Below, piece by piece: positions 1-64,000 of a stretch of DNA of 64,000 nt (positions within the stretch are counted from its first letter, which is position 1; each line of letters starts with the position of its first letter). The notes below the pieces were generated by a model. That model did not search any database and was not told the origin of the DNA. It saw nothing but the letters and a program-made list of their open reading frames with translations. The DNA is taken from the NCBI GenBank assembly GCA_024277115.1, contig JAJRVW010000119.1, positions 1-64,000 of the forward strand, given 5' to 3'. The position numbers and the translations under genes are program-made. This DNA is from Calditrichota bacterium. GTDB lineage: Bacteria > Calditrichota > Calditrichia > Calditrichales > J004.

Positions 1-502
1 TATATCGGGCCGGTTTTGAGTTATTTGGAATATACGAGTACAAATTTTAAACGGCTTACCGATGAGGAATGGCAAAAGGTTTATATGGATCCATTGACCA
101 TGCGGCCGGATTTTGTAAATTTGTATATGGCCAATAATGAAGGCGAAAGCAGGGGGGTCTGGCAGAACATTAAAAATGGCTAATAGTCTCGGGATTGAAC
201 CATCTGCTGTTCCTAAATCATCAATTTTAGCAAAAAATTATCCCAACCCCTTTAACCGGGAAACGGTCATTGCTTTTTCAGTTAGCCGCTCTTCCCAAAA
301 TCATTTGGTCGATGTTTCTATTTATGATGTGCAGGGGAGGGTAGTACAAACAATTTTACATGCCAACTTACCAAACGGAAATTACACAACCCGTTGGAAT
401 GGCCTCACTTCTTCCGGCGCGGAAGCAGCAAGCGGCCTGTACTTTTACCAGATAAAAGCGGGTGATTTGAGAACTACAGGCAAGATGCTTTTGACCAAGT
501 AG
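1..502 (+). pseudogene. 3' end of a DUF3160-like secreted protein plus T9SS C-terminal sorting domain, split by a frameshift (gene starts before window)
   Basis: Frame 1 (1-183) reads ...LSYLEYTSTNFKRLTDEEWQKVYMDPLTMRPDFVNLYMANNEGESRGVWQNIKNG*; the ORF 137-502 in frame 2 reads ...KNYPNPFNRETVIAFSV...GLYFYQIKAGDLRTTGKMLLTK, a typical T9SS sorting domain. Confidence 0.6.
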
Positions 503-529
503 CAGTTTTTTTTAGAATTTTTATTTTCC

Positions 530-565
530 ACAGTCCTCGGGTTCTTTCGGGGACTGTTTTTATTT
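530..565 (+). terminator. Rho-independent terminator
   Basis: ACAGTCC tcgggttctttcg GGGACTGT followed by TTTTATTT. Confidence 0.6.
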
Positions 566-782
566 CCCCATTAATTTTTATTTCTTATAACTGGGTTTGA
601 TGTGACTCGAAACATTTTACGCTCTATTCTAATCCGTATATTTATCCGATCCCGTTTAGATAATTAGTTTTGTCAATATCTCTTATTCGCTTTTTTTAAC
701 TTTAGTGCGGGTCTGAATTAATTGACCACACTGAATTAAGTTGGCTCTCTTTTTATTTCAAAATTAAAACATTGGAGCAGAA

Positions 783-3700
783 ATGCGTATTTTGTTACAA
801 TTCTTTTTATCCCTTTTTCTCATAGTTCCCCTGTTTTCACAGTCCATTGAAAAGACATATTATTATGACGGTGAAGCCATCGAACTCATCCTTAAAGCAG
901 ATCAGTTAAACGTAACATTTAAAAATACCGTTACGGATAATGACGCTGAAAAGATATTGTCACAAATTGGCGGGGCGGGATTTAAATCGGTACTTAGCTT
1001 CAATAATCAAGGCCAGAAACTGCTGCAATTGGCCACCTATTTTTCGGAAGCAGAACTTTCGAACCTAATTGAGCGGCTTAACAAGTCATCTGAAATTATT
1101 ACCGCTGCGCCCGTTTTTATAAAAAACAATGTGCGCTCGCTGGTTACCAATCAATTTATAGTCCGTTTTGAAGATGGCACACGGTTAACAGAAATTGAAG
1201 CGCTCAATGCCGAAAACGGTGTTTCAATAATCCGTAAAATTGCAGAGCAAACCTATCTGCTGGCTACAAATAAATCAATACAAATGAATGGCCTGCAAGC
1301 CGCCAATATCTATCTTGATTTTGATGAAGTCTATTGGGCGCACCCAAATTTCAGTTATATAAATAACGAGATTTTAAATGCCGTGAACGATCCGTATTAT
1401 CCGCAACAGTGGGCGCATGTAAACACGGGGCAGGATGTGGCCAATAACGCGCCGGCGGGATTTCCACAATCGGTAAAAGGGTTTGTTGATGCCGACATGG
1501 ATGTAGACCTGGCCTGGGAAGCCTTGCAGGGCAAAGGGATAAATCCCGGTGAAAATATTTTAGTCGGTGTGATGGACAGTGGCGTTGAGTTAAACCATCC
1601 CGATCTAAAAGCCAATATCGCCGATCCCGGAAAAGATTTTACCGGCAGCCAGCAAAATGACGGCAATGATGTGGAAGGGCACGGGACAAACGTAGCGGGG
1701 ATTATTGCCGCCGTTGCCAATAATGGCGAAGGTGTTGCGGGGATCGCTTATGCCAGTAAGTTGCTTCCCGTAAAAATGAACAATGCCACCGATGCCAATA
1801 TTGCCGAAGCTTTTGATTATGCCTGGCAATCAGGGGCGGATGTTTTAAGCAATAGTTGGAGTGGCACAAATCCGGTGCAGGTAGTAACCGATGCCATCAA
1901 CCGGGCCAAAACGCAAGGTCGAAACGGAAAGGGCTGCGTGATCGTTTTTTCTTCCGGAAATGAAGGGCATGGTACGGTAAGTTACCCTGCACGACTAACT
2001 GATGTTATTGCGGTAGGCGCGGCCAATATGTTTAATGAGAAAACCAATCAGGCCAGCCGTGACGGGAATTTTGCCATTGGCAGTAATTATGGCGCTGAGC
2101 TCGATTTAGTTGCACCGACGCTTGTTTACACGACCAATCTGGAAAAAGGAAGTGGTTACGCCAACGGCCCATACAACGATGCTTTTAACGGGACATCCGG
2201 CGCATGTCCGCACGTATCGGCCACGGCAGCGCTGATTTTATCCGCCGACCCCTCACTTTCTTCCGATCAGGTGCAGGATATTTTACAGCGCTCAACGGAT
2301 CCAATCGAGCGTTATATGTACGATACAAAAGGCTGGAACAAACAGGTTGGCTACGGCCGCGTTAATGCCTATAATGCGGTACGGCTTGCTCTGGGCAATG
2401 ATGGTGATCTGCCCAATTTTTCTTTTAGCCGGATTGTTTCGGGGGTCGACACCCAGGCGCGTAAAATTACTATTGACATCACCGATGACTCGGGTATTGG
2501 CAAGGCCACTCTTTTTTACAGGACAAATTATCTAGGCACAGTTTCGGCCTGGAAGGAAATAGGTGCCGATGGTCAGAGTGGTAATACGTTCACCTTTTTA
2601 ATTCCCGGACAGCAATGGGAAACACAAGTGGAGTATTATTTTTACGCCGAAGATGGCGCCGGCAATTTTACAACCTTTCCTACTTTGGGCGATTTAAAAA
2701 ATGCCCCGCAGTTGGTTCTTTTTTATCATGTGGCCGAGCTTGAGGTTAAAAATTATGCCAGTAAAGATGTGCCTAAAAACTGGGATACGGCGTATGAAAT
2801 GATCTTTACCTCCACGCTTGATATTGCCGATGATTTTCTTATAGTTGATGCCGATGCGACGGTTTCCGTAAATGGCCAAATTCAGGATTTTGCCATTATT
2901 GTGGAAGCGCCATCCGGGGTTTCTACAACAATTCTCTCACAAAATGAAGGGGCAGAATATAGCAGTACAAATACCGATGATGAAGCTGCCACAGCAATCA
3001 CCGATGGACAATCGCCGTACCGTGGTTCATTTCAACCGGATAATGGTTTGTTTGTCTTCAATGGCGAGCAATCTAAAGGGCAGTGGCTTTTGCGTGGCTG
3101 GGATGCATTTTGGTTTAATAATGGCGGATCGCTCACCAGCTGGAACCTGGACCTGACCCGCATGTTGCCCAATGCCGTACCGGTTGTAAAGGGCATCCCC
3201 AGCCAAACCATCGATGAAGGGGGCAGCTTTACATTAATCCAGCTAAATAATTATGTAACAGACGGCAACCACACAGATGCGGAGATGACCTGGACAAGCT
3301 CCGGAAACAGCGCCCTGATCGTTACCATCGACAACAATAAAAACACCGCCACTGTGCAAACGCCCAATAGTGATTGGTCGGGTACTGAAACGATTCGCTT
3401 TACGGCAACCGATCCCGGCGCGGCAAGCGGCAGCGAGGATGTGGTTTTTACGGTAAATAATATTAATGATGCGCCTGTTGTGGCAGATATTCCCGATCAG
3501 ACTATTTCCGAGGGCGCCTCGTTTGCCACCATTACTTTAGATAATTATGTGAGCGATGTGGACAATGCCGATTCGGAAATAAGCTGGACTTCCAGCGGGG
3601 CAAAAGAACTTACTGTTTCCATTGATCAAAACCGGGTTGCCACAATCAACGCGCCCAATGCCGATTGGTATGGCGCAGAAACCATCACATTTACGGCGAC

Positions 3701-6674
3701 TGATCCCGGCCAGCTTTCGGATAATGACGCGGCAGCTTTTACGGTTACGGCTGTAAACGACGCGCCGGTTGTGACAGATATTCCCGACCAGACCGTGGAC
3801 GAGGGCAACACTTTTACCACTTTTGATCTCGATAATTATGTCTCCGATGTGGATAATTCTGACGGGGAGATGAGCTGGTCTTACTCGGGAAATAGCGAAT
3901 TGACTGTGAGCATCGATAATTTTAATGTGGTGACTGTAACAATCCCAAACAGCTAATGGGCGGGGAGCGAAACCATTACATTTAAAGCCACCGATCCGGG
4001 ACAGTTGTTTGATTCTGATCCGGCGGTTTTTACGGTAACCGCCATAAATGATGCGCCCGTAGTGAGCGACATTCCCAATCAAACCATCGATGAAGGCGCT
4101 ACTTTTACTACAATAACTTTGGATAATTATGTGGGCGATCCTGATAATGCCGACTCGGAAATAAGCTGGACTTACTCGGGGAACAGCGCATTAAGTGTCT
4201 CTATCGATGCCAATCGCATCGCCACCATTACAATCCCTGATATAAACTGGAATGGTGCCGAAACCATTACTTTTACGGCAACCGATCCCGGCAATCTTGC
4301 AGATAGCGACGCGGCGGTTTTTACGGTTAATTCGATTAATGATGCGCCTGTTGTAAGCGATATTCCCAACCAGGTTATTGACGAAGGCAGCAGTTTTGCA
4401 ACCATCCCTTTGGATAATTATGTAACGGACGTGGATGATGACGATTCTGCAATTTCGTGGAGTTACAGCGGGGCATCCGAGCTGACCGTGACGATAAGCA
4501 GCAACCGGGTAGCAACCATCTCAATTCCCAACGTAAACTGGTCAGGCAGCGAGACCATCACTTTTACGGCAATCGATCCGGGCAACCTGAACGATAGCGA
4601 TCCGGCCAGTTTTACCGTAGCCGCCATAAATTACGCACCGGTTGTTGAAGGTATCCCCAACCAAAATATTTCTGAAGGTGGGAGTTTTAACACAATTGCC
4701 CTGGATAATTATGTGAGCGATGTGGACAATGCCGATAGCGAAATGAGTTGGAGTTATTCGGGAAATACGGACTTGATTGTTTCCATCGATGCCAACCGAA
4801 TTGCCACAATTTCTACACCGAACAGCCAATGGAATGGCAGCGAGACGATCACGTTTACCGCCGAAGATCCGGGCAAAGCAAGTGATTTTGACGCGGCTGT
4901 ATTTTCTGTGGGGGCTCAAAATGATCCACCGGTTGTGAGCGGCATCCCTGACCAAACCATTACCGAGGGCAGCGGTTTTGCCACAATTTTATTGGATAAT
5001 TATGTTGCCGATCCGGACAATAATGATTCGGAAATGAGCTGGACTTATTCCGGAAACAGTAATTTACAGGTCAGCATTAACGCTTCGCGCATTGCCACCA
5101 TCACAGCGCCCAATACCGATTGGAACGGCAGCGAAACGATCACCTTTACGGCAACTGATCCCACCAATCTTTCCGATAGCGATAATGCGCAGTTTACGGT
5201 TACGGCCATTAATGATGCGCCAATTGTGTCGGATATTCCAAACCAAACCATAAATGAGGGGGCAAGCTTTAGCGCTATTTCACTCGATGATTATGTGGCC
5301 GATGTAGATAACGGCGATGCGGAGATGAGCTGGTCTTACTCCGGCAACAGCGCGCTTACGGTTTCCATTGATCAAAACAGGGTGGCGACAATTGCGGCTC
5401 CCGATGCGAATTGGAATGGCAGCGAGACAATCACCTTTACAGCCAAAGACCCCGGTAATTTAAGCGATAACAGCACGGCGGTTTTTACGGTGAGCTCCGT
5501 AAATAATGCGCCGGTCGTCAGCTCTATCCCGGATCAGACCATAGATGAAGGGCAAAGTTTTGCATCTATTCCGCTCGATAATTATGTGACAGACAGCGAT
5601 AATAGTGACGATCAGATAAGCTGGTCTGCTACGGGCAATACAAGCTTGCAGGTTTCAATCGATGCCAATCGCATAGCGACTGTTTCGATCCCCAATGAAA
5701 ACTGGAACGGGAGTGAGACGATCACCTTCACCGCTAAAGACCCCGGCAACCTTAGTGATTCCGATGAGGCCAAGTTTACCATAAATGCCCAAAATGACGC
5801 GCCGGTAATTAACGCGGAGCTGCCTTTGCTCTCTTCAAAAGAGGATGTTCCTTTTGAACAATTGTTTTCAGCCTGGTACCCATTTGTGGACGATCCTGAT
5901 AATGCCGATGAAGAACTGGCCTATCTTGTAAGCGGGGATGGCGGGCCGGTAACGCTGCAATCGAATAAAAACAGTTACACGTTTAGCGCGCCGCAAAATT
6001 GGTTTGGCCAGGATACTTTTCTCTTAAAAATCAGCGATGGTTTTTTAGCGGACTCGGCTTTTTTTGTTGTAAGCTTTACTTCGGTTAATGACGCGCCAGA
6101 AATTATCAATTTTCCGGACAGCCTGGTTTTTGATAACAGCGAGACCTATGTTTTTGATTTAAGCGGACGTGAAAAGGATGTTGACTCGCCGGTAAAAAAT
6201 TTGAAATGGCAATTTACGGCGACCGATTCAAATATTGTGCTGGATTATAGCCGGGATGAAAAAGTGCTTATTTTAACTGCAGAAGGATTTGTGGGCGGGG
6301 CGCAGCTTTTTGCTGTTTTACTGGATGACAGCAATGCCGTGGCCATGGACACTTTACAAGTAAAAGTTGAGGATAAGGTTACCGCGCTTAGCGGTCTTGA
6401 AACCATGCCGATGGCTTTCAGTTTATCACAAAATTACCCGAACCCATTTAATCCGTCGACAACCATCCGTTATTCTTTGCCCACAAAAGCGCGGGTTCAG
6501 CTTCTGGTTTTTGATGTACGCGGCCGTAAAATTGCTGCTTTGGCAGATGGCTTTCAACAGGCGGGCAATTATTCGGTTCTTTTTGATAACAGCGAACTGG
6601 CAAGCGGGCTTTATATTTATATTTTAAGGGCAGGTCAATTTGTTCAACGCCGCAAAATGCTTTTGATTAAGTAG
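783..6674 (+). pseudogene. Subtilisin-like S8 protease with P-domain, tandem cadherin-like repeats and T9SS sorting domain, interrupted by in-frame TAA at 3954-3956
   Basis: Catalytic motifs VMDSGVELNHPD, GHGTNVAGI, GTSGACPHVSA; ORFs 783-3956 and 4005-6674 share one frame and the repeat continues across the stop (PNS*WAGSETITFKATDPG); C-terminus NYPNPFNPSTTIRYSLP...RRKMLLIK. Confidence 0.85.
3174..5805 (+). repeat. Nine tandem ~97-aa (291-nt) cadherin-like repeats within the S8 protease gene
   Basis: Recurring (N)DAPVVsdIPdQTIdEGxsFatixLDNYVxDxDNxDsEisWxysGNsxLxVSIdxNriATIxxPNxxWnGsETITFTAtDPGnlsDsDaAvFTVxaI; aat-gat at 4047 and again at 4338 (291 nt). Confidence 0.9.
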
Positions 6675-6823
6675 GCTGGTTGGGAACGGTGAGGAATATG
6701 ATTTGGTTGCGGTTTTGGAACATGTATCTTTCAGTTTACATAGATGTTTATTTTGTGTAGTAATTTTTATATTTAGAATTAATTTCGGCATGCCGTGTGT
6801 TTTTGTTGTGGTGTTGTTATTCT

Positions 6824-7584
6824 TCATTCATTTTCTTCGTAATAATATGAGTAATCAATACCTTTCATAAACATTTCACGGTCATTTATTTTTGTGGTAA
6901 GTACATTTTTTAAAAGCGTTTTTAAAACACTACTATTTGTCGGACTCAGCATTATAGCATTCATATAATCACGCTTGCTTATTTTACTCCAATCCACGCA
7001 TTTCATAAGACGTTTCTTAAGAATCAAATCCAACCAAATCCGAGTACTTCTACCGTTTCCTTCCATAAAAGAGTGGGCGATGTTCATTTCTACATATTTA
7101 TCTATGATTTCATCAAATGTGTTTTCCGGCATTGCTTCTATTTGCTGTAAGCCATTGATTGTTCCAACTTCTATGCTGTTGATAAAAGAACTTTCAAAAA
7201 GGGCATACGCTTTTGTTTTACTTTTTCCGTCAATACTTTCGTCGCTGTAAGTAAACCATTCTATAAAACGATTTGCCTTTTTACCCGGAAATTCTTTGCC
7301 TAAGGCAATAATTCCGTTGTAGTCAAGCATATCAGATAAGCGTTTTTTACCATCTGGGGCAAGTAGTTTCAACTGGGTAGTAGCGCTAACCACTTCACTG
7401 TTTTCTTTTTTAACTTCGCTTTAAGATATTTCCAATAGTTGCGTGTTTTGGTGTAGTCGTCTTGGTCGGTGAGCACAGCAACAATATCCAACACGCTAAA
7501 CCACCATTTGGAATTTTGCTCGTCCCAAACGTCCCGGACTTCACGGTCATTAAAAAAACGTATGGATAGTTTCGCCTTATTCAT
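6824..7584 (-). pseudogene. BRO-N / Fic domain fusion protein, frameshifted and apparently internally deleted
   Basis: ORF 7369-7584 ([53 protein letters not shown]) resembles BRO-N; ORF 6824-7393 has the Fic motif [12 protein letters not shown]; the frames join if one A is restored in the A6 run at 7406-7411. Confidence 0.75.
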
Positions 7585-7680
7585 AATTTTCTATTTGCTC
7601 AGTTATTCTCTAATTTATATCTGTAAAGGTAAAAACACCTGTTTTTTGTTGTATCTTGGCGTTTATAGTTTTAATGCGCA

Positions 7681-7785
7681 CTAACGGTTTGGCTATGCCC
7701 AGTAAGGGGTTTTGTAGCACTTCCGTTTCAATTTATAACTAAAATCCTTATTAGGTATAGCCTTTGTTGTGCTTTCGTGCGTTAT
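7681..7785. repeat. Imperfect palindrome, attC-like in layout
   Basis: Arms GGCTATGCCCAGTAAGG (7691-7707) and CCTTATTAGGTATAGCC (7746-7762), 14/17 complementary, bounded by CTAACG... and ...GCGTTA. Confidence 0.5.
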
Positions 7786-10700
7786 TTTCTAAAATGTTTT
7801 TTTATAAATTCTTCAAGAGAAATGCTTTCTTCTCTCCAAACTTTTGAATTTACTCTAAAACGAATATTTCTATCTTCTATATCAACTGATATTCCATCTT
7901 GTTCAAGCATTATTGAACTCTTTTTTTCTTCCATTTCTTCAAATTCTTTTAGTATAGTTGATAAATTTTGGCCAATATGATCAACTATTTTAGCATTCTT
8001 TTTTACATAATCTTTATCTGGTTCTGTTCCATCAAGTTCAACAACAACAAGAGCATAATTTGATTTTTTTTCGACTGCTGTTTCAGCTTGTAGTTGTGTC
8101 ATAGCAGCATAATCTTTTCCCGTTGCTTTTAATTCAACCAACCAATTACCAATTTGAAATATTTCTTCTGTTTTATTTTTATCTACTAAATCCGAAGAAT
8201 CTTCTGTTAATATATAATCACTTCCGAAAGGTTTTCTTTCAATGTTGATATTTACACCTTCTGATTTTAACTCTTCAATGATTTCACGGAATAAATTTTC
8301 AATTAATGCTCCTATTTGTTGATTTCTATTTATCAACTTCCTTTCATTTAATCTTTTTTCATATTCTTTTTGGATATTTGGGTCTTTAAAAATTTCTTCT
8401 ACTAATTCAGGGTCAACATTGCTTGTTATCATATTTGTTAATGCTTTATCCCATTTAATCCTTTCTTCATCAGATGATAATGTGTTGCGAATTAAATCAG
8501 AAACGCCAACACCTATTTGTGTTAAAAAATTAATTTGAGCTTCACCCTTAATTGTTGAAATAATTTCTTCTTTATCTTTTAATAACTCTGACAAGTTTTT
8601 GGAGGAAGGTCTTTCTGAAATAAATTTCTTTTCATTTGATTCATCAATATTTATTGTATTAACCCAAAGAACATTTTTTGCCCTTTTTAACCATAAACTT
8701 TCATCAAATAGTATCTTTTTCCCATTTATTTCCTTTTCTTCAACTGATTGAAAGAAATTATCTTTAATGGTTGCTTCATTTAGTAAAAAATTTAGAATTT
8801 TGAGACTAAATGCTGATGTTGTATTTCTTGAATAAATATGACCGTCAGTTGCAGTAAGATATGCAAAATCGCTGTATTCAAACTCTATTTCTTCAATTAA
8901 ACTACCATCATCATTTTTTATAAAGTTTGAGTCTTCTGAATTATGAATAAGTAAATCAATATCTTTTATGTTTATTTTCTCTTTTCTAATTACAAGCGGC
9001 ATATAATGGATAAAGCCCATTTCGGATAACTTTTTAAACATGTCATCATTTAAAACTTCATTATAAACAGTGTGTAAACAGTCTCGCTCCCTAATCAAAT
9101 TTGCATAAAGCGGAAATTGTATTTTAAAAAAATTAATTGGTGAAAGTAACAAATGACGCCCATCAGGGAAAGTCCTCTTTATTACTTCATCATTTGAACC
9201 TTTTGATATAATCTTCAAATCTTTAATAATTTCAGGCAAGTTTTCTTGAATTAACCATAATAAAAATTCCGCATTAGCCTTTATTATATCTTTATTACTT
9301 AAAAATTCTAATTCTTTGAAATCGTTTAATTTATCTTTTATCTTTGATATAGCTTTATCCCTTGTATATTCATCGATACCATTTATTTTTATTTTCGAAA
9401 TATTTGAGTTTATTAAAATTTCTCTTAAATCATCATTTATATTTTTTGATATATCTTTTAGTTTTTCCGGTACGTCATTATCCCAATAAATATTAAGTTT
9501 ATCTTTGAAAATACTATTTTGGTTTAAAATAATTCTTTTATTAGAAGGAAATTCTTCTAAATCAATAAGAATAAGTTTGTATAAATCGTCTAACCATAAA
9601 TGTACATTCTCAATTTTTTTGTTTATATCATCAAATCTTTCGTGTTCTTCAACAAAACTTATTAAGCCTTTTGTGCCTATAATGTTTTCAAATCCAAAAA
9701 TATCTTTGTCATAAATTTTAGATATATTTTTAAAAATGTGTTGCCAATATGTGAGGTTGCTTTTTTTAATTAAATTAAAAAAAATTATTTTTTCTAATAA
9801 ATCATATAGTTTTTCAGAATGTTCATAATCATATAAGTATGGTATTATTAAATTTTTGAAAGCAACTTTATTGTTTTACTATCTATAATTGACTGTTCTT
9901 TTAAGTTATCGAATAATTCTCGTTTTAAATTATTAAACCATTCATTATCAATCCATGAGTATTGTTTTGATACAGTAAAATTAAATAACTCAAATGAATT
10001 GTTAATTTGTTTAGTTATAATAAAATCTGGAAATATTTCAACTGCTTTACTTAAAGCGTTTGATATTATTTCTTTATTTCTTTCAACTCCATTTATTTCA
10101 TTATTATCAGTAACTAAATATATACCATCTCTTTCAATTCTTGGGTCAAAGAAAGTCGAATTTATTATAAAAGGAATACCAAATTCTTCTGTACCAATTA
10201 AAGGAAATGTAAAGAATAATTTAGGGTAGTTTTTAAGATTTATTAAACTTTCAGTATTTCCATTTATTTCTGATAGAATGCAAATCTCATATTCTTCTTC
10301 TTTTATCAAATAAGCCTTTATTTTTTGTTCACTTGCATCATCTTTTTTAGTTAACTCCCATTCTTCAACAAAACTATCTTTTTCTGTATGTTTTTGTATT
10401 AAATGCTTCTCAAAAAGAACATTCTTGTCAGAAAGCATGGAAATGTTATTTATTTGGTCATTAAATATCTGTACTATTGGTATTAAGTTGTTTAAGCTTT
10501 TTAGTCCCTTATTTGCAGTGTTTTCACCATGCTCATTTAACACATATTTAAATTGGGTTTGAAAATTATTATTTCCTAGATAACTCGTTTCTTTAATCGA
10601 ATTAATAAAGTTTTCCTTTGATTCTTTTTGAAATTGAAAAAATTCTTTAATATCCTTTCCGTCTCTGTTAAGTAGAAATTGGAAAAAGCCATCATTTTCA

Positions 10701-11074
10701 GTTAAACGACCAGAAATTTCAACTTTTTTTGAAAGCAAATAAGTCGTCATAAAGCCAGTTCCAAATCTTCCGGTTTTATCTTCTTTTTCTGTTTTTGTTG
10801 AACCTTGAAAAATAAGACTTAAAATTTCATCTAATTCAAAAGGCAGTCCAGTGTGTGAAAATATTATTTCTTTTTCCTTTTTTGTTAACTTTACATCAAT
10901 CTTTTCTCCGCTATTAATAGAATCTTTGGCATTTTGTAATAATTCCCAAAACCATCTTTCTTCGTAAATAGTTCTTTCTTTTTCTCTTGCTTGGATATCT
11001 CGGTACACACCACCAGCATGTCATTCTTCTGCTATTTCTCCACTTCTTTTTTCTATTTTACTTTTATTAATCAT
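7782..11074 (-). pseudogene. Sacsin/NO VEIN-like protein: GHKL (HSP90-type) ATPase N-terminus plus DUF3883/NOV_C-like nuclease C-terminus, disrupted by in-frame TGA (11021-11023) and a frameshift (~9853-9857)
   Basis: ELLQNAKDS and GRFGTGFMTTYLLS ATP-binding motifs; C-terminal GSDYIL...WLVELKATGKDYAAMTQLQAETAV. Manual translation of 9860-9240 in the downstream frame is fully open and joins the two listed ORFs; MINKSKIEKRSGEIAEE*HAGGVYRDIQARE extends upstream in frame. Confidence 0.7.
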
Positions 11075-11126
11075 TTTAATCTCTATGTTTCATATTTTTT
11101 TCGTTTTTCTTGCATGAAGCACAACA

Positions 11127-11155
11127 TCGTACTATACCCATTGCGTATAGCACGA
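11127..11155. repeat. Hairpin, 11-bp stem with 1 mismatch
   Basis: TCGTACTATAC ccattgc GTATAGCACGA. Confidence 0.6.
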
Positions 11156-11260
11156 ACATGTATTTCGTTTTGGTCTCGTTTACCATTCAATATAGCCTGC
11201 CAATAATGAAAAAACAAACTAAGCTTAGTGCGTTTATCAAAAGGCCTGCCATCGCTCTTT

Positions 11261-12166
11261 CTATTTTCCGGATACTTTGGGTTTAACATCGCGCACAAAC
11301 CAGATCCCTGTAAAAATAATTATCATGCCTGCAATTAATTTCCAGGAAATGGGCTCATCCAAAGCCAGCCAACCCCAGATAAGCGCCAACGGCGGCGTAA
11401 TAAAAGTAATGGACGACATCATCACCGCCGAAGTATTTTTAAGCATCCAAAAATAAACAACAAAAGCAACGGCCGTACCCATAATGGCCAGATAACTTAA
11501 TGAAAAAAGGGCCATGCCTGTAAATTGAACTAAGCTATGATTTTCAAAAAAAAGGGAAATCAACAAAAAACTAAGGCTGGCATAAAGCAATGGCAATGTA
11601 TTTAAAATGATAGGGTGAAAATCTTTTACAGCCCGCTTTCCAAGAATAGTCCCATAGGCCGAAAACAGAGGGCTAAGTAATATCCCACCCATAGCAAAAG
11701 CCTGCAAATAACTGCCGATACCAATTTCCAATTGGCCGCCAAAAATCAACAAGGTCCCTGCCAGGCCGATAAAAATCCCAATGGTTTTATTGCGCGTCAT
11801 GTCCTCTTCGGGTATCATTTTAGGCGCTAAAAGGGCCGTATAAAAAGGCATCACCGAGAAAAGAACGCTTGTAATCCCGGAGTCAACATATTGTTCGCCC
11901 CAATAAACCAATCCGTAAGAAATTGTAAAAATGGCTTGGCCAAATAACAGAAAAAATAAGTGGGATTTTAAGTCCTTCGGAAATTTTAGTTTTAAAAGGA
12001 AGGCGTAGATCGCCAGGGCCAAAAAAGCGATAAAAAAACGAATGCCCGCGCTTAAAAAAGGCGGCATGGTTTCCAGGCCCAGTTTTATAAAAAGCCAGGT
12101 TGAGCTCCAAATTAAGCAAAGCAGTAAAAATCCTAAAACCGATAAATTGGATTTAAAAAAATTCAT
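11261..12166 (-). CDS. EamA/DMT family transporter
   Basis: Ten-TM-like protein, LLCLIWSSTWLFIKLGLETMPPFLSAGIRF...; EamA pattern. Confidence 0.88.
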   Translation of the reverse strand: MNFFKSNLSVLGFLLLCLIWSSTWLFIKLGLETMPPFLSAGIRFFIAFLALAIYAFLLKLKFPKDLKSHLFFLLFGQAIFTISYGLVYWGEQYVDSGITSVLFSVMPFYTALLAPKMIPEEDMTRNKTIGIFIGLAGTLLIFGGQLEIGIGSYLQAFAMGGILLSPLFSAYGTILGKRAVKDFHPIILNTLPLLYASLSFLLISLFFENHSLVQFTGMALFSLSYLAIMGTAVAFVVYFWMLKNTSAVMMSSITFITPPLALIWGWLALDEPISWKLIAGMIIIFTGIWFVRDVKPKVSGK

Positions 12167-12264
12167 GATAACATTAAAAATAGGGTGAAGGGTAATGTGA
12201 AGGGTGGAAGATAAATATTGTTTGGCAGAACATCAAAAAATGTAGGGAAAGTTTCTTGTTTATT

Positions 12265-13281
12265 TTATACAGGATTTGTTTTCCGTATACCTTTTGATTT
12301 AGACCGACTAAAAAGCAACTCAATGGTTTTGTAATCATTATAAAGTTTATTGTGTTTACTGATAAGGAGCTCCAACTCAAAATTAGCGTCTTCTTTAATT
12401 TGATCAAACGATAAGAGCGGCTCCATATTCTGGTTCATACTCTCCACCTGGTTTTGCACAAGATGGGGGATGGAGGCAAGTATGTCTTCCGCATCGGGTG
12501 CGGATTTTTGCCGTGAAAACAACCGTTCGTATTCTCTTTTAAACTGGGCAATTTTTGCAGCCTTGTTCCAGCCTAAAAATATATCAGCCACAATTCCACC
12601 AAGATAAGATTGCTTGACGATTAAATTAAATTCTTTACCCAGGTTTTTTTTAAACGCCAATTTTAGATTGTTTTGATAGCGGATCGCTAAAATTACCGAA
12701 TTAGGAAGTTGCCATTTTTCTGCGATGATAGCGCCGGCCTGTGCCTGGGTAATCTTTAAAATATTTTTTTCTACCAGTGCAAGCCTCACACCATATTCCC
12801 TGGCTTCTTCAATAATTTTCAGATAGTTTTTGCCCAGGTAGAACATAAAAACGAATGCACCCAGATTTTGCAGGAGGGCTGCGATAAATGATTCGGACCG
12901 GCTGGTAGTTTTGGAAATATCCGATAGGAGGTTTGATGCAATCCCCGCACAAAGCGAACGGTAAAATAAGCTACGATAGGCGTGCAGGTCTTCTTGTGGA
13001 AAAAGATTGCTGAAGGAGACCATCACAGTTATGTCGCGCATAGTGCGCACGCCAAGTATGGAAACAGCTTGATAAATATTACTGACAGGGGCGTTGAGTT
13101 TATAATAGCCCGAATTTACATTTTTTAAAATTCGGGTAACCATCGAGCTATCCGTTTCAATCAATTTTGAAATTGAGTGCAGCGAAACTTCAGGATCGCT
13201 CATTAACTGATTGAGTTGAAATGTAATATTGGGAAGTGTTGGGAAATCTTCAGCGTTCTCAATAATCTCGATTATATTCAT
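12265..13281 (-). CDS. HDOD domain protein
   Basis: MNIIEIIENAEDFPTLPNITFQLNQLMSDPEVSLHSISKLIETDSSMVTRILKNVNSGYY; start moved to the internal ATG at 13281. Confidence 0.85.
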   Translation of the reverse strand: MNIIEIIENAEDFPTLPNITFQLNQLMSDPEVSLHSISKLIETDSSMVTRILKNVNSGYYKLNAPVSNIYQAVSILGVRTMRDITVMVSFSNLFPQEDLHAYRSLFYRSLCAGIASNLLSDISKTTSRSESFIAALLQNLGAFVFMFYLGKNYLKIIEEAREYGVRLALVEKNILKITQAQAGAIIAEKWQLPNSVILAIRYQNNLKLAFKKNLGKEFNLIVKQSYLGGIVADIFLGWNKAAKIAQFKREYERLFSRQKSAPDAEDILASIPHLVQNQVESMNQNMEPLLSFDQIKEDANFELELLISKHNKLYNDYKTIELLFSRSKSKGIRKTNPV

Positions 13282-13785
13282 TTTTGGCCGGCATTTTTGA
13301 TATATATGAGCAATCGAATAGAAATAGATTATCTTTAAACTATTAATCAATCAGCTAAAATAGTTCTCAATTTTGGTTTTATGTAATTTAGCGTAGGTGA
13401 TTAAATTGAGTCCTTAATCATACTCATACTCGCTTTTTAGTTTTAAAATATTGAATAAGTAAACTTTTAGTTGTATACCTAATAGATTTATAAAGTTTTT
13501 CGTTGGTATGCTTTGTTTTTCCTTTTTGAAAGTTATGTAAAAGCGAGTCCCAATTAAAATCATCGAGGATTTTAAATAAGAGTAAGATAAAGATTATGAG
13601 AAAGAATTAAATACCTAAAAAATTGGTACTATTTATTAAATACAAAACTATATCTACACTATTCCATATCGAGGCGACAAAAAACATATATCCTCCAAAA
13701 CTAAAAAAACCGGTAAAAAATTACCGGGCTCAGTATGCCGATTATCTAAAATAAGGTAAAAGAATCGCGCATGGCTTTCAGCTCA

Positions 13786-13842
13786 GTCCCAAGGGGATTT
13801 GAACCCCTGTCGTCCACGATGGAATCGGGATATCCTAGACCT
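13786..13842 (-). repeat. tRNA-Glu 3' fragment, copy B
   Basis: Reverse complement GGTCTAGGATATCCCGATTCCATCGTGGACGACAGGGGTTCAAATCCCCTTGGGAC; T-arm identical to the tRNA-Glu at 14542-14614, no 5' acceptor strand. Confidence 0.75.
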
Positions 13843-14089
13843 CCTCCAAGCCAAAAGTTTTCAAGGTTTGAATTCTGCTTTTTAGTTTCTTAATTCTTTT
13901 TTCTTCTTTCATGGCTTCGGCTCGTGTATTGAATGATTTGTAAGCAAGAAGTTTCCATGGCATACGTTGTTTTGTGTATGTACATCGTCCTTGGTTATGA
14001 TAATTATTGACCCTTTCTTGAACGTCATTGGTCTGCCCAACATAATAGGTGCCAAACTTTATCGACTCGATGAGATAGACATAAAACAT
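13835..14089 (-). CDS. Small GIY-YIG nuclease, copy B
   Basis: MFYVYLIESIKFGTYYVGQTNDVQERVNNYHNQGRCTYTKQRMPWKLLAYKSFNTRAEAMKEEKRIKKLKSRIQTLKTFGLEEV. Confidence 0.85.
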   Translation of the reverse strand: MFYVYLIESIKFGTYYVGQTNDVQERVNNYHNQGRCTYTKQRMPWKLLAYKSFNTRAEAMKEEKRIKKLKSRIQTLKTFGLEEV

Positions 14090-14189
14090 GAAAGTCTCCA
14101 AAACTAAAAAAGCCCGGTAAAAAATTACCGGGCTCAGTATGCCGATTCTCTAAAGTCGGGCAAATGAATCGTGCATGGCTTTCAGCTCA

Positions 14190-14246
14190 GTCCCAAGGGG
14201 ATTTGAACCCCTGTCGTCCACGATGAAATCGGGATGTCCTAGACCT
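14190..14246 (-). repeat. tRNA-Glu 3' fragment, copy A
   Basis: Reverse complement GGTCTAGGACATCCCGATTTCATCGTGGACGACAGGGGTTCAAATCCCCTTGGGAC. Confidence 0.75.
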
Positions 14247-14493
14247 CTTCCAAGCCAAATGCTTTCAAAGTTTGAATTCTGCTTTTCAGTTTCTTAATTT
14301 TTTTTTCTTCTTTCATGGCTTCGGCTCGTGTATTGAATGATTTGTAAGCAAGAAGTTTCCATGGCATACGTTGTTTAGTGTATGTGCACCGCCCATGGTT
14401 ATGATAGTTATTGATCCTTTCCTGAACATCATTGGTTTGGCCAACATAATAGGTGCCAAACTTTATCGACTCAATGAGATAGACATAAAACAT
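14239..14493 (-). CDS. Small GIY-YIG nuclease, copy A
   Basis: MFYVYLIES...NDVQERINNYHNHGRC...LKAFGLEEV; nearly identical to copy B. The longer listed ORF (to 14691) reads through tRNA genes, so ATG 14493 is used. Confidence 0.85.
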   Translation of the reverse strand: MFYVYLIESIKFGTYYVGQTNDVQERINNYHNHGRCTYTKQRMPWKLLAYKSFNTRAEAMKEEKKIKKLKSRIQTLKAFGLEEV

Positions 14494-14509
14494 GAAAGTC
14501 TCCAAAACT

Positions 14510-14540
14510 AAAAAAGCCCGGTAAAAAATTACCGGGCTCA
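14510..14540 (-). terminator. Terminator of the tRNA operon
   Basis: Minus strand GCCCGGTAA TTTT TTACCGGGC TTTTTTAG. Confidence 0.75.
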
Positions 14541-14541
14541 G

Positions 14542-14614
14542 TAGTCCCAAGGGGATTTGAACCCCTGTCGCCGCCGTGAAAGGGCGGTGTCCTAGACCCC
14601 TAGACGATGGGACC
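14542..14614 (-). tRNA. tRNA-Glu (TTC)
   Basis: GGTCCCATCGTCTAGGGGTCTAGGACACCGCCCTTTCACGGCGGCGACAGGGGTTCAAATCCCCTTGGGACTA. Confidence 0.93.
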
Positions 14615-14648
14615 GTAAATCTTTTAATTTCTATTTTCACCTTACTAA

Positions 14649-14724
14649 GGGTGAGTGATGGGAATTGAACCCACGACCCCCAGAGCCACAATCTGGTGCT
14701 CTAACCAACTGAGCTACACCCACC
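14649..14724 (-). tRNA. tRNA-His (GTG)
   Basis: GGTGGGTGTAGCTCAGTTGGTTAGAGCACCAGATTGTGGCTCTGGGGGTCGTGGGTTCAATTCCCATCACTCACCC. Confidence 0.93.
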
Positions 14725-14737
14725 ATAAACATTGTTG

Positions 14738-14811
<74 letters not shown>

Positions 14812-14828
14812 TTATGCCCAAATCAAAG

Positions 14829-14903
14829 TCGGGGTGAGAGGATTCGAACCTCCGACCCCCTGCTCCCAAGGCAGGTGCGCTAACCGGGCTGCGCTACACC
14901 CCG
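14829..14903 (-). tRNA. tRNA-Pro (TGG)
   Basis: CGGGGTGTAGCGCAGCCCGGTTAGCGCACCTGCCTTGGGAGCAGGGGGTCGGAGGTTCGAATCCTCTCACCCCG. Confidence 0.93.
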
Positions 14904-14974
14904 AACAATCTCTATTTAAATAGAGTCGATGAATATAACTATATCAACTTCTTATGTCAAAAAAAAAGAGCAAA

Positions 14975-15571
14975 TTAGATCATTTTTTTTAAATATTCCG
15001 TAAGTAAATTAACAGCTCTTCCACGATGACTGATTTGGTTTTTTTCTTCTGTACCTAATTGTGCAAAAGTCTTATTTAATTCATCAATAAAAAAAAGGGG
15101 ATCGTAACCAAAGCCATTGCTGCCCACCGGATTCTCAATAATCCGGCCATAACACTTTCCTTCAAATATTTCTTCATGAGTGTCATCTTTATAAACTGTA
15201 ACACAATGGAAAAATGCATTCCGCTTTTCTATCGGAAGCCCCGCAATTTTCTTAACAAGCAATGCATTATTTTCATTGTCCGAAGCGTGCGGCCCTGCAT
15301 ATCGGGCAGAATAAACACCGGGTTCGTTATTTAATTCTGGCACTGTTAAACCGGAGTCATCGGCTATAATGGGCTCTTGAAAAACTGAAAAATAGGCACG
15401 TGCTTTAATCAAAGCATTTTCAAGAAAAGTACTTCCTGTTTCTTCGACTTCGGGAATGGGTTGGTTTTTTAACGCATCCAATTTTATAAGGGAGATAGTT
15501 GGAATATTTAGAAGCTCATTGACTTCCTTTAGTTTTCCCCGATTTGTGGTGGCAAAAATAATTCTGGTCAT
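14975..15571 (-). CDS. rdgB: XTP/dITP diphosphatase (HAM1/RdgB)
   Basis: IIFATTNRGKLKEVNELL, DDSGLTVPELNNEPGVYSARYAG, GSNGFGYDPLFF. Confidence 0.93.
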   Translation of the reverse strand: MTRIIFATTNRGKLKEVNELLNIPTISLIKLDALKNQPIPEVEETGSTFLENALIKARAYFSVFQEPIIADDSGLTVPELNNEPGVYSARYAGPHASDNENNALLVKKIAGLPIEKRNAFFHCVTVYKDDTHEEIFEGKCYGRIIENPVGSNGFGYDPLFFIDELNKTFAQLGTEEKNQISHRGRAVNLLTEYLKKMI

Positions 15572-15653
15572 TTTAATAGTTTTTTTAGTAATTGATTTAA
15601 TTATTTATTTTTTATCCGATGTTTAAAATATTCCATTAACTAATTCAGGTGAA

Positions 15654-15935
15654 ATGAAAAATCTTTTTAAGATTATTTTCCTTATTTTTGTAATTATTCT
15701 TTTTCAGATGCTTTATATTCAGCATCGTCTAAATGAGCGTATTGGGGTCATTTACGCAGAACAGGTGATACTTTCTCATAAAATCGATAATATTAATGTA
15801 AGGGCCGGACAGATAAGTTTAAAGGTTAAAAAGGTTGTTTTAAGATGTAATAAAAGTAATGGCTTTAGAAAGCCAATATTGGTAGTCGTTGATAACTCAT
15901 TTACTGTAAACCCTATCGAAGCAGGCCAACATTAG
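15654..15935 (+). CDS. Hypothetical small protein with N-terminal TM segment
   Basis: ORF in a gap between genes; MKNLFKIIFLIFVIILFQMLYIQ hydrophobic start. Confidence 0.5.
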   Translation: MKNLFKIIFLIFVIILFQMLYIQHRLNERIGVIYAEQVILSHKIDNINVRAGQISLKVKKVVLRCNKSNGFRKPILVVVDNSFTVNPIEAGQH

Positions 15936-16505
15936 TTAAAACAATTTTCCACGTAATGCCTTGTTCAGCATTTCCCTTGCCCTAAAAATTCGGGCTTTTA
16001 CTGTTCCCAATGGTAGCTCAAGGTCTTCTGATATCTGCTCATAACTATATTCTTTTTGATGACGCATTTCAATTACAATCCGATATTTCTCAGGTAGCTG
16101 ATCAATAGCTGTGCGTATAATTTTTTTTCTCTCTTCGGCAACCAAGTCATATTCTACGTCCGGCTCGGGGTCGGCGTATTCCTGTTTAATTTCATCACCT
16201 TTATATTTGATCGATTCATCCATGGAATAGGTTTTTAATTTCCTTTTACGGAAAAAATCGATACAATTATTTGTGGCAATTTTAAATAACCAGGTTGAGA
16301 AAGCATAGTCTTCATTAAATGAATTAATGGACTTATAGGCTTTGATAAATGCTTCCTGGGTGAGGTCTTCCGCTTCCTGTTTGTTGCGGACCATGCGGTA
16401 CACAATACTAAAAACGACATCTTTATAAAGAAGTATTAATTTATCATACGCTTTACTGTCACCTAATTTTGCTTTTCGGACTAACTCAACGTCATCTTTT
16501 TTCAA
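15936..16505 (-). CDS. ECF RNA polymerase sigma factor (RpoE-like)
   Basis: EAEDLTQEAFIKAYKSINSFN region 2 and LPEKYRIVIEMRHQKEYSYEQISEDLELPLGTVKARIFRAREML region 4. Confidence 0.92.
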   Translation of the reverse strand: MKKDDVELVRKAKLGDSKAYDKLILLYKDVVFSIVYRMVRNKQEAEDLTQEAFIKAYKSINSFNEDYAFSTWLFKIATNNCIDFFRKRKLKTYSMDESIKYKGDEIKQEYADPEPDVEYDLVAEERKKIIRTAIDQLPEKYRIVIEMRHQKEYSYEQISEDLELPLGTVKARIFRAREMLNKALRGKLF

Positions 16506-16711
16506 ATCAAAACCTTAGAAGATTAAAAGAAATTTGCTTGTTGCCTGTTACACTCGAAATTAGTTAAGTTTTGCTTTAATAACAGGTGTGAAACTAATTA
16601 TTTGTTCCTTATCATGTCAAGATAGAATTATCTAGCGGAATAAAAATAATAGTTTAAGTTTATCAATCCAAAACATAAAAGCAATCCACCCCATTTTACA
16701 GGGAATTTACA

Positions 16712-18253
16712 ATGATAAGTGTTGTCACAGGCAATGAAATGCGTGAGATGGACCAACGGTCAATAAATGATTTTGGCATTCCAGGGATTGTTTTAATGGA
16801 GAATGCCGGGCGTAATACAGCCGAGGCAATTTTAGAACTGTGTGATAAAGAAGAAATCTTTACAGTAATAATTTTTGCCGGAAAGGGAAATAACGGCGGT
16901 GATGGATTTGTAATTGCGCGCTACCTTGAGAAAAACGGTATTGATATTTATGTTTACCTGGCTGCAAAAAAGGAATCTATTAGCGGCGATGCGTTGACCA
17001 ATTTACAAATATGTTTAAACAGTGGTATTGATATCATTGAGGTTAGTTCGGCGCAGGATATTGAGGTGCCTCAAAATCCATTCATTATAATCGATGCCCT
17101 CCTGGGTACAGGCATACAAGGTGGCTCAAGAGGTATCTATGCTGAATTGATTGAGTGGATTAACGATCAGGGGCAATTTGTTTTTGCCGTTGATATACCG
17201 TCAGGTTTAAATAGTGATTTTAGCGTACCGGCCGGTCCTGTCGTGCTGGCAAACAAAACACTTACTATGGGGTTGCCTAAGCTCAGTCAGTATTTTTATC
17301 CTGCCCGTTCTTTTGTTGGTGAACTGGAAATTATCGATATTGGTTTTCCGCTTGACGTTGAAGATGACCCCAATATTGAAGTTCACCTAATTGACGAAAG
17401 TGATTTGTCCATAGAACCGCCTGATCCCGAGCTGCATAAACATACAGCCGGCCGGGTTTTTATTTTAGGCGGATCAACCGGAATGACTGGCGCTGTTGTG
17501 TTGGCGGCAAAAGGTGCATCACTTGCCGGGGCCGGGTTGGTTATAAGCGGTGTGGCGGAATCATTAAACCCGGTGTTGGAAACTAAATTAACAGAACAAA
17601 TGAGTCTGGCCTTGCCGGAGTATACGCCCGGTGTTTTGGGCAAGTCGGCATTTTCTTTAATAAAGGAAAAAATTGACTGGGCACATGGTGTGCTTGTTGG
17701 CCCGGGGATTGGCAGGGATGCGGAAACTATTCAACTTCTGGACCAAGTAATCCAATACGCTGTCAAACAAAAAAAGAAAATTATCATCGATGCCGATGCG
17801 TTGTTTTTTCTTTCAACTAAGCCTGAGATTATTAAGTCGTTAAATGGAAATGTACTACTTACGCCACATTTTGGTGAGTTTGGACGATTATTTCCAAAAT
17901 CAAAAAAAGTGCTAAAAAACCAACCCTGGAAAGCTTTACAGGATTTTAACAAACAGTGCAAAGCCGTAACAAACCTGAAGGGTGCGCCATCTATGGTGGG
18001 TAAAAAGGAAGATGGGGTTTTCATCAACCCGACAGGAAATCCGGGTTTGGCAAAAGGGGGCACAGGCGATTTGCTTGCCGGAATAATAACCGGGTTAACT
18101 GCCGGTGGGATGGATTTAACCGAAGCAGCTGTCACGGCTAATTTTATCCATGGAAAAGCGGCAGACAATGCTGTGGCAAAGTGGGGAATGCGATCGTTTA
18201 CCCTGGAAAATTTAATGGATGAAATAAAGCTTGTCATTAACGAAATATCGTGA
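16712..18253 (+). CDS. nnr: Bifunctional NAD(P)H-hydrate epimerase / ADP-dependent dehydratase
   Basis: FAGKGNNGGDGFVIARYL (epimerase) and NPTGNPGLAKGGTGDLLAGIITG (dehydratase). Confidence 0.93.
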   Translation: MISVVTGNEMREMDQRSINDFGIPGIVLMENAGRNTAEAILELCDKEEIFTVIIFAGKGNNGGDGFVIARYLEKNGIDIYVYLAAKKESISGDALTNLQICLNSGIDIIEVSSAQDIEVPQNPFIIIDALLGTGIQGGSRGIYAELIEWINDQGQFVFAVDIPSGLNSDFSVPAGPVVLANKTLTMGLPKLSQYFYPARSFVGELEIIDIGFPLDVEDDPNIEVHLIDESDLSIEPPDPELHKHTAGRVFILGGSTGMTGAVVLAAKGASLAGAGLVISGVAESLNPVLETKLTEQMSLALPEYTPGVLGKSAFSLIKEKIDWAHGVLVGPGIGRDAETIQLLDQVIQYAVKQKKKIIIDADALFFLSTKPEIIKSLNGNVLLTPHFGEFGRLFPKSKKVLKNQPWKALQDFNKQCKAVTNLKGAPSMVGKKEDGVFINPTGNPGLAKGGTGDLLAGIITGLTAGGMDLTEAAVTANFIHGKAADNAVAKWGMRSFTLENLMDEIKLVINEIS

Positions 18254-18292
18254 TCGAATTTTTAATAAAACAAAATAGTACGGATTAAAACT

Positions 18293-19108
18293 ATGTTAAA
18301 AATTAACCCGGAATGGGTTTGCAATGCCCTCGAATTATTTATTCGGGAGGAGTTGAATAAAATTGGCGTTACAAAAGCTGTCTTCGGGCTTTCCGGCGGT
18401 GTGGATTCTGCCGTGGTGGCCTGCCTGGCACAACGCGCTTTAGGTGCCGAAAATGTCCATGCCTTGATTATGCCTTACCGGTTAAGCAATCCTGAAAGCC
18501 AAAAACATGCGGAAATCCAGGCAAAGGAAATTAATATTTCGTATGATGTTGTGGATATTTCCGAACCCGTTGATGCTTTTTTTAAATCAAAGAAAGACGC
18601 GGATAGTTTAAGGCAGGGCAACCGGATGGCACGGGAGAGAATGTGCCAACTGTATGATTATTCGTCTGCCTCCGGCGCCTTGGTTTTAGGTACGAGCAAT
18701 AAAACGGAATTACTGGTAGGTTATGGTACAATTTTTGGCGACTTGGCCAGCGCTGTAAACCCCATCGGTGATTTGTATAAATTGCAGATTTGGGAGCTGG
18801 CCCGTTATCTGAATGTTCCAAAAGAAATCATTGAGAAGGCGCCTTCGGCCGATTTATGGGAAGGACAAACCGACGAGGATGAGCTGGGTTACTCGTATGC
18901 CCATCTCGATAAACTTTTATTTTATCTTGTCGATGAGCGCTACCCGGATGCGTTTATTTTGGAAAACGGCTATGACCAGGAAACCATCGACGATATAAAA
19001 AAACGTATTCAGCGCAGCCAGTTTAAAAGGCGCCCGCCAATTATTGCCAAGCTCTCCAACCGCACCATCAACCAGGACTTTCGTTATTGCCGGGATTGGG
19101 GGGTATAA
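18293..19108 (+). CDS. nadE: NAD synthase
   Basis: FGLSGGVDSAVVACLAQRALG, GTSNKTELLVGYGTIFGD, PSADLWEGQTDEDELG. Confidence 0.94.
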   Translation: MLKINPEWVCNALELFIREELNKIGVTKAVFGLSGGVDSAVVACLAQRALGAENVHALIMPYRLSNPESQKHAEIQAKEINISYDVVDISEPVDAFFKSKKDADSLRQGNRMARERMCQLYDYSSASGALVLGTSNKTELLVGYGTIFGDLASAVNPIGDLYKLQIWELARYLNVPKEIIEKAPSADLWEGQTDEDELGYSYAHLDKLLFYLVDERYPDAFILENGYDQETIDDIKKRIQRSQFKRRPPIIAKLSNRTINQDFRYCRDWGV

Positions 19109-19111
19109 TAT

Positions 19112-19837
19112 TTGGAGACAATTGAAAATGCCCTTTACCTTGTTGCCACGCCAATTGGCAACCTTGCGGATATTACTTACCGTGCTGTACATATTTTAAA
19201 ATCAGTTGATTTAATTGCGGCCGAAGACACGCGTACCTCTTCTGTTTTGATGAACCATTATGCGATCCAGACACCTTTAAAAAGTTATCACAGCCACAAT
19301 ATTCCTACCCAAACACCCTGGCTTGTAGAGAAACTAAAAGCAGGGGAATCCATCGCACTTATCTCGGATGCCGGGACACCGGGGATTTCTGATCCGGGTT
19401 ATCATCTGGTTCGTGCCTGTGTGGAAAATGGGATCCGTGTTATCCCTATTCCGGGCGCGTCGGCTTTTATTGCCGCTTTGATTGCATCGGGCCTGCCCAC
19501 GCAAAGCTTTGTTTATGAAGGCTTTCTGCCGCATAAAAAAGGGCGTCAAACCCGTATTGCCTCTCTTGTTGATGAAACCCGCACGATAATTTTTTACGAA
19601 TCGCCGCACCGTATCCATAAAACCTTAGCCCAGCTTGCCGAGGCTTTGGGTGAACGGCGTTGTGTTCTTGCACGGGAGATTACAAAAAAGTTTGAAGAGT
19701 TTATCTCCGGTACCTTGCAAGAACTATCCGAATCATTGATAGATAAAAAAGTTAAGGGCGAACTGGTTTTGATTGTGGAAGGGAAAAGTAAAAAGAAATT
19801 ACGAATTAAAAATTATGAATTACGGGAACAAGGTTGA
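19112..19837 (+). CDS. rsmI: 16S rRNA (cytidine-2'-O)-methyltransferase RsmI
   Basis: LYLVATPIGNLADITYRAVHIL, ISDAGTPGISDPGYHLV, FYESPHRI; TTG start. Confidence 0.93.
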   Translation: METIENALYLVATPIGNLADITYRAVHILKSVDLIAAEDTRTSSVLMNHYAIQTPLKSYHSHNIPTQTPWLVEKLKAGESIALISDAGTPGISDPGYHLVRACVENGIRVIPIPGASAFIAALIASGLPTQSFVYEGFLPHKKGRQTRIASLVDETRTIIFYESPHRIHKTLAQLAEALGERRCVLAREITKKFEEFISGTLQELSESLIDKKVKGELVLIVEGKSKKKLRIKNYELREQG

Positions 19838-19849
19838 AAATTGTAGGAG

Positions 19850-19976
19850 CTGTCTCCTGACAGAGATAAAAAAGGTAAAGACAATTTTTTACTGTTCTAT
19901 TCCAAGATTTTAATATCTTGGATAGACTGAAACAAAGTTTAAACTCATGAACGTTCCAAATCTGGAGATTTGGAAC
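19850..19976. repeat. Cluster of three short hairpins in the rsmI-tmk gap
   Basis: CTGTC-TCCT-GACAG (19850-19863), CCAAGATtttaatATCTTGG (19902-19921), GTTCCAAATC-TGGA-GATTTGGAAC (19953-19976). Confidence 0.65.
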
Positions 19977-20004
19977 GAGGAAAACAATATTTGTAATTCA
20001 TAAT

Positions 20005-20658
20005 TTGAAATTAAAACAGGATAAAATGATTTCTAAAGAACTAAACAAACGTTTCATCTCTTTTGAGGGGATAGATTTCTCGGGGAAAAGCACACAAATT
20101 GCGCGCCTAAAATCCTATCTTGAAAATAAAGGGCACAAGGTTTTTGTTTTGCGGGAGCCGGGCGGGACAGAAATTTCCGAACGAATCCGCGCCATACTTT
20201 TGGACAAAGAACATATCCGAATGAACGCCCGGGCCGAATTGCTTCTGTTTAGCGCGGCGAGGGTACAGCTTACCGAAGAAAAAATAATCCCTTTATTAAA
20301 AAAAGGCCATTATGTTATTGCCGACCGTTTTGTGGACTCGACCAGCGCCTACCAGGGATTTGGCCGTGAATTGGAACAAGCGACAATCGAGCACGTTAAT
20401 CAATTTGCAACTTTTGGGATTTTACCGGCGGTTACTTTTTATCTTAAGATAAGCCCGGAAGATGCTTTTCAGAGACGAATTGAGAGTGGCCAGGAGGCCG
20501 ATCGGCTGGAATCTGCCGGATTGGATTTTTATAAAAAAGTATGTAATGGCTACGAAACACTTGCCCGAAGCCAGCCAGAGAGGTTTGTGATTATTAACGC
20601 TACTCAAGTTATCGAGGCAATTCACCGACAAATAATAGAACGCATAAACTTACCATAA
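20005..20658 (+). CDS. tmk: Thymidylate kinase
   Basis: FISFEGIDFSGKSTQIARL, REPGGTEISERIR, DRFVDSTSAYQGFGR. Confidence 0.93.
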   Translation: MKLKQDKMISKELNKRFISFEGIDFSGKSTQIARLKSYLENKGHKVFVLREPGGTEISERIRAILLDKEHIRMNARAELLLFSAARVQLTEEKIIPLLKKGHYVIADRFVDSTSAYQGFGRELEQATIEHVNQFATFGILPAVTFYLKISPEDAFQRRIESGQEADRLESAGLDFYKKVCNGYETLARSQPERFVIINATQVIEAIHRQIIERINLP

Positions 20659-20671
20659 AACGGAGATCATT

Positions 20672-22330
20672 ATGAAAAAAAGGAACCTGATATTATTATT
20701 CCTTTCCTTTTTCTTCCTTTCTGCCAGCGCCTGGCCACCCGAAGCCGAACAGGATTATTATTATAAACTGAAAAAAAGCTGGCAGCACATGCAAAATGTG
20801 TTCGAACAAATCAATTTACATTATGTCGATGAAATCGATCCCTATCCACTGGTTAAGGCCGGGATTGATGGCATGCTTGAGGAGCTAGACCCATACACGG
20901 TTTTTATCGAAGAAGATGGTGAACGCCGCTTAAAAATGATCACCACAGGCAAGTATGGCGGGCTTGGTATGGAAATCGGGATGAAAAATAAAAAAATTAC
21001 AATCGTTTCTCCCATGGATAACTCACCGGCAAAACGTGCCGGAATCCAGGCAGGGGATATTATTGTAAATATCGACGGGCAAAATGTTGAAGGTTATAAT
21101 ATCAGTAAAGTATCTAAATTATTGCGTGGTGAAATCGGTACAACTATTGATTTGGAGCTTTATCGTGAAGGCTATTCTGAAAACCTTAAGATGACCCTTA
21201 CACGTTCTGAAATTTTAATCGAAGATGTGGGTTATGCCGGGTTTATTGATCCGGGCGTTGCCTATATAAGCCTAAATGGTTTTACCGATAAAGCAGCGCG
21301 GGAAGTAAAACGTGCCATCCGTGAGCTTAAAGAAAAAGGCACGATCAAAAAAGTTATTTTAGATTTACGTGGCAATCCCGGTGGTTTATTGGATGCAGCT
21401 GTAGATATTGTTAGTATTTTTGTTCCCAAAGGCCAAACGGTAGTTTATACAAAAGGTTTTAGGGAAAACGAAGTTGTTTTTAAAACCCGCAACCAGCCCA
21501 TTTTGGCGGATGTTCCGCTTGCGGTTTTGGTGGATGGCGGCAGCGCCAGCGCCTCAGAAATTGTGGCCGGCGCATTGCAGGATTTAGACAGGGCGGTAAT
21601 TGTGGGGGAGAGGACCTTTGGAAAAGGGCTTGTCCAAAAAGTGTATAATGTGGATAAAAACAGTGATACCAAGGTTAAAATAACCACGGCAAAATATTAT
21701 ATCCCCAGTGGCCGGTCTATCCAGAAAAGAGATTATTCTTTTAAAAACGAGGTGGTTGTTGGCGGTACGAACCAGCCCGATACTTTGGCGGATATTTATT
21801 TTACACAGAATAAACGCGAGGTTTTTGACCATGGCGGTGTGCAGCCCGATTTGTATGTAAAAGGCGATTCTTTAGATTATGTGGTGATAGAACTAATCCG
21901 TAAAAATATGTTGTTCAATTTTGCCGTACATTATCATCAAATTCATCCACAATGGCAGGGAAAGTTTGAAATTAGCAATGCGATTCTTGCTGAGTTTAAG
22001 ACCTATCTTAAAGAGAATAATTTTGACTATAGTGTTGAAGGAAGCCGTGAAATAAACCGTCTGAAAAAGATTGTGCGCAGAAAAGCCGCCAATAAAGAAA
22101 TGCTTGCCCTGCTTGGCGATCTGGAACAAAAATTACTTTCAGAAAAAGAGAATTATCTGGCAAGTTGTGATACGCAAATCAAAAAGTTTTTGAAGCTCGA
22201 ACTGGCCGAGAAGTATTTTGGCCGGAAGGGAAATTATCAATATTCTATTGATGATGATGCCCAGGTGGCCAGTGCCATCGAGGTATTAAAAAATCAATCG
22301 CAGTACAATAAAATTCTTGCTGTAAAGTGA
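20672..22330 (+). CDS. S41 family C-terminal processing peptidase
   Basis: PDZ segment plus DLRGNPGGLLDAAVDIVSIF, VLVDGGSASASEIVAGALQD, GERTFGKGLVQ. Confidence 0.93.
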   Translation: MKKRNLILLFLSFFFLSASAWPPEAEQDYYYKLKKSWQHMQNVFEQINLHYVDEIDPYPLVKAGIDGMLEELDPYTVFIEEDGERRLKMITTGKYGGLGMEIGMKNKKITIVSPMDNSPAKRAGIQAGDIIVNIDGQNVEGYNISKVSKLLRGEIGTTIDLELYREGYSENLKMTLTRSEILIEDVGYAGFIDPGVAYISLNGFTDKAAREVKRAIRELKEKGTIKKVILDLRGNPGGLLDAAVDIVSIFVPKGQTVVYTKGFRENEVVFKTRNQPILADVPLAVLVDGGSASASEIVAGALQDLDRAVIVGERTFGKGLVQKVYNVDKNSDTKVKITTAKYYIPSGRSIQKRDYSFKNEVVVGGTNQPDTLADIYFTQNKREVFDHGGVQPDLYVKGDSLDYVVIELIRKNMLFNFAVHYHQIHPQWQGKFEISNAILAEFKTYLKENNFDYSVEGSREINRLKKIVRRKAANKEMLALLGDLEQKLLSEKENYLASCDTQIKKFLKLELAEKYFGRKGNYQYSIDDDAQVASAIEVLKNQSQYNKILAVK

Positions 22331-22599
22331 TTGAAAGATTGCCCAATCCATCCTAAATTACCTTCATAACAAATCCTCCACATTTTGTGGGGGATTTTCT
22401 ATTTTTATTAGGCTTATGCAATTGGGAAGCCAAGCATGGGCTTTAATATACCAAAAATTCTAAAGTACAAAGGAACAATCACTTAAATGCCATATAAAAA
22501 GTCCCCTGTCGGGGAATATTTATAGCCCGGAGTTTAGGTTTGTTATTTGATACTTGTTTTTTGTGATCTTCTAAATTTTACTTTAGCAATTTAGGTAGT

Positions 22600-22626
22600 A
22601 CATTTACTTTCGGAAAGCGTAAATGT
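22600..22626. repeat. Hairpin ACATTTACTTTCGGAAAGCGTAAATGT upstream of the CCA-adding enzyme gene
   Basis: 8-bp outer arms ACATTTAC/GTAAATGT plus inner TTTC/GAAA. Confidence 0.5.
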
Positions 22627-22662
22627 TTTCGATTAGGGTTAATCACGAAGAGATAAAACGGT

Positions 22663-24042
22663 ATGACAGAAAATGAACTTTTTAAAAGAATAAACGCCAT
22701 TGCGCAATCCTGTGATTACAAAATCTATGTGGTGGGTGGCTTTGTACGTGACAAGATTCTTGGTAAGCCGGGCAAAGATATCGATTTTGTCGTGGTCGGC
22801 GATGCCATGAAATTTGCCACTGTCCTGAAAAAAGAACTTAAGATTAAGACGCTTGTCCAGTATCCACGTTTTGGTACGTTTATGGCCAATTACAAAGGTT
22901 ATAGCCTGGAATTTGTAAATGCCCGCGAGGAGTCTTACGATTTTAATTCGCGCAATCCGGTTACAAAGCAGGCCGATCTTTTAACCGACTTAAGCCGCCG
23001 GGATTTTACCATAAATACCCTGGCCATGGATATTTCTGAAGAAAATTTCGGTGCGGTTATTGATGTTTATAATGGCCGGGAAGATATAAAAAAAGGGATT
23101 ATCCGAACGCCACTGGAGCCAGGTAAAACATTTAGCGATGACCCTTTACGCATGATGCGTGCCATCCGCTTTGCCAGCCGTTTTAAATTTGAAATTGAGC
23201 AAGACACTTTTGAGGCCATCACAAAAAATGCCGAACGCCTCGCCATTATTTCTGTAGAACGGATCCAGGATGAGTTTAATAAAATCCTGATGGCTGATGT
23301 GCCTTCTTTTGGGTTAAGGTTGTTGGAAGAGTGTGGGCTTTTAAAACAATTTTTACCCGAGGCAATCGTGATGAAAGGGGTGGAACAGAAAAAAGAATTT
23401 CATCACAAAGATGTTTTTTACCACACCTTGGAGGTAATAGACAATCTTGCCAAAACAAGTAATAAGTTGGAATTGCGGTTGGCGGGGCTGTTCCATGATA
23501 TTGCCAAGCCGCGGACCAAACGTTTTGTGGAAGCTACGGGTTGGACATTTCATGGCCACGAAGTTGTTGGTGAACGTATGGCGCGTGCCATCCTTAAACG
23601 TCTCAAATACTCCAATGAAATAATCGATTATGTAAAAAAACTGGTCCGTTTGCACCTGCGCCCCATGGCATTAATCAGCGACGAAGTGACCGATTCGGCG
23701 ATGCGCCGCTTGCTTTTTTTGGCCGGGAATGAGTTCGACGATTTGATGATCTTGTGCCGTGCAGATATTACTTCAAAAAATCCCAACCGGGTAAAACGGT
23801 ATTTGGGCAATTACGAATATCTTTTAAAAAAGGTAGTTGAAGTTGAAGAGCGTGACCGAATCCGAAATTTCCAGCCACCGGTGAACGGACAGGAAATTAT
23901 GGCAATTTTTAACTGTAAACCGGGACGTTTAATCGGCGAGGTTAAGAAATTTGTGGAAGAAGCCATTTTGGATGGCGAGGTAGAAAATGATCATGATGCC
24001 TGTATTAAATTTATCCTGGACAATAAAAATCGTTTTGAGTAA
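22663..24042 (+). CDS. CCA tRNA nucleotidyltransferase / poly(A) polymerase family with HD domain
   Basis: VVGGFVRDKILGKPGKDIDFVVVGD, RRDFTINTLAMD, GLFHDIAKPRTKRF. Confidence 0.92.
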   Translation: MTENELFKRINAIAQSCDYKIYVVGGFVRDKILGKPGKDIDFVVVGDAMKFATVLKKELKIKTLVQYPRFGTFMANYKGYSLEFVNAREESYDFNSRNPVTKQADLLTDLSRRDFTINTLAMDISEENFGAVIDVYNGREDIKKGIIRTPLEPGKTFSDDPLRMMRAIRFASRFKFEIEQDTFEAITKNAERLAIISVERIQDEFNKILMADVPSFGLRLLEECGLLKQFLPEAIVMKGVEQKKEFHHKDVFYHTLEVIDNLAKTSNKLELRLAGLFHDIAKPRTKRFVEATGWTFHGHEVVGERMARAILKRLKYSNEIIDYVKKLVRLHLRPMALISDEVTDSAMRRLLFLAGNEFDDLMILCRADITSKNPNRVKRYLGNYEYLLKKVVEVEERDRIRNFQPPVNGQEIMAIFNCKPGRLIGEVKKFVEEAILDGEVENDHDACIKFILDNKNRFE

Positions 24043-24212
24043 ATAAAAAACATGCACTCAATTTAGGTTAGTGTAGCTGATTATTTCTTTTTTGTACTTT
24101 TCTCTTTCCCGTAGTATTTCAGGTAAATCCTTTATAAATTATTGCTCAAAAATACAATCTTGCAACTTTTAAAATTACTTCACGTCAGTTAGATCGTTTT
24201 TAGGAGGCCAAA

Positions 24213-24929
24213 ATGACAGAACAAACCAATCAACAACCCGATGGTAATATGAACACTGTTTCATTATTAACAAAAGTTTTTACTGACCCTCAACAAGTAT
24301 TTGAAAGTTTAAGGACAAATCCAGTCTGGATTGTCCCCATTATTATAACGATGGCTTTTGGGCTTGTTTTTACTTATTCGACACAAGAGCTTCAGATGGA
24401 GTATTCCAAAAATATTATCAATGAATCTCAGATGATTCCGGAAACAGCCAAAGAAGCAGCGATAGATGACATAGAAAATCCTACAGATTTTAAAATATAC
24501 TATATGCCGGCAATTACCATTGTACTGATGACATTTGTTATCCCGCTAGTTATTGCCCTTGTTTTATTGGTATTTGGTAATTTTGTTTTTGGTGGAAGCG
24601 CGTCGTATAAAACATTGTTTTCTGCATCGGCTTGGGCCGGATTGATAGGTGTGCTCGAAGGAATCGTGAAACTGCCATTGATGCTTAGCAAGGGTACAAT
24701 GGAAGTTTATACAAGCCTTGCATTACTGTTGGATTTGGATGATTCCAAAACATTTTTATTCCAGGTGTTAAATTTAGCGGATGTTTTTGTTATCTGGAAA
24801 ATTTTCGTTTATTCAGTTGCCTTTTCCGTGATTTATAAATTCAGCGCGACAAAAAGTTACGCAACAATTATTTCATTATACCTTGTGTATGCATTTATCG
24901 GAATCGGCTTTGCACAAATGTTTATGTAA
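24213..24929 (+). CDS. Yip1-family membrane protein
   Basis: KVFTDPQQVFESLRTNPVWIVPIII plus several TM segments; RBS TAGGAGG. Confidence 0.75.
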   Translation: MTEQTNQQPDGNMNTVSLLTKVFTDPQQVFESLRTNPVWIVPIIITMAFGLVFTYSTQELQMEYSKNIINESQMIPETAKEAAIDDIENPTDFKIYYMPAITIVLMTFVIPLVIALVLLVFGNFVFGGSASYKTLFSASAWAGLIGVLEGIVKLPLMLSKGTMEVYTSLALLLDLDDSKTFLFQVLNLADVFVIWKIFVYSVAFSVIYKFSATKSYATIISLYLVYAFIGIGFAQMFM

Positions 24930-24955
24930 TAAAATTTATTAAAGGAGATTTAAGT

Positions 24956-26320
24956 ATGAAATTGATGATAATATTCATCGCGGTTTTAATGTTTACAGGA
25001 AACGTGCTTGCACAGGAAAAACTAGGCCTTAATGATTGTATAAGTATAGCTTTAAAAAACAATAGTACATTAAAACAAAAAGAATACAGTAACCAGGCTG
25101 CCCAAAAAGATATACTGAGTAGCTACTCCGGTATTTTGCCGACTATAGATTTGAGCTTTCGTAAGGGAGAGACCACCGTTGGTAGTTCGGAAAGAACACT
25201 TAACGATGTTGTTGTTGATGTTGATCCTCTTACAGGCCGGCCTATTTATGGTACCGCTAGAATTAAAACAGATAAGCAGTATGTTAAGGATAACTCGTTA
25301 AATCTCTCGGTAAACCAAAATATTGTTGATGGTGGACGTTGGTGGAATCGGATTAGCAAAGCAGCGGTTGATGAGAAATCGTCTGATTATGATTTAGCCG
25401 CAGAAATGAATGCGGTGATTTTGTCGGTTCAATCCAGCTATTTTGACCTGCTTAAACAAATTAAATTGTACGAGGTAAATAAAGTAGCTGTTCAACGCAG
25501 CGAAGGCCAGCTAAAACTGACACAGAAAATGTTTGAACTTGGGTCTAAGGCCAAGCTGGATGTTTTTCAGGCTAAGGTGAACCTTGGTAATGATAAGATT
25601 AGCTTATTAAGCCAAAGAAACGTGATGGAAGCAGCGCGGCGTAATCTCAATTTGGCCTTGGGCAGAGAGCCTGACCACGCCCTGGAAATTCAAAGCGTTG
25701 TTGAAAACCAGGAAAAACTGCAATCAATAAATGCGCTTATCGACGATGCCCTGGAAAACCAGCCTGCTTTAAAACGGAATGAAGCGAATATTAAATCTTT
25801 TGAACATGGCGTCTCTTTGGCAGAAGCCCAGTACTACCCAAGCCTGTCCGCGTATTTTCAGTATAATCGTCGTAACTCGGAGTTGGAAAAAATATATAAA
25901 AAATTGAATCTGGAATATGTTTGGAGCGTCGGGATTTCTTTAAACTGGAATTTATTTAACGGCATGACGGATTATGTAAATGTTCAGAAAGCTAAAATCA
26001 ATAAAATGAATTCCCAGGAAATCCAGGTCGCTTATTTGCGCTCATTAAAATCCCGGATTAAGGGATATTATGATGATTATATCTCGTATGTGGAAATCAC
26101 TCATATCAATGAAGAAAACCTGGAAGCCGCAAAAGAAGAGCTTCGTTTAGCGAAAGAACGCTATACAATTGGTGCTGGTACGTCACTTGATGTACGCGAA
26201 GCACAGGTAAAACTTACACGGGCGGAAGAGACATTGATCGCGGCCCGCTATAATACATTAATCACCTTGGCGCAGTTGGACAATGAGCTTGGGATTACAG
26301 AAAAGAAACTGAAGAATTAA
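24956..26320 (+). CDS. TolC family outer membrane efflux protein
   Basis: LGLNDCISIALKNNSTLKQKEY..., AKERYTIGAGTSLDVREAQVKLTRAEETLIAARYN. Confidence 0.9.
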   Translation: MKLMIIFIAVLMFTGNVLAQEKLGLNDCISIALKNNSTLKQKEYSNQAAQKDILSSYSGILPTIDLSFRKGETTVGSSERTLNDVVVDVDPLTGRPIYGTARIKTDKQYVKDNSLNLSVNQNIVDGGRWWNRISKAAVDEKSSDYDLAAEMNAVILSVQSSYFDLLKQIKLYEVNKVAVQRSEGQLKLTQKMFELGSKAKLDVFQAKVNLGNDKISLLSQRNVMEAARRNLNLALGREPDHALEIQSVVENQEKLQSINALIDDALENQPALKRNEANIKSFEHGVSLAEAQYYPSLSAYFQYNRRNSELEKIYKKLNLEYVWSVGISLNWNLFNGMTDYVNVQKAKINKMNSQEIQVAYLRSLKSRIKGYYDDYISYVEITHINEENLEAAKEELRLAKERYTIGAGTSLDVREAQVKLTRAEETLIAARYNTLITLAQLDNELGITEKKLKN

Positions 26321-26354
26321 TTTACTCGGTTTGATCAATTCTGTTTATTGAGAT

Positions 26355-27575
26355 TTGAGGAAAAAGATGAAAAAAAAATTAATCATCATCGGGGTAGTGG
26401 TGATTGTAGGCGCGCTTATTATTGTAAATCTTTTAAAGGAAGAAAAAGGCCTGGAAGTTACCACAGAAATAATTGAAAAGGGTACAGTCATAAAAAAAGT
26501 GACAGGTTCCGGCCAGGTAGAGCCTGCGGTGGAAGTAAAAGTAAGCGCCAATGTTTCCGGCAAAATTGTAAACCTTACCGTTAAAGAAGGCGACCCGGTT
26601 AAAAAGGGCCAGCTTCTGGTGGAGTTGGAACGCAACCAGTACGCTGCCGCATTAAAAAGGGCCAACTCGGCTTTGTTGGCGGCCATTGCCAATGAAAAAA
26701 AAGCGGCCAGCGATTTGGAACGCTCCAAAAAATTGCATGAACAAGGCTTGATTTCTGATGCCGAATATGAATCGGCACTGGCAAGTTTTGATGCACAGTT
26801 GGGCAACCGCGAACAGATGGAAGCATCGAAAGACGAGGCTGCCGACCAATTAAGCAAAACCCGGCTTTTTGCCACGATGGATGGCGTCGTAACAAAACTT
26901 AATAAAGAACAAGGCGAGATCGCCATTGGCGCCACTTTTTCCGAAGATGTTATTTTGATTGTATCCGATCTCTCTGTGATGGAATCGGTGATAGAGGTGG
27001 ATGAAAATGAAGTTGTGGGGATTTCCATCGGCGATACGGCTGATGTTGAGTTAGACACTTTCCCCGATACAACTTTTAAAGGTGTTGTAACCGAGATCGC
27101 TAATTCGGCCATAACTAAAGGTTTAGGTACACAAGAACAGGTAACCAGTTTTAAGGTGACCATAACAATTAAAAATGCCGATGAGCGTTTCCGCCCCGGG
27201 ATGAGTACAACGGTAGATGTTTACACCGAAAAAATGGATAATATTTTGCGTGTGCCAATCCAATCGGTAACTGTACGGGAAAAAGACCGGCTCACTCAGA
27301 AAAAGAATGTTGAAGACCATCCCGATGAAAATAAGGAAGCGGTTAATAAAAAAGATAAAGAAGAAATGGTTGAAGTCGTTTTTGTAAAAGAGGGCAAAGA
27401 AGCTGTGGCCAAACAGGTAAAGCTGGGTATCAGTGATGACACGCATTATGCGATTTTGAGTGGTTTAAATGAAGGCGATGAGGTTATTACCGCACCGTTC
27501 AAGGCAATAAATAAAACGCTTAAAAATAGCGATCGTATTAAACTAAAAGAAAAGGAAGATAAAAATGCTGATTGA
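26355..27575 (+). CDS. HlyD/MacA-type periplasmic adaptor
   Basis: [48 protein letters not shown]. Confidence 0.9.
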
Positions 27576-28248
27576 CATGAAGAGCCTTTATAAGGTTTAT
27601 GATCTTGGTGAAACAGAAGTGTTCGCACTAAACGGTGTTGATGTTCAAATTGCAAAAAATGAGTATGTTGCGATAATGGGGCCATCGGGTTCGGGCAAAT
27701 CTACACTAATGAATATTATTGGCTGCCTGGATGTACCAAGCAATGGGGAATATGTTTTAAATGCCCAAAAAGTAAACGAACTTGTTGATGATGAACTGGC
27801 CGAGATACGCAACAAAGAAATCGGTTTTGTCTTCCAGACATTTAACCTTTTGCCGCGTGCCACCGCCCTGCATAATGTTGAATTACCGTTGATTTATAAC
27901 GGGACAACCCGGCAAGAGCGGAAAGAGATTGCTAAAAATACCTTGGAAAAAGTTGGGCTTGGCGACCGGATGCACCATAAACCGAACGAGCTATCCGGTG
28001 GACAAAGACAACGTGTGGCCGTGGCCCGCGCATTGGTCAACAACCCTTCAATAATTTTAGCCGATTAACCGACAGGCAACCTTGATTCTAAAACAGGTAA
28101 AGAAATTATGCAGCTTTTTGATGATTTGCATAAAGCAGGCAACACAATAATTTTAGTAACGCACGAAGAAGATATTGCCCAACATTCGCATCGTATTATC
28201 CGTTTGCTGGATGGTAAAATATTGTCGGACGAGCAGGTAAAACACTAG
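27565..28248 (+). pseudogene. MacB/LolD-type ABC transporter ATPase with in-frame TAA (28066-28068) at the Walker B glutamate
   Basis: [100 protein letters not shown], same frame across the stop. Confidence 0.92.
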
Positions 28249-28373
28249 CATTGAAAGATTGAAGGCAGAATATCTCAAATGAAAAAAGTGTGCAGGTAAA
28301 TAGTTTTAATAATTTTCGTATTTAAAAATTTTAAACATTTATAAAGAAAAGATATTTACAATCATTTAAAATT

Positions 28374-29606
28374 ATGATTAAAAACAGTTTTGCGACAATC
28401 GCAGAATATTTTAGAATGGCCGGTGTTTCGATAGTTAGCCATAAACTGCGCTCCTTCCTTACAACACTTGGTATTTTTATTGGCGTTACAACCATCATTA
28501 CAATCTGGACAACCATTCAGGGCCTAAACGAATATATAAACTCGGTGCTATCGGATATTGGTTCATCGGTGGTTTATGTGGAAAAATTTCCCTGGGTGCC
28601 TACCGAAGAATTTTGGACTTACCGCAATCGTAAAAACATAACCTGGCAAGAATATGAAGCTGTAGAAAAATACAGCACACTTGCCGACTTTGTGGCCCCC
28701 CAAATCGTTTCCATGAAAACCGTCGGCTTTAGAGAAACCAAATTTGAAAATATCCCCGTTCTTGGCACAACAGAAAAGTTTCTTGAAACATCGGGCATAG
28801 TGCCGGGGCAAGGGCGGTTTCTAACGGAACTGGATGTGCGTAACAAAGTCCCTGTATGTGTGCTGGGCTCGGATTTGGCCCAAAAATTATTTGAGACAAA
28901 AAACGCCCTGGGCGAGCGTATTAAAATTGATGGTTTAAAATACCGGGTTGTGGGCATTTTGGAAAAGCGTGGCAACTTTTTCGGGCAAAGCCGTGATAAT
29001 TATGCCGTTGTTCCGGTGGGTACTTTTCGCAATGCCTTTGGTGGGCACCGTGGGCTAACAATCGCTGTGTTGACCGAAACACCCGAAAACGTAGAGGACA
29101 TGAAAGAAGAACTGCGTGGAATCCTTCGACGTGAGCGCCATGTGCGTCCGGCCGAGAAAGATAATTTTTCCATTAATGAACAGACCCAATTAACCGGGTT
29201 TTATAAGAACGCAACTTCGGGCCTCTACGCGATAATCATTATTATTGGCGCCATTTCTTTATTGGTGGGCGGCATTGGCATCACAAATATTATGTTGGTA
29301 AGCGTTACCGAACGTACAAAAGAAATCGGGCTGCGAAAAGCCGTTGGGGCCAGGCGGCGCAATATTTTAAGCCAGTTTTTGCTGGAGTCTGTGGCCATTT
29401 CGTCCATCGGCGGGTTTATTGGGATTTTTGCCGGTATTATCGTTGGCTCTTTAATTTTAAATATTATGACCGTGGAAGGTGGTGTGGCTTTTAGCTCCAT
29501 TGCCGTTGGATTTTTGTTTTCTACATTTGTCGGGGTTGTTTCGGGATTTTATCCGGCTTATAAAGCAGCCAATATGAACCCGATTGATTCATTGAGGTAT
29601 GAGTAA
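28374..29606 (+). CDS. MacB-type ABC permease (FtsX family)
   Basis: LRSFLTTLGIFIGVTTIITIWT..., GIGITNIMLVSVTERTKEIGLRKAVGARRRNILSQFLLESV. Confidence 0.92.
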   Translation: MIKNSFATIAEYFRMAGVSIVSHKLRSFLTTLGIFIGVTTIITIWTTIQGLNEYINSVLSDIGSSVVYVEKFPWVPTEEFWTYRNRKNITWQEYEAVEKYSTLADFVAPQIVSMKTVGFRETKFENIPVLGTTEKFLETSGIVPGQGRFLTELDVRNKVPVCVLGSDLAQKLFETKNALGERIKIDGLKYRVVGILEKRGNFFGQSRDNYAVVPVGTFRNAFGGHRGLTIAVLTETPENVEDMKEELRGILRRERHVRPAEKDNFSINEQTQLTGFYKNATSGLYAIIIIIGAISLLVGGIGITNIMLVSVTERTKEIGLRKAVGARRRNILSQFLLESVAISSIGGFIGIFAGIIVGSLILNIMTVEGGVAFSSIAVGFLFSTFVGVVSGFYPAYKAANMNPIDSLRYE

Positions 29607-29610
29607 TCTT

Positions 29611-29680
29611 GATGCTGGATACTGGATGCTGGATGCTGGATGCTGGCTTTTGGATACTTGATACTGGATATTTGAATTTA
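29611..29680. repeat. Left inverted repeat with GGATGCT/GGATACT heptamers
   Basis: GATGCTGGATACTGGATGCTGGATGCTGGATGCTGGCTTTTGGATACTTGATACTGGATATTTGAATTTA. Confidence 0.8.
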
Positions 29681-29731
29681 TGTAGAGATTCTTTTTTGAT
29701 GAGAACTAAGTTATCAAATTAAGGAAACAAT

Positions 29732-30106
29732 GTGAGTTTTAAAAAATTGGAAATTTGGCGGCTCGCACGGTAGATGACAATTGGAATTCATAAAATGAGT
29801 TTGTAATTGCCCAAGTTTGAACTGTATGAAGAAGGTAGTCAGATTCGACGCTCTTCAAAAAGTGTCCGATCAAATATTTTTGAAAAACATGGTCGTAGAA
29901 AGTAAAAAAATGATTTTATTCGGTTTATAGTTTATGCCCCTTCTTCAAACGACGAAACTATTGATCATCTCGAAACGATGTTTGAAACAGGCGCATTAAA
30001 GGATGGAAAGCAATTTAATTTTTTATACAATAATCTTAATGTTTTGGGCAGAAAAAGAAATAAATTTCTAAGCTCAGTAATATTAAAACATAGCGTTGAG
30101 AGATAA
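29732..30106 (+). pseudogene. Four-helix-bundle protein (23S rRNA intervening-sequence protein family), three in-frame stops
   Basis: [91 protein letters not shown]... in a single frame. Confidence 0.85.
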
Positions 30107-30154
30107 ATCCAAAATCTAAAATCCAGTATCAAGTATCCAGCATCCAGTATCCAG
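30103..30154. repeat. Right inverted repeat matching 29611-29680
   Basis: Reverse complement CTGGATACTGGATGCTGGATACTTGATACTGGATTTTAGATTTTGGATTTA. Confidence 0.8.
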
Positions 30155-30163
30155 AGAATTTCT

Positions 30164-31390
30164 ATGTTAAAAGATAATTTACAAATTGCACTGGCTCAAT
30201 TGACATCGGGCAAACTGCGCTCTTTATTGACCGTCTTGGGCATTACCATCGGCATTGCCACGGTTATTGCCATTGTTGCCGTCCTCGAAGGCTATTTTGC
30301 GTCGCTTTCAGCTGATTTAAATATGTTGGGCGCTAACACTTTTCAGGTACAAAAATGGGATGCTTTCGGCGGGATTCAGGTTGGCGCAGGGGATAAACAA
30401 TATCGGAAAAATTTGCAACCGGAACTGGCCGAAGTCGTGCGCGAGGAGTGTGACCTTGTTCTTAATGCCGGCGCTGAAATATGGAAAGGCGGCCAGGTTA
30501 TACAATATAGTGATAAGAAGACAAACCCTAATATCAGCGTAGCAGGCGGCGAGCCGGAGTTTTTTCCCAATAACGGCTATTTTATAACCGAAGGCCGGGC
30601 CATTACCCGTGAAGATGTTGCCAGTCGACGAAAGAATGTTGTTTTGGGCATGGACACTGTAGAAAAGCTTTTTCCTTTTGAAGACCCTGTTGGCAAGTTT
30701 GTAAAAATAAAAGGGCTAAAATTTAAAGTTGTGGGGTTTATCGAGGAACTGGGCGAACAAGCGTTGGGAGGGAGTAAAGACAATATTGTTGTGATTCCAT
30801 TATCAACTTTTGTTGGGATTTTTGGAAGGGAACGATCGGCCAATATAACAATTAGCGTTAAAGATGTAGACCTCTTTGAGGAAGCTAAGGATCAGGTAAT
30901 CGGGGTTATCCGCCGTGAACGAAAAGTACCGCCGGGCGCGGATAATGATTTCGCCATTTTTTCCAATGATTCACTTGTAGATACTTTTCGTGGTATTGCC
31001 AATCAGGTTCAGATTGCCGCAATGTTCTTGGGGTTGATTTCACTTTTGGTAGGCAGTATTGGCGTGATGAACATTATGCTGGTCACGGTCACCGAACGAA
31101 CTCGCGAAATTGGTATCCGCAAGGCTGTGGGTGCCAGGCGCAGTACAATTATGGCCCAGTTTTTAAATGAATCGATTCTGCTTAGTTTGGTTGGCGGTGT
31201 ATTGGGCATGGCGCTGGGATTTGGTTTGGCCTTTGTTGCAAATATGTACCTCGATATTCCTTTTGTTATTCCCGTATGGATTGTTATTGCCGCAGTGTTT
31301 ATAACGAGTATTGTTGGCCTGGGCGCGGGCCTTTACCCGGCCGCAAAAGCTGCGAAGATGGACCCGATTATTGCTTTAGGGCATGAGTAA
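30164..31390 (+). CDS. MacB-type ABC permease (FtsX family), second copy
   Basis: LRSLLTVLGITIGIATVIAIVAV..., GVMNIMLVTVTERTREIGIRKAVGARRSTIMAQFLNES. Confidence 0.92.
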   Translation: MLKDNLQIALAQLTSGKLRSLLTVLGITIGIATVIAIVAVLEGYFASLSADLNMLGANTFQVQKWDAFGGIQVGAGDKQYRKNLQPELAEVVREECDLVLNAGAEIWKGGQVIQYSDKKTNPNISVAGGEPEFFPNNGYFITEGRAITREDVASRRKNVVLGMDTVEKLFPFEDPVGKFVKIKGLKFKVVGFIEELGEQALGGSKDNIVVIPLSTFVGIFGRERSANITISVKDVDLFEEAKDQVIGVIRRERKVPPGADNDFAIFSNDSLVDTFRGIANQVQIAAMFLGLISLLVGSIGVMNIMLVTVTERTREIGIRKAVGARRSTIMAQFLNESILLSLVGGVLGMALGFGLAFVANMYLDIPFVIPVWIVIAAVFITSIVGLGAGLYPAAKAAKMDPIIALGHE

Positions 31391-31446
31391 TTTTTTTTAG
31401 CGTCAGAAGTAGTTGTGGCGTTGTACTAGTTTAAAATTTCAGAAAA

Positions 31447-32817
31447 TTAAACTTTTGACTTACCGATTAAAAACCCCACAAATAAAAATAGACTCACAAT
31501 CAACCCCGGAATAAATGGTTCCAACCCAAAGGGATATAGATTGTTATTTAAGGTTCCTATTAAAAACCAGGCCAGGCTTGTTGTAAATCCTGAGATCATT
31601 AAAACAACAATATTATTGCCGGGCAGCTTTATTTTTGGATAAAGCGCGCTAACCACCGGGATAAGCAGTGGGGGGATAAACAAACTGCCCAGTGTGTACC
31701 ACAAAGAAACCACCGATGGGAAAATCCAAATGAGCCCCAATGCAACAATCGCCGTAAGGCCAAGCCCAATTTGCGTGTAATGCTCAATTTCAGGGTCACT
31801 GTTCTTTTTATTCCAATAGGCGATTATATCCCGGCCAAATGTTTGTGCCGAAAGGAACGAAAAACTATCGATGGTGGACATGGCTGTGGCCAATAATGCA
31901 ATGATAAAAATACCTTTTAAAATGGGCGGCAATACCTGCTCTGCGATGAGCGGGTAAATCATCAATGGGTCGATATTGGGTAAAAGGGCGGCGGCGTAAA
32001 TACCTGTCCACAGCGTGAGCATATCAAAAACGAACCAAAATAAAACCGAAACCAGGATGGCTTTTTTTGCCGTGGCTGGGTTTTTGGCTGCTGCCGTGCG
32101 CTGATGAAAACCGGGATCGATAAAGGTCCAGCTGGCAATAAGAAACCAGACTAATATATTTTGGAAAGACATCCCACCGTTAAAACTTTGCTGTGATAGG
32201 CTGAGTTGTTCAAGCTGATTTAACGGGTTGCCATATTCAACCACTAAAAAAATAAACAATAAAATAAACCCGCCAAACATAAGCAGAAATTGAAACTTGT
32301 CTGTTTGAACAACCGAATTGAAGCCTCCTTTAAAAACATAAATTATTGAAAACAGGGTTGCGGCAATCACAGAATAAAATAGTGGAATATGCAGCAAATA
32401 ACTGATTAAAATACCGGTTATTAAAATATAGGGAGCCGGGGAGGTAATAAATAAAATAAAAAAGCTGCCAATTAAACCGGCAAGTGGGCCATAGTTTTTA
32501 TAGAGTAAATCGGGGATTGAAATATATTTTGCCCGGCGTATCTTGGGCGCAACAAACAGCGCGAAGAGAATTGCAAAAAAGTAGTAAGGAATGCCAAAAA
32601 CCACCCAAGCCGAGATGCCCTGTGTGTAAATGAATTCGCCTACGCCTAAAATGCCACCGTACCAAGTTGTAACCAGCGTAGCGACCAATGCGGGCAAACT
32701 TAATGAACGGCTGCTTAATAGATACGCTTCTTGTGTCGGGTTCTTTTGGCGGGCTTTCCAGCCAAGAAGCAGCAAAATAAAAATATAAATTGAAAAAATG
32801 GAAATATCTAAAAACAT
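31447..32817 (-). CDS. Sodium:solute symporter (SSS family), candidate thiamine or precursor transporter by context
   Basis: ATLVTTWYGGILGVGEFIYTQGISAWVVFGIPYY, ALLATAMSTIDSFSFLSAQTFGRDII; downstream of TonB receptor and thiamine pyrophosphokinase. Confidence 0.85.
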   Translation of the reverse strand: MFLDISIFSIYIFILLLLGWKARQKNPTQEAYLLSSRSLSLPALVATLVTTWYGGILGVGEFIYTQGISAWVVFGIPYYFFAILFALFVAPKIRRAKYISIPDLLYKNYGPLAGLIGSFFILFITSPAPYILITGILISYLLHIPLFYSVIAATLFSIIYVFKGGFNSVVQTDKFQFLLMFGGFILLFIFLVVEYGNPLNQLEQLSLSQQSFNGGMSFQNILVWFLIASWTFIDPGFHQRTAAAKNPATAKKAILVSVLFWFVFDMLTLWTGIYAAALLPNIDPLMIYPLIAEQVLPPILKGIFIIALLATAMSTIDSFSFLSAQTFGRDIIAYWNKKNSDPEIEHYTQIGLGLTAIVALGLIWIFPSVVSLWYTLGSLFIPPLLIPVVSALYPKIKLPGNNIVVLMISGFTTSLAWFLIGTLNNNLYPFGLEPFIPGLIVSLFLFVGFLIGKSKV

Positions 32818-32947
32818 GAGGATAGCAGAATTATTGGATTAATGATTTGTATGATTAAAGACATGGTGCGATGAGTTTTTGTCATCGCTTGTTACGCAAT
32901 ATACAGTTTATGAAACATTAATTCAGTAATTCATAATTTCACACTTC

Positions 32948-33571
32948 TTATTGATTCAGCTCGTAAACCAATAGCTTGCCTTTTTCAAAACTTATAGAGG
33001 CGCTGTCTTTTGCTATCATATTACTTACACCTAAAAATGGTGTTGCCAGTTTCTCTCTGTTTACAGGGAACTCAAAACCATCTAACTGGATATCTAAGAG
33101 TTCTGAAAGGGCAAAAAGGGAAATGGTCTGGCCTTTCTTATTTGAAAACTTTTCTATTCCTGGCATCAGTATCGAAAAAGTACCAAAATGGTCGTGCATA
33201 ATAAGTTTTGGTCGTGCCGAATAATTGTTTAAAATAAAAACATTTCCCAGGCTATGGTCGGTCCGTTTTCCAAAAGAAGCAAAAACTTCAATCACTTCGG
33301 GGTTTAACGAAGCTGCATAAGCCAGGGCTTTTTGCATGTCGGTTGTATTTTGATCGGGAATCCTTAAAAGTTTTGTACTTTGTGATATGCCAACCGGAAG
33401 TGAGTCGAACGAATCCATGTCCCCAATCAGGCAATCGGGCGTTACATCATTGTCCAGGCACCAGCAAATTCCGCCATCAGCGGCAATAATATAGTCATAC
33501 TGTGTTTTTATGGTTTTTAATTGGTCAGGTGTAGGTGGTTCGCCATTGGCGATGATCACAATCTTTTTCAA
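32948..33571 (-). CDS. Thiamine pyrophosphokinase
   Basis: YIIAADGGICWCLDNDVTPDCLIGDMDSF, ALAYAASLNPEVIEVFASFGKRTDHSLGNV. Confidence 0.9.
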   Translation of the reverse strand: MKKIVIIANGEPPTPDQLKTIKTQYDYIIAADGGICWCLDNDVTPDCLIGDMDSFDSLPVGISQSTKLLRIPDQNTTDMQKALAYAASLNPEVIEVFASFGKRTDHSLGNVFILNNYSARPKLIMHDHFGTFSILMPGIEKFSNKKGQTISLFALSELLDIQLDGFEFPVNREKLATPFLGVSNMIAKDSASISFEKGKLLVYELNQ

Positions 33572-33689
33572 TTTTCCCCCCTCAGAGAATTGTAAGAAAG
33601 CTGATTATTAGAGTAATTTCAGTATTCGGATAATTTAGTCTTTATGTAAACATGTTTTAATTGCCCCGTTGTGATAATTGTCCCACCTT

Positions 33690-36224
33690 TTACAGCATTA
33701 ATTGCAGACCTGCATATATATTTCTGCCTGCTGCCGGCCAATAATAATTTTGGTTGGACCAGGGATCGTAATATCCGGCAGTCTCATACTCTGCATCCAG
33801 TAGGTTATTAATTTTTAAGATTATCCTTACATCCGGCATATCATTATTTGTAATAATTTTATAAGATGAAAACAGCCCCATGGTGGTAAAGCTGTTTATA
33901 ATACGGGATTCATTTTCGGTGTTATCAAGATATTGTTTACCAATATGCTGAACCGAAAGTGAGGTAAAAAGCGTCCCATAATTTGCTGTAAACTTGAGGT
34001 TGGCGATTATAGATGGAAAGCTGGAAATGTTATTGCCGCTTAAATCCACTTCATCGACCTTGCCGGTGCTCCAGTTATATTGCTTCTCAATAAATTTTTT
34101 AAAGAAGTTTTGGCTGTAGGCAAAATTACCGCTCACCTGAAAATGGTTGCCCAGCTTTGATGTGGCCGTTAATTCTATCCCACGGTGGATGGTACTTTCC
34201 GCATTGCCTTTTATGGGCGAGCCATCTTTATCCAGGCCACCGGATGCAATTATTTCATTACGAAAATCCATCCAATATAAATTGACCGACGCGTTGATAA
34301 ATGTGTTGGTATAATTTATCCCCAGTTCAAAATCGACTAGTTCTTCCGGTTTTACATAAGGGTTTTTCCAATCAACGCCTGTAATTTTACCATTGCTGCG
34401 CAGTGTATCACTTTGGGCAAACAACGGCGCCACGCCAATATCATCAGGGCCGGTGAAGGTGTTGTATAAGTCATCATCCGATGGCTCACGCAGGGCACCT
34501 GATAGGTTGGAGTACAAGCTGAGATTTTTGTTGACTGTATAATTGATGCCCATGCGTGGGCTGAGAAAACTATAATCAATATTATAGCTGTTGATTTTGT
34601 CCCCGTTAAATAAAGCGGTTTCATTTTGCTTAAATCCGGCTGTTTTATATTCGTACAACAAATTGCTTAAAATATTTATATCGCTAGTATATTTATATAA
34701 ATAATTTACAAAGGCAGAAAGTGATTTTTTATCTCCGTTATAATTATAATATTCGCGTTCAGGGCTGTATTGGCTTGGCAGGTTTTTGGCCCAAACCACT
34801 TTACCGTAGTGCTCGGAATTAAAAAGATAGCCTGAAAGCCCAATGGTCATTTTACCTTCATCACTTTCAAAATTGGCCTTGCTGATAAAGCCCAGTTGTG
34901 TTTTATCGACCCATTTTTGGCGGACAAGGTCTGTCCGTTTTACAGAATATTGATTTCCACTTCGGATCAAAGTATCGGCATCAGAAAGATAATAATCCAG
35001 CGAATCGGTGCCAAAAAGCGAGGGGTCGGATGTTTGAAAAGTGGACATGCCGAAGTCGGATAATTTTTTACCCGTTTTTAAATTTTCATAATAACCCAGC
35101 CCTTTAATCATATAAACAGAGTTTGAAAGTTGCAGGCGGTCGGAAATATCCCATTCGTTTATTAACTGATAATGCTGCTGATGAAAATTATCAACACTAT
35201 TATTATAAGTCTCCTTTTTATAAGTGCGGTCTTTGGCGAGGATGTTTTGCGGGATGCCATCCCAATCCGGCTTAGTCAGTTCAGGGCCACCAAACAAGTT
35301 TAATTTGGTGACCATGTTGTCATCATAGCGTGCGGCATTAAAATAATAGGACCACAATTTACTTTCGGAGTTCTTACGGAAGCCGGTGCTCGATAATTGA
35401 GAATAACGCCCGTAGAAACTGTATTTCCCGGCAACCAGCCCTGAGTTGAAAGCGCTGGAAAATTTACGTGTATTAAAGGAACCCCCGCCATACTGAATAG
35501 TTAGTTTGGATTCCCCCGGTGTTGGCGAGGTGTTTATATTTATCGATCCGCCAAAAGTGGAGGTGCCATAAACCGAGCTGCCAATGCCACGTTGCACTTG
35601 TATGTCTTCAATATTCTCTGCGAGGTCGGGCATATCCACCCAATACACCTGCTGGTCTTCGGGGTCATTTAACGGAATATCGTTGATCATTACACCCACA
35701 CGTTTCTGGTCAAATCCACGGATTTTTACAAAGGAGTAACCGATCTCGTCGCCGGTTAGCGAATAAACATACATGTTGGGCATATCGTTGAGTAACATTG
35801 GCACATCACTGGCCGCGTAGCTGTTTTTTATTTCTTCTGCCGATTTGTTGCTAAAGGTTACCGGGGTCTCATGACGCGTTGCGCGGGTATCTGTAATAAC
35901 AATAGGCTGGCTTTCCATCACATAAGGTTTTAGCCGGAAGAGAATAGTGTTCGGGGCATTAGAAAAGTTAAAAATTTTAGACTGGGGTAAATAGGCCACG
36001 TGTGTTGCCAAAAGTGTTACAGATGTGGTGGGTTCAATTTTTAGCGAGAAAGCTCCTTCACCGTTGGTTGTTGTGCCAGCGCCGTTTTCTTTGATTTTAA
36101 TCTCGGCATTGACGATAGGTTTACCGGTTTCAACAGAAAGGACGCGGCCCTTAATTACTTGTGTCTGGGCGGAGAGAGAAGAAAGAAAAAGGAACAAAGA
36201 AAAAAGGAAAAAATGATGACGCAT
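33690..36224 (-). CDS. TonB-dependent outer membrane receptor with N-terminal carboxypeptidase-regulatory-like domain
   Basis: VIKGRVLSVETGKPIVNAEIKI..., DIQVQRGIGSSVYGTSTFGGSININT; C-terminal YYWPAAGRNIYAGLQLML. Confidence 0.92.
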   Translation of the reverse strand: MRHHFFLFSLFLFLSSLSAQTQVIKGRVLSVETGKPIVNAEIKIKENGAGTTTNGEGAFSLKIEPTTSVTLLATHVAYLPQSKIFNFSNAPNTILFRLKPYVMESQPIVITDTRATRHETPVTFSNKSAEEIKNSYAASDVPMLLNDMPNMYVYSLTGDEIGYSFVKIRGFDQKRVGVMINDIPLNDPEDQQVYWVDMPDLAENIEDIQVQRGIGSSVYGTSTFGGSININTSPTPGESKLTIQYGGGSFNTRKFSSAFNSGLVAGKYSFYGRYSQLSSTGFRKNSESKLWSYYFNAARYDDNMVTKLNLFGGPELTKPDWDGIPQNILAKDRTYKKETYNNSVDNFHQQHYQLINEWDISDRLQLSNSVYMIKGLGYYENLKTGKKLSDFGMSTFQTSDPSLFGTDSLDYYLSDADTLIRSGNQYSVKRTDLVRQKWVDKTQLGFISKANFESDEGKMTIGLSGYLFNSEHYGKVVWAKNLPSQYSPEREYYNYNGDKKSLSAFVNYLYKYTSDINILSNLLYEYKTAGFKQNETALFNGDKINSYNIDYSFLSPRMGINYTVNKNLSLYSNLSGALREPSDDDLYNTFTGPDDIGVAPLFAQSDTLRSNGKITGVDWKNPYVKPEELVDFELGINYTNTFINASVNLYWMDFRNEIIASGGLDKDGSPIKGNAESTIHRGIELTATSKLGNHFQVSGNFAYSQNFFKKFIEKQYNWSTGKVDEVDLSGNNISSFPSIIANLKFTANYGTLFTSLSVQHIGKQYLDNTENESRIINSFTTMGLFSSYKIITNNDMPDVRIILKINNLLDAEYETAGYYDPWSNQNYYWPAAGRNIYAGLQLML

Positions 36225-36354
36225 ATAAAAAAATCTCCAAAAAATGTACAGCTATTGATACGGTTATCTCGTTTGTGATTAGGTTTGATCAACCTGTGAA
36301 CCAAAGTTTACCGACCCGACTTGAGCAGAGTGACAAAGTAAACTATGTCATTCC

Positions 36355-36396
36355 GAGGCACGAAGCATCCCCCTCATCTGACTATTCTCGTGCCTC
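36355..36396. repeat. Inverted repeat, 9-bp perfect arms
   Basis: GAGGCACGA (36355-36363) ... TCGTGCCTC (36388-36396), preceded by TGTCATTCC. Confidence 0.6.
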
Positions 36397-36445
36397 TCAT
36401 AACGACAAAACAACACATCTTTACTGTTGCATAAACAGGTTAAAA

Positions 36446-36476
36446 CAAAAAAAGTCTGCCGGGGGATGGCAGACTT
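36446..36476 (-). terminator. Terminator downstream of the TPP riboswitch
   Basis: Minus strand AGTCTGCC ATCCCCC GGCAGACT TTTTTTG. Confidence 0.75.
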
Positions 36477-36487
36477 TATAGTTCTTA

Positions 36488-36566
36488 ATGCTTCCTACGC
36501 CGGTATAAACCGGTTCAGGTTCAAAGGGTCTGCTCTCAGTCCCACTACTGGCGGGACACCCCTGCG
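36488..36566 (-). promoter_or_regulatory. TPP riboswitch (THI element)
   Basis: Minus strand GCAGGGGTGTCCCGCCAGTAGTGGGACTGAGAGCAGACCCTTTGAACCTGAACCGGTTTATACCGGCGTAGGAAGC; CTGAGA, ACCCTTTGAACCTGA and TACCGGCGTAGG are diagnostic. Confidence 0.93.
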
Positions 36567-36635
36567 TATGTTTTCAAGTGGCTAATCTACAAAATTCATT
36601 TTGGCAAAACAAAGAAAAGTTGAGAACAATTCCCC

Positions 36636-38351
36636 TTACTTCAACTTTTTCGCCTCGTCCAATAGCTGCGAGGCATTGTCCAAAGCCTGTTGGGAAAGCG
36701 AAACCCCGCCAAGCAAATTGGCGATTTCTGAAATCTGTTTTTCAAACGCAAGTTCGGTAATTGAGACTTCTGTAGTGCCTTGTTCCGCTTTTTTATCCAC
36801 CTTATAATGGCTATCGGCAAAGGCGGCAATCTGTGGCAGGTGTGTGATACAAATAATTTGATGGTAACGCGAAAGCTCGCTGATTTTTTTACCGACAATC
36901 TGCGCCACTTTACCTGAGATGCCACTGTCAATCTCATCAAAAACCAAAATGGGCATTTTATCTTTTTCGGCCAACACAGATTTAAGCGCCAGCATAATGC
37001 GTGAAATTTCACCGCCCGAAGCAATCTTGTTAATAGGTTTTATGCCTTCGCCGGGATTGGGTGAAAAGTGGATTAAAACCTGATCAAAACCAGTAGCGAA
37101 AAGTTTTACCTTTTGTTGATTTATTTCAAAGGGGCTGTTCACATCATTCAGGCAATCCTGAACAAACTCGAAGCGACTGTCTTTCATGCCAATCTCATCT
37201 AAAAAAGCGCTTAACTTTCCTTCAAACTCCCGCGCGGCTTGTTTCCTTTTTTGCGATAGGCCAATCCCACTTTTTAAGATTAGTTTTTCAAGCTGTGACT
37301 TTTCTTTTTCTAGTCTGGAGAGGTGCGCATCGTAGTTTTCAATTTCGCCAAGTTTGTCTTTTAGCTCATCTTTAAAACCGAGTAATTCAGAAATGCTTAT
37401 TTTTTGATATTTTTTTAACAGGAACTCGATTTGTGCAATTTGTTGCCTTAGGGCTTCGGCGCGTTCCGGGTCAAATTCCAAATTGCCCAGGTAGCGCTCC
37501 GTAAACTGGCCGATTTCTTCGATGGTTTCCCGGGCGGAAATAAGGTTTTCGAGAAGCGCGTCAAATTGTGAATCGATGGATGCCAAATTGCGCAGGTGCT
37601 CCTCGGAGCCGGTAACCAGCTGTGACGCATTGTCCTCGCCGCTAATCAGGTTCTTCGCAAGTAATTGTGCCGCTTCGTGGATTTTTTCATAATTGGCCAA
37701 TCGTGTCAATTCATCTTTAAGCTGTTCCAGATCAACTTCATCTAGGCCTGCTTCTTCAATTTCGGCCTGTTGTAAATGGAACAAATCACGCATTTGTAAG
37801 GCCTGCGCGCGTTCGGCCTCCAGCTTTGTTAGATTGGTTTTTAGGGTTTCGTATGTTTTTACGAGGCTACCAAAATCTTTAATGCTGCTATGCAGGCCGG
37901 CAAACGAATCCAGATAGCTGAGGTGGTTTTCCGGGTGCAAAAGGACCTGGTGTTGATGTTGGCCGTGCAGGTCAATTAAAAAAGTGCTAATCCGGTTAAG
38001 GTTGGTTAGATGGACGGGCGTATCGTTTAAAAAAATACGCGATGTGCCGGAGAGGTTAATTTCCTTGCGGATAAGCAGGGTGTTGTCCTCAACTTCTATT
38101 TCCAGTTGTTGCAGATGGGGCAAAAGTTCCGGACGCTCATTGAGGTCGATCTCAGCTTCTATGATGGCTTTTTTTGCTCCGGCCCGGATAAAATCAAGAT
38201 TGCTGCGTTCGCCACATAACTGACTGATGGCATTCACTAAAATTGATTTCCCCGCGCCACTTTCGCCGGTAATTATATTTAATCCTTTTTGAAAATGGAT
38301 CTCGTTATGCTCGATTAAGGCGAAATTTTTTATTAATAAAGATTTGATCAT
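36636..38351 (-). CDS. recN: DNA repair protein RecN
   Basis: LLIKNFALIEHNEIHFQKGLNIITGESGAGKSILVNAI, FDEIDSGISGKVAQIVGKKISELSRYHQIICITHLPQIAAFAD. Confidence 0.94.
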   Translation of the reverse strand: MIKSLLIKNFALIEHNEIHFQKGLNIITGESGAGKSILVNAISQLCGERSNLDFIRAGAKKAIIEAEIDLNERPELLPHLQQLEIEVEDNTLLIRKEINLSGTSRIFLNDTPVHLTNLNRISTFLIDLHGQHQHQVLLHPENHLSYLDSFAGLHSSIKDFGSLVKTYETLKTNLTKLEAERAQALQMRDLFHLQQAEIEEAGLDEVDLEQLKDELTRLANYEKIHEAAQLLAKNLISGEDNASQLVTGSEEHLRNLASIDSQFDALLENLISARETIEEIGQFTERYLGNLEFDPERAEALRQQIAQIEFLLKKYQKISISELLGFKDELKDKLGEIENYDAHLSRLEKEKSQLEKLILKSGIGLSQKRKQAAREFEGKLSAFLDEIGMKDSRFEFVQDCLNDVNSPFEINQQKVKLFATGFDQVLIHFSPNPGEGIKPINKIASGGEISRIMLALKSVLAEKDKMPILVFDEIDSGISGKVAQIVGKKISELSRYHQIICITHLPQIAAFADSHYKVDKKAEQGTTEVSITELAFEKQISEIANLLGGVSLSQQALDNASQLLDEAKKLK

Positions 38352-38402
38352 TTTATTTAGATGTTTTAACGGGCGCGCTGTTTTTCAGTAATAATGTGAC
38401 GC

Positions 38403-40745
38403 TTATTTTCTTACAACGGCAATTTTACCGCCAACGGATTTTCCGTCTTCGGTAAAGGCAAGATAAAGATAAATCCCTGATGCTACAACATGTCCGTTGG
38501 AATCCCTGCCATTCCATTTGGCGCGGCTACCATCCACCTGCTTATTATTTGCGGTAAGTGTTTTAATTAGTTTGCCGTTAAGGTTTAGGATTTTTACTAT
38601 CGAATTGTCTTTTAATTTTCTAATGGTGAACAGATCATTTTCACCATCTAAAATAAATGGGTTGGGCCCGGCAACCACAGTATCAAAATTCTTTTGTACT
38701 TCGGCAAAAGACCCTTTAAAAATAGAGAGTCCCCCTTCCGTTGCAATAAGTGCTTCGGCGCGGTCATTATCAACAAAAACACTATTTACGGAGTTGTGCA
38801 CAAGGCCACTGTTTTCAGTTGTATACTGAATCCAGGCATCCGGATCGAATGGACTCAGGTCACCCTTTAATATAGTAAGGCCGCTCGCTGTAGCAATCCA
38901 TTTGTTATTAAATTTATCGACAACTATCTGGCTGATAAGGTTATCGATCGGGCCGGTTTCACCAAAATGCCTAAAAATATTTTGCCCATCAAAAGAATGT
39001 AGTCCGCCACGCGTCCCTATCCAGATTACGCCGTCTGTATCAGTTGTTAATGCGGTAATTTGATCGCTGATTATCGTGCTGTTGCTAACCTTAAAATAAG
39101 TAAAAGAATCATCGGATTTGCTGCTGAGGGTATTGTCAAAATCAAACAGGTAAAGACCGGCCCCGTTTGCACCGACCCATACACGTCCAAAATCATCAAA
39201 AGTAATACTAGAGTATCCATCACTAAGTTCTAGCCCATCAGTTTTACCAAAATACGACCAATTGTTTTTATCCAGGTTCAATGTACCATTGCTGTTGTAT
39301 GGCGCTACGACAAGAAATTTTTCGTTCGATGCATAGGAATTGAGAATCCATAAATTCCCGTTAAAATCTTCTTTAAAGCCAGTAATTACGCCCTGGTCTT
39401 CCAGGTTACTGTTGTTGGGGCTAAAAAATCCCTGATGGTCGGGAGGTGTGGGTTCGATATCTTCATAAATCACTGTATCCTGGTTGGTAATTACCCGTTG
39501 GCCGGGATGGCTGTGACTGTTGAAATAGCTGTATTTTTCTCCATCAAAAACGGCCAGAGTACCGCCCCACGATGCAAGCCAGACATTGTTAAAGCGGTCT
39601 TCATAAATGTAGTTGATCGAGCTCAGCCGTGACCATACTTCACCTTTAAAATAGATACTTTGCCAGCTGCCATTTTCATAAAGTGAATAACCCTTGTCCG
39701 GTGTAAGTTTAAATTTACCGTGGCTTGCCCAAATTCGTCCGGCCTTATCCCGGATTACAAAACGTAGCTGATTTTGTGCCGGTCCGTCAAGTAAAAGCGG
39801 GTTGTCCGTCTCACTATTTTGGATGCCCCCTTTTTCCAGGCCAAGCCAAATAGAGTTGCTGTCATCAATCGCAAGTGCGTTGATATTTTTTGTATAACCG
39901 GTGCTTTTTTGGATGCCTGTCTCCGGTAAAAAATGATAAAGTGTTCTGCCACTTGCAACCAGCAATGTATTGTCATTTTTTAACAGGCGATCAATACTTT
40001 TTTCATCAAAGGTGTTGTCCGTAACAATAGAATAGTTGTTGTCAATAACGGCAAGCCCGCTTTCTGTACCAACCCAAAGTTTATTTTCCAGGATAGAAAA
40101 CGATAAAATATTATTATTGGGCAGGCCATCATCTGTTGTAAATAATTGCCAGTTTTCAGGATTGCTCATAGTAGAAAAATTAACATGCGCACTAAAAAGG
40201 CCTTTATCTGTTGCCAACCAAATTTGTTTATTATATAGGGCGATTTGATTAATGGAGGCGGCTATATCGGGGAAGTTGACAAAAAAATCGTTAAACTCAT
40301 ATTGCCCATCTATTTTAATAAAAGCGGCGATGGTTTTTCCAGGAAAATTTTCGCTCTCTGTTGCCACCCAAATCGTATCGTCTTTTACAATCATATTTGA
40401 GATCGTAAGCCCTGTGAAAGAGATATCATCCCATTCATTGGAAGCGGGGTTATATACCTGAAGATCGCCTTCTTTGCTTCCGGTGATTATATTCCCGCTG
40501 GCATCCACTGTTATGGCCTGAATATTAACTGATTTTAACCCGTTGGTATTTGTCCATTTTTGGACTTCTGAGGTAGACCGGTTGTAGATAAAAGCACCAC
40601 CATCGGTTGCAGCCCAAATAGCATCATCAATGATGGCAATGGATTTTACATTGTTCATATTGGTAATGGTCTCCCAATCCTGAAATTGGGCCGATAAATT
40701 TTGAGATAAAAGAATAAGGATAAAAAGAAAGAAGTTTTTTGACAT
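38403..40745 (-). CDS. Two-component-regulator-type beta-propeller protein with T9SS sorting domain
   Basis: Repeated VWVGtesGL / IWIGTRGGL propeller motifs; C-terminal SNGHVVASGIYLYLAFTEDGKSVGGKIAVVRK. Confidence 0.85.
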   Translation of the reverse strand: MSKNFFLFILILLSQNLSAQFQDWETITNMNNVKSIAIIDDAIWAATDGGAFIYNRSTSEVQKWTNTNGLKSVNIQAITVDASGNIITGSKEGDLQVYNPASNEWDDISFTGLTISNMIVKDDTIWVATESENFPGKTIAAFIKIDGQYEFNDFFVNFPDIAASINQIALYNKQIWLATDKGLFSAHVNFSTMSNPENWQLFTTDDGLPNNNILSFSILENKLWVGTESGLAVIDNNYSIVTDNTFDEKSIDRLLKNDNTLLVASGRTLYHFLPETGIQKSTGYTKNINALAIDDSNSIWLGLEKGGIQNSETDNPLLLDGPAQNQLRFVIRDKAGRIWASHGKFKLTPDKGYSLYENGSWQSIYFKGEVWSRLSSINYIYEDRFNNVWLASWGGTLAVFDGEKYSYFNSHSHPGQRVITNQDTVIYEDIEPTPPDHQGFFSPNNSNLEDQGVITGFKEDFNGNLWILNSYASNEKFLVVAPYNSNGTLNLDKNNWSYFGKTDGLELSDGYSSITFDDFGRVWVGANGAGLYLFDFDNTLSSKSDDSFTYFKVSNSTIISDQITALTTDTDGVIWIGTRGGLHSFDGQNIFRHFGETGPIDNLISQIVVDKFNNKWIATASGLTILKGDLSPFDPDAWIQYTTENSGLVHNSVNSVFVDNDRAEALIATEGGLSIFKGSFAEVQKNFDTVVAGPNPFILDGENDLFTIRKLKDNSIVKILNLNGKLIKTLTANNKQVDGSRAKWNGRDSNGHVVASGIYLYLAFTEDGKSVGGKIAVVRK

Positions 40746-40749
40746 AGTA

Positions 40750-41214
40750 TTATAATTTTGTTAGAAGGTCAGCCATTTCAATAGCAGTCAATGCCGCGTC
40801 CCAACCTTTGTTTCCTGATTTTGTCCCTGCGCGTTCCAGGGCTTGTTCAATTGTTTCTGTAGTTAATACACCAAAGCTTACTGGTATTTCAGACTCAAGG
40901 TTTAACTGCCCTATGCCTCTGGCAACCATACCTGCAACATATTCAAAATGGGGTGTTGCCCCACGGATAACCGCGCCAAGGCATATTACGGCATCATAAG
41001 AAGCAGAAGATACCATTTTTTTAGCAACTTGTGAAATTTCGAATGCCCCCGGGCACCATGCAACTGAAATATTTTCTTCTTCCCCTTCGTGCCTGATAAT
41101 GCAGTCTATCGCTACTTCAAGAAGCTTTGAGCTAATTAAAGAATTAAACCGGCCAACAACAATGCCAAATCTTTTCCCTTTTGCCGTAAGCTTACCTTCA
41201 ATAATTTTGGTCAT
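40750..41214 (-). CDS. ribH: 6,7-dimethyl-8-ribityllumazine synthase
   Basis: [55 protein letters not shown]. Confidence 0.95.
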
Positions 41215-41276
41215 GTTTTTTCCCTGGTTTTACTGTATGACGATTTAATATTTCTGTTTTTAAAACGAATCGACTA

Positions 41277-42500
41277 TCAATCTGCTTTTAATAAATGCCC
41301 TAGCTTTTCACGCTTGGTTTTTAAATAGCGATGGTTATTTTCGTTGGGGCAAATCTCAATGGGTATTCTTTCTGTAATTTCCAGGTTATAACCTTTTAAG
41401 CCAATAATCTTTTTGGGGTTATTGGTTAATAAGCGGATTTTTTTTAAGCCTAAATCAATTAATATTTGGGCGCCAATACCATAATCCCTCAAATCGGCCT
41501 TAAAACCCAGGATTTCATTTGCCTCAACGGTATCCTTTCCTTTTTCCTGAAGGGCGTATGCCAGGAGTTTGTTGACCAGCCCTATTCCACGGCCTTCCTG
41601 GCGCATATACAATACAACGCCTTTGCCTTCGTGCTCAATCTTGCGCATTGCCGTGCTTAGCTGGTCCCCGCAATCGCAGCGTAATGATCCAAAAACATCA
41701 CCCGTCAAACATTCTGAATGCACGCGGACAAGCGTTGGCTCTTCCGCAGAGATTTCACCTTTTACCAGTGCAACATGATGTTCGCTCGGGTTAAGCAGGC
41801 TCTCGTATGTGTACAGTTTAAAATTACCAAATTTAGTGGGCATATCAACGATGACTTTCCGTGTAATCAGTTTCTCCCTGGTACGCCGGTATTCAATCAA
41901 ATCCGCAATGGTTATCATTTTAAGGTTATGCTTTTGGCAAAAGGAAGCCAGGTCGTGCACACGTGCCATCGAACCATCCTCATGCATTATTTCGCATAAA
42001 ATCCCGGACGGTTTTAAACCAGCCAGTAGGGCTAAATCTACTGCGGCCTCTGTGTGCCCTGCGCGTCTTAAAACACCGCCTTTTTTTGCCACTAATGGAA
42101 AGATGTGTCCTGGCCGCGCAAAATCGTTTGCCTTTTTTTGTATATCAACCAATGCCCTGATTGTACTTGCCCTGTCGTGGGCGGATATTCCGGTGGTTGT
42201 ACCGTGTTTATAATCTACGGTTACAGTAAAAGGGGTTTGGTGCAAGGCCGTATTCTCACCGACCATATAATCCAGGTCTAAGGCATCGGCCCTGCCAGCG
42301 GTAATCGCGGCGCATAACATGCCACGGGCCTCGCGCGTAATAAAATTTACATGCTCCGGGAGGACCTTTTCTGAGGCCATGATTAAATCACCTTCATTTT
42401 CACGGTCTGCATCATCAACTACAACAACCATTTTACCTTGCCGGATATCTGCTAAGGCTTCTGCTATTGAAGCAAATCTGATCTCATTTTCTTTACCCAT
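41277..42500 (-). CDS. ribBA: Bifunctional DHBP synthase / GTP cyclohydrolase II
   Basis: [52 protein letters not shown]. Confidence 0.95.
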
Positions 42501-42501
42501 C

Positions 42502-43146
42502 TTAAAATCCTAAATCCTTTATTTTTTGAAATGATAGCTTTGCACTTGTTCCGTGTTGTTTAAAGGGTAAAAGTTTTTCAATATATTTGGCGATAACATC
42601 AACTTCAATATTCATGTTGTTACCTGTTTTTAAAGTGGCAAGATTGGTGTTTGCCCAAGTGTGTGGGATTATATTTATCCCGACCGTTGTGCCTGATAAA
42701 CGGGCAATTGTTAAACTGATGCCATCCAAGGCAATAGAGCCTTCTAAAATTGTGTAGCGCTCAAGCTGTCGGTCTAAAACCACATCAAGCGCATAGTTCT
42801 CGCCTAGTTTCTCAATGCGCGTAATAACTGCCTTGCCATTAACATGGCCCTGAACCATGTGGCCGCCAAGCCGGGTTTGCAAACTTACCGCGCGTTCCAG
42901 GTTCACTTTTTGATTTGGCTTAAATGTGCCCAATGTGGTTTTTTTCAGGGTCTCGCCAACTGCGTCTACCCAAAAACCGCTTTCTGACACCTTGGTGGCC
43001 GTCAGGCAAATTCCATTAACCGCAACAGAATCATCTGTTTTAAGGTCATCCAAAATTTGCTTTGCCCCAATCTGTAACTTTATACCGCCTGCAATAGGGG
43101 CGATATTCTTAACAATACCTAATTCTTCTATGAGTCCTGTAAACAT
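42502..43146 (-). CDS. ribE: Riboflavin synthase alpha chain
   Basis: [37 protein letters not shown]. Confidence 0.94.
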
Positions 43147-43188
43147 AGTTTAATCTAATCATTTTGTATGATTTAAAAGATAAAATTT

Positions 43189-44262
43189 TCAATCTTTTTT
43201 TCGTAAGTTTAAATAATAATCCTCACCCAATTGTCTGCTTTCATAAAATTTAAGGTCTATTTTGTTGGGAAATTGCGCGGAAGGCAGCCCGTTGCCAAAA
43301 AAAATGGGCGCTTGCAGTACAATTATTTCATCAAACAGGTTATGGGAAATAAATTGTGAAAATACTTTATGCCCACCTTCCACCAGTAAACTGTTAATGC
43401 CCGATTTGCCTAAAACGGATAAAACATTATTTAAATCGATTTGTCCTGTATCATCACAAGCACAAGGAAATAAGCGCGTACCGGCACCGTTAAACAGAGC
43501 CGTTTTTTGGTCCGCAACGGTTTTATCGTGAAAAATCCAGGTTGCCCCTTTTTTTAAAATATGTGCTTCGGTGTTGGATGAAAGCTGTCCGTCAATAATT
43601 ATTTTTAGCGGGTCCCTACCTTTAACATGGCGTACATCTAATTGCGGATTGTCCGAAATAATTGTACCTGCCCCAACTAAAATGGCGTCATACGTTGCCC
43701 TTAGCATGTGCACATACCGCGCAGCTTCTTTGCCTGTAATCCATGTTTGGGTATTTTTCCCCTTACTGATTTTTGCATCCATTGTCTGGGCAATTTTGAG
43801 GGTGACCCATGGTTTCTGTTCAACAATGTGCTTAAAGAAAAAACGGTTTAATTCACGGCCTTCTTTCTCCAGGATATTTTCAATTACTTCAATCCCCGCT
43901 TTGCGCATTAGTTTTATGGACATGCCCGATACCTGCGGATTTGGATCGCCATTGGAAAGAACAACCCTCTTAATGCCCGAGCTAATAACCAGTGGCAAAC
44001 AAGGCGGTGTCTTTTTTTTTATGTGGCAGCAGGGTTCAAGGTTGCAATATAAGGTAGCGCCTTTAAGATTGCCTCCGGCCTTTTTTATGGCCATGGCCTC
44101 TGCATGGTCCGCACCGGGTTTTGTATGCCAGCCCTCGGAAACCATACGGTCGTCTTTAGTAATCACCGCGCCGACTAATGGGTTTGGGCTTACCTTTGCA
44201 ATACCCCTCCGCGCCAGTTTAAAGCAACGTTTTATAAAATATTTATCTTTTTCAGGATTCAT
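43189..44262 (-). CDS. ribD: Riboflavin biosynthesis deaminase/reductase
   Basis: VSPNPLVGAVI, HAEAMAI, LEPCCHIKKKTPPC, QTMDAKIS. Confidence 0.94.
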   Translation of the reverse strand: MNPEKDKYFIKRCFKLARRGIAKVSPNPLVGAVITKDDRMVSEGWHTKPGADHAEAMAIKKAGGNLKGATLYCNLEPCCHIKKKTPPCLPLVISSGIKRVVLSNGDPNPQVSGMSIKLMRKAGIEVIENILEKEGRELNRFFFKHIVEQKPWVTLKIAQTMDAKISKGKNTQTWITGKEAARYVHMLRATYDAILVGAGTIISDNPQLDVRHVKGRDPLKIIIDGQLSSNTEAHILKKGATWIFHDKTVADQKTALFNGAGTRLFPCACDDTGQIDLNNVLSVLGKSGINSLLVEGGHKVFSQFISHNLFDEIIVLQAPIFFGNGLPSAQFPNKIDLKFYESRQLGEDYYLNLRKKD

Positions 44263-44962
44263 CGGTTTGTTTTATGGTTGGCCCGGAATCCCCGTCTTTT
44301 GTCCGGACTATTTCATTGCCAATATCCCGTTGTAAGCCAAAAATAATGGAGAGAAAATTACTGATTAAGAATCCGGTAACGCCCCAAATAACATCACCAT
44401 TAAAATTATAATAATGGATTTTCCACTCATGGCCATAGCGGGTAATTTTTTGTATACGAAATATTTCTTCGTTGAGCAGATGGAGAAGGGGCACTTCAAT
44501 CAGCCGGTCAATTTCATCTTTGCTGACGGTATAATTGTATGGATGCGGGTATGCCCCAACAAATGGGCTTACTAAGAAATCTGAATTTGTAAGAAAAATA
44601 TCCGTTTGGCCAAATACCTCAATTTTATTCGGTTTAATTCCTACTTCTTCCTCCGTTTCGCGTAATGCCGTAAACAATAAATCGGGGTCAGTATCATCCT
44701 TGCGGCCACCGGGGAAGGAAATTTGCCCTTTATGTGTTGCCACTTTTGTAGTGCGTTTTGTAAATAAAATATGTGCCTGGCCGTCTTTAAAAAATAATGG
44801 GATTAAAACAGCGGCTGGCGAGGATGAGCCTTCTTTGTAAATAAAAGATTTTTGATCCCTATTGGCCAGGGTTTGTTTTATGTGGGAGTACAGCATTTGG
44901 GGTGAATGGCATAAATCCTTAATGTGTTCAGGATTTGATTCTGGCTTAATTGAATTCTTCAT
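44252..44962 (-). CDS. NUDIX hydrolase, CoA pyrophosphatase-like
   Basis: KGQISFPGGRKDDTDPDLLFTALRETEEEVGI. Confidence 0.9.
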   Translation of the reverse strand: MKNSIKPESNPEHIKDLCHSPQMLYSHIKQTLANRDQKSFIYKEGSSSPAAVLIPLFFKDGQAHILFTKRTTKVATHKGQISFPGGRKDDTDPDLLFTALRETEEEVGIKPNKIEVFGQTDIFLTNSDFLVSPFVGAYPHPYNYTVSKDEIDRLIEVPLLHLLNEEIFRIQKITRYGHEWKIHYYNFNGDVIWGVTGFLISNFLSIIFGLQRDIGNEIVRTKDGDSGPTIKQTDES

Positions 44963-46295
44963 CTTTTATATCGTAATCTTCTAATTTGTTATATAAGGAG
45001 CGCCGGGAGATACCAAGCATTTCTGCTGCACGTAGTTTATTGCCTTTGGCCAGCGATAGTGTTTTAACAATAGATTTCCGTTCGATCTCCGGCAATGGCG
45101 TACCTGCGGGAAAACGGATTTCCTGCCCCGGGAGCATACCTTTCCGGATCATTTCCGGCAGGTCTTTTTTATGGATAATTTCTTTTGCCGAAATCATGGA
45201 TCGAAGTAATATGTTGCGTAACTCCCTAATATTGCCCGGCCAGGAATATTTTTGAAGAATGGCAGAGGCTTCATCGTCCACCGCAACAATCTTTTTATTG
45301 TATTCTTTGTTAAATTTTTCCAGAAAATAATTATTGATCAGGGGAATGTCATCCGTCCGGTCACGAAGGGGAGGTAGTTCAATATTATATACATTCAGCC
45401 TGTAATATAAGTCTTCCCTAAACTTTCCGGAAGCGATCATATCTTCCATATTTTCGTTGGTGGCAGCTACAATGCGCACGTTGATGGGGATTTCCCGCGC
45501 TCCGCCAACCCGGTCAATTTTATGGTTTTCCAACACACGTAGTAGGGCAATTTGCACTTGTTCGCTCATGGAGCTTATCTCATCGAGGAAAAGTGTCCCG
45601 CCATCGGCTTCTTCAAACTTGCCTTTTTTATTGTCTACAGCGCCTGTAAATGCGCCTTTAACATGGCCGAATAATTCAGAACTAATTAAATCTTTTGGGA
45701 TGGCCCCTGTATTTACGGCAATAAAAGGTGCGTTACTTCGTGTCGAGGCCGAATGAATGGCGTGGGCAACCAGCTCTTTACCTGTCCCGCTTTCACCAAA
45801 AATTAAAACAGGTACATCAATATTGGTGATTTCATTAATCTTTTTTACAACATTTTTTATGGGACGGGATTTCCCGATAATTTCACCAAAATGGACGAAC
45901 CGTTCGGGGACGGCCATATTTTTTTCCATGGCGGGCAACTCCAAAAGTCGTTCAATAACTTGTTTTAATTTGGTCTGGTCAACGGGTTTGGCGATATAAT
46001 CGATGGCGCCAAGGTGGATTGCTTCAACAGCGTGTTCGATTGAGCTGAATCCTGTGACCATGATAACCTTTAATAACGGGTCAAAATCATTGATCATTTT
46101 CAACAGTTCCATGCCGTCAACATCCTGCATTTTAAAATCGGTTATTACCAGGTCGTAATAATTTTTATAGACCAATTCCATGGCCGCTTTGGCGCCGTCG
46201 GCCTGGTCGACTTCGTATTTATATGTTTGCAGTAAAAGGACAAGGCCTTCACGATGGTTTTGGTCATCATCGATGACGAGTAAACGAGGGGTCAT
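44946..46295 (-). CDS. Sigma-54-dependent response regulator (NtrC family)
   Basis: Receiver domain, GESGTGKELVAHAIH, ELFGHVKGAFTGAVDNKKGKFEEADGGTLFLDEI, C-terminal HTH_8. Confidence 0.95.
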   Translation of the reverse strand: MTPRLLVIDDDQNHREGLVLLLQTYKYEVDQADGAKAAMELVYKNYYDLVITDFKMQDVDGMELLKMINDFDPLLKVIMVTGFSSIEHAVEAIHLGAIDYIAKPVDQTKLKQVIERLLELPAMEKNMAVPERFVHFGEIIGKSRPIKNVVKKINEITNIDVPVLIFGESGTGKELVAHAIHSASTRSNAPFIAVNTGAIPKDLISSELFGHVKGAFTGAVDNKKGKFEEADGGTLFLDEISSMSEQVQIALLRVLENHKIDRVGGAREIPINVRIVAATNENMEDMIASGKFREDLYYRLNVYNIELPPLRDRTDDIPLINNYFLEKFNKEYNKKIVAVDDEASAILQKYSWPGNIRELRNILLRSMISAKEIIHKKDLPEMIRKGMLPGQEIRFPAGTPLPEIERKSIVKTLSLAKGNKLRAAEMLGISRRSLYNKLEDYDIKDEEFN

Positions 46296-46496
46296 ATTTT
46301 TCTTAACAAATTATACTATTTTATTCTTTCGGTCTTGATTTTGAAATCTAAAAAAAGAAGGTGTAAAATTAAAATAATTCGCAGTTTAGGGCTTTGTTTT
46401 GGGACACAAACCACACGCCCATATATCGGCTATTTATTTTTCGCCCAAAAAGAGTTATGTTTGCCCTACTTCAAAACTCACAGAGAATTTTTTTTT

Positions 46497-48209
46497 ATGG
46501 CCATAAACCTTTCTGCAAAACAAAAAACCCAAGGGATTGGTGCAGAACAGGAAGGAGTCCTGACATTTTATAAGAGGCTTTTTAATTACAAATATTTGTA
46601 CATTTTTCCGCCGGTTAAAAGTAATGTAATCAGCCCTTCTACAGCGCTTGGCCGGGAAGAGAACCTCACCTTTTATAATGCCCGTGATATTGACTGGCTT
46701 AATTTTTATCATAAAATACTCAGCCTGGAAACCCTGAATGGCGAAAGCTCAATAAACCAGTTTTTTGATCATTACGAAATAGACCGTCTTTATCCGATCA
46801 GATTAAATGACGAATGTTTCGGGTTTATGGCGTTGGGCTCGCATGGCCGGCAAAGCAACCATCTGGAAAACCAGATTGCCCACCTCATTATCCGCTACCT
46901 TGCTTCGTTGTGGCATAATAATAATTTATTGGAAGATATTGAAAATTCTTCCCGTAAAACAGAGCAGGTCCTTGCCGAAATTTCCACTTTGCTGGAGGTA
47001 ACACAAGCGATAGAATCCGGTGGTAAAATCCAGAATTTACTGGAAATGACCATGGAAAAGTGTATGAAGGTGATGACGGTGGAAGCCGTTTCGCTGATGC
47101 TTATTACACGGGATAAAAAGTTTTTGGAATTTCGTGTAGCGCTGGGCCCAAAAGGAAAAGATGTAAAACGCTATAAAATAAAAATGGGGCAGGGCATTGC
47201 CGGAACCGTCGCCAAAACGGGAAAATCCTTACTTGTGCCCGATGCGTATGCGGACGATCGGTTTGACCCCCGTTTTGACCGGGTGAGTGGTTTTAAGACA
47301 GAAAGTATTTTATGCGTTCCATTAGTTTATCATAAAAAAGTATTGGGCGTGGTGCAGGCTTTAAACCGCTTTGACGGCAAAGTTTTTACCGAACATGATT
47401 TAAGCACTTTTAAGATTTTTGCCACCCAGGCCGCTTTGGCCATCCAGAATACCCGTTTATTGCATAAAGCCATAGAAAATGAAAAACTAAAAGCCGAAAT
47501 TGCCATTGCTTCGGAAATCCAACATTTAATTGTACCGCAGGAGTTGCCCGATATTAAAGGCCTGGAAATGAGCGGATGTTATATCCCAAGCCAGGGTATT
47601 GGTGGCGATTTTTATGCCGTCCAAAAAATAAATGATTCCGAATCCATCTTTTGTATTGCCGATGTTTCAGGCAAAAGTGTTTCCGGCGCGTTATTGGTTT
47701 CTACCTTACATGCCACCTTACGGGCCTACCTGGAGTTTACAACTGATCTTGAAATAATCATGAAAAAGCTAAATGAATTGATTATTAACCTCTCCACCGC
47801 CAACCGTTTTATAACTTTATTTATTGCCCGTTATGATGCACAACACGGGCAACTGGAATACATCAGCGCCGGGCATAACCCACAGTATTTACTGCGCCAG
47901 CCGTTTAAAATTGATAAACTTCCATCAACAGGCGTATGTGTTGGCCTAATTCCTTTTGAGTATAAAGTTAGTAAAGTGAACCTGCAAAAAGGGGATATGA
48001 TTATTTTGTACACCGATGGCATTGTTGAGGCCAGGAATAAAAAGAAAAATATATTTGGTGAAGATAGGTTAGGAAAAATATTATTTGAGAACCTCGGCCG
48101 CCCCTGTGATTTTATCCAAAAACAGATTATCCGTGCTGTAGAAGTTTTTAGCCCGGATGCCCACAAACAGGATGACCTGACACTTCTTGTTATCCGGAAA
48201 ACGGAATAA
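46497..48209 (+). CDS. GAF domain + SpoIIE-type PP2C phosphatase (RsbU-like)
   Basis: GQGIAGTVAKTGKSLLVPDAYADDRF; IPSQGIGGDFYAV...ADVSGKSVSGALLVSTL...LYTDGIVEARN. Start at internal ATG 46497. Confidence 0.9.
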   Translation: MAINLSAKQKTQGIGAEQEGVLTFYKRLFNYKYLYIFPPVKSNVISPSTALGREENLTFYNARDIDWLNFYHKILSLETLNGESSINQFFDHYEIDRLYPIRLNDECFGFMALGSHGRQSNHLENQIAHLIIRYLASLWHNNNLLEDIENSSRKTEQVLAEISTLLEVTQAIESGGKIQNLLEMTMEKCMKVMTVEAVSLMLITRDKKFLEFRVALGPKGKDVKRYKIKMGQGIAGTVAKTGKSLLVPDAYADDRFDPRFDRVSGFKTESILCVPLVYHKKVLGVVQALNRFDGKVFTEHDLSTFKIFATQAALAIQNTRLLHKAIENEKLKAEIAIASEIQHLIVPQELPDIKGLEMSGCYIPSQGIGGDFYAVQKINDSESIFCIADVSGKSVSGALLVSTLHATLRAYLEFTTDLEIIMKKLNELIINLSTANRFITLFIARYDAQHGQLEYISAGHNPQYLLRQPFKIDKLPSTGVCVGLIPFEYKVSKVNLQKGDMIILYTDGIVEARNKKKNIFGEDRLGKILFENLGRPCDFIQKQIIRAVEVFSPDAHKQDDLTLLVIRKTE

Positions 48210-48322
48210 TTAGTCCAGTTTAACACTTTTTATTCATATTTATAATTGATGTTGTTTGATCAAGATTGTTTTTATCGCGGCGAATATAGGAAGCCTTTAA
48301 AAGTTGAATACTGCGCATATCG

Positions 48323-50266
48323 ATGAACAGCACCGCCGGGCAAAATAATATAGATTATGTAAAACCTGCATTTTTACAAATCCTAAAAAGATTTGTTTTA
48401 ACATTTGCGCCGCTTTTTATCTTCGTGGTAATTATCCTCTCTACAATATACTATTCCCAGCTAAATGCATTGATGAATAAAATCTATGATGTTGAATATT
48501 TAGTTGTCAACCTTCAGAAGCGCCAAATTCAACTACATTCTGCATCATTGTTATCGCATATCCGTTTTCTCACACAGAGTGAACACTTTGAACAGGTTCT
48601 TGATAAAGCCGGTAAGGTGGACAGTAAAGCCAAAGCGATCATTACCAAAGAGTTTCTTAATTTCTCGAAGACAAGCCTAATGTATGACCAGATTCGTTTT
48701 GTTGGTGATAGCGGAATGGAATTAGTACGGGTTAACCTAAACAATGGCAGCCCGTATGTGGTTGATGATGATAAACTCCAAAATAAAAAAGATCGGTATT
48801 ATTTTCGTTTAATTTCCCGGATGGAAAAGGACCATATTTATATTTCGGACCTAGATTTGAATATTGAGCGGAATGAGGTTGAAATACCTTACAAGCCAAT
48901 GCTGCGGCTGGGTATGCCTGTTTTTAACGCGAAGGGAAAAAGAATGGGTATGGTAATAATTAATTATCTTGCCAACCATTTTTTAACTCTCATGGCGGAA
49001 ACAGGACAAATTAACCCCGGAGAGTTTATGCTTTTAAATGACAGGGGATATTGGCTTAAATCAAAAAATCCGGATGATGAATGGGGTTTTATGTTTTCTA
49101 ATAAGGTTAACCGGCGGTTTGCAAATAAGTATGAAACGGAATGGCATAAAATAAAAGAAATGGAATCCGGTCAATTTGAAAGCACTTCCGGGCTTTTTAC
49201 CTTTGAGACTGTCTATCCGTTCCGTGACAAAAAACGTCTCACCTCTAAAACAGAGTTGATGGCAAACAGCAAAATATTTTGGAAAATAGTTTCCCTGGTC
49301 CCTGTGGCGTATATCCAGTCAGAAAAAAGAGATTTAATCTACGCGATATTTCCGATGTTGTTTTTATTGACGACCGTACTGGTTTTCGGGTCTTGGCGCT
49401 TGGCACTTTTATCGATTCAAAAAACGCACAAAGATAGAGAGCTCGTAAAAATTAACGAACAGCTTGAGGAAAAAGTAACTAGCCGGACACGGCAGCTTAC
49501 GGCGATAAATAAAGACCTTGCCAAGCAGATAAACATACAAAAGCGGACTGAAAAACAATTGCAAAAACAAACGGTGGAGTTGCAACGATCTAACAAAGAA
49601 CTTGTTGAATTTGCCCATGTTGCATCGCATGACCTGCAAGAACCTTTGCGTAAAATTAAAAGTTTTTCCGATCTGTTGGCAAGGCGCTATCAGGGGAAAT
49701 TTGATGCCCAGGGCGATACCTATCTCACTTTTATCAGCAGTGCCGTAGACCGGATGAGCAACCTGATTTTTGACCTGTTAAAATACTCGCGTGTGGGCAG
49801 CGCAGAATTAACACTTGCCCCGGTTGATTTGAATGATGTTTTGAAGATTGTAGAAAATGATCTGGAAATGCGAATTAATGAAACCAATACAGAAATTAGC
49901 TATAAAAATTTACCCGAGGTTATTGCAGATAAAACACAAATTGTTCAATTGATGCAAAACCTGGTGGCAAATGCTATTAAATACCAAAGCCCGGAAGAAG
50001 AAAACCACCCTAAAATTAAAATATTTGCAGAAGGGCAACAGGGGAGTTGGCTTATCGCCGTTGAAGATAATGGCATTGGGATCGACCCAAAGCATTACGA
50101 AAAAATATTTGTTATTTTTCAGCGTTTACATGGCCGCAATGAATATTCGGGTACGGGTATTGGCCTGGGCGTTTGTAAAAAAATTGTTGAACGACATGGT
50201 GGCACAATCTGGGTGGAATCGGAAACGGGAAAAGGGTCTACGTTTTATTTTACGATTGCTGCCTAA
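48323..50266 (+). CDS. Membrane sensor histidine kinase with extracytoplasmic sensor domain
   Basis: FAHVASHDLQEPLRKIKSFSDLL H-box, DNGIGIDPKHYEKIF, GTGIGLGVCKKIVERHGG; two TM segments. Confidence 0.92.
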   Translation: MNSTAGQNNIDYVKPAFLQILKRFVLTFAPLFIFVVIILSTIYYSQLNALMNKIYDVEYLVVNLQKRQIQLHSASLLSHIRFLTQSEHFEQVLDKAGKVDSKAKAIITKEFLNFSKTSLMYDQIRFVGDSGMELVRVNLNNGSPYVVDDDKLQNKKDRYYFRLISRMEKDHIYISDLDLNIERNEVEIPYKPMLRLGMPVFNAKGKRMGMVIINYLANHFLTLMAETGQINPGEFMLLNDRGYWLKSKNPDDEWGFMFSNKVNRRFANKYETEWHKIKEMESGQFESTSGLFTFETVYPFRDKKRLTSKTELMANSKIFWKIVSLVPVAYIQSEKRDLIYAIFPMLFLLTTVLVFGSWRLALLSIQKTHKDRELVKINEQLEEKVTSRTRQLTAINKDLAKQINIQKRTEKQLQKQTVELQRSNKELVEFAHVASHDLQEPLRKIKSFSDLLARRYQGKFDAQGDTYLTFISSAVDRMSNLIFDLLKYSRVGSAELTLAPVDLNDVLKIVENDLEMRINETNTEISYKNLPEVIADKTQIVQLMQNLVANAIKYQSPEEENHPKIKIFAEGQQGSWLIAVEDNGIGIDPKHYEKIFVIFQRLHGRNEYSGTGIGLGVCKKIVERHGGTIWVESETGKGSTFYFTIAA

Positions 50267-51987
50267 AATTCCGGCAGGTTTAATCCTAAAGAAAAAGCAA
50301 CTTTTAAGGCCGTTGTTTTAACCTGGTTGGCCACCTGCTCATCTTCACTTTTCATCAACAAATCTACAAGATTTAAATAGAACGTGTTGCCCATGCCATA
50401 AATTGAATCGATGGAATCCTTTTTTAAATGGCAGGAAGCAGATAAATTTATATGGGAGCGGATGAGCGAGATGGTTTTTTCTGCAGGTATAAAACTTTGG
50501 ATTTGAGAAATAAGTGTGTTGGATGCTTGTAAGTACAGGGCTTTCTCGATACCCTCCTTCACATCGTCCACTTTATTGATGCCAACTTGTAAAAGTTTTA
50601 AGCGTTCAACAAAATAATTTATATCCTTTCCTTCAATCAGTTTACCAAAACGCGGGGCGATTATTTTAGGCTTAGGCTCCAGCTCACTAATAATATTTAG
50701 TACTTTTAATTGCGCTTTGTTAGATGAAATATTTTTCTCGTGAAAACTCCGCATCGACTCCCAGTCTTCTTCTTTGGCATATAAACGGCAATCATTTTTA
50801 TCCGATGGCAGACAATAAGAGCTGAATAGCGCGCCACTAAAAAGTACCTGGCTTTTTCTATCATAAATCATAAATGCGCTGCCCGATCCACAAAAAGGGG
50901 TTTCGATAAATTGTAAACTGTGGCCGGATGCAAGTGTAACATTTTGTGTCTTTTTTGTATCGACTTTTTTTACGCTTTTTGGGTTGATGTCGTAATGTTT
51001 TATGCTTTCCCAGTTGTTGCGGCTTGTCATACATACGGCGCGTGGGTTGGCTTTTCTTAAAAAAACACTATTCAGACAAACTTCCGGCGCGGCATCCATG
51101 GGGATGTAAATATTTATATTGGATATGTTGCCCAATACAGTGGCGATCTTTTCGGAAAAACTATAAAAATAAAGAGGTGAACCGGGATCAATTACAGCGC
51201 ATATCATTTTTTTGTCTTTTTTAAACTTGCGCAGATATACATTTTGCTGAACACCTTTTGTCTCATCTATGTGGCCAACCCACCACACGTTTTCGCGGAT
51301 TTCATTCGGGCTGTTTAAATCTATTTTCGGGCTGCTAATTTCCTGCTCGACCTTAATTTTAATATCCAATGGCCTCACTACAAAAGTACCTTTGGTCCAA
51401 CTGCGCATGGCATCAAGCGCTACTTCGTCTTTCATATCATTAAAAGAGACCGAAATAATATCGCCGTGCTCCAGCTTTATTACGCCTACATCACTTTCAT
51501 TTTGTAAAACAAGTTCACCACTAATATTTTCGCGCAGGCACGATTCAATAATTTTCTCTACGGCAACATCTTCTATGCGCCCTTTCTGTTGGCTCGCTTG
51601 TTCGCGTGATTGTGAAACCCTGCGGAACATAGTCTCAATTTTTATCAGCACCTCTTCTATATTAAAAGGCTTCATCAAAAAATCATCACCGCCAACATTT
51701 AGTCCCTCAATCATTTTTTCTTTTTTTGCCGTAAGAAAAATAAAAGGGACAGATTTTGTTACAGGGTTTTCGCGTACTTTTTTACAGAGGGCAATGCCAT
51801 CCAAATTGGGCATGCTAATATCAGAAATAATTAAATCGGGGATAATGGTTTGAAGTTTCTCCAGGGCAATGGCGCCATCCTGTGCCAACACTGCTTCGTA
51901 CTCACCGGTAAGCTCGAGAATGCGTTGAAGGGCAATCAGGATAGGTTCTTCATCTTCTACGATGAGAATGGTTCTTTTTGAATTCAT
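50263..51987 (-). CDS. Response regulator receiver + DUF4388/PATAN-like + ODP-like metallo-beta-lactamase fold
   Basis: ILIVEDEEPILIALQRIL...DLIISDISMPNLDGIALC; ENISGELVLQNESDVGVIKLEHGDIISVSF; ENVWWVGHIDETKGVQQNVYLRKF...IETPFCGSGSAFMIYDRKSQVLFSGALFSSYC. Confidence 0.75.
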   Translation of the reverse strand: MNSKRTILIVEDEEPILIALQRILELTGEYEAVLAQDGAIALEKLQTIIPDLIISDISMPNLDGIALCKKVRENPVTKSVPFIFLTAKKEKMIEGLNVGGDDFLMKPFNIEEVLIKIETMFRRVSQSREQASQQKGRIEDVAVEKIIESCLRENISGELVLQNESDVGVIKLEHGDIISVSFNDMKDEVALDAMRSWTKGTFVVRPLDIKIKVEQEISSPKIDLNSPNEIRENVWWVGHIDETKGVQQNVYLRKFKKDKKMICAVIDPGSPLYFYSFSEKIATVLGNISNINIYIPMDAAPEVCLNSVFLRKANPRAVCMTSRNNWESIKHYDINPKSVKKVDTKKTQNVTLASGHSLQFIETPFCGSGSAFMIYDRKSQVLFSGALFSSYCLPSDKNDCRLYAKEEDWESMRSFHEKNISSNKAQLKVLNIISELEPKPKIIAPRFGKLIEGKDINYFVERLKLLQVGINKVDDVKEGIEKALYLQASNTLISQIQSFIPAEKTISLIRSHINLSASCHLKKDSIDSIYGMGNTFYLNLVDLLMKSEDEQVANQVKTTALKVAFSLGLNLPEF

Positions 51988-52267
51988 TTCTGCCTCATTT
52001 ATCGCGGGCCCCTATTTTAGTTCTGGGAAAGGCCACCAATTTTATTGTAATATTTGTCAAACAATTATAAATTTAAAATCAGGTAAAACCCATTATTCAT
52101 TTGTTCAACCTAAACATAAGGGGTTTTGAAATATAATGAAAGATGTGCCATAAAATAGTGCCACACCTTAAATAGTTTAGCCTAAATGGGTTTGGGATAT
52201 TGGTTTTTAAAGATGCATGTTATCATAATAATCAATAAATTTTTATAAAAGACAGGACAAATAATTA

Positions 52268-52705
52268 ATGAGTGATTCTTTAGAAAAACTTAAAAAAAGC
52301 GCAGAAGGAAGTTATTCCACTGTGCTCAATAATGCGGTTAATTTAAAAGATTTGGCCGAGGGTTATGGTAAAATCGCCAAATTAAAGTTTGAATTACACC
52401 AGTTGAAATCTGCAAGGGAAAAAAAACTGGCCTTGCTCGGCAAAACTGTTTTTCCCTATTTGTTAGAAAACAATACAAAGGCGTTGCAAACACACGAAAC
52501 GTTGCAAATGCTGTTAGATGAAATAAAAAATCTTGGCAACCAGGTGGAACTGGTGCAACATGCTATCAGCGATATTTCGGACAGGGAAAAAGTATACACC
52601 GAAAAGGATCATGGTAAAATCCAGGGTGAGATCGAAATACTTGAGCGGCAGATAGAAGAACAACTGGAAGAGTTGAAAGCTGTTAAAAAGGCATTGGACA
52701 AATAA
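52268..52705 (+). CDS. Hypothetical coiled-coil-rich protein
   Basis: Open ORF with charged, heptad-like C-terminal region. Confidence 0.65.
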   Translation: MSDSLEKLKKSAEGSYSTVLNNAVNLKDLAEGYGKIAKLKFELHQLKSAREKKLALLGKTVFPYLLENNTKALQTHETLQMLLDEIKNLGNQVELVQHAISDISDREKVYTEKDHGKIQGEIEILERQIEEQLEELKAVKKALDK

Positions 52706-52870
52706 GAAGGGTTTCGGTAAATTTTAGGTGCCAATTTTACTTTGGGGCATCGTTAAAAAAATTAATACGTATTATCTCTGCCATGAAATTGAACTACGAC
52801 ACTTAACATCTTGATTTTAAATATCCTTATGTCTATTTTCATGTGATCTAATTATACGATGGAGGCTTTA

Positions 52871-53524
52871 ATGCATCACAATAAATTTGATGCTTCTGAA
52901 ATATTTGGCGCGAGCCGTTTAAACAGGCATTTTCTCGGCCTTTTTAAAAAGAAAAAAGTACGTGTCCGGCCGGGCGCTTTAACGCCAGAGGAATTAAAGA
53001 CGATTGTGAACCAAATCGGAAAAAACAAAAAAGTCAATATTGTTCGGGTGGAATATGATGGTACGCCGGAAGACAAACCCGTCGCAATAAAAATTGCCGA
53101 TATTCAGGAAGATTATTTTACCGGGGTGATTGTTAACCTGGAACGCAGCATCAAACAAGAAATGGACCAAAAACTTGTTTTTGTAAAAGGTGGCGGCGGG
53201 ACAATCGATTTTTATTTTAATGAAGGCGATATCAAAAGCGTAGTCGAAGATATCGATGAGAGTATTCTTGAGCCGAAAGACCCGGCCGAGTTGTTGGAAA
53301 TTTTAGATGCGCTCGATTTGGACGAAGCAATTTTGCTCAGTTTTTATGATCGGGACAAGGGCGGCGTAATGAATGGCTCCGGCAAGTTGGTCGAGAAAGA
53401 TGTTGAGAATAAAACATTTAAGGTCGAGTTAAACCTTATCAACGATATTGAGTTGGATGTGCCAAAAACAATCCAGCTTGATCTTGACAAGGATACTGTT
53501 TTAGACCTTGAAATTGTAATCTAA
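52871..53524 (+). CDS. Hypothetical protein
   Basis: Long ORF; GGAGG about 6 nt before ATG 52871. Confidence 0.7.
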   Translation: MHHNKFDASEIFGASRLNRHFLGLFKKKKVRVRPGALTPEELKTIVNQIGKNKKVNIVRVEYDGTPEDKPVAIKIADIQEDYFTGVIVNLERSIKQEMDQKLVFVKGGGGTIDFYFNEGDIKSVVEDIDESILEPKDPAELLEILDALDLDEAILLSFYDRDKGGVMNGSGKLVEKDVENKTFKVELNLINDIELDVPKTIQLDLDKDTVLDLEIVI

Positions 53525-53551
53525 GCGAATACGGCAACAATTTTTTTGATA

Positions 53552-53586
53552 ATGCCCGGTAATTAATTTGCCGGGCATTTTTTATT
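53552..53586 (+). terminator. Rho-independent terminator
   Basis: ATGCCCGG taattaatttg CCGGGCAT TTTTTA. Confidence 0.75.
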
Positions 53587-53720
53587 TTTAAGAACCGAGA
53601 ATATTATGTCACTTTCCATTGTTAAAACAATCCAATAAGTAAAAATTATCATTTTTGAACGCATTACCCGATACTGCAACTTTATATATTTTAAATTAAA
53701 ATTTTGTACAGGAGAAAAAC

Positions 53721-54761
53721 ATGCCATCAAAACAAGAAATTGTTGATCAACTAAAAGAAGTAAGCTACCCGGGCTTTACACGTGATATTGTCTCTTTTGG
53801 TGTTGTAAGCGATGTCGTTATCGACGGCAACAACATTGCGGTAATTATAAACCTTAAAAGCCAGGACCCTAAAATTGCCGAACAGGTAAAAAAAGATGTG
53901 GAAGCCCACCTGAAAGATAAAAACAACGATATGACGATTGAAGCAAAAGTGAGCCTGCAACAAGCCGCCCCTGCAGCCGGCGGTGTCCAGCAGATGTCCC
54001 TCTTAAAAGATGTAAAATATAAGGTGGCCGTAGCCAGTGGTAAAGGCGGTGTTGGTAAATCGACCGTGGCGGTTAACCTGGCCGTGGCAATGGCTAAGCA
54101 AGGATTAAAGGTTGGATTGTTGGACGCGGATATTTATGGTCCAAGCATTCCTTTGATGTTGGGCGTTACCGAACAACCAAAATTTGATGGTGAAAAATTA
54201 ATCCCAATTGAAAAGTTTGGTGTAAAACTAATGTCTCTTGGGTTTCTCGTGGATAGTAATGATCCTGTAATTTGGCGTGGCGCCTTGGTTACGCGGGCAT
54301 TGCAACAATTAATGACCGATGTAAAATGGGGCGATTTGGATGTGATGCTTTTTGATATGCCTCCGGGAACAGGCGATGCACAGTTGACTTTATCACAAAG
54401 TGTGGCATTAGATGGTGCAATAATTGTTTCAACACCGCAGGATGTGGCGCTGGCCGATGCTGTTAAAGGGGTCCAGATGTTCCGAAAAGTAAACGTACCA
54501 ATCTTAGGCGTAATTGAAAATATGAGTTATTTTGTTTGCGCCCATTGTGGTGGCCGGCATGAGATTTTTGACCATGGCGGTGTTGAACGTGAATGCAAAC
54601 GAATTGGCGCGGACCTGCTTGGCGAAATCCCTCTTGATGCTGAAATCCGTATTGGTGGCGATAAAGGTATCCCTGTTGTGTCGGATAGCGAGAACAAACC
54701 GCAGGCCATTGCTTTTCAGGAAGTAGCCAAAAAAGTAAGTGAAAAACTGAATAATAATTAA
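53721..54761 (+). CDS. Mrp/ApbC family Fe-S carrier P-loop ATPase with MIP18-like N-terminus
   Basis: VASGKGGVGKSTVAVNLAVAMAKQGLKVGLLDADIYGPSIP, NMSYFVCAHCGGRHEIF. Confidence 0.94.
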   Translation: MPSKQEIVDQLKEVSYPGFTRDIVSFGVVSDVVIDGNNIAVIINLKSQDPKIAEQVKKDVEAHLKDKNNDMTIEAKVSLQQAAPAAGGVQQMSLLKDVKYKVAVASGKGGVGKSTVAVNLAVAMAKQGLKVGLLDADIYGPSIPLMLGVTEQPKFDGEKLIPIEKFGVKLMSLGFLVDSNDPVIWRGALVTRALQQLMTDVKWGDLDVMLFDMPPGTGDAQLTLSQSVALDGAIIVSTPQDVALADAVKGVQMFRKVNVPILGVIENMSYFVCAHCGGRHEIFDHGGVERECKRIGADLLGEIPLDAEIRIGGDKGIPVVSDSENKPQAIAFQEVAKKVSEKLNNN

Positions 54762-54767
54762 TTTCAA

Positions 54768-54801
54768 AGCCTTCCGGGTTCTCCCGGAGGGCTGATTTTT
54801 C
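54768..54801 (+). terminator. Rho-independent terminator
   Basis: AGCCTTCCGGG ttct CCCGGAGGGCT gattttt. Confidence 0.7.
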
Positions 54802-55016
54802 CTCCGCTTTGCATACCTTTTTTTACAAATCGATTATATCGTTTCAACGAAAAATTAAAATCAAAAGAATAATTATAACACGAATAAAATAAAACTTTCT
54901 GCCCTCATTTTTAAGACTGATAACTTTCCACGCCTTTAGTTGATATAATTAAAAATATAGACCCGCCTGCCCGATACCTAAAGTTAATTATAAATTAACC
55001 TATGGTTTCCCATTTT

Positions 55017-55874
55017 ATGAAAATTATAAGCTTACTTCTTTTTGTCTTCCTTTTTAGTGCATGCAGCGTTCTATCGGTTTTTGTAGATAGAGATACGGAC
55101 AAAAAAGATAATCAAAATAATTTATCGATTAGCTACCCGGAAATTGAAGGTATGGTTTATGTGCCCGGTGGATGGTTTAAGATGGGTTCAAAGATGAGGG
55201 CAGACGAATCGCCAGTGCGAAAGGTTTTTATTGAAGGTATTTATATGGACCGAACAGAAGTAACCGTGGCCGAATATCGGAAATTTGCCAAGGCGACCAA
55301 AAGAAAAATGCCCAAACAACCCGATTGGAATTTAGAAAATCATCCGGTAGTTAATGTTACCTGGCAAGACGCCAATGCCTATGCGCGTTGGGTTGGAAAG
55401 CGTTTGCCAACAGAGGCCGAGTGGGAATATGTGGCCCGGGGCGGTAGTAAAAATTTTAGATATGTTTATCAGAATAATAACCAGTATGGAAAAAATTATG
55501 AAAACATCGCAGATGAATCTATGCGTACTTATAAATATCATTTTCCGGTTGTAAGTGGTTATGACGATGGTTATATCTTTACCGCGCCTGTTGGGATATT
55601 TGCCCCCAATGTATTTGGCGTACACGATATGAATGGCAATGTACTTGAATGGTGTTCGGACTGGTACTCTGATAAAAATATAAAAGGTGAACAAAAAAAT
55701 CCGGTGGGCCCCGCTTCAGGAAACTATAAAGTTATCCGGGGTGCATCGTGGAACCGCAGTGGAAATTATATGCGTGCTACTTACAGGACCTACTACACCA
55801 TGAGCGTACGGTTTGATTTTATTGGATTCCGTTGCGCAAAAAATGCCGAGCTCCCAATTACTCAGGTAAATTAG
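55017..55874 (+). CDS. SUMF1/formylglycine-generating-enzyme-like lipoprotein
   Basis: Lipobox LFSAC; YVPGGWFKMGS, WVGKRLPTEAEWEYVARGG, VIRGASWNRSGNYMRATYR, IGFRCAK. Confidence 0.87.
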   Translation: MKIISLLLFVFLFSACSVLSVFVDRDTDKKDNQNNLSISYPEIEGMVYVPGGWFKMGSKMRADESPVRKVFIEGIYMDRTEVTVAEYRKFAKATKRKMPKQPDWNLENHPVVNVTWQDANAYARWVGKRLPTEAEWEYVARGGSKNFRYVYQNNNQYGKNYENIADESMRTYKYHFPVVSGYDDGYIFTAPVGIFAPNVFGVHDMNGNVLEWCSDWYSDKNIKGEQKNPVGPASGNYKVIRGASWNRSGNYMRATYRTYYTMSVRFDFIGFRCAKNAELPITQVN

Positions 55875-56043
55875 TCTTTATATCGCGATCTGATTAAATA
55901 CATTCCTCTTGTAAATTAATTGTATTGATTTTAACTAAAAAACCTGTCTCTCCCATTTACTTACTTTTTTGTAGGTTTGATCCTTGATAATATTATTATT
56001 TTCTTAAATTAACAGAACTAATTATAATTTATAAAAGGAAAAT

Positions 56044-58881
56044 ATGTCCAGGTTTATCCTCCTCATTTTAATATTGGCTTCAAGTCAGCTTTTTGCAGAA
56101 GAAGGCTGGAGTTTTTTAAATACGGGTCGTATTGGTGCTGCCCGGTTTTTAAAAGAACGCCCAAATGCCGACGGAAAAAATACAATCATTTTTATAATGG
56201 ATAGTGGTGTAGACCCCGGTGTGGCCGGCCTGAAATCCTTGCCCAATGGCAGCCCAAAAGTGATTGATGTGCATGATTTTAGCGGCGAAGGCGATGTGTA
56301 TCTTGAAGAAGCCGAAAAAGGCGAAGAGAACGACGAGTATTTTCTTACAACGGGCTACGGGTATAAATTGTTCGGTTATAAGCTACTTAAAGAAGAACCG
56401 GTCGACAGCCTTTATCTGATCGGTGTGTTGGAGGAGCGGAATTTTTTAAATACAAAGGTGCGTGATATAAACGCCAATGGAAAAACAGATGACCGCTTTG
56501 GTGTGATCCTTTTTAAAAATAATAATAATAAATGGGTTGCCTATGTTGACCTTGATGCGGATGGAAATATCTCCGATGAAAAACCACAAATAGATTATTC
56601 AGAAAATAAACAGGTTTTACAATTTCGTGGTTATGATAAAAAATATGACTATCTCCCCTTAAATATGGCATTGAAAATATTTCCGGATGAAGAGAAAGTA
56701 AATTTTCATTTTGATGGTACTGGGCATGGAACACATGTGGCGGGGATTGCCGCCGGGTATAAAATAAATGGCCTTGAAACCCTAAATGGCATTGCGCCGG
56801 GCGCTAAAATAATCAGTTTAAAAATTGGCATGACCCGTTTTAAAGGGGCCGGCACGGTGACAGGAAGTATGCGCTCGGCTTACGAGTTTGTTGCCGGGTA
56901 TGTTCAAAACAATGATACGCCTGTTGTAATAAATATGAGTTATGGCATCACCTCGGTGGCCGAGGGTTTCTCGGATATGGAGGGTTTTCTAAATGATTAT
57001 CTCGCAGAGAACCCAAATATTGTTGTTTGCCTGAGCGCTGGAAATGAGGGGCCGGGGATATCATCGGTAGGCCTGCCCGCGGCAGCTTCTTCAGCCATTA
57101 GTGTTGGCGCTTTAAACACGGTGCAGAATGCAAAGGACCTTTATGGCGGAAATATTAAATCAGATAAAATTTTTATTTTTAGCTCCCGTGGTGGTGAGGT
57201 AAATAAGCCGGAGATTATTGCGCCAGGCGCCGCTTCTTCTACCATTCCACCGTTTTCTTCATCGGAAGTAAAGTGGGGGACTAGTATGGCATCGCCACAG
57301 GTGAGTGGCGCGGTTTCTGTACTGCTCTCTGCCTTGGGCGAGGAGTTTCCAAATAATAGGGCCGATGCTTTTATGGTGAAAAGGGCATTGCTCAACTCTG
57401 CTGTGCCGGTGCCGGGTTATTCGGTTCTGGATCAGGGTAATGGCGTGGTTAATATTCCGGATGCTTACACGCTTTTAAAAAAATATGTGCAAAAAGACGA
57501 GGCAATCACAGGTTTTGAAGTGAGTACAATCAGCCCTGCTTTTGATGATGGCTATGGCCCGGCTGTTTACTGGCGGCATGGATTGGCACATCCGACGAAA
57601 GAGAAAAAACAGACAATTTATATAAATGCCCAATTTAAGGAAGGTCTTTCTGTTGAGCGGAAAAGAGGGTTTTATCGGGCTTTTAAATTATCATCGGGCG
57701 CTGACTGGTTAAAGGTTAAGCAGGGTAGTGTCTATTTAAAAGGTGAGGCACCGGCTGAAATCGAGGTATATTGTGACGAAGAAAAAATTAAAAAACCGGG
57801 TCTGTACTCAACCTATATTTATGGTTTTGAAAAAAGCAGTTTTCTTAGCTCCAAATCGGATGTGAATAAACAATTCCAGATTTTATGCACGGTTATAATC
57901 CCAGAGACAGTCGATGAAAATGTGGCGTTGTCCATCCATAAATCCAAAATTAAACTTAGTCCCGGCGATATTCATCGTGTGTTTGTTTTAGTCCCAAACA
58001 GTAGCTCTGCCATGAGTTTGCGTGTAAAACAGAACGGGCGGGAATATGGCAACCTGCGGATATATGCTTTTAATCAGCAAGGGAGTGAGGGGGCAAAAAC
58101 TTTATATTGGGATGCGCAAAAATCAGGTGAAGCATTACGCCGGATCACCACCGATGAGCTGACGCCCGGCACATGGGAATTTGTATTTTACGCGCCTTTT
58201 ACAAATATAAAAATGTCTCTTTTTGATTTTGAGATCAGCTTTTCGGGATTGGAAATCCTGCAAAAAGAGATTTCACGATTTAGAATCCGAAACGGGGAAA
58301 ACCCCACGGGCACGTTCTCGGCAATCAACCATTTTGGACAAACCCTAAACGGTAAAGTTGGTGGACGCATTCGAGGCGTACAAAAAAGTTTTTCGTTGAG
58401 GGAAGAGTATGGCAGCTATCAGCACGCGTTTAACGTGGGGGATTTATACCGATCGGTCGAGTTTGAATTTGACATGTCCAAATCGGTTTATAATAAACTG
58501 ACTGATTTTACCATAAATATTAAAAATACGAACGGCAAAGTTTTAAAAACTGTTGGGATAGACGGCACGCATACAAAAGTTACTTTTATCCCACCCTCAT
58601 CGGATAGTTACACGCTTGAGCTCGTACCGGCCTTTACTTACGAAGGCCAAAGCTGGAACATACAAATCAAAGAATCTTTTTTCTATTTCAGGCAGCCAGC
58701 TGTTACGAGCCGACGGGTAGACTTTTATCCTTTTACAAAAAAGAAGGTTTATTTCTCATTGGATAGCCCGATTAATGTTGCGCCGGACGGCTTTCACCTT
58801 TTTGGTGAAATTTGGATCGACAGCCTGGACAAAAATAAAATACGTACCATGGTTCCAATTAAGATGGATTCAAGTCTTTAA
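56044..58881 (+). CDS. S8 peptidase resembling tripeptidyl-peptidase II
   Basis: IIFIMDSGVDPGVAGLKSLPNGSPKVIDVHDFSGEGDVY, FDGTGHGTHVAGIAAG, GTSMASPQVSGAVSVLLSAL; signal-peptide-like N-terminus. Confidence 0.82.
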   Translation: MSRFILLILILASSQLFAEEGWSFLNTGRIGAARFLKERPNADGKNTIIFIMDSGVDPGVAGLKSLPNGSPKVIDVHDFSGEGDVYLEEAEKGEENDEYFLTTGYGYKLFGYKLLKEEPVDSLYLIGVLEERNFLNTKVRDINANGKTDDRFGVILFKNNNNKWVAYVDLDADGNISDEKPQIDYSENKQVLQFRGYDKKYDYLPLNMALKIFPDEEKVNFHFDGTGHGTHVAGIAAGYKINGLETLNGIAPGAKIISLKIGMTRFKGAGTVTGSMRSAYEFVAGYVQNNDTPVVINMSYGITSVAEGFSDMEGFLNDYLAENPNIVVCLSAGNEGPGISSVGLPAAASSAISVGALNTVQNAKDLYGGNIKSDKIFIFSSRGGEVNKPEIIAPGAASSTIPPFSSSEVKWGTSMASPQVSGAVSVLLSALGEEFPNNRADAFMVKRALLNSAVPVPGYSVLDQGNGVVNIPDAYTLLKKYVQKDEAITGFEVSTISPAFDDGYGPAVYWRHGLAHPTKEKKQTIYINAQFKEGLSVERKRGFYRAFKLSSGADWLKVKQGSVYLKGEAPAEIEVYCDEEKIKKPGLYSTYIYGFEKSSFLSSKSDVNKQFQILCTVIIPETVDENVALSIHKSKIKLSPGDIHRVFVLVPNSSSAMSLRVKQNGREYGNLRIYAFNQQGSEGAKTLYWDAQKSGEALRRITTDELTPGTWEFVFYAPFTNIKMSLFDFEISFSGLEILQKEISRFRIRNGENPTGTFSAINHFGQTLNGKVGGRIRGVQKSFSLREEYGSYQHAFNVGDLYRSVEFEFDMSKSVYNKLTDFTINIKNTNGKVLKTVGIDGTHTKVTFIPPSSDSYTLELVPAFTYEGQSWNIQIKESFFYFRQPAVTSRRVDFYPFTKKKVYFSLDSPINVAPDGFHLFGEIWIDSLDKNKIRTMVPIKMDSSL

Positions 58882-58909
58882 TAATTTCTAAAAATTAATC
58901 AGGTAAAAG

Positions 58910-59482
58910 ATGAACTCAACTACTAAAAGATTATTTCTATTTTTTTTCATACTCCTTCTTGCTTCATGTGCCATTTTAAATCCTAAAAAAGAGGTCGTTC
59001 ATGATCCGGGAGATATAGTTAGATGGACTGAAAATTATAAACTTACCTGGGATGATTTTAAAGCTACACCCATTAAAGGGGCACAACACACATCAGAGAT
59101 ATACATATATCTTAGTGCAGAGTACAACAGGCCTGCATTATTTTTACCGGGAGAACCAATAGTTGAATGTTATATGGATAAAAATTCTTCCTGGGTGGTA
59201 AAGTCAAGCGCATCAAAAACTATACTGTTTTATCACCAGACTATTTTTGATATTTATGAACTGTATGCACGCAAACTGAGAAAAAAGCTGGCAGAAAAAA
59301 ATTTGGGAATAGTTGACCCAATGGGTGTATTCAATAGCATTTATAAGACAAACAATAATGCTTTAAATAAGGAAATTAATACATTTCGCACAGAGTCAAA
59401 GATGGGTACTGATTTCGATATAATGAAATTATGGTCAGAGAAAACAATCAAGAAAATTTTGGCTTTAGACGGTTACAGGTAA
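58910..59482 (+). CDS. DUF922-like lipoprotein with degenerate HExxH-type motif
   Basis: Lipobox LLASC; KLTWDDFKATPIKGAQHTSEIY...ILFYHQTIFDIYELYARKLRKKLAE. Confidence 0.55.
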   Translation: MNSTTKRLFLFFFILLLASCAILNPKKEVVHDPGDIVRWTENYKLTWDDFKATPIKGAQHTSEIYIYLSAEYNRPALFLPGEPIVECYMDKNSSWVVKSSASKTILFYHQTIFDIYELYARKLRKKLAEKNLGIVDPMGVFNSIYKTNNNALNKEINTFRTESKMGTDFDIMKLWSEKTIKKILALDGYR

Positions 59483-59591
59483 TAATATTTTGATATTTCA
59501 TGTAAAAAATGTGGGATGGTAAAATTAAAATAAGTAATTTCATCATTAACTCGTAGTTGCACTAAATTTTGATAAATAGGATGAAGTGTTC

Positions 59592-60274
59592 GTGGAATTT
59601 ATTGGCTTAAGCGCCCTAATAGCTTTATTTGGCCTGGATCAAAACACGCTTTTCAGCTTGCCCTTTCCCAACCGTTAATATTGTGCTCTGCCATTGGTTT
59701 GTTTTTGGGCGATTTCCAAACGGCGATTTATTTTGGGTTGTTTGTGCAGCTTATCTGGTTGGGCAACCTGCCTGTGGGTGCATCCATCACCCCCGAGGGT
59801 AACCTGGCTTCGGCCATCGGCTGCGTCCTTTATGTTCAATTTAACGAGAGTTACATTGCGTTTGGACAATTATTGTTGCTAATCGTTTTTTTCTATACAA
59901 TTATTGTCAGTTATTTTGGCGGCCAGTTGGATGTGGCAATGCGTAAGTTTAACATCCGGCTTTTTAATTACACAATAAGCAGTATTAATGATCAAAAAAA
60001 AGCAAATGTAGGCAAGATTGCATTTTTGGCGTTATTATTACAATACAGTGTCCTCTTTATTTTTATTCTTTTAACAATACACGCCGGCAACCTGCTGTTT
60101 TCAAACATTTCCGATTTTTTTTCAGAGGAATATACGCCGCTTTGGCAATACACAAATGTAGCGATTGTTGGCGTTGGTGTTGGTATGGTGATGAGTGTTT
60201 ACAAAGGACGGGACTTAAAAAAAATTATTTTGGCCGTGAGTATATTTGGCCTTATTCTTTTTAAGATAATATAA
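59592..60274 (+). pseudogene. PTS mannose-class IIC component, frameshifted near 59641-59644
   Basis: VEFIGLSALIALFGLDQN (frame of 59592) then HAFQLALSQPLILCSAIGLFLGDFQTAIYFGLFVQLIWLGNLPVGASITPEGNLA in the other frame. Confidence 0.75.
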
Positions 60275-60275
60275 A

Positions 60276-61037
60276 ATGCGGCGATACCTGACATATATCA
60301 AAATATTTTTACGTTCCTTTTTTGTCCAGAGTGGCTGGAACTACAAAAGCATGCTGTCCATAGGGTTTTGTTTTGCCCTTCTTCCTGTGGCCAAAAAGCT
60401 TTATAAAAATGATATTGTAAAATACAACCAGTTTGTACGAAGGCATCTCGGATTTTTTAATGCCCATCCATATTTTACCGCCTATGCCTTAGGGGCAATT
60501 ACCCGCTTGGAAGAAGATGTAGCCCGGAACAAAGGTTCGGAAGTTCAGGTGGAACGGTTTAAAAATGCTTTGATTGGGCCTTTTGGCGCATTGGGTGATC
60601 AAATATTTTGGGCGACAGTAAAACCGGCAACGTTCACTTTGGGAGTCCTTGCTTTTTTACTGGTAGAAAGTTTTAGCGCCCGTTTGACTTTTTTAATGCT
60701 TTTAGGTATTCTTTACAATCTACCTCACCTGTATGTTCGGATTTTTGGTATGCTTCAGGGCTATCAACAGGGATTTTCGATTTGTAAACATCTTAAAATA
60801 GACAATTTTAAATTTATTAAAAAAACCTATTTAATAGTGGGGATTTTATCCATATGTCTTGTAGTTGGCTACATCGGGACTTTTTGGGTAGGTAATGATC
60901 TTTTTGCCATGCTGGTTTTTGTTAGCAGCATTATTGTGTCAGTATATTTAAAATCGAAGAAGGCGAAAACATACCTGGCTATGCTTCTCCCTCTCTTAAT
61001 AGCCATAATTGTTGGATTAATAAAAAGCAGGATATGA
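60276..61037 (+). CDS. PTS mannose/fructose/sorbose family IID component
   Basis: FFVQSGWNYKSMLSIGFCFALLPVAKKLY, FNAHPYFTAYALGAITRLEED, IGPFGALGDQIFWATVKP. Confidence 0.9.
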   Translation: MRRYLTYIKIFLRSFFVQSGWNYKSMLSIGFCFALLPVAKKLYKNDIVKYNQFVRRHLGFFNAHPYFTAYALGAITRLEEDVARNKGSEVQVERFKNALIGPFGALGDQIFWATVKPATFTLGVLAFLLVESFSARLTFLMLLGILYNLPHLYVRIFGMLQGYQQGFSICKHLKIDNFKFIKKTYLIVGILSICLVVGYIGTFWVGNDLFAMLVFVSSIIVSVYLKSKKAKTYLAMLLPLLIAIIVGLIKSRI

Positions 61038-61300
61038 TAGAAGAAACTTTAAAAATAACAAATAAACACGGCTTGCATGCCCGGCCGGCGGCACATCTGG
61101 TTAAAATTGCCGGAAAGTTTAAATCGGAAGTAAAAATATTTAAAGATGGGCTAGAGGTAAATGCCAAAAGCATTATGGGTGTTATGATGCTGGCAGCGGA
61201 GCCCGGAAGCGATGTATTGGTGCATATTGATGGTGAGGACGAAAAGGAAGCTTTTATAGAAATTAAAGAATTATTTGACAATAAATTTAATGAAGAATAA
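61034..61300 (+). CDS. ptsH: HPr phosphocarrier protein
   Basis: KHGLHARPAAHLVKIA active-site His; NAKSIMGVMMLAAEPG Ser site. Confidence 0.93.
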   Translation: MIEETLKITNKHGLHARPAAHLVKIAGKFKSEVKIFKDGLEVNAKSIMGVMMLAAEPGSDVLVHIDGEDEKEAFIEIKELFDNKFNEE

Positions 61301-63065
61301 AGAGAGCACAAAGCAAATAATCATTAAGGGGCTTGCCACAGCCCCGGGAATTGCTGTTGGTTCCGCTTATGTCTTTAAACCATTTGCCATTAACCTGACG
61401 GAGCTAGATTCGGTAGCGCCTTCTGCAGAAGAAGAGTGCGAGCAATTTAAAACTGCGCGGGCCAAGGTTTTAGAGCAGTTAAAATTTGCCTCCAAACAAA
61501 GTTTAGAGTCTTATGGTGATGAATTCTCGGACATATTTGATAGCCAAATTGCCTTTTTAAAAGACACCCTCTTGCTCGAAGAAATAAGCGCTAAAATTTA
61601 CGAGTCTAATCAATCGGCCGCTTACGCTGTTACCGCAGTCCTTTCGCAAAAAAGTAACCACTTTATCAACCTCGAAAACAGATACTTCCGCGAGCGTGCT
61701 TTTGATATAATCGACCTCAAACAAAAACTTCTCATGGCCCTGTTCGGGATTAAAATAGATTATCATCTTACGGCCCCATCAATCATTATCTCCGAGAACC
61801 TTTCACCAACCGATACAGTCAATTTTAACCGGAACTTAATCCTTGGTTTTTTAACGGACCAGGGAGGGAAAACGTCGCATTCGGCGATCCTGGCGCGGGG
61901 TTTGAAAATTCCATCGGTCGTAAATGGTAAGGGGCTTTCCAAGGTCATTAAAAATGGCGATGAAATAATCCTGGATGGTTTTGAGGGGACGATCGTCATT
62001 AACCCGGAGCCTGAAACACGGGGGCGCTATCTTGAACTAAAAGAAAATTATGGGCAGCGGCAGGCCGTGCTTGTTGCAGAGAATGTTAAAGAGGCGGTCA
62101 CCAAAGATAATACTAAGATAAATTTGCTGGCCAATATCGAATTTGCCCACGAGCTTTCGGAAGTTACAGGGTATGATGCAGACGGTATCGGGCTTTTCCG
62201 GACAGAGGCTTTATTTATCGAAAACAATTCTGTACCGTCTGAGCAAGAACAATTTAAAATCTATAAAAAAATAGCCAAAAGCTTAGAGAAAGGTTTTTTT
62301 GTAATTCGTACCATTGACCTTGGTGGGGATAAATTGCTTGAAGGGTTGACCGATGCCGAAGAGTCCAATCCTTTTTTAGGTTGGCGTGCCATCCGTTTTT
62401 GCCTGGATAACCCGCAAATATTTAAGCCGCAGTTACGGGCAATTTTACGCGCTTCGGCACATGGCAATGTGCGTATTCTTTTACCCATGATAAGTTCTAT
62501 CTCAGAAATATTACAGGTAAAAGAATTGCTAAGCGAAACCAGGCACGAGTTGCAAACAAAAGGGTTTAAAATCCCATCCAAAGTAGAATTGGGTGTGATG
62601 ATCGAAACACCGTCCGCCGCAATCATGGCGCCGACAATCGGGAAATATGTAGATTTTTTAAGCATCGGGAGTAATGACCTGACCCAGTACACATTGGCTG
62701 TTGACCGGACTAATTCAAAGGTTGCCCATAGTTACAGTTCTTTCGATCCCGCAGTGATCCGGCTTATGCACTCTGCGACGAATGCGGGGATTGCCAATAA
62801 TATTCCTGTTTCAATTTGTGGCGAGTTTGCCAGTGTGCCATCTGCCGTGCCGCTTCTTTTAGCCATGGGCCTGCGTAGCCTCAGCGTTACACCGCATTTT
62901 ATTCCGCGTATAAAAAAAATTATTCGCTCGGTTCATATTAAGTCTTGTATTAAATTATATGATAAAATTCAGACACTGCATTCAGCATCAGAAATTGAAC
63001 ATGAATGTGATGAATTTATCCAAACACATGTTCCGGAATTATCTATTTCAAAGGAGGATATTTAG
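61290..63065 (+). CDS. ptsI: PTS enzyme I (phosphoenolpyruvate-protein phosphotransferase)
   Basis: GGKTSHSAILARGLKIPSVV, DGIGLFRTEALFI, IGSNDLTQYTLAVDRTN. ATG 61290 preferred over 61275. Confidence 0.94.
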   Translation: MKNKESTKQIIIKGLATAPGIAVGSAYVFKPFAINLTELDSVAPSAEEECEQFKTARAKVLEQLKFASKQSLESYGDEFSDIFDSQIAFLKDTLLLEEISAKIYESNQSAAYAVTAVLSQKSNHFINLENRYFRERAFDIIDLKQKLLMALFGIKIDYHLTAPSIIISENLSPTDTVNFNRNLILGFLTDQGGKTSHSAILARGLKIPSVVNGKGLSKVIKNGDEIILDGFEGTIVINPEPETRGRYLELKENYGQRQAVLVAENVKEAVTKDNTKINLLANIEFAHELSEVTGYDADGIGLFRTEALFIENNSVPSEQEQFKIYKKIAKSLEKGFFVIRTIDLGGDKLLEGLTDAEESNPFLGWRAIRFCLDNPQIFKPQLRAILRASAHGNVRILLPMISSISEILQVKELLSETRHELQTKGFKIPSKVELGVMIETPSAAIMAPTIGKYVDFLSIGSNDLTQYTLAVDRTNSKVAHSYSSFDPAVIRLMHSATNAGIANNIPVSICGEFASVPSAVPLLLAMGLRSLSVTPHFIPRIKKIIRSVHIKSCIKLYDKIQTLHSASEIEHECDEFIQTHVPELSISKEDI

Positions 63066-63067
63066 CT

Positions 63068-64000
63068 ATGTTTTCACACGATAAATCGGGATTCAAACAA
63101 TTATTATTAGATTTTTATAAACAGATTGATACCGCGGATGAGATAGTAAATTCTGCACATATCAAGATTGATGCGTCAAGGGTTAAAAATATTTTATATT
63201 TTGGCATGGGTGGCTCGGCCATTTCCGGCGATCTTTTAAACGATATTTTATTTAAAGAGTTGAAAGTGCCCATCAAGGTAGTACGGGGCTATATGTGCCC
63301 ACAGTTTTGTTCGGAGGAGACACTTGTAATTATCTCAAGCTATTCGGGTAATACGGAGGAGACAATCAGCGCGGCAAATATGGCTGCAGAAAGCGGTGCG
63401 CAGTTTTTAGCCGTCACATCGGGTGGTACAATAGGTGATTTGGCCAAACAGCATGGTTGGAGCAGAATTAATCTGCCGGAAGGTTTTCCACCGCGACAAG
63501 CTTTAGGCGTTATGTTCTTTTCACTTTATCATGCGCTCGGCAAAGCTGGCCTTACAGATAATTACACTGCAGATTTAAGCAATTTACGCAAATTCGCCAT
63601 TCACGAGATTTCCAAGCACGATACACTAAAACACGATGGACATGTTCTTGCGCAGGAGTTGGCGCGTACGATCCTTCACAACTTACCTGTAATTTATTCC
63701 ACTTCGCCCTTTTTAAAAACAGTTTCGCGTCGCTGGCAAAACCAGTTGCACGAAAACTCAAAATCATTAGCATTTTGCAATGTAATCCCAGAAATGAACC
63801 ACAACGAAATTGTAGGCTGGGAAATGGAGAGCGATATGAAAAAATCCATTATCGCTGTTTTCCTTGAAAATGAAGAAGTCCATCCACGTATACGCGAACG
63901 CATCGAACTTTCTAAAACAATCATTAAAGAGAACGGTGCAAAGGTCGTGGATGTGTATGCTTCGGGGAAAACGATCCTTGAAAAAGTGTTCTCATTGATC
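63068..64000 (+). CDS. Bifunctional phosphoglucose/phosphomannose isomerase (SIS domain), truncated by window end
   Basis: ATG 63068 open to the end: ILYFGMGGSAISGDLLNDIL, LVIISSYSGNTEETISAANMA, WRFENQLHENSK-like WQNQLHENSKSLAFCNVIPEMNHNEIVGWE. Confidence 0.9.
   Translation, partial: MFSHDKSGFKQLLLDFYKQIDTADEIVNSAHIKIDASRVKNILYFGMGGSAISGDLLNDILFKELKVPIKVVRGYMCPQFCSEETLVIISSYSGNTEETISAANMAAESGAQFLAVTSGGTIGDLAKQHGWSRINLPEGFPPRQALGVMFFSLYHALGKAGLTDNYTADLSNLRKFAIHEISKHDTLKHDGHVLAQELARTILHNLPVIYSTSPFLKTVSRRWQNQLHENSKSLAFCNVIPEMNHNEIVGWEMESDMKKSIIAVFLENEEVHPRIRERIELSKTIIKENGAKVVDVYASGKTILEKVFSLI

Follow-up and report, generated by a model that had tools for sequence, protein, structure and literature searches.

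The tandem GIY-YIG units that follow a tRNA-Glu gene in a Calditrichota bacterium of the class Calditrichia are, on balance, probably copies of a minimal, homing-like selfish element that occurs only at tRNA loci; a hairpin-bearing copy of the tRNA (hairpin-tRNA) would be its modified target. The predicted element consists of a GIY-YIG gene, encoding 80-95 aa in this subfamily, just downstream and sometimes upstream of an intact tRNA gene, together with a truncated copy of the same tRNA. Such elements occur in several bacterial phyla and apparently form an undescribed class. The evidence comes from the architecture of the units, their recurrence, the fidelity of nuclease lineages to tRNA isotype, the patchy occupancy of one site, selection on the ORFs, and the conservation of the hairpin-tRNA.

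Results

The tRNA-Glu locus and its tandem units

The window, the whole stretch of 64,000 nucleotides analyzed here, contains a Pro-Arg-His-Glu tRNA operon on the minus strand (14541-14903) with tRNA-Glu as its final gene, as located by ARAGORN. Two tandem 404-bp units, 93% identical over 300 nt, lie 3' of the tRNA-Glu terminator and are followed by the remnant of a third:

14541..14614 (-), intact tRNA-Glu(ttc), found by ARAGORN and by an Rfam tRNA match
14515..14538 (-), terminator 1, AGCCCGGTAATTTTTTACCGGGCT plus a T run, separating tRNA-Glu from ORF 1
14239..14493 (-), ORF 1, 84-aa GIY-YIG nuclease with intact catalytic columns, its stop codon within the tRNA-like piece
14189..14248 (-), hairpin-tRNA 1, truncated tRNA-Glu copy (~14 nt of tRNA, hairpin, tRNA positions 45-72)
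14217..14234 (-), foreign hairpin TCCCGATTTCATCGTGGA of unit 1, substituting for the anticodon arm
14111..14134 (-), terminator 2, a copy of the operon terminator
13835..14089 (-), ORF 2, 84-aa GIY-YIG nuclease, 95% identical to ORF 1
13785..13844 (-), hairpin-tRNA 2
13813..13830 (-), foreign hairpin TCCCGATTCCATCGTGGA of unit 2
13676..13734 (-), third-unit remnant with terminator copy (13707-13730), leader and four ORF codons

An earlier note on this DNA had described minus-strand modules of ~404 bp with near-identical GIY-YIG ORFs, each ending inside a tRNA-Glu-derived piece, and both descriptions were borne out: the two ORFs match the Pfam GIY-YIG family (PF01541; 1.4e-15 for ORF 1 and 1.9e-15 for ORF 2), the stop codon lies inside the tRNA-Glu-like piece in both units, and a GGAG motif stands 5' of both ATG codons. 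The third unit had been called an ORF-less remnant; spacer, terminator and start-side sequence are indeed kept, but an ORF start is also present, with its ATG at 13687-13685, and ends after the four codons ATG TTT TTT GTC (13676-13687). Likewise, the tRNA-Glu copy had been said to run from the D-arm to the 3' end. It matches tRNA positions 17-27 and 45-72 exactly, apart from one mismatch at position 26 in unit 2, but the anticodon arm is replaced by TCCCGATTTCATCGTGGA, a hairpin with a 7-bp stem and one bulge.

A search of the window's genome with the 404-bp unit found no further site. Contig C236 of the same genome bears another, independent element, built alike, at tRNA-Pro(cgg); there the D-arm is replaced by a hairpin and the 3' part of the tRNA is identical over 51 nt. 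Two annotation traps accompany these loci: a mechanical 150-aa ORF starting at TTG (14239-14691, minus strand) spans tRNA-His and tRNA-Glu and runs into the nuclease, and C-termini can be translated from tRNA copies, for example GVAPPDRNGGAHRSGR in locus L033.

The nuclease and its relatives

Residues Y5, Y16, G18, R26, H31 and E63 are invariant in an alignment of 34 sequences, which places the protein in the GIY-YIG superfamily. The window protein comprises little beyond the catalytic domain and has no recognisable DNA-binding domain; its best PDB matches are UPF0213 (1zg2, 5e-19) and SLX1. It is less close to phage homing endonucleases, with a weak and partial PHROG match (0.00088, residues 1-32 only), and a tblastn search for a phage source among phage records returned only four weak partial matches. 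On these grounds membership of the SegB family was rejected, and the likeness to SegB drawn below concerns the supposed way of working, not family membership. Lower-scoring GIY-YIG paralogues (loci L201-L222), which many of the same Calditrichia genomes carry, lie away from tRNA genes.

The two window ORFs differ by 14 synonymous and 4 nonsynonymous changes (dS 0.311, dN 0.021), and neutral duplication is rejected because of the resulting dN/dS of ~0.07. Both ORFs are under purifying selection, the copies having been retained as functional proteins since the duplication. When the window ORF is compared with that of the sister genome G001, synonymous sites are saturated (dS above 2).

Hairpin-bearing tRNA copies

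At most loci of the subfamily, partial copies of the adjoining tRNA lie near the ORF and are interrupted by a hairpin in one or two places, while the intact tRNA itself is uninterrupted. The place of the hairpin depends on the isotype: the anticodon arm in Glu and Val, positions 37-47 in Asn, the T-arm in Asp and Cys, the T-loop in Thr, Leu and several Ser, the anticodon loop in Ser-cga and the D-arm in Pro. Hairpins of one isotype keep a constant tRNA position, and their sequence varies between genera. The T-loop hairpins of Ser, Leu and Gly, and of Glu in genome G006, sit between GTTC and RA.

The fold of the window hairpin is unremarkable alone (z = -0.98); hairpins from three other loci reach -3.3 to -4.7. 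Nevertheless, only 1 of its 18 nt differs from G001 despite the saturated synonymous sites of the ORF, and the chance of so small a difference at 70% divergence is ~2e-8. Because gene conversion could keep the tRNA-identical flanks, the argument for conservation is built on the hairpin part only. In the seven Asn hairpins all cells (100%) are paired and two inner pairs are changed on both sides, giving a covariation of 0.31 against 0.07 after shuffling, a value that 0 of 500 shuffles equalled. Compensatory change would give this pattern, and so would palindromes acquired repeatedly. The Ser hairpins include some irregular ones.

The copies follow a symmetry rule, obtained with hairpin strings chosen by eye and tRNA matches that were computed. 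In downstream copies (n = 29) the match left of the hairpin has a median of 13 nt and the right match extends to the tRNA 3' end in 25 of 29, and in upstream copies (n = 10) the left match begins with the tRNA 5' end in 9 of 10 and the median length of the right match is 13 nt. The retained core is therefore ~13 nt, hairpin and ~13 nt, a layout that a bipartite protein-binding site would be expected to have.

An origin from dispersed, REP-like hairpins was rejected for G006, where the Glu hairpin occurs 12 times in the tRNA array and once elsewhere. Arrays within one genome carry differing hairpins. The dispersed TCCCGATTTTCGGGA palindromes of G006 have nothing to do with the tRNA hairpins: of 20 that were sampled (L231-L250), nearly all lie in one MITE-like repeat of ~150 bp (GTCAAAGACAATGTATTTTTATAAAG...CCCTCACCCCC...). 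An intron or other known RNA family was rejected as well, as the Rfam scan of the loci returned tRNAs and one RNase P, with no group I intron around the ORF.

Recurrence at other tRNA genes and in other phyla

Among relatives, nucleases of the subfamily adjoin, on the same strand, tRNA genes for Glu, Pro, Val, Thr, Cys, Ser, Asn, Asp, Ala, Gly, Leu, Met, Trp and Tyr. The Calditrichia sample comprised 40 genomes plus G040 and G048, mostly drafts with many elements at contig ends, and ORFs were scored with a profile of 34 subfamily proteins. The scores split into two groups. A tRNA gene lies within 300 bp of 43 of the 50 informative ORFs in the upper group (at least 70 bits) and of 1 of the 24 lower-scoring paralogues, itself an upper-group gene truncated by the end of its contig (Fisher 5e-12, uncorrected for shared ancestry and with the profile's own members within the sample). 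All 44 tRNA-adjoining ORFs are on the strand of the tRNA.

Public genomes were searched with a narrow alignment of the Glu proteins. Outside the class, and excluding five matches already chosen for tRNA proximity, 11 of 12 matches of at least 80 bits stand beside a tRNA gene; below 75 bits, 3 of 20 do. New hairpin-tRNA copies accompany 8 of the 12 higher-scoring matches. Among the carriers are Sunxiuqinia elliptica, which has Gly and Met elements, a Bacteroidetes MAG, Uhrbacteria, Magasanikbacteria and an Elusimicrobia MAG. More broadly related GIY-YIG genes lie within 300 bp of a tRNA gene in 22 of 74 cases, against 6 of 129 control windows. Chance proximity to tRNA genes is rejected by these paralogue and flank controls.

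Occupancy of the tRNA-Glu site

The operon query was matched in all 40 Calditrichia genomes. The tRNA-Glu site carries an ORF in ten genomes (G000, G001, G004, G007, G010, G012, G015, G018, G023 and G033), with two ORF-less hairpin-tRNA units preceding the ORF in G015. It is empty in seven (G008, G009, G016, G028, G032, G037 and G038), empty meaning that no GIY-YIG or hairpin copy lies within 220 nt past tRNA-Glu. Five more sites are decayed or ORF-less: G013 has a broken ORF start, G011 and G024 retain pieces, and G002 and G006 have ORF-less arrays. Occupied and empty alleles of a single site are the pattern that marks homing endonuclease genes; the patchiness could stem from gain or from loss.

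The array of G006, a complete 4.98-Mb genome of the same order as the window, has 12 tandem ORF-less hairpin-tRNA-Glu units with terminators 3' of tRNA-Glu (L223, G006:C1:4551900-4556000). At another locus of this genome (L058, G006:C1:3696000-3700500), eight tandem 5' pieces of tRNA-Ser with a D-loop hairpin, ~113 bp apart, are flanked by two intact tRNA-Ser genes. On contig C160 of G004 (L186) the tandem unit includes a whole intact tRNA-Glu gene along with a hairpin copy upstream and the start of a GIY-YIG ORF, which means that the functional tRNA gene itself is amplified; the assembly has an N gap here. On contig C41 of G027 (L176) ~110 bp separate two intact tRNA-Glu(ttc) genes that differ slightly in their D-loops; no GIY-YIG ORF accompanies them.

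Nuclease lineage and tRNA isotype

A tree was built from 61 of these nucleases plus paralogues; it has few columns and many open forks. Isotype changes 13 times over 51 loci on this tree, against 30-42 times in 1000 shuffles, and the genome label changes 44 times. Nuclease lineages therefore follow tRNA isotype rather than genome, across families and phyla. The Glu elements found in family f3 group with Ser elements (SH-aLRT 92 to 99), which suggests a change of target. Isotype clades could in part reflect vertical inheritance of the locus, and no direct donor-recipient pair was found among the loci compared.

Discussion

From these observations we infer cleavage of tRNA DNA, transfer by repair and a role for the hairpin. 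The nuclease would break tRNA genes of the same isotype that lack the element, and repair from an element-bearing copy would install the intact tRNA, the ORF and the hairpin-tRNA together; because an intact tRNA is installed, the essential tRNA would survive. The hairpin-tRNA would be an altered version of the element's own target, most likely protected from cutting by the hairpin, which would replace or split the middle of the target site and leave two tRNA half-sites of ~13 nt at its flanks. A single crossover in the 3' half of the tRNA, between the chromosome and a unit of hairpin-tRNA, terminator and ORF, would produce the downstream layout, and upstream copies would be the mirror case. 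Recombination between the tRNA-derived repeats would create and lose tandem copies. The earlier proposal of a minimal tRNA-associated element is well supported by its many isotypes, several phyla, patchy locus and purifying selection on the ORFs; that account had missed the hairpin, the mirror-image types of copy and the generality of the arrangement.

The closest known system is phage SegB, which T-even phages encode as a free-standing GIY-YIG homing endonuclease (PMC13096335, PMC2988022) and whose cuts have been mapped genome-wide by SITE-seq. In phage T6 the segB gene sits among tRNA genes, and the enzyme cuts within them, with a preference for RAWTSGAAC; its catalysis is required for tandem amplification of a tRNA segment via homologous recombination (PMC13096335). 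Read on the other strand this motif is GTTCSAWTY, the sequence of the tRNA T-loop, and the hairpins between GTTC and RA fall inside it. Both systems place a GIY-YIG gene among tRNA genes of many isotypes, and cutting at a T-loop-like motif within tRNA genes and catalysis-dependent amplification are features of SegB that invite the comparison. In contrast, SegB is phage-borne, whereas the bacterial elements are chromosomal and encode little more than the catalytic domain; furthermore, the SegB papers mention neither a truncated, hairpin-bearing copy of an adjacent tRNA nor fidelity of lineage to isotype (PMC13096335, PMC2988022). The proposed cleavage of tRNA-Glu and spread by repair are consistent with all our observations and with phage SegB.

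Other systems share some features. Homing endonuclease genes, both those encoded in group I introns and free-standing ones (I-TevI, Seg family), have the GIY-YIG core, occupied, empty and decayed sites, and a long bipartite target consistent with the two half-sites seen here; unlike them, the present elements have no intron or intein, the target stays intact upstream of the ORF, and a hairpin-marked partial copy lies on the ORF's other side. UPF0213/COG2827 and Slx1 are nearest in sequence and size among solved structures, but the lower-scoring paralogues in the same genomes are not found by tRNA genes, and in DNA repair Slx1 acts together with partner proteins. Palindromic repeats such as REP and the Rickettsia palindromic elements are short hairpins in or near RNA genes, whereas the Glu hairpin of G006 is nearly confined to its own array (12 of 13). 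The open-access literature searched yielded nothing beyond phage SegB on bacterial tRNA-GIY-YIG elements or hairpin tRNA copies, which is weak evidence that none has been described.

The hairpin might be the active site of the element instead of a scar, a possibility that we take seriously while expecting it to be wrong. The nuclease would recognise and cut the extruded hairpin, and the tRNA flanks would direct the ends by homology into same-isotype tRNA genes, with a logic like that of attC or REP hairpins. In its favour, pairing is conserved as sequence changes (0.31 against 0.07 in the seven Asn hairpins) and a bare catalytic domain would suit the recognition of structure; same-isotype hairpins are also fixed in tRNA position while differing in sequence between genera, and the nearest solved relatives are UPF0213 (1zg2, 5e-19) and the structure-specific Slx1 nucleases. 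However, independent acquisition of palindromes could mimic the covariation, some Ser hairpins are irregular, and the window hairpin is bulged and not significant alone (z = -0.98). Moreover, the T-loop hairpins lie inside the SegB-preferred motif as if they destroyed a cut site (PMC13096335), and for this reason we lean towards a hairpin that hides the cut site. The homing-like reading has its own difficulties: the intact tRNA beside every element keeps the presumed target, so that self-cleavage must be weak or avoided; the nuclease has no recognisable DNA-binding domain to supply specificity; and a hairpin that destroyed a cut site would need no base pairing, yet pairing is kept. If the hairpin signals cutting and the tRNA sequence is the address, a bare GIY-YIG nuclease with a hairpin-substituted tRNA site would define a cross-phylum class, a tentative proposal that we rate as doubtful; such a class would have isotype-specific mobility without a sequence-specific DNA-binding domain.

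A benefit to the host, with hairpin-tRNA arrays acting as decoys or dosage devices against tRNA-cutting enzymes or invading homing nucleases, is improbable. ORF-less arrays do persist (the 12 hairpin-tRNA-Glu units of G006 and the eight Ser pieces between two tRNA-Ser genes), and the hairpin-tRNA stays conserved despite saturation at synonymous sites; but some sites are empty or decayed, making occupancy patchy, and the copies are truncated on one side and unable to fold as tRNA. Passive local duplication of a pseudogene, without mobility or function, would account for units that are tandem and local to one site in the window's genome. It is already contradicted because the same build recurs at other isotypes and in other phyla and because the ORFs are under selection (dN/dS ~0.07 between the window copies), the symmetry of the hairpin copies also speaks against it, and we give it next to no credence; the earlier note had reserved this explanation for a unit found only here and fixed by descent, or for neutrally evolving ORFs, and neither is the picture obtained. 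An intact tRNA followed by a tRNA 3' fragment also resembles the attL/attR layout, and the units could on that likeness be scars of integrative elements using tRNA attachment sites, with the GIY-YIG ORF as passenger. Yet there is no integrase and no cargo, the 404-bp unit having the GIY-YIG gene as its single ORF; the partner that stays constant is this ORF, whose lineage follows isotype, and mirror-image upstream copies do not fit one-sided reconstitution of a tRNA. This reading, too, is already contradicted and most unlikely.

If the reading as a minimal selfish element is right, many tRNA genes across bacterial phyla host such an element, which leaves the essential gene intact and uses it as an address. 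This would explain why small GIY-YIG ORFs adjoin tRNA genes and why tandem tRNA fragments surround them, and would extend the story of phage SegB to bacterial chromosomes. Nuclease lineage, target isotype and target position could then be matched and put to the test within one system, which may also yield a very small nuclease that is isotype-specific or guided by hairpins.
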